A stretch of 23,644 nt of DNA from Plasmodium relictum (lineage: Eukaryota > Apicomplexa > Aconoidasida > Haemosporida > Plasmodiidae), in NCBI RefSeq assembly GCF_900005765.1, contig NW_021628816.1, forward strand, positions 1 to 23,644, given 5' to 3'. The first letter of the stretch is position 1. The number at the start of each line of letters is the position of its first letter. The translations under genes and the position numbers were made by a program. The notes below the pieces were generated by a model. The model had not been told where the DNA came from and did not search any database. It saw only the letters and a list, made by a program, of their open reading frames with translations. Positions 1 through 23,644 of the stretch are shown here, one piece after another.

Positions 1-1812
1 AACCCATATGAAAAAGTTTATTGAAAAATCTTATCAAACATATTTAAATCAAAGACATGTAAAAAATTTATTTGATTATTATGATCATTATAACATAAAC
101 AATAAAATAATGTTAATGAAAGATTCATATGAGCTATATTCAAAGAATTATGAGAATATAATATTTTCTGCAGATATAATTGATTTAAAAAAAAATGATT
201 TACTTTCTAACAAGAAGAAAAGGAGGAATAGAAATTTTTATTATATACATTCTATCTCAGGAAATTCAGTAAATTATCACAAATTTGGTATTATATATGG
301 ATATACAGTAAATAAAAACTATTTAAAAGAAATAGTTGATGAATTATTTGTACTTTATAAAATGAATAAAAATATTTTTTCAGATATGTCTTTTCTACAA
401 ACAGTTTATTTACTTTTTAGAAAAATTGAAAACAGTTTTAATGTACATAGGAGAAATGATAATGTGGTAATATTAACAAATCCATATATATATAATTTTT
501 TTTCATAGAAATATGCAAATTTTTTTTCTTTATTTTGGCATATTTGTGTATTTTTTTTTTCTTATAGAGTATGAATAACATATTTTTTTTTAATGTTTCA
601 AAACATTATTCTAAATTAAGTAAAAAGGATAGAGAAGAAGAAATAAATTTATCTATGGCATCTAAATTTTTTTCTAAAACTTTATTTTCTGCTTTTCAAA
701 TATTGTTCACTATAAGATTAAGCAATGATATAGATAAACTTGATAGGATATATGGTTCCAGTGAAATGATTGGTTTAACAATACATGAAGAACCATATTT
801 AAAGTTTGCCTATGCATATTATGGTAGTATGATGGATAATTTAACAAATACACTTTTACCCTTATATATAAAAAAACCAATAACTCAATTAAAATACGGA
901 AAAACTTTTATTCTAGCAAACATGTATAAATTGTGTTCAGATATATTTTCATTATTAAATTTAAATAATTTAAGTCTTTTATGTGAATATCAAGCGATAG
1001 CTAGCTCTAATTATTATTCTTACAAAAAGATAGCACAATTTATAGATAGAAAATTCACAACTATGATTATAGGTTCTCTTTCCTTAAAGATTAAGGAACT
1101 TAAATTGGAAGCAGAAGGTATAGTAATTCCATACACTGATAAGTTTAAGTGGCCAAATATTTTGTATCCTTTAGGTTTGATGAATATATATATAGCAGGT
1201 AGTCTACTTTTTAGAAGTGCTTTATTTTTTCCCGACAATTTACCTGATGAACTTAGGAAGCAAGTAGAGCATAGTTTATCTGAAGAACCAAACGATAAAC
1301 CTTCCGTTTTCTATATTGATAAAATAGTAAACATATCTGTTATATACAGTTTATCTATTTCTATGTTTTTATATAATTTAATGAGATGGTATGCTATATA
1401 TGAATATGTTGTATTTTTTATTAGAAGTAATATTCGTTTGTTTGATAGATTTTATACTATACTTGAAAATTATGTTTCATTATTTATTAAAAGTAATATA
1501 AATAAAACCACATTTGATGTTTTATTAAAAGCATTTCAAAGAGCATATATAGCTACAATGAATGAAGGTTATTATAAAGAAGTCATTGAAGCTAGAGTTT
1601 CTACTAAGAAAATTAACAAAAAAGAAAATAGTGAATATAATGAAGAGGATATATACTTATTAGAACCACATGATATTGAATTATTGGTAGGAAATTGTGA
1701 TTTAATGTATGTAGATAATTCTTCTTATTTTGAAGACTTAGACGAAAATGAAAATTTTTTAAATGAAAAAAAAATTGTATCCTGTGAAAAATATGAACAA
1801 ATAAGAAAATAA
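1..1812 (+). CDS. clag: CLAG/RhopH1 protein, C-terminal part (5'-truncated, two exons: 2-466 and 568-1812)
   Basis: This is the end of a cytoadherence-linked asexual protein (CLAG, the RhopH1 subunit). CLAG is made in rhoptries, binds RhopH2 and RhopH3, and is inserted in the infected red-cell membrane as part of the plasmodial surface anion channel used for nutrient uptake. The reading frame is open from base 2, so the gene starts upstream of the window. Visible CLAG landmarks are FYYIHSISGN and SFLQTVYLLFR in the first exon, then MASKFFSKT, KKPITQLKYGKTF, NLSLLCEYQA and KPSVFYIDK. A hydrophobic helix at about 1333-1383 matches the family's C-terminal membrane helix, followed by a conserved LFDRFYTILENY-type block. 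Joining 466 to 568 restores the family's continuous RRND..S.NN..F block, which supports the splice. 569 residues are visible of a family of about 1,400. The stretch before the helix, where P. falciparum CLAG3 has its variable loop, and the acidic tail both look shorter than in P. falciparum. Confidence 0.93.
467..567 (+). other. Intron of CLAG
   Basis: A 101-bp phase-0 intron, GTAATA at the donor and a long T tract ending CTTATAG at the acceptor. A GTGGTA donor three bases earlier (464) is possible, but using 467 keeps a Val that aligns with a hydrophobic residue in other CLAGs. Without splicing the first exon would stop at 506-508. Confidence 0.85.
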
Positions 1813-3144
1813 AAATAATTAATTGGTAGTTGTTAGATAGAAAAAGAAAAAAAAGAAGATAATGGAAATTTTTAATTTTTGAGAAAAGAAATAACAAAAA
1901 TAAATAATTCATCGTATGATATTGAAGGACTAAAAAGAATTATAAAAATAAAAATTTAAAAATAATGGAAAACTAAAAAAAAAAAAACTAAGATATATGA
2001 AATTATCAAATATATGAATTAATTATCAAAAAAAATATAAAGAGCATTGATATAAATGATAATTATTACCTTTTTAATATTCACTACACTAACTTACAAT
2101 TTAAAATTGTTTTTCTACCTAATATAATATTTAATAACATTTATTTTATGTCATAAAATAAGAAAATACTAAAAAGCTTTTAATTTTTTTTTAAATATTT
2201 ATGATATGAATAAAAAAATATGTTTTCATATCTTGTATCATTTTTATCTTTTTTGTTTTTTTCTTTTTTTTGTAATATTTTGTTTCTTTCATTTATTATT
2301 ATTTTTTTCGGAGAGTAATTTTTTTTATACTAATATTAAACTTTATTCATTCTTGTGATTTTACTTTAAGATTATTTTTCTCATTTTTTAATATTTTGGT
2401 CTTTTTACTTCTAAAAAATGGCTTCCATAATATAAAAATGAATAATTCATAAAGGAATTATAAAATTAAGATAATTTTATATGTTTTAATTGTAATACAT
2501 TTTTTTTTTTTTGGTAATATATATTAAGTTTTATGAAGATTTACAACAGGTCTTTAATTAAAGAGTAAACACAATTAGACTATTTTTAAGTTAAATTTTT
2601 AAATAAATAATTTTAATATATAAGATATTTTTTTTTCCTTTAGATAATATATTTTTTATTTTTTAATCAAATATTTTCTTTTTTTTTTTTTTTTTTATTG
2701 TCTTAATAATTTACAACCTTTGTTTTTATTTTTAAATGGATATTTCTAAATTTTTGCTTTTCTACCTTTTCTATATAATTAAATTATTTTATTAATTTTT
2801 TCTTTTTATATATTTTTTAAAATATATATTCATTATATATATTTCATTTTTTTTATTTTAAATTTCATTTATAAAAATTTTTTTTTATATTTAAAATGTA
2901 GTGCTAATTTCATTTCTTTCCTTAATCACATATATATTTTCATAATATTTTGGTTTACTACTATTTTATCAGTTTATATATTTTAAGTAATTCATCTTTT
3001 GCATTATAAATAATAGGAATAAATCTTTGTTTTTGTTTATATGCTTTCATTATTTTTTTTGAATTTTTCATTTATTTATTTCTTTAAAATTTCAATGTGT
3101 AATTAATAATTTTAAGTTACTATAAATACAAATCTTTCTATAAC
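1813..3144. other. Gene-free 3' flank of CLAG
   Basis: Very AT-rich sequence with many poly-T runs (for example around 2502-2512 and 2678-2696). I see no open frame, RNA gene or telomere-type repeat. The first few hundred bases presumably include the CLAG 3' UTR. Confidence 0.6.
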
Positions 3145-3198
3145 TTATTAATTGCCTATTCAAAAACTTGAGTAAAGTAATGCAAAAACAAATTAAGG
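3145..3198. repeat. Dispersed imperfect palindrome, copy 1
   Basis: Begins TTATTAATTGCC and ends CAAATTAAGG, with a middle AGTAAAGTA related to the TGCTAAAGTA of better copies. It is the most diverged and most isolated of ten copies. As elsewhere, it is followed by a TCTCTACTAATTTTGAT-type tail (about 3210-3230). Confidence 0.55.
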
Positions 3199-4345
3199 GG
3201 TTTATAGATAGATCTCTACTAATTTTGATCATTAAAACATTCTTTTATTAAGAATTGTATACTTTAAGATGATTTTTCGTTTAATTAATTAAAAAATTAC
3301 ATAAGTTTTAATACAATATACTTAAGGAACTAATAATAAATGTTTTATGTAAATTTAAGCATAATAAATTTAATAAAAAATTTCTCTTAATTTTATTTTC
3401 TTTCTAAGTATTTCTCTTTATATTTCTGTACTCACGTATATATTACGGCTGATTTTCTTTTACGCTAAAAGAAATAAATATATATATCTTAAAATTAAAA
3501 AAAATAATTCTATCACAATATATCTCTTTTTTATTAAAAAAAAAAAAAAAAAATACGAATATAATATGAAAATAAGTACTCTCCATTTATAAGTCTCTGA
3601 AATTTAGAGTCTTGGCTTATAAGCTTTTTAATCATGTTAGTTTAAGGAATATAATCTTTTGTATACTGGAATGGAGCATAAAAAGAATATACATTTTTAT
3701 TAGACATATGATTAATAGAAGATATTATTAGCCTTTTTGAAATTTTAATATAGTAAAAAAATTAGTACGTATAAAAATTGCTAATTCATTATAATATATT
3801 TGAAAGGTCAGTATATATAGATGCGTATATGTATATTAAGATAAGCATATAAAGACAAGTATCATAAAATATGTCTAAAAAGATATACATAATAAAATAA
3901 GTACAATAAAACGCGTGTTAAATTTAATTAAAAAAAAGTTTTAATTTTTTTTTAGTGTGTAAAGGGTAAAAAAATTTATTTTTATATTTTTTTTTTTTAA
4001 CATATGTAAATGATTTAAATTTTAGAAACAGCAAATAATAGTTTATAAAAAAAATTATTCAAAACGTTATTAAAAATATAATATAAATTAAATTTGATTA
4101 TATAGCATAATTATATAAGGAGTGTATAATTATCTGTAATAAGTGGTTTTATAATAAATAGAACAATATTCTTCTTCATGCTCTTAGTTTGACTATTTAA
4201 AATGTTATAAAAATACTCAAACATCTAATTAAAAAATCATATATTCAATTCATTGTACATATCTTCTATATCTTACATTCACAACTTTTATCTAAATTCT
4301 GTTGAAAGTTCAAAAAGGTCGATAATATTCTTTATTGATCGAATG
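3199..4345. repeat. Degenerate subtelomeric module following palindrome 1
   Basis: Noncoding. Two parts recur elsewhere. At about 3712-3790 there is a GATTAATAGAAGATATTATTAGCC block resembling the left end of the module at 12279. At 4273-4341 a stretch aligns with 10883-10965, both ending with TATTCTTTATTGATC (4327-4341 and 10951-10965). I see no open frame. Confidence 0.45.
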
Positions 4346-5724
4346 TATAAAACTTATTACGTAACTTATTAAAACTCATGTAAATAATATATATATTTTT
4401 TTAAGTGCATCTTTTGATTATTACACCAATTTTATAAGATAAATAGTTTTAAGTACATAACTTTTTTTAATGATTTTCTAAATTAATGTACCATTCATCT
4501 AAAGTAAAAAGTTAAAAATCTTAAGTATTTTTTTTTTTAATGTAAACAATAACAACAAAAATATATAAATAATTTTTATGAATAATATGAAAATATTATG
4601 AAAGATTATTTTGATAGACTAAAAAAAGTACCATAATAATACTAACATATGTAAGGCTATACAAAAGTTTTTTTGAATAATATAATCTTTAATATTTTTT
4701 TATAATACATGTATAAAAATAAAAATTTTATGCATTTTATAACTTAATTCACAATTTTATCTATTATATTTCTATTATATTTTATTTTGTATTTTTTATT
4801 ATTTTATTTTTTTTAAATAATTTTTTTTATTTAATTAACTTTATGATTTTGATAAATGATTTCAATAATGGAAATTGATTTTTTATTAAAGAATTCATTA
4901 TTTTTGGGTGGGAACCTATTTTATGGAGAATTATTAATTATTATCTCATAAAAATTACTTTACATATATTCAGAATTATATATATTGAAGATTTATGACT
5001 TAATAAGAATACTGGGCAGTTTCTATTAAATTGGATAAATTCTTCTGATAAAATAATTAATACGTTAAAAAATTAAAAATATTAACAAATTTTAATTTTA
5101 ATGATCATAAATTTTAAATGGAATAAAATATATATTTCATTTTATTTAATATAATTAAATAAAGACTACGTATTATAAATTATTATAGTAGGCAAAATTA
5201 GTAGAGACTATTCTACACGTTCCTAAATAGTTTTTTTTCTCAATACACTTCAAAAATGTTAAAATTATCAATTGGTAGATCAGTCAACAATATTATCACA
5301 TTTAATATAAAAATTCTTTTTTTCTATTCTTTTTTTTATTTCTGTCTTATGAGTTTATCATCATGAGTAATATTACGATTTAAATAATAAATAATTCATT
5401 ATATTCTTATCAATATTTTAATTGAAATTTGTGTGTAACGCACTATTTCATATTTTTAATTGAAAATATTCTTTTTTTATATTTATTATAACACTTTTTT
5501 CTTTATTACATAAATTTATTATTATTTTATATTTATATTTATTTTTCTTCATTTCATTTTTTCTAAATTGCCTTTTTTTTTATAAACAGAAATATTCAAT
5601 TATAAAAATATAGATACATTAATTGAATTACAGTTTCAACTTATTATTATCTTACTTAAAGAACTTAACACCACTGGTTAATTTTATTATTATTTAGTCA
5701 ATAATATGTAATTACTACCGTAAT
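4346..5724. other. Gene-free AT-rich stretch
   Basis: No coding sequence, RNA gene or clear repeat that I can support. Local T runs and A runs only. Confidence 0.5.
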
Positions 5725-5928
5725 TAGTATGTGAATAACTTCATCATTGCTATAATTTATGATTTATGTTTTATCTGTCCTATTTTAACATCAATTATTA
5801 TTTTATTTTCTAATAGAAAAGCTCACAAGATGGTTTATTATATAACATTTTTTCTATCATTTTTATCTTCATCTTTAATTTTCTTTTTTTTTCTTTTTTA
5901 TTATAATACTTTTTATTGTTATATATGA
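5725..5928 (+). pseudogene. Possible remnant of a two-helix membrane protein
   Basis: An open stretch of about 65 codons that follows an in-frame TAG and lacks an early ATG; the first Met is about half-way, at 5830. It encodes two hydrophobic segments, IIYDLCFICPILTSIIIL and a very Phe/Ser-rich one, separated by the basic SNRKAHK. Several Plasmodium subtelomeric families end in two such helices, so this could be the last exon of a lost gene; the TTAG just before it could have been an acceptor. AT-rich DNA produces hydrophobic Phe/Ile/Leu frames by chance, so this is weak. No family recognised. Confidence 0.2.
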
Positions 5929-7507
5929 TTATTTATAGAAAATTGTTATATTTATAAAAGGGTTACTATATATATTTCATCATTAAGTTTTATATTAGTA
6001 TTAAAACAAAACTATCATTCACTACTTCACTATTATTTCTTTCTTTTATCCTTATTTGATAATTTTATATATAAAAATCTACTAAAGAATAAATGAATTT
6101 ATATTTAATTAAACTAATAGTACTTCAAAAATTATTCAAACTGCATATTTCAAATTTATATAAAAAACATAATTTTAATAATTTTTATATAAATTAATGA
6201 AAAAAAAGGTCAAATATAATAAAATAAAAAATTAATTCTATTTTTTTTTTTTTTAGGTATTCTAATATTTGCATTAATAAAAAATAATAATGAAAAAATA
6301 AAAATTATTTTCATTATTTTTTAAACCGAATTAATTAGTGACTGTTTACAAATAATTTTTATTTTTCAGTTCTTTTTCTTTATTAATTTATTTATGAATA
6401 TTGTTTTGGAATAATAAAAACATATATATTAAAATAAAATAATTTAAAATTCTCTTAATGATAATATATTATTTTGAAAGATTGTAATAATGCAAATGCC
6501 ATAATAATTATTAGTAACACGCAATATAATATAAATATATTAAAATTGGCATTTTTCGAATATTTAAAAAGTCCAAATTTTCAATTGAAATAATAAAAAA
6601 AATTAAGGTTAATGTGTAGTTTATATAATATTTTAATTTGTTTATAGCATTCTCTTTTAAAAAAATCATATATATTTTTAAATTTTAAATTGCAAATGCT
6701 TCATTTATCGTCATAAGAACAATGAAAATTCAATTAAATTTTTAAAAAATTTTTAAATTGAATATTTCTAAAAAAAATTAAGCATTCATTAAATTTTATA
6801 TATGATTTTAAATAATCACATTATTTAAACTATTTTAAAACAAATAGAAATAAGAGGAAAGAAAGTAAGGATCAGTTTTTACGTTTTTTTTTTATTTTTC
6901 ATATTTTTCATTTCGCATGTGTATAAAAAATAATTTTTTTTAAAATAAAACTTAAAAAAAAATTAAAATAATAGAACAAAAAAAAAAAAAATAAAATAAA
7001 ATAACAATTAAAAACATTTAAGAAAATGTTACCTTTTACATAAAGTTATACATAAAATATAATTCATATAGTATTTAAGGTTATTTTATGAAAAGAATAT
7101 TATAAAAAAATTTAGTATTCTTCGATGAATATTTAAGGTTTCATTTATTTAATTTTAGTTATAACAGAATAAATAAATGTTGTAAATATTGCAAAGTAAA
7201 AAAAGCTTAACTACATCTTAGGTAATTGCTTTTAGTTTGATTATATTTTTTTACTTTTTCATATAATTTGATTAGAAATTTTTTTAAATAAAAAATAAGA
7301 ATTTTATCTTAAAATACTAGTAAATTATAAAAAAAAATAAATCAGAAATATCTTCTTATCAATATTAATTATTTTAATTAAAAGGAATACCATAAATTTA
7401 TTATTTTATAAAAAGACCATTAACAATTGATAAATAAGGAAATTAGCTATAAACTATATAACTTGAAAAATTTTTCTAAAAATTCAACTAAAAATCAATT
7501 TAAAAAC
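5929..7507. other. Gene-free stretch upstream of the exported-protein gene
   Basis: AT-rich, with long homopolymer runs (T at about 6241-6254, A at about 6979-6991). No open frame supported. The right end must contain the promoter and 5' UTR of the gene at 7508, but no specific motif is recognisable. Confidence 0.5.
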
Positions 7508-8392
7508 ATGAAATATAAAAATTATATGATCCTTAGATTTTTTATTATACATTTTTTTACTGTATTGTATTTTTTGTCACAAGTAAGAAAACAATTATAT
7601 TTAAATATATGTATCTTATTTTCTGTTTTTTAAGTATTTTATTAAATCAGTACTCTATTCTTTTAAAAATAAATATTTTTTTAAATATTTAATATTTTGA
7701 TTGTAATATAGTGCACATTAAAAACAAAGAAAATAGAATCTTTAAGATCACCATTCGATACAAACCATACAAGAAATTTATCAGAACAAGATGAAGATTT
7801 TCTTGAGAAACTGAAAACTTCGCATGTTTCAACAAAATTAAATCCTGAAGAATGTAATAATATGCAAGCAAAATTGGAAGATTCGAAGGAACAAGTTTCA
7901 GAAAAATGCAATTATGAAGAAGCATCTTCACATGATTCAGAACAGAAGATGGAATTGAGTGAAATGCAGAAAATGTGGAAAGATATGATTAATGAACAGC
8001 TATCAAAAAATGATATGATAAATGCAACGATACAAAATTGGGATAATGTTTGCTTAGTACATGGAACAGGAAAATTTTTAACAGGTGAAGTTTGTAAACA
8101 AACTAGGTTAGGTTGTTGGGATCAAAGGAAAAAAATTAATATGTTGGTAAAAAATGTACAATATTTTAATGAATTTAAATGTCTTGAGGAGCAAGGGTGC
8201 ACAAAAGAGAGTTTTTTAACTTTTCTTCATAAGGCAGAAAAGGAGATGGAAGACACTAGAAATAAGCAACTAATTATGTGGAAAGAATATTTGAATGAAT
8301 TAGTGACTTCTATAGATCAATATATTTCAAAATGCAATGTAAGCACAGCCACTCAAGAATCAGAAGAAGAGATAAAAAAAGATGATAAATAG
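7508..8392 (+). CDS. PEXEL-containing exported protein, family unknown (exons 7508-7582 and 7712-8392)
   Basis: This complete two-exon gene of 251 codons plus stop has the classic layout of a Plasmodium exported protein. Exon 1 (25 codons from the ATG at 7508) is almost entirely a hydrophobic signal-like helix ending VLYFLSQ. The phase-0 intron is followed by exon 2, with the export motif RNLSE (R-x-L-x-E) at residues 46-50. Plasmepsin V normally cuts after the Leu, and the protein then goes to the red-cell cytosol. The mature part is acidic and soluble at both ends, with no second membrane helix. Its core (about residues 105-235) is predicted helical, with four Trp (about 114, 135, 161, 215) and seven Cys. 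It does not match the PHIST domain pattern as I know it. One of the small avian-parasite two-exon families (fam-e to fam-h type) is possible but unproven. The Met at 7862 often called as a start is inside exon 2. Confidence 0.8.
7583..7711 (+). other. Intron of the PEXEL gene
   Basis: A 129-bp phase-0 intron, donor GTAAGA and acceptor TTGTAATATAG. Splicing joins ...FLSQ directly to CTLKTKK and keeps the frame to the stop at 8390-8392. Confidence 0.8.
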
Positions 8393-8940
8393 TATTGCGT
8401 TAGTAAAGTAAAGCTTTTTAAATATACAATCTTATTTCATTAAGTAAAAAAGATGAAATTAAAAAAGTATATTTTATGTCTAATAGTGTGAACTAATAAC
8501 CTAAGTGGTATTTGTTCCATCGAGATTAAACTAATCCAAAAAAATAAAATTTTATATTATTTTTTTTCTTGTAACACTTTTGTGTGATTCCTTTTCGAGA
8601 TACTTAAATTTTTTTTTTTTGTAATTTCTTGTAATTAGTCATTTTTTTTAGTTAATTTTTCTGATTTAATTATTAGTTTAATAGGTTTCTCTTATAATTA
8701 TTTAATTTCTTTTTTCATGAGTTATGTAAATATACTTAAAGAATAAAAATATCAGAGTAAAAAGTTTTTGTAAGTATTAAGTTTTCATATTGTATAAGGA
8801 GCTAATTTTTATGCTATATTATGATTTATTAAGTAGGAGTTCAAAATATTTTTGCAATTTATTGAAATATCAAATAAATTTAGAGAATATATTCTATATT
8901 TTATTTATTATTGGATGGCAAAAATATGGATTAATCCTTT
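8393..8940. other. Gene-free 3' flank of the PEXEL gene
   Basis: AT-rich and noncoding. A 73-codon frame starting at 8790 runs into module A and palindrome 2 and has no protein-like features. The last 60 bases may be the degraded left part of module A. Confidence 0.5.
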
Positions 8941-9034
8941 TGCATGCTGAACAGAGTTACATACCCATTGATTTATTAATTGGTCGTTCAAATGTTTCTC
9001 TAGAGTATTGAACAAACAAATTATTAAAGGGCAT
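8941..9034. repeat. Fragment of module A followed by palindrome copy 2
   Basis: 8941-8967 (TGCATGCTGAACAGAGTTAC...) matches 17393-17419 closely. It is followed at once by a palindrome copy, 8971-9034, starting ATTTATTAATTGG, with TAGAGTATTGAACAAACAAA in the second half and ending AAAGGGCAT. Confidence 0.65.
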
Positions 9035-9387
9035 ATATAACAATCTCTACTTATTTTCTTTATGTTATATTATTTTTATTTAAAGAAGTTATATTTAATT
9101 TTAATTTGTAAGTTATTTAAACATATAAATCTTTATAAGATAACAAAATATATAACATATAATAAAAACATTTTATATAAACATAAAACTTATTCCAAAA
9201 AGAAAGATTATCTTTTTTTTTTTTTATATTTTTACCAAATGAATATGTTTTTCATTTCAAAAAAAATATACGCAAATTTTCTTTTTTTTTTTGCGTAATA
9301 AAATAGCTAATCCTAGTAGACACTTTTTATTTTATTTGAACAGAACTACTTTTAATTTTAAAACAATATATTCATTTATTAGCCACC
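9035..9387. other. Gene-free stretch splitting module A
   Basis: Noncoding. A 78-codon frame at 9062 encodes only Tyr/Lys/Phe/Ile-rich low-complexity sequence. In the second copy of module A the sequences either side of this stretch lie next to each other (17393-17430), so 8968-9387 may be an insertion. Confidence 0.4.
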
Positions 9388-9825
9388 ACTCATTAAGATG
9401 TTTTAAATGAGTGAAAATTAAAAAAATTCATAGAAAATGAATTATTTAAAAAATTTGTGAATATAACAAATTGAAAATACATTTATTTTTCTTAAATGGA
9501 TGCATTAATTTTTTTTATTTTTATTTTAACATCATTATTTTATAATTCATACAAAAATATTTCTTATAAATTCTATATAAGTATACATATGATATGGAAT
9601 AATATTCATAGTAAAAGTTTTAAATAACCAAAAATGGGAGAAGCTATCATAGAAAGGAATGGATACTTCTAAAATAGGTGAGAATATCTGAATATACAAT
9701 TATTATAAGCTATATATATGATTTAAGTTTGAGAGTCTATACATTTAAAGCATAATATTAAATCCAACTTCTATATAAGAGAAGTAATAAAACTAAATTT
9801 AAATTAGTAGATATTTATATATACA
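9388..9825. repeat. Module A, copy 1
   Basis: Diverged duplicate of about 17415-17876. Matching anchors are ACTCATTAAGATGTTTT with ACTCATCAAGATGTTTC, and CAACTTCTATATAAGAGAAG with CAACTTCTACATAAGAGAAT, followed in both by an AATTAG(T/C)A block and a palindrome. Noncoding. Confidence 0.6.
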
Positions 9826-9919
9826 CTTTTTATTAATCTACTTGTTCAATACTTGATTTATTAATTGCCCATTTAATGACTTTGCTAAGGTATTGAATGA
9901 ACAATGTAATAAAGAGCAT
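9826..9919. repeat. Palindrome copy 3 with a partial second copy in front
   Basis: The full copy is 9855-9919 (GATTTATTAATTGCCC ... TTTGCTAAGGTATTGAATGAACAA ... AAAGAGCAT). Immediately before it, 9826-9851 looks like the first half of another copy in the opposite orientation (TTTTTATTAATCTACTTGTTCAATACTT). Confidence 0.7.
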
Positions 9920-10325
9920 TTTTATAATGTGTTTAATATTTTTATTAGTTTATGCTTTTCCTTTTTAGTGAAGTTGCATAAAGATGATAAAGTGTTTAAT
10001 TATTTAATAATTTATAAGTCTTCAATAAATAGCATATAATTAACATTATCAACATCTTATACATATATACATAATATCTTTGATTAAAGATAATATCTTT
10101 TACTTCAGTTTATATATTCTTAAAACTTCATTTTTTTTCCCAAAAAATAAATGAATTCAAAAATGAAAACCAAAATGTCAAAAAAATTTAATTTAAAGAA
10201 TTTTTTTTTTTTTTTTTTAATTTAGCTAAAAATGCATGATTGGCGTTGATAGCATTGTGTAAGAAGCTAAATTTCTTCATTGTTATTTTAGCTAGTTATT
10301 ATATACAAAAAGTTAATATACATAC
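9920..10325. other. Gene-free stretch between palindromes 3 and 4
   Basis: AT-rich, with an 18-T run at about 10201-10218. No open frame or RNA gene seen. Confidence 0.5.
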
Positions 10326-10379
10326 TTTTATTAACTAATACTCTAGCAGAATCATTGAATTAGTAATTAGTAAATTAAT
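10326..10379. repeat. Dispersed imperfect palindrome, copy 4
   Basis: TTTTATTAACTAATACTCTAGCAGAATCATTGAAT and onward to TAAATTAAT. It shares the AATACTCTAGCA..ATCATTGAA centre of the family; the arms are degraded. Confidence 0.6.
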
Positions 10380-10965
10380 TATAAAATTGCTTAATATAAA
10401 TAGTATGTTTATAATTACACTATCAAACATAAGATAGACAACTTATTTTATATTATATTTAAAACCCTTCAATTAATACTATGTTAAATAAATATTTTAT
10501 TTATTTTTGGTACATTAAGAATTTATTACAATATTCATATAGTTTAATAAAAATATTCATTAACTTTTATTAAAATTTGAAAACTGGATATCCACAAATG
10601 ACTGATAATATATATATTATATTTAATCAAATATTCACTCCCATAAGGATAAAATTTGTTTATATATATTACTTACCATTCATAAATTCCCCAAAAAAAA
10701 AAATAAAGAATAATTAAAAAAAAATTTTCGTCACTATATATAATAATATTTAAGAAAAAAAATTCACTCTTAAGAAAAAAAAATATTTTTTATTAGTATA
10801 CGTACTTTACATAATTTAATATATGCATCTTATAATGCATATTCTCTGCATAAGTTTTAGTCTATGAGTTTTCACAAATACCTTACATTTACAACTAAGC
10901 TTTTATCTATATTTTATTCCATCCTATTGAAAATTTGAAAAGGATGATGATATTCTTTATTGATC
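10380..10965. repeat. Module D-like copy after palindrome 4
   Basis: Noncoding. Its right end (10883-10965) aligns with 4273-4341 and more weakly with 13455-13530 (a TTCTATC/TTTTATC block, then AAAAAGG.nGATAA.). The AT-rich middle cannot be aligned with confidence by eye. Confidence 0.45.
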
Positions 10966-12045
10966 AAAAGTTAAATTTTAAAGCGCTCATAAGTTTGATA
11001 GGTAAACACCTAAATTAACTTTTGAATTTATTCTTAAACTGAAGAACATGTATTTAAATAACTAAGCATATAATATGTTCACAAATAGTAGAGAAAAAAG
11101 GTAATATTCAAGCAGACAAAAAATTTTAGGATGGTATTCACATTAATAGTCAAAAACTATAAAATTAATAATAACAAGAAAAGTATAGGGGATATAAAAA
11201 AAAGGAACTGAAAAAAAAAGAGGAAGATACATAATGAAGTGAATTAACAAGTATATATAAAAAAGAAAAAATTAAAAAATATTGTACATTTTTCTTATGC
11301 TAAGTCGTCAAAAAGATGCTCTCCTTTTGGTGAGTAAGGATAAGCTTAAGAATTCTTACTATTTTATACGTAAGAGGGAAAAAGCAAGAGTATGAAAGTG
11401 CATAGAATAAATAAATGTGATACATTTGGGGAATTTATTCCAAAAAAACAGATACTCTATTTTATATATATATATATTTGTATAGTTAATAATATTATAG
11501 ACCTTTTCTAATTATATTAATAAAAAATATAAAATACATAAAATTTTAATTGTGCATGTAAGGTTTGCAAGGAAAATATATATATTTAAATGCATACGCT
11601 ATAGTTTATGAATCTAAAAATACCTACACTTAAAAGTGCATATGCTAAAAAAAAAAAAAAATTAGGTAAAAATATATATGTGCATGTATTATAATTATTT
11701 CTCATTATTTTTTTTATTAATTTCTAAACAAAAATAATGTTTTTCTTCGATTTTTTTTTTTTTTTTTTTTTGAGTTTTTGTTTCTATGAGTGTTATGCGT
11801 AGTATAAAATACATGATTTTGTGTATACCAATAATTGTGTAGTGCATATGTTAACTCAGGTGTGTTATAAATAATAGAATTGATATTAGGTGATTAATTA
11901 CCAAATATCATAAAAGTGTAATACAATGTATTTTGGGAATAAAATGAATTTTGTATGTTAAAATAAATATTATAATTTATAAATAGTTAATAAGCATTTG
12001 TAATAATTAATATTATAATAAATAAAATAAGTAAAAATATCTCTA
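10966..12045. other. Gene-free stretch with purine-rich and slightly GC-richer patches
   Basis: 11090-11250 is strongly purine-rich. 11297-11395 is a short open frame of 32 codons starting MLSRQKDALLLVSKDKLK, with a more balanced composition than its surroundings. It may be a coding remnant, but I cannot assign it. The remainder shows nothing beyond T runs (11750-11771) and TA-rich sequence. Confidence 0.35.
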
Positions 12046-12110
12046 CATGCTCTTTATTAATACGCTAATTCAATACATTAACTAAATCATTGAACATTTG
12101 TCAATAAAAA
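12046..12110. repeat. Dispersed imperfect palindrome, copy 5
   Basis: CATGCTCTTTATTAATACGC at the left end, TTCAATACATTAACTAAATC in the middle and ATTGAACATTTGTCAATAAA at the right. It lies about 70 bp from copy 6, in the opposite orientation. Confidence 0.7.
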
Positions 12111-12180
12111 ATTTGACTTACCATTTTGAAATTCTAATATGACAAAAAATATTACTCATAAAAGTTGCTAAAAAATGCAA

Positions 12181-12247
12181 GATTTATTAATTTTCCATTC
12201 AATGATTTCGCTAAAGTATTGAATGAGCAAATTAATAAAAAACATGT
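12181..12247. repeat. Dispersed imperfect palindrome, copy 6
   Basis: GATTTATTAATTTTCCATTC, then GCTAAAGTATTGAATGAGCA, then AATTAATAAAAAACATG. It is followed by GTAGAGATGTCTCAACTAAT, the tail that accompanies several copies. It marks the left edge of module B. Confidence 0.8.
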
Positions 12248-12854
12248 AGAGATGTCTCAACTAATTTTATTCATAGTTGGTTAATAAAAGGTATTATTAA
12301 CCTTTTGTAGCATGCTAAGTTAGTTGCTAGTTGTATACGTACAAGTTAGCCATGCACTGACGCTAGTCTTATAAAAAAAAAAAAAAAATAAAGTTATTTA
12401 TTTTTTGTTTGTCTATTTATATATATATACATCTTTGTAATTAAAAAAAAAAAAAATTAATATATTTTTTTTTTTTGGGAGTTTTGAAAGTTATGTTATG
12501 TTATGTTATAATATGTTTTAATTTTTAGTGTAAATAAAAATTAAAAGAAAGAAATGTTAACTTATTAAAACTTAAGAGATAAGAGAAATGTTTATGTATT
12601 ATTCAATGTATATCTTGAAATAACATTGAATATCATAAAATTTTGACTTAATAAATTGTTATAAATTGTTTGTATGTTTTTAATTAAAAGAAGATATTAA
12701 TTCTTTGTAAATAAAAACTCATTTATAACTGTTAATAGGTTTATTAAAAGATGCAGTAAAATTTAACTTCAATTAAATATTATGCATCATAAGAAAACAG
12801 TATATATATATATAATAAAAACGAATATATATACATAAACGTATACTTAGTTAT
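12248..12854. repeat. Module B, copy 1
   Basis: About 600 bp, noncoding, duplicated in diverged form at about 14916-15535. Anchors in order: GGTTAATAAAAGG / GGTTAATAAAACA; CATGCACTGACGCTAG / CATGCACTGATGTTAG; AATTAAAAGAAGATATTAAT / AATTAAAAGAATATACGTAT, each followed by TCTTTGTAA; and TTAGTTATACATGCTCTTTA / TTAGTTATGCATGCTCTTTG leading into a palindrome. A (TTATG)3 run lies at 12491-12505. Confidence 0.75.
12279..12302. repeat. Perfect 9-bp hairpin at the left end of module B
   Basis: GGTTAATAA, a six-base loop AAGGTA, then TTATTAACC. The block 12281-12306 is also repeated exactly, in reverse complement, at 13406-13431. Confidence 0.9.
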
Positions 12855-12923
12855 ACATGCTCTTTATTAATTTGTTTGCTTAATACTCTAGCAAAGTCAT
12901 TAAACGGGCAATTAATAAATCAA
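12855..12923. repeat. Dispersed imperfect palindrome, copy 7 (boundary of modules B and D)
   Basis: CATGCTCTTTATTAATTTGT at the left, AATACTCTAGCAAAGTCATT in the centre, and GGGCAATTAATAAATCAA at the right. The TTATTAATT and AATTAATAA arms are perfect inverted repeats. This is one of the best-preserved copies. Confidence 0.85.
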
Positions 12924-13530
12924 TAGTAGACATATACTTATGCCACTAATACGTAAATTTTATACATACAATTTACAAAACTGAGGAATTATTTTTTCGG
13001 AGACATGCACTTACTTTAATAAATAATAACTTTTATTTTTATTAAAAATTAAAATCTTTAAAACTATTGATTGTATGTAAAATAATTAGTTAAAGCAAGC
13101 AAATAAATTCAAATTATAGTTATTAGCAGTCATTCATAAATACGTAAAAATTAAATGCTAATAAAAACAAAATCCCTTTACTTTTTCTATTAAACTTTGA
13201 ATTAAATTTTCTATAGTTCAAAAATTAATAAGACAAAAACTAATTTTTGTATATAATAATTTATTAATTTTCTCTCCAGAATAAAAATAAAAAAATATAT
13301 TTAACAAAAACAATTTTGAAAGTATAGAAGTAATAACTTTTTTTTTAGCTGTCTAATGTGTATAGTTAACCCTCTATTTTCTTTAAAAGTTAACTATTAT
13401 TTTATAAAAGGTTAATAATACCTTTTATTAATCATTAAAATATGTTGAGCGTATAAATAAACTTCTATCTATGATATATTTCATCTTGTTAACAACCAAA
13501 AAGGTAGATAACGCTTTTTATTTACATGCA
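12924..13530. repeat. Module D, copy 1
   Basis: Duplicated in diverged form at 17943-18430. Anchors: TTTATTTTTATTAAAAATTA / TTTATTTTTATTAAAAATTT; TATGTAAAATAATTA / TATGTAAAATAATTA; and AAGCAAATAA / AAGCAAATAA. The right end (13406-13431) is an exact inverted copy of the left end of module B. No open frame. Confidence 0.75.
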
Positions 13531-14479
13531 ATAAGGAATTTTTTTACTGAAAAAAAATTAAAAGATGAAGTAACATTTTTATTCATAAGATTCTATTATT
13601 TTTATTAAGATTTAATTTTTCTTTTTTATTCTAAAGTATTTAGACTTATCATGTTTAGAATTAAATTAAGAAAAATTGAAAAATGTTTACATTTAAATTT
13701 ATTATTAAACTTATCGATATATAAATTGGTAAAACAATAATAGTAATAATTGAGTTCGATTGCATATAAAATATTTTTGCTATAATGAAATAGTCCATTA
13801 AAATAAAGAATGCACATAGTTAATAAAAATATTATTGTCCCTTTTTAGAATCTTAAAAGAATGATAAATAATACAAAATGATATCTATAGAACTTGTCTC
13901 AAATATTAATAGATTTAACCACTAGACATCTAATGGATCTCTTCATGAAACAATAATACACAATTTTTTTTTTAATTCTCTCTAAAAATTAAGAAGTGAG
14001 AAAAGAAAATTTTTAAAAGATAAATAAAGTTTTAATTTAAATTACAATAAAAAATTTTATTTTTTTTTTAAAATAAAAAAACTACTGATCATAATATTTT
14101 TTTTATTAAAATTTTTTTTTCATATTAAATTTTTTACTTTTTCCTATATTAAAAATTTTCAGAGTGCATAAGTACAATATTAAATAAAGTTTTAATTTGT
14201 GTTTACCCTTGAATTTATTAATAAAATTATTATATTATAATTTTATAAGACAGCATCCATCATGCGATTGTGGCAATTGCTACATGAGAAACTATGTAAT
14301 CACAACTTGTACATATGATGTAATAAAAAATAAAAAATTAAATGTATAAATCTAAATAGAAGATATAATATCCTAATTAAAATTTGGAAAAATAATACAA
14401 ATATGAATAACATTTTCTCTATACAAAAGTAAATAAAGCAACAAATGACAAAAATTAAAATATAGAAATAAAAATAGAG
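13531..14479. other. Gene-free stretch left of the retrotransposon remnant
   Basis: AT-rich. A 63-codon minus-strand frame at 13626-13817 is Asn/Phe/Tyr-rich and has no recognisable domain. 13818-13850 (GTTAATAAAAATATTATTGT...) is a weak further relative of the module B left end. Nothing else supported. Confidence 0.4.
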
Positions 14480-14830
14480 AAAAATGTAATACTAGCTATT
14501 ATTGAAAAAGGAAAAAAATCTTCCACAAGAAAGCAAATCATCTAAATTAGAAACAATTATGAAAACCAGATAGAAACAGAAAATATGAAAATTGATGATG
14601 ACAAAAAATAGGAAAAAGAATCATATGTTTATCTAATTTCTGGTCATTTTAGTGATGAAGTTAATAATAATATTAACCTTAATTTTAAGATTAGCAACAA
14701 ATTAAGTGAATTTGCGCTAGATGTTGTTGTCTATTTATGCGCAATGTCTCTCTTAAAAGGAATTAGTACTATAATAACATCTGAATATTTCTAGAATGAA
14801 AATATATGGTGTAATGAATGAGTAATATAT
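14480..14830 (+). pseudogene. Coding remnant, possibly the Ty3/gypsy protease region
   Basis: In one frame 14612-14791 is open for 60 codons without an ATG, and the frame continues upstream with a TAG at 14609 and an earlier TAA. Composition is visibly less AT-rich than the surroundings. The end reads ALDVVVYLCAMSLLKGIST, then a stop at 14792, then NENIWC. In Ty3/gypsy polyproteins the protease ends with a hydrophobic stretch, a D-hh-LG-(M/I)-D-W block, and an I-x-(F/W) about 15 residues later; LLKGIS and NIW could be worn versions. The position, upstream of an RT remnant in the same orientation, fits. The catalytic D-(S/T)-G is not seen, so the assignment is tentative; coding origin itself is more certain. 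Confidence 0.4.
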
Positions 14831-14915
14831 GAAAATATTCACAGAAATATTCATTAATATGAGGATTATGAATAATCAGATTAAAATAAGATTCATCATA
14901 TTCTTTTCTAAAAAT

Positions 14916-15535
14916 GATCATATATTAATCAGCGGAGATATTATATAAATTGTAATATTGGTTAATAAAACATGCCATTAGACTTTTATAGTATACAAAG
15001 CTAACTTACTAGTCGAAAAAATACGAGTCAGTCATGCACTGATGTTAGTTAAAAAAAAATATATATATATAGCTATATTTTTTTGTGTTTATTTTATTCT
15101 ATGTATCTTTTGTAAATATAAAAAAAAAAGCATTTTTTTTTTTTTATTATTTTTTTTGTAGTGTTTTGAATTGAAGAGAAAGTCAATTTAATAATGAAAA
15201 TTAACATATGAACAGTGACCATAACAAAATTTTTTATTTCTTTTAATAAATATAAGATACAACTTGGATTATATTCGATTGGCATATTTTGAAATAATAG
15301 TGAATAACTTAAAATTTAATTTTGTTATTTGTCATAACTTTATTATTTGTGTGAGTTTTTAAATTAAAAGAATATACGTATTCTTTGTAAGTAGGTATAT
15401 ATTTTCCAAAGTAAATATAAGTCTGTTAAGAAATATAAAATTGCTTAGTTCAAATTAAATGTTATATATGATAAATATTTCTGTGTATAATATAAGAATA
15501 AGTATATACACTAAAAATCAGTATATTTAGTTATG
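14916..15535. repeat. Module B, copy 2, lying between two coding remnants
   Basis: Diverged duplicate of 12248-12854 (anchors listed there). It starts with a degraded left flank, then GGTTAATAAAAC at 14956, and ends in palindrome copy 8. Unlike copy 1 it is followed by retrotransposon sequence and not by module D. A long terminal repeat of the retrotransposon is an alternative reading, because TGGGATTAGG just after it (from about 15607) starts with TGG like a tRNA primer-binding site. Confidence 0.65.
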
Positions 15536-15601
15536 CATGCTCTTTGTTAATTTGTTTGTTTAATACTCTAGAAAAGTTATTAAATAACCAATTAATAAAT
15601 T
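15536..15601. repeat. Dispersed imperfect palindrome, copy 8
   Basis: CATGCTCTTTGTTAATTTGT, AATACTCTAGAAAAGTTATT and ACCAATTAATAAATTAA. It is nearly the same as copy 7 and ends about 85 bp before the retrotransposon coding remnant. Confidence 0.8.
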
Positions 15602-15685
15602 AAATATGGGATTAGGAAAGTTGAAGTAAATTGTATTTAAGTCATATATAAAAAAGAAAATGTAAAACTTTACTGAGTTCTTTGA

Positions 15686-16842
15686 AAAAGTTGGCATCAG
15701 CTCCTTGAAGTACGTGAGTTGGAAAAAGAACTCGGAAATATGCTCTTATATAAGAAAATGATATAAATAAAAAGTAAACATTTAATTTTATTGAAATACA
15801 TGTCAAACATTAAGGATATAATTCCATACTTCTAGGTGAAAATTTATTATTTGAATTGAAATTAAAATTCGTTGATATGATACAATTAAAAATTACAAGT
15901 TGCTAGTACAAAATGAACTTCATCTATTGAATAGAAAAGAAAAAATATTATATATGAATAGATAGTACAGTTTATGCTCATTCTAATTGGAATATTATAG
16001 CTAATTTTTTACTTTATTCGGCAATTGATGTATACTTCTAAAATTTTTTATGATATAAAACAGTTTTCAAAATTATACATTAAATTTGAATTCTAAAATA
16101 CAAATTCAGAAGGGAATGATAAGTACCGTACTGTCATAATTTTTTTCTATTATAAAATGTTTATTTTTGATACATTATCTTTTAGTTAAAACTAATTTTG
16201 ATTAAATTAAAACATTATTAGGAAATCTTTTTGTAAATGTAATTCAAGAAAAAAGTATATTTATCTATATTGATTATATTATCATTCATACAAAATCCAT
16301 TTCTGAGAATTTTTAGATATCAAAGAATTTTTTGAAATTTCTTAAGATCAAATTAAGAATAATCCTTGATAAAAATAAGTTTCAAGTAATTCATAACACA
16401 CTTAAGAAAAATTATAGATTCCGAAAAGTCAAAGACTTCATTATATGACTATAATATAATTATTAAAGATAATAAACCTAAATAAAAATAACAATTGTTT
16501 TGGAATCCTCTAATTATTACAGAAAGTATATTAAAATGTTTCCAGTTATAACATCCAAACTAAATTTATTATAAGCGAAAAGGAAAAATCTTATATTGTT
16601 ACAGAACTATTTTAATACATTTGATAAAAAAAAAATAAATAACAGAAATAGCTTATCTTTTATCATAGTGGTATATTAGGATTTATATTATTTATACACA
16701 TAAATCATATTATTCTACAGATTAGTACTAAAATAAAAAGTATTCGTTTTAATAGATTTATTCATTTCATGTAAAAGAAAATTAATGATTTTCAACATAA
16801 ATTACATTTAAGATATTCCATGAATCTTTCTATTATTATATT
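15686..16842 (+). pseudogene. Ty3/gypsy reverse transcriptase remnant (with the start of RNase H)
   Basis: A broken pol gene readable in pieces across frames. 15707-15830: EVRELEKELGNMLLYKKMI, a stop, then IKSKH, matching the pre-RT block (E-x-E-x-x-x-M/L-L-x-x-G-x-I-x-x-S-x-S) of gypsy RTs, then NIKDIIPYF like the (K/R)D-x-(Y/F)-P-(L/I)-P region. 16111-16135: DKYRTV, like the (K/D)-x-K-T-A-F region. 16206-16445, one frame with a single stop (16314): NLFVNVIQEKSIFIYIDYII then HTKS, the palm motif Y-x-D-D with the second Asp now Tyr, followed by the conserved LK..KLRI.LDK.KF block. 16512-16535, same frame: NYYRKYIK, the (G)-L-x-N-Y-Y-R-(K/R)-F-I block that opens the RNase H linker. At about 16747-16770 FVLIDLFIS could be the RNase H (T)DAS motif. 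Several stops and shifts, so not functional. The order and spacing of motifs are those of an RT domain. Confidence 0.85.
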
Positions 16843-17392
16843 GGCTAATAAATGATATTATTATCCCTTAATGAAATAATATTTAGCAAATTATTTAGAA
16901 AATAAGATGTTAGTTATACACGCTAGCTATTTAAAAAATATTGAACTATAAAATAAGAAAAGAATATAAATATTTTTTTTTCTATGATGAATTAAATTAA
17001 TTTAGAAAACAATGAAAAATTAAGCTTAAATTAAATGAAAAAAAAAAAGGATTTTGCTTTTGATGATATTTAATTTTTAGTCTTTTTTGAAAATATTGCT
17101 AATAACTTTAACGTGAACAGTTATTTTATTTAAAAAGATAAATTTATGTATAATGAAAATTTTTTGCAATGAAAATTAATATTTTAATAAAAACAAGGAC
17201 ATTTTTATTAAATTAAATAAATGCTTCAAGTACAATAAATATTCTGTTATGTAAACTATGTGTACAAAGAGTACTCATTTATACAATAAATGTAATTTTA
17301 GCAATAATTAAAATTAGTATGTACAACTTTACAATCTATCTGTTATATTTTTTTTCTCAATATTTTGCTAATAAAGTATAAATTAACATGAT
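16843..17392. repeat. Module with a B-like left end
   Basis: Begins TGGCTAATAAATGATATTATTATCCC, a worn copy of the hairpin block at 12279, followed by TTAGTTATACACGCTAGC, comparable to the TTAGCCATGCACTGACGCTAG of module B. The remainder, up to module A copy 2, is unaligned AT-rich DNA. Noncoding. Confidence 0.5.
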
Positions 17393-17876
17393 TGCATTCT
17401 GAATAGAGTTACATACTCATCAAGATGTTTCAGACGAATGAAAACTAAAAATTTATAAAATATGGATTGTTTTAAAATTTGAGAATTTCACAAATCGAAA
17501 ATTTTTTTTTTTTTTTAATTTTTTTTTGTATAATTATTTTATCAATTTTTATAAAAAGCCTTTATGAATTTTGGATAAGCACATATTTGATGAGGAATTA
17601 TACATCTAGTAAAAAAATTTGAATGATCAAAAAGAAAGAAGCTAATATCGAAGAGAAGAAGAAATTCTCTTAAAGTAAACAAGAATGTCTGAATAGGTAA
17701 TGAAATGTTAGAAGAGAAAATATTTAATTAATTATATGATGTTTATTATAAGTTATATATAATTTACATGTGAGTACTATATATTTAAAAATAATTAAAC
17801 ACTAAATTAGCTTTAAATTCAACTTCTACATAAGAGAATTAATAAACCTAATTAAAATTAGCAAATACTTATCTAC
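17393..17876. repeat. Module A, copy 2
   Basis: Diverged duplicate of 8941-8967 plus 9388-9825. Here the two halves are continuous. Ends in palindrome copy 9. No open frame. Confidence 0.65.
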
Positions 17877-17942
17877 TTGCTATTTATTAATGTATTTGTT
17901 CATTGCTATTGCAAATTCACTGAAAAGGCAATTAATAAATCA
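17877..17942. repeat. Dispersed imperfect palindrome, copy 9 (boundary of modules A and D)
   Basis: CTTGCTATTTATTAATGTAT, TTCATTGCTATTGCAAATTC and AAAGGCAATTAATAAATC. The centre is degraded and the arms are kept. Confidence 0.7.
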
Positions 17943-18430
17943 ATAGTTAAGTAGTTACAATTTTAGATGAATTTATTTACTTTAATAAAAATACACCTTT
18001 ATTTTTATTAAAAATTTAAATCTCTGCCAAAACTATTTATTATGTAAAATAATTAATTAAAACAAGCAAATAACATTTTAATACAGTTATTCACAACATT
18101 TCAAAAACACATAAAAATTATATATTAATAAAAACAAAATATTTTTTGTTTTTCTGCTAAATTTATAATTCAATTTTTTTTTTATCATAAAAAAAAATAT
18201 AATTCGATTTAGCAACATCAATTTTTATCCCAAATTTTTATAAAATTAATTTCTCAAAATCTGCTTTTTTTCTCATAAAAAAAAAATATATATATATTAT
18301 TTTTTTTTTTAGGATTAGAGAATGACTGGACTAGTTCGTTGCTTTAATTATGTAAGACAAGCTATTATATTATAAAAAATTAACAATATCTTTTATCCAG
18401 TCATTAAATCATAAAGAAATTTCATATTTC
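17943..18430. repeat. Module D, copy 2
   Basis: Diverged duplicate of 12924-13530 (anchors given there). The right end (about 18375-18430: AATTAACAATATCTTTTATC, then CAGTCATTAAATCAT) corresponds to 13406-13440 of copy 1. Noncoding. Confidence 0.65.
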
Positions 18431-18472
18431 TATATTCTTGTTATTAGCTGTGTATACACATGTTTTTCGTAA

Positions 18473-18649
18473 ATATTATATGAAAATACTCCTGAAACCA
18501 GAAATATTCATTTAAATGGCCAATGGAATATATCACATAAAGATATAATACACTTAAGAAATAAATTATTAATAGTAATGATATGAAATATGGTAATTTT
18601 ATATTCTATGAAATATCCTAAAAATAAGAAGGCAAATAAAGCATTATAA
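18473..18649 (+). pseudogene. Short coding-like remnant, possibly RNase H of the same pol gene
   Basis: One frame is open for 58 codons apart from one stop (18584). It reads NTPETRNIHLNGQWNIS, HKD, then HLRNKLLIV. In Ty3/gypsy RNase H a block L-N-x-x-(Q/E)-x-N-Y-S is followed by (K/R)-E-L-L-A-(I/V)-V; the resemblance is suggestive but short. The stretch after it, 18650-18955, is AT-rich with no frame I can follow. Coding origin is uncertain. Confidence 0.3.
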
Positions 18650-18955
18650 ATCAAGTATATCATATAAAATTATTAAAAGTTATATCATAGAATAATAGAA
18701 TAATCAAATAAGGTATTAAAGACTATATTCATATATTATTGAAAAAAAAATTCATATTTCCCTAAAAAAAATCAAATTTTTATATAACAAAAAAAGAAAG
18801 ATCTACAAGATTTAACTAAAGAATTTAGTTCATGTAAATGAAAATCCATGAACATATATAATATCCATATTCATACTGAAATTTTAGAGTAATATTTCAT
18901 TTTAGGAAATTGATAGTATTTTTCCTTTTAACATGAATGATAGCAAGGTAAAAAT

Positions 18956-19021
18956 GATTAATTAATTGCATGTTTAAAAAATTTTGTAGAGTATTGATAA
19001 AATAAATTAATAAAGAGCATG
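18956..19021. repeat. Dispersed imperfect palindrome, copy 10
   Basis: GATTAATTAATTGCATG, then TAGAGTATTGATAAAATAAA, then TTAATAAAGAGCATG. It is in the same orientation as copies 3 and 6, with the usual tail (CTAATTCTGATTATTAT) following. Confidence 0.7.
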
Positions 19022-19660
19022 TGAAGTTGACTTTTGCTAATTCTGATTATTATAAGAATAAATTTTAATGAATAAGTAGCTTTATATAATTATATTCTAT
19101 AACATGAAAAAAATATCTTACATATTATGATATTTGCAATCCTTTAAATAAATATATGCAAACAAAAATTTTTATCATTCATAATATATTAACTATTTTA
19201 TAAGAAGAATTTATCTAATTTAATTAAAATTTCCTTTTTTTTTTATTAAAACTTAAATTCTCATTATAAAAATCTTTGACTATATATAAAATAATCTTTT
19301 GTATACGAATTTATAATTCTCCATAAAATTAATTTTTACTCAAAAACAATGTACTTATTTATCAAAAATTAATTTTCATCATAAATTTATATGACGGTTT
19401 AGAATCTATTTTAAATTATAAAATATAATTTAAAAAAAAAAAAAAATATAATATAATTATCAACAAATATAATGTTAACAAAAAGAAAAAATATTCATTT
19501 TTTATCAATGCACTTATCTATTGAATAATATTTTTATCTATTTCATTAAGTTATTTTTTTAAATATCTTAAATATACAGCTAATTTTTCACTGTACATTA
19601 CTAATTCATGTGTTTAAAAAGGTTGATAACACTATTGAAAAGAATAAACAAAGAAATATT
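19022..19660. repeat. Module D-like copy after palindrome 10
   Basis: Noncoding. TTTTTTTTTATTAAAACTTAAATTC and CTTTGACTATATATAAAATAATC resemble the start of module D, and AAAAAGGTTGATAACACTATTGA at 19616-19638 resembles the AAAAAGGTAGATAACGCTTT at its end. More worn than the other copies. Confidence 0.4.
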
Positions 19661-19960
19661 GAAATGTTTCTATGTATAATAAAATATATGGGAATTTAAT
19701 ACCTAATGAAAATCCCCTTCAGTCTTCTTGATGTGGTGGAAAATAGTTAAAATGTATTTTTAACCTTTGAGGATGTATAAATTGAGCAAAGTAAATTATA
19801 AAACACTAATGATATATTCAAAATATACTGGTATATGATCCAGTGTTTTAACTAATTAGTCACAGATACTCAAAGTCAATAGTAAAGAATAATTTTTTCT
19901 GGATAATAATTTTTCAAATTTTAAATTTTCATATTATTTGTGATTATAAATTAGGAGGAA
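19661..19960. other. Slightly GC-richer stretch, possible coding remnant
   Basis: 19700-19880 has fewer homopolymers than its surroundings (for example CCCCTTCAGTCTTCTTGATG and GGTATATGATCCAGTG). All frames carry several stops and I can read no known domain. It could be more of the decayed retrotransposon or an unrelated relic. Confidence 0.2.
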
Positions 19961-22416
19961 ATTATGCTAATATATTATGATAAATAAAAATGTTGGAACA
20001 AAACATTTATATTAAAGATATTTTTTTATATAATGTAAAACATTATATTATTTTTATGTTTTTATGCAATGGCATAAATATCTGTAATACAAGTCTAATA
20101 ATTTTATTTATTTTTTTGATTGATCATAAAAGTGTGAGTCTTACAATCTAATAAAACTATTGTATTATTAAAGTTTAATTACACTTTTATTATTATTTTA
20201 TCACTATTATAATAATTACAAATAAAAATTCTATCCTTTTTTTATTTGAATTATTAATGTTACATAACAATAATCTTTAAAAATTGTTATCATCATTAGA
20301 ATGCTATATCTAGCAATAATCTTATGTTTATTTCTTCTTTGTTAAGTTTTATTTCATTTTTTTTTTATTTTGAAATTTTAACTTATTTTAATTAATTGAA
20401 ATAATTATTGCGCTTTATATATGGATTCTTGGTTAAATTTTTAATAAATATATTTCATATATTTAAATTATTTTTATTTTTAGAATTATAAATTCATTTT
20501 CTATGCTATTTTTACACTGTAATGAAAAAATATAAAATGAAAAAAATAAACATATATTTTTTTTTATTTTAAAGGATAACAAAACTAGAAATATATCTAA
20601 CATATAAGTTCTCTTCAGCATGTATTAATTATTTAATCAATTAAAGATTAAGGAACAAATATAGCTTTTTCTTTCTATTAATTATTCAGATGAATTAAAT
20701 GAATTAGCATTATGTGTTCATAATAAAAAATATTGCACATATAAAATTTTAAAATAAAATTTATATCCATATATATTTTATAAATTATGGAATATTTAAA
20801 TAAATAAAAAATATTTTTATATAATAATAATGTTTGTTTTATTTTATTCTATTTTATCTAATATAATTGTATTAGTATAAAAAGAAATGCTAGAGAATTA
20901 TTAGAGATAAGAAAAAGAATATATGAAATGCATGCAAATAAAAAAAAAAGGAATCATAAAAAAAACAAATAAAGAAAACTCATATTAATGTACAATAAAA
21001 TAAAAATGAAACAATTTTATAAATAAAAATTGTGTTAGTAGAAAATGAAAGAACTTAATGGATAAAAATAATTAATTAAAGTAAACTTTTAGTTAATTGA
21101 AAAAATGTAAAAATATTTTTACGATAATTTAGTGATATTTTTTTTTTTTTTGAAGTTTTTTAACTATTAAAGAGAATCCATAGATGCATACTTAATTGTC
21201 CTTCCCAGTGCAACCTAAATAATTTTGTAAATTATATATTAGCTTCAAAAAAAAGTTTATTTTTAGTTATTTTTTCAGAGAAATAAAATAATACTTTCTA
21301 CATTTAAAAAAAATTGCCTTCTATTTTTTTTTTTTTAGTACAAAAAATAGTATTGAAAAAAATAAATTACTATGATCTCTTTCTACTTGAGTGATATCCT
21401 TCTGAACATCATTTTTTACACCTTTTTATGATCCTTAATTTGTACATTTTTATAATTACCTATAAATAAACTATATTATAAATTATAAAGAAAAAGTTCA
21501 TAATAGTCAGATAACTTAAAAATATTGGTAAATAAAATATAAAAAACTTGAAATTTTAAGTCAGTGACATGTGAAATACCGTGAAAATGGAAATGCTCAA
21601 TAATGAAATAATAAAATGAAAATAAAAAATACTAAAATAAATATCACCTATATAAAAAAATCATTAATTAAAAAAAACGATAACATAAAAAAAAAAGATC
21701 AATATAAAAAATAAATTATTGAATATTAAAATAATATTTTAAAAACATTTTTAAAATTTAACTTTGATCTCTCTAGTATACACATTTTTCATATTATCAA
21801 TTCCTTCTGTATTTTTGCAAATATCATAAATATTTATATAAAATAAAATAATTTAATTGCATGTTTCTAAAAATAAATATTCTTTTATAATTTAAAATAA
21901 TTAGATTTATAAATTAATAAATTTCGAAAGATAAAAATATATTGAAGCAACATCATTGATATTATAATAATGTTTCTTTTATTCTTTTTTTTAATAAATA
22001 CAAAAAAAAAAAAAAATGCAAATTTTTTTTTAAAATTTATAAAAAAAAGTAAAAATAAAATAAAATTTAAATATTTAAATGAAAATTATAATTTATGTGT
22101 AACTATATGAAGTTTATTAAAATTTTGTATTTAATATTTATCCTTTATATTTAAAAGGAAATTATTAAAAAAATTTTAATATATAATGTTTATAATTGAA
22201 AATTTCTAATAAAAAAATATTTTATAGCGAAGAAAAATCAAATGAGAATCTTTTAAATTAATTTCGGTTTCCTTTATATTTTATCGTTTACAATTTTATT
22301 TATAATATTATAATAAAATTTTCATCTTATTTCTAGGAAACTGGAAATATATTTTTTTTCTAAAAACTATCATAACATAAATTATACCATAAAATAAATT
22401 AATAATATCTCTTTAG
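19961..22416. other. Gene-free stretch upstream of the right-hand gene
   Basis: Very AT-rich, with A runs (20939-20950, 22001-22016) and T runs (21139-21151, 21325-21336). None of the ten palindromes occurs here. I find no open frame, so if the gene at 22449 ever had an upstream exon it is not visible in this interval. Confidence 0.5.
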
Positions 22417-22448
22417 AAATATTCTTTTATTTTTTAAGAAAAACGAAT

Positions 22449-23644
22449 ATGGATTCTAATTCTTTCTCAGATTATACAAATGACAATTCAAAGGAGAAAG
22501 ATGCACATCCCATACAATCAAATTCATCAAGTGATTCAGGATCTATTTCACCTAAAATAAGTTCCCCGACATTTACTACATCTTCTCATGATAAACCTTT
22601 ACTTATTTCCGAAAATTCAAATGGATCTCCACCTAGTTTATCAGGATCCTCTTCTGGGGATTTGATTACATTCTTTCAATTAGCTGTAATTCTTCTGTTT
22701 CTTCTTCGTTATAAAGTAAAATAAAATCCATACTAAAAAATATATAATTTTTTTTTTAATTTTTTTAACCATTTATCAAAGTTCTACTAACCTTAAAAAA
22801 TATCTTTTTAAATACCTAATTAATTTTTGTTGTAGAATAACTTTCTTGGAAAATCGAGTAATAGTAAAAGCAAAAAAAAAGAACAGTCTTCAAGTAAACA
22901 ACTGGTGAAAAGCTATCTAAAAAATATAAAGGAAGTGGAAGATCTAGAAGAGTTTAAAGAATTCAGAGATGAGATAAAAAATATGGAAAGCTTATTTAAT
23001 TTAGAAGATGACATGGATTATAAAGAAAATGAGGAATATTTGCAGTGGAAAAAAGAATTAAAAGATTTAGATAAGGTACTAGATTTAGAACTATCTGATG
23101 ATTGGGAGGATATAAAAGAGCTAAAATATCTAGATAAAGAAAAATGCAATAAATTTAGTAGTTATAAAGGAGAATCAAAAAGCCGTGAAGTGGGAGGAGC
23201 ACGAAGAAAAGAAGTAAAAGAACCAGGAATTATGGCAAAGAATACAAAAGAGATAAAACTACAATCATCAAGAAGCATGAATGGAAAAGAAAAAGATCAG
23301 AAATCCAAGAAAATCATATTCAAAAAAATAGAAATTCCAATGGAAAATATCATACAAATAAAAAAAGAAGAGAAACCATTAGAAAATATCAGAGAAAAAA
23401 AAGTAGAACTTCCATTGATCAATGTTAGAGAAAAAGGAAAAGAGCAACCATTAGATAATGTCAGAGAAAAAAAAGTAGAACTTCCATTGACGAATGTTAG
23501 AGAAAAAGAAAAAGAGCAACCATTAGAAAATATCAGAGAAAAAAAAGTAGAACTTCCATTGACCAATGTTAGAGAAAAAGAAAAAGAGCAACCATTAGAA
23601 AATATCAGAGAAAAAAAAGTAGAACTTCCATTGACCAATGTTAG
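22449..23644 (+). CDS. SURFIN/STP1-like membrane protein, 3' end outside the window (exons 22449-22715 and 22836-)
   Basis: Exon 1 (89 codons from the ATG at 22449) is a Ser/Asn/Pro-rich segment with no signal peptide and ends in one hydrophobic helix (residues about 72-87, LITFFQLAVILLFLLRY). Exon 2 (269 codons to the window edge) starts NNFLGKSSNSKSKKK and is highly charged, with acidic and lysine-rich helices and two Trp (LQWKKELK, DDWEDIKE), then 24-residue tandem repeats. This order (no signal peptide, Ser-rich ectodomain, one helix, intron just inside the membrane, large charged cytoplasmic part) is that of SURFIN/STP1 proteins at the infected-cell surface. Their long Cys-rich ectodomain is absent here. 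Either this is a truncated relative, or the ATG lies in a later exon (acceptors at 22416 or 22438 are possible). Other charged-repeat exported proteins remain an alternative. Coding status is secure; the family is not. Confidence 0.6.
22716..22835 (+). other. Intron of the SURFIN/STP1-like gene
   Basis: A 120-bp phase-0 intron: donor GTAAAA right after the membrane helix, acceptor TTTTTGTTGTAG. The exon on each side is in frame, and the intron itself carries in-frame stops. Confidence 0.8.
23331..23644 (+). repeat. 72-bp tandem repeats encoding 24 residues, built of two 12-residue halves
   Basis: GTAGAACTTCCATTG recurs at 23403, 23475, 23547 and 23619, exactly 72 bp apart. Each unit encodes VELPLTNVREKE and KEQPLENIREKK. 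Both halves share PL-x-N-(V/I)-R-E-K, so a 36-bp ancestor was doubled and then amplified. Degenerate half-units lie to the left (EEKPLENIREKK from 23367, and IPMENIIQIK before it). The array runs off the window. Confidence 0.95.

Follow-up and report, generated by a model that had tools for sequence, protein, structure and literature searches.

Introduction

Ty3/gypsy fragments were reported from two avian malaria parasites in 2018, 344 in Plasmodium relictum and 1244 in P. gallinaceum (Boehme et al. 2018, PMC5880244), as counted with RepeatMasker at a length of at least 400 bp using the DNA of a full-length element (PMC5880244). The same paper describes a copy on chromosome 6 of P. relictum SGS1 with LTRs of 253 and 257 bp (PMC5880244). 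A copy found here on contig C6 (L023) fits that description: its LTR matches are 251 and 255 bp long at 96.5% identity, although a second repeated block (93.6%) follows, so that the LTR may be longer. In a survey from 2022, the family was confirmed, colonisation of the common ancestor of P. relictum and P. gallinaceum was suggested, and none of the other Plasmodium examined there was found to have it (PMC9141347). By the published descriptions, the Ty3/gypsy elements of Eimeria, Ascogregarina and Haemoproteus belong to the same broad apicomplexan family (PMC5880244, PMC9141347), the Eimeria element being chromovirus-like and the P. gallinaceum element being without a chromodomain (PMC5880244). 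PF00385 is absent from the precomputed domain list of the P. gallinaceum retrotransposon used for comparison here (P0001). A literature search for solo LTRs in P. relictum found no paper.

Here we analyse a window of 23,644 nucleotides, which is the whole of contig C361 (NW_021628816.1) in a P. relictum genome of 22,602,028 bases and 514 contigs, and which is probably subtelomeric. We will argue that the plus strand of this window very probably carries a single Ty3/gypsy LTR retrotransposon of the avian Plasmodium lineage in a decayed state, with later LTRs inserted into it. The alignments support the presence of a dead Ty3/gypsy reverse transcriptase (RT) in this genome, and in this the original prediction, made from the letters of the DNA alone, holds. 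The relic shares its lineage and its domain order with the Ty3/gypsy elements of P. relictum SGS1 and P. gallinaceum, as well as LTRs with TGG...TCA ends. It differs from the other P. relictum copies in being far more decayed, with 83 of 220 residues (38%) identical to the in-genome Gag-Pol frame L003 over five ungapped pieces, compared with 68-97% between L003 and 16 other P. relictum rows. Further differences are the missing integrase core and the interruption by several LTRs. The relic adds a very decayed copy to an already known family, and knowledge of the family is unchanged by it.

Coding Remnants

The following coding pieces were recognised, mainly by alignment to in-genome copies, some of them with long open frames, which align piecewise with the plus strand of the window.

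14757-14945, + strand: protease-region remnant (tblastn/tblastx to the protease region of L017/L024, two handles for a single copy; 31.7% over 63 aa; E 5e-8, small search space; active-site Asp not established)
15757-15900, + strand: weak pre-RT/fingers remnant (31% identity to the L003 stretch with RRYNPRPLSEEML; E 0.07 in a restricted search; colinear)
16007-16186, + strand: RT palm from motif A to before the YxDD block, with FSKLYI, catalytic Asp replaced (frame 2; 19/60 identical to L003 277-336; 1 stop)
16185-16343, + strand: RT palm with YIDY (16266-16277) for YIDD (frame 3; 20/53 identical to L003 337-389; 2 stops)
16393-16497, + strand: RT thumb side (frame 1; 17/35 identical to L003 408-442; 2 stops)
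16500-16634, + strand: RT connection with NYYRKYIK (16512-16535) (frame 3; 17/45 identical to L003 446-490; 1 stop)
16700-16841, + strand: RNase H remnant (frame 2; tblastn to L003 519-570; 10/27 identical over 16754-16834, 1 stop)
18416-18953, + strand: C-terminal part of the integrase and end of Gag-Pol (P0001 residues 1283-1464 of 1485; two overlapping matches in different frames)

The order protease, RT, RNase H, integrase is thus found on a single strand (14757-14945, 16007-16634, 16700-16841 and 18416-18953), and the relic is larger than originally described: besides the stretch of RT and RNase H (about 15757-16841), it includes the protease remnant and the end of the integrase. L017, to whose protease region the first piece aligns, carries RVP and gag-asp_proteas matches. 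At the other end, the two matches to P0001 have E values of 3e-10 and 7e-11 in a small search space, and L028 gives 41.5% over 18416-18574. Assignment of 18416-18881 to the integrase core was considered and rejected, as the P0001 numbering (1283-1464 of 1485) corresponds to the C-terminal part. Between RNase H and 18416 about 350 residues are missing, including the integrase catalytic core, and LTR pieces are found there instead; the RNase H matches themselves continue to 16864, overlapping an LTR start at 16842. No confident match was obtained for gag: P0001 residues 1-620 gave nothing significant, and one tblastx match covered 29 residues at 27.6%.

The motifs on which the RT had been recognised can be placed on L003. 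Counted on the fragments, YIDY lies at exactly 16266-16277, as predicted, and it aligns with VYIDD of L003; NYYRKYIK, at exactly 16512-16535, aligns with NYYRNYIRNF. The predicted loss of the second Asp of YxDD (YIDD to YIDY) is real by the same alignment, and so are the stops, of which there are seven in the five matched ungapped pieces. DKYRT was correctly identified, because it aligns with the KQYTS stretch just after motif A in L003, although it lies at 16118-16132 and not at 16111. A pre-RT block placed at 15707-15783, on the other hand, finds no backing: the match at 15701-15811 is worse (E 14) and non-colinear with L003, and what corresponds to the pre-RT stretch of L003 in colinear position is instead the weak piece at 15757-15900 (31% identity, E 0.07 in a restricted search). 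The palm, its C-terminal part and the linker had also been assigned to one frame over 16206-16535. A gapped alignment can indeed be followed in a single frame from 16185 to 16661 (28.8%), and the YIDY and NYYRKYIK parts are both in frame 3; the middle, 16393-16497, nevertheless matches best in frame 1 (48.6%) and is flanked by the frame 3 stretches. The motif A stretch is in frame 2.

Both of the palm Asp positions examined are replaced in the alignment to L003, FSKIDL of motif A having become FSKLYI and YIDD having become YIDY. Judged by these alignments, the relic is a Ty3/gypsy member by descent and a dead one, its functional catalytic residues being lost.

Nested and Neighbouring LTRs

The coding pieces are separated and surrounded by LTRs, which are listed here by position.

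About 11489-12116, + strand: LTR G, tentative candidate for the relic's own 5' LTR (66-87% matches to LTR copies; end set by eye)
12181-13434, - strand: LTR alpha, interrupted by LTR A (LTR-like ends at 12181 and 13434)
12278-12922, + strand: solo LTR A, 645 bp (ends TGG...TCA; flanked by the target duplication ATAGT, 12273-12277 and 12923-12927)
14959-15602, + strand: solo LTR B, 644 bp, between protease and RT (starts TGG, ends TA, the canonical CA being changed; whole-length matches mostly 75-81%)
16842-17365, + strand: LTR E, truncated before its 3' end (LTR-like start TGGCTAATAAATGATATTATTATCCC; putative boundaries)
17366-17942, + strand: solo LTR C, about 577 bp (71-73% similar to eight copies with lengths of about 500-630 bp; TG...TCA ends by eye)
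17950-18404, - strand: LTR D, a fragment in opposite orientation (71-83% matches to partial copies; putative boundaries)
18955-19650, - strand: LTR F, about 20 codons before the expected Gag-Pol end (70-76% like other copies; putative far boundary)

When the LTRs were compared with the window by blastn under permissive scoring (match 1, mismatch -1), much of the window was covered, and most of this was set aside as composition noise; only those LTR starts and ends were kept that also have clear termini or matches under stricter scoring.

LTR B lies between protease and RT and is bounded by the target duplication AATAT, 5 bp long and identical on both sides (14954-14958 and 15603-15607). In its whole-length comparison, 40 of 1248 candidates were scored and gave 79 matches, the highest at 81%. 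LTR A, which lies within the older LTR alpha, is the best preserved among the LTRs compared: a 642-bp copy in L024 matches it at 95% identity, and one in L025 does so at 96% over 491 bp. By chance, a 5-bp match occurs at 119 of 22,990 positions at the spacing of LTR B (644) and at 129 of 22,989 at that of LTR A (645). No target duplication was seen by eye at the outer flanks of LTR alpha, and none that matches was seen at the flanks of LTR C. Among the remaining pieces, LTR E is 68% like an L028 repeat over 16965-17362, and this repeat continues into the shared LTR end; LTR D has an 80% match in LTR alpha, in the stretch at 13.0-13.2 kb; and LTR F directly adjoins the last matched codons of the relic, with a near target duplication (AAAAA/AAGAA) by eye.

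Among LTRs whose bodies are quite different, the last 66 bp or so at the 3' end are conserved and partly palindromic (...TTTATTAATT...AATTAATAAATCA), and they occur in both orientations: at 12855-12922, 15536-15602 and 17875-17942 on the plus strand, and from 8969, 9854, 12181 and 18955 onward on the minus strand. This stretch may be a functional end of the LTR.

It is possible that LTR G is the relic's own 5' LTR. Its spacing is near that expected for the 5' end of the relic, and one match to an LTR copy (67%) covers nearly its whole length; the tentative assignment is based on spacing and LTR similarity. A by-eye comparison beside four in-genome copies recognised no primer binding site after LTR G. 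The 3' counterpart was sought at 19651-22400, and no convincing match to LTR G was obtained; from 20099 to 22400 the DNA is instead similar to contig C150. No LTR pair of the relic's own with TG...CA ends was thus identified, candidate G being without a convincing downstream partner, and the exact target duplications of about 5 bp are those of the nested LTRs A and B.

One Element or Several

The reading that we prefer can be told as a sequence of events. By analogy with its family, the intact element would have used its own reverse transcriptase to make copies via RNA and its integrase to insert them. After insertion, function would have been lost, with replacement of the palm Asp residues, stops, frame changes and disappearance of the integrase core. 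Later LTR retrotransposons would then have inserted into the relic and shrunk to solo LTRs by recombination between their ends, leaving B between protease and RT, C together with the pieces E and D at the place of the missing integrase core, and F near the gene end. Upstream, LTR alpha was itself later struck by LTR A. Directly shown are the homology, the domain order, the position of B with its target duplication and the nesting of A in an older LTR; descent of all domain pieces from one insertion, the reduction to solo LTRs and the role of G as own 5' LTR are inferred.

From the positions of the nested LTRs it follows that the relic is older than B, C and F, and that alpha is older than A. 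The nested LTRs with target duplications thus give a local order of invasion: first the relic, then B, and A within an older LTR. The original prediction had spoken of a dated relic. Since no LTR pair of its own could be identified, the relic can only be ordered relative to the inserted LTRs, and absolute dating is not possible.

The main competitor to a single insertion is a patchwork, in which the pieces are fragments of several Ty3/gypsy elements assembled by subtelomeric recombination. The neighbourhood is indeed full of LTR pieces in both orientations, and the interval from RNase H to integrase is short by about 350 residues. In addition, 20099-22400 is 71-76% similar to contig C150, and segments therefore do get duplicated. 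Against this, the coding pieces are on one strand and in the correct order, and GC is similar in the four domain stretches (19-23%). Moreover, when LTR B is left out of account, the distance from protease to RT is about 416 bp and agrees within about 50 bp with that of another copy, L003 (about 468). We consider a patchwork decidedly unlikely on these grounds, and one insertion would account for all of the domain pieces.

Detection of the RT and Controls

An RT profile was built from in-genome and other elements and searched on the 638 six-frame fragments of the window of at least 20 residues. The two fragments with the predicted motifs rank at the top and in the correct order along the profile: 16206-16313 with YIDY is first of 638 (25.2 bits, profile 148-179), and 16482-16571 with NYYRKYIK is second (14.2 bits, profile 246-268). 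The third (4.7 bits) lies outside the relic. As controls, 40 shuffled windows and the reversed window were scored, with maxima of 7.8 and 7.3 bits respectively. The remaining RT fragments of the relic are at background in this search, with 16390-16482 at rank 9 and 16001-16093 at rank 12 among the matches listed.

The alignment of L003 to 15603-18954 by tblastn is colinear and has an E value of 9.1e-11, while the lowest value in 500 dinucleotide shuffles is 0.011. With tblastx against the reversed window, five of six in-genome elements gave no match at E <= 0.01, and the sixth, L025, gave six weak matches (E 0.007). The composition is very biased, and Pfam returned no family for 10 short stop-to-stop fragments of the window, which is what motifs arising by chance in AT-rich noncoding DNA would lead one to expect; yet the shuffled and reversed controls refute that explanation, to which we assign a negligible probability. 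A DNA match of 75% over 84 bp to contig C489, which itself has an RVT_1 match of 24.1 bits, below the Pfam cut-off, in the genome-wide scan, also speaks against it.

The genome-wide scan with PF00078 (RVT_1) gave 104 matches at E <= 1, and contig C361 was not among them. A literal Pfam-type test would have missed the RT, and it is the in-genome relatives that carry the case. That the relic escaped a genome-wide Pfam RT scan suggests that the published fragment counts may understate the oldest layer of these elements.

Relatives and Age

The reference set consisted of 121 proteins, namely L003 and the 120 listed of 525 found, and 19 of them gave a plus-strand match at E <= 10. E values below 1e-3 were limited to two of them, 2.8e-9 for L003 and 3.1e-4 for P0001 of P. 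gallinaceum. Among solved structures, L003 is closest to the Gag-Pol polyprotein of Ty3 (E 2e-69); the yeast Ty3 entries (PDB 7q5b and 4ol8) are distant, but the best solved, relatives of L003. The RT of the relic is closest to Ty3/gypsy RTs, as seen through L003 and the P. gallinaceum element, the window fragments themselves having no Pfam match. Origin from another class of retroelement (Ty1/copia-like, LINE or virus-like RT), for which nothing specific speaks, has hardly any probability left, since the integrase remains are downstream of the RT and not upstream as in the Ty1/copia test, and since L003, with its affinity to Ty3 Gag-Pol, carries RT_RNaseH_2 and Integrase_H2C2.

With the pieces summed, the relic has an identity of 0.35-0.40 with 17 P. 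relictum rows, which stand for 16 places because L017 and L024 are one copy; with P0001 it is 0.33, and with the 14 further elements of the set 0.16-0.24. For this set, which was also that of the first tree, 19 in-genome rows were tried, of which L020 and L029 were dropped for having fewer than 251 filled columns; the set excludes L004, L018 and L019, and its protein rows are 15 of the 120 listed proteins.

The genome contains two supported RT clades (among L003, L005-L016, L021, L022 and L024, with P0001 compared), and L012 has about 60-72% residue identity to the other clade. In the first tree, the relic shows no clear preference for either of them, and P0001 is joined with one P. relictum clade at 95/90. 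In the second tree, which left out L017, L021 and the protein rows other than P0001-P0006, this join is unsupported, and an AU test does not reject a single P. relictum clade (p 0.186). Paraphyly of the P. relictum pol sequences, with the P. gallinaceum element nested among them, was considered, and we make no claim for it. How the two P. relictum clades are ordered with respect to that element matters for the published claim of independent acquisitions.

The GC content of the relic is 18.9-23.4% by domain. In five copies with less damage it is 26.2-27.9%, as measured on one open frame and on four complete internal regions, two of them with nested LTRs inside. The mismatches to L003 by codon position number 99, 70 and 110 of 220. 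This fairly even distribution is what would be expected after long neutral decay, while the lowest count at the second position points to some divergence under selection. If part of the divergence thus dates from a functional past, the relic may come from an already diverged lineage. An origin in an early Ty3/gypsy wave in the bird malaria lineage, older than both P. relictum RT clades and possibly preceding the split from P. gallinaceum, is conceivable, though we regard it as rather doubtful. Were it true, the published picture of separate acquisitions in each species would miss an older, almost erased layer.

Other Features of the Contig

Outside the relic and the LTRs, the contig carries parts of several genes. 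At 2-1812 there is the C-terminal part of a CLAG gene (Pfam CLAG, E 4e-147 and 6e-68), whose two frames probably correspond to two exons. A small gene at about 7508-8392, probably also of two exons, has a signal-like start and an RNLSE stretch, which we take to resemble the PEXEL export motif. At 22452-23644, a gene start with a hydrophobic stretch is followed by a 36/72-bp tandem repeat array that runs off the contig; we presume that it resembles the subtelomeric genes of STP1/SURFIN type. The small gene gave no Pfam match above cut-off and the gene start at 22452-23644 no Pfam match; neither gave an NCBIfam match, and NCBIfam gave no match for any of the three flanking proteins. Upstream of the gene at 22452-23644, the similarity of 20099-22400 to C150 falls into three blocks (C150:3148-6617), and this stretch is perhaps the upstream part of a paralogous gene.
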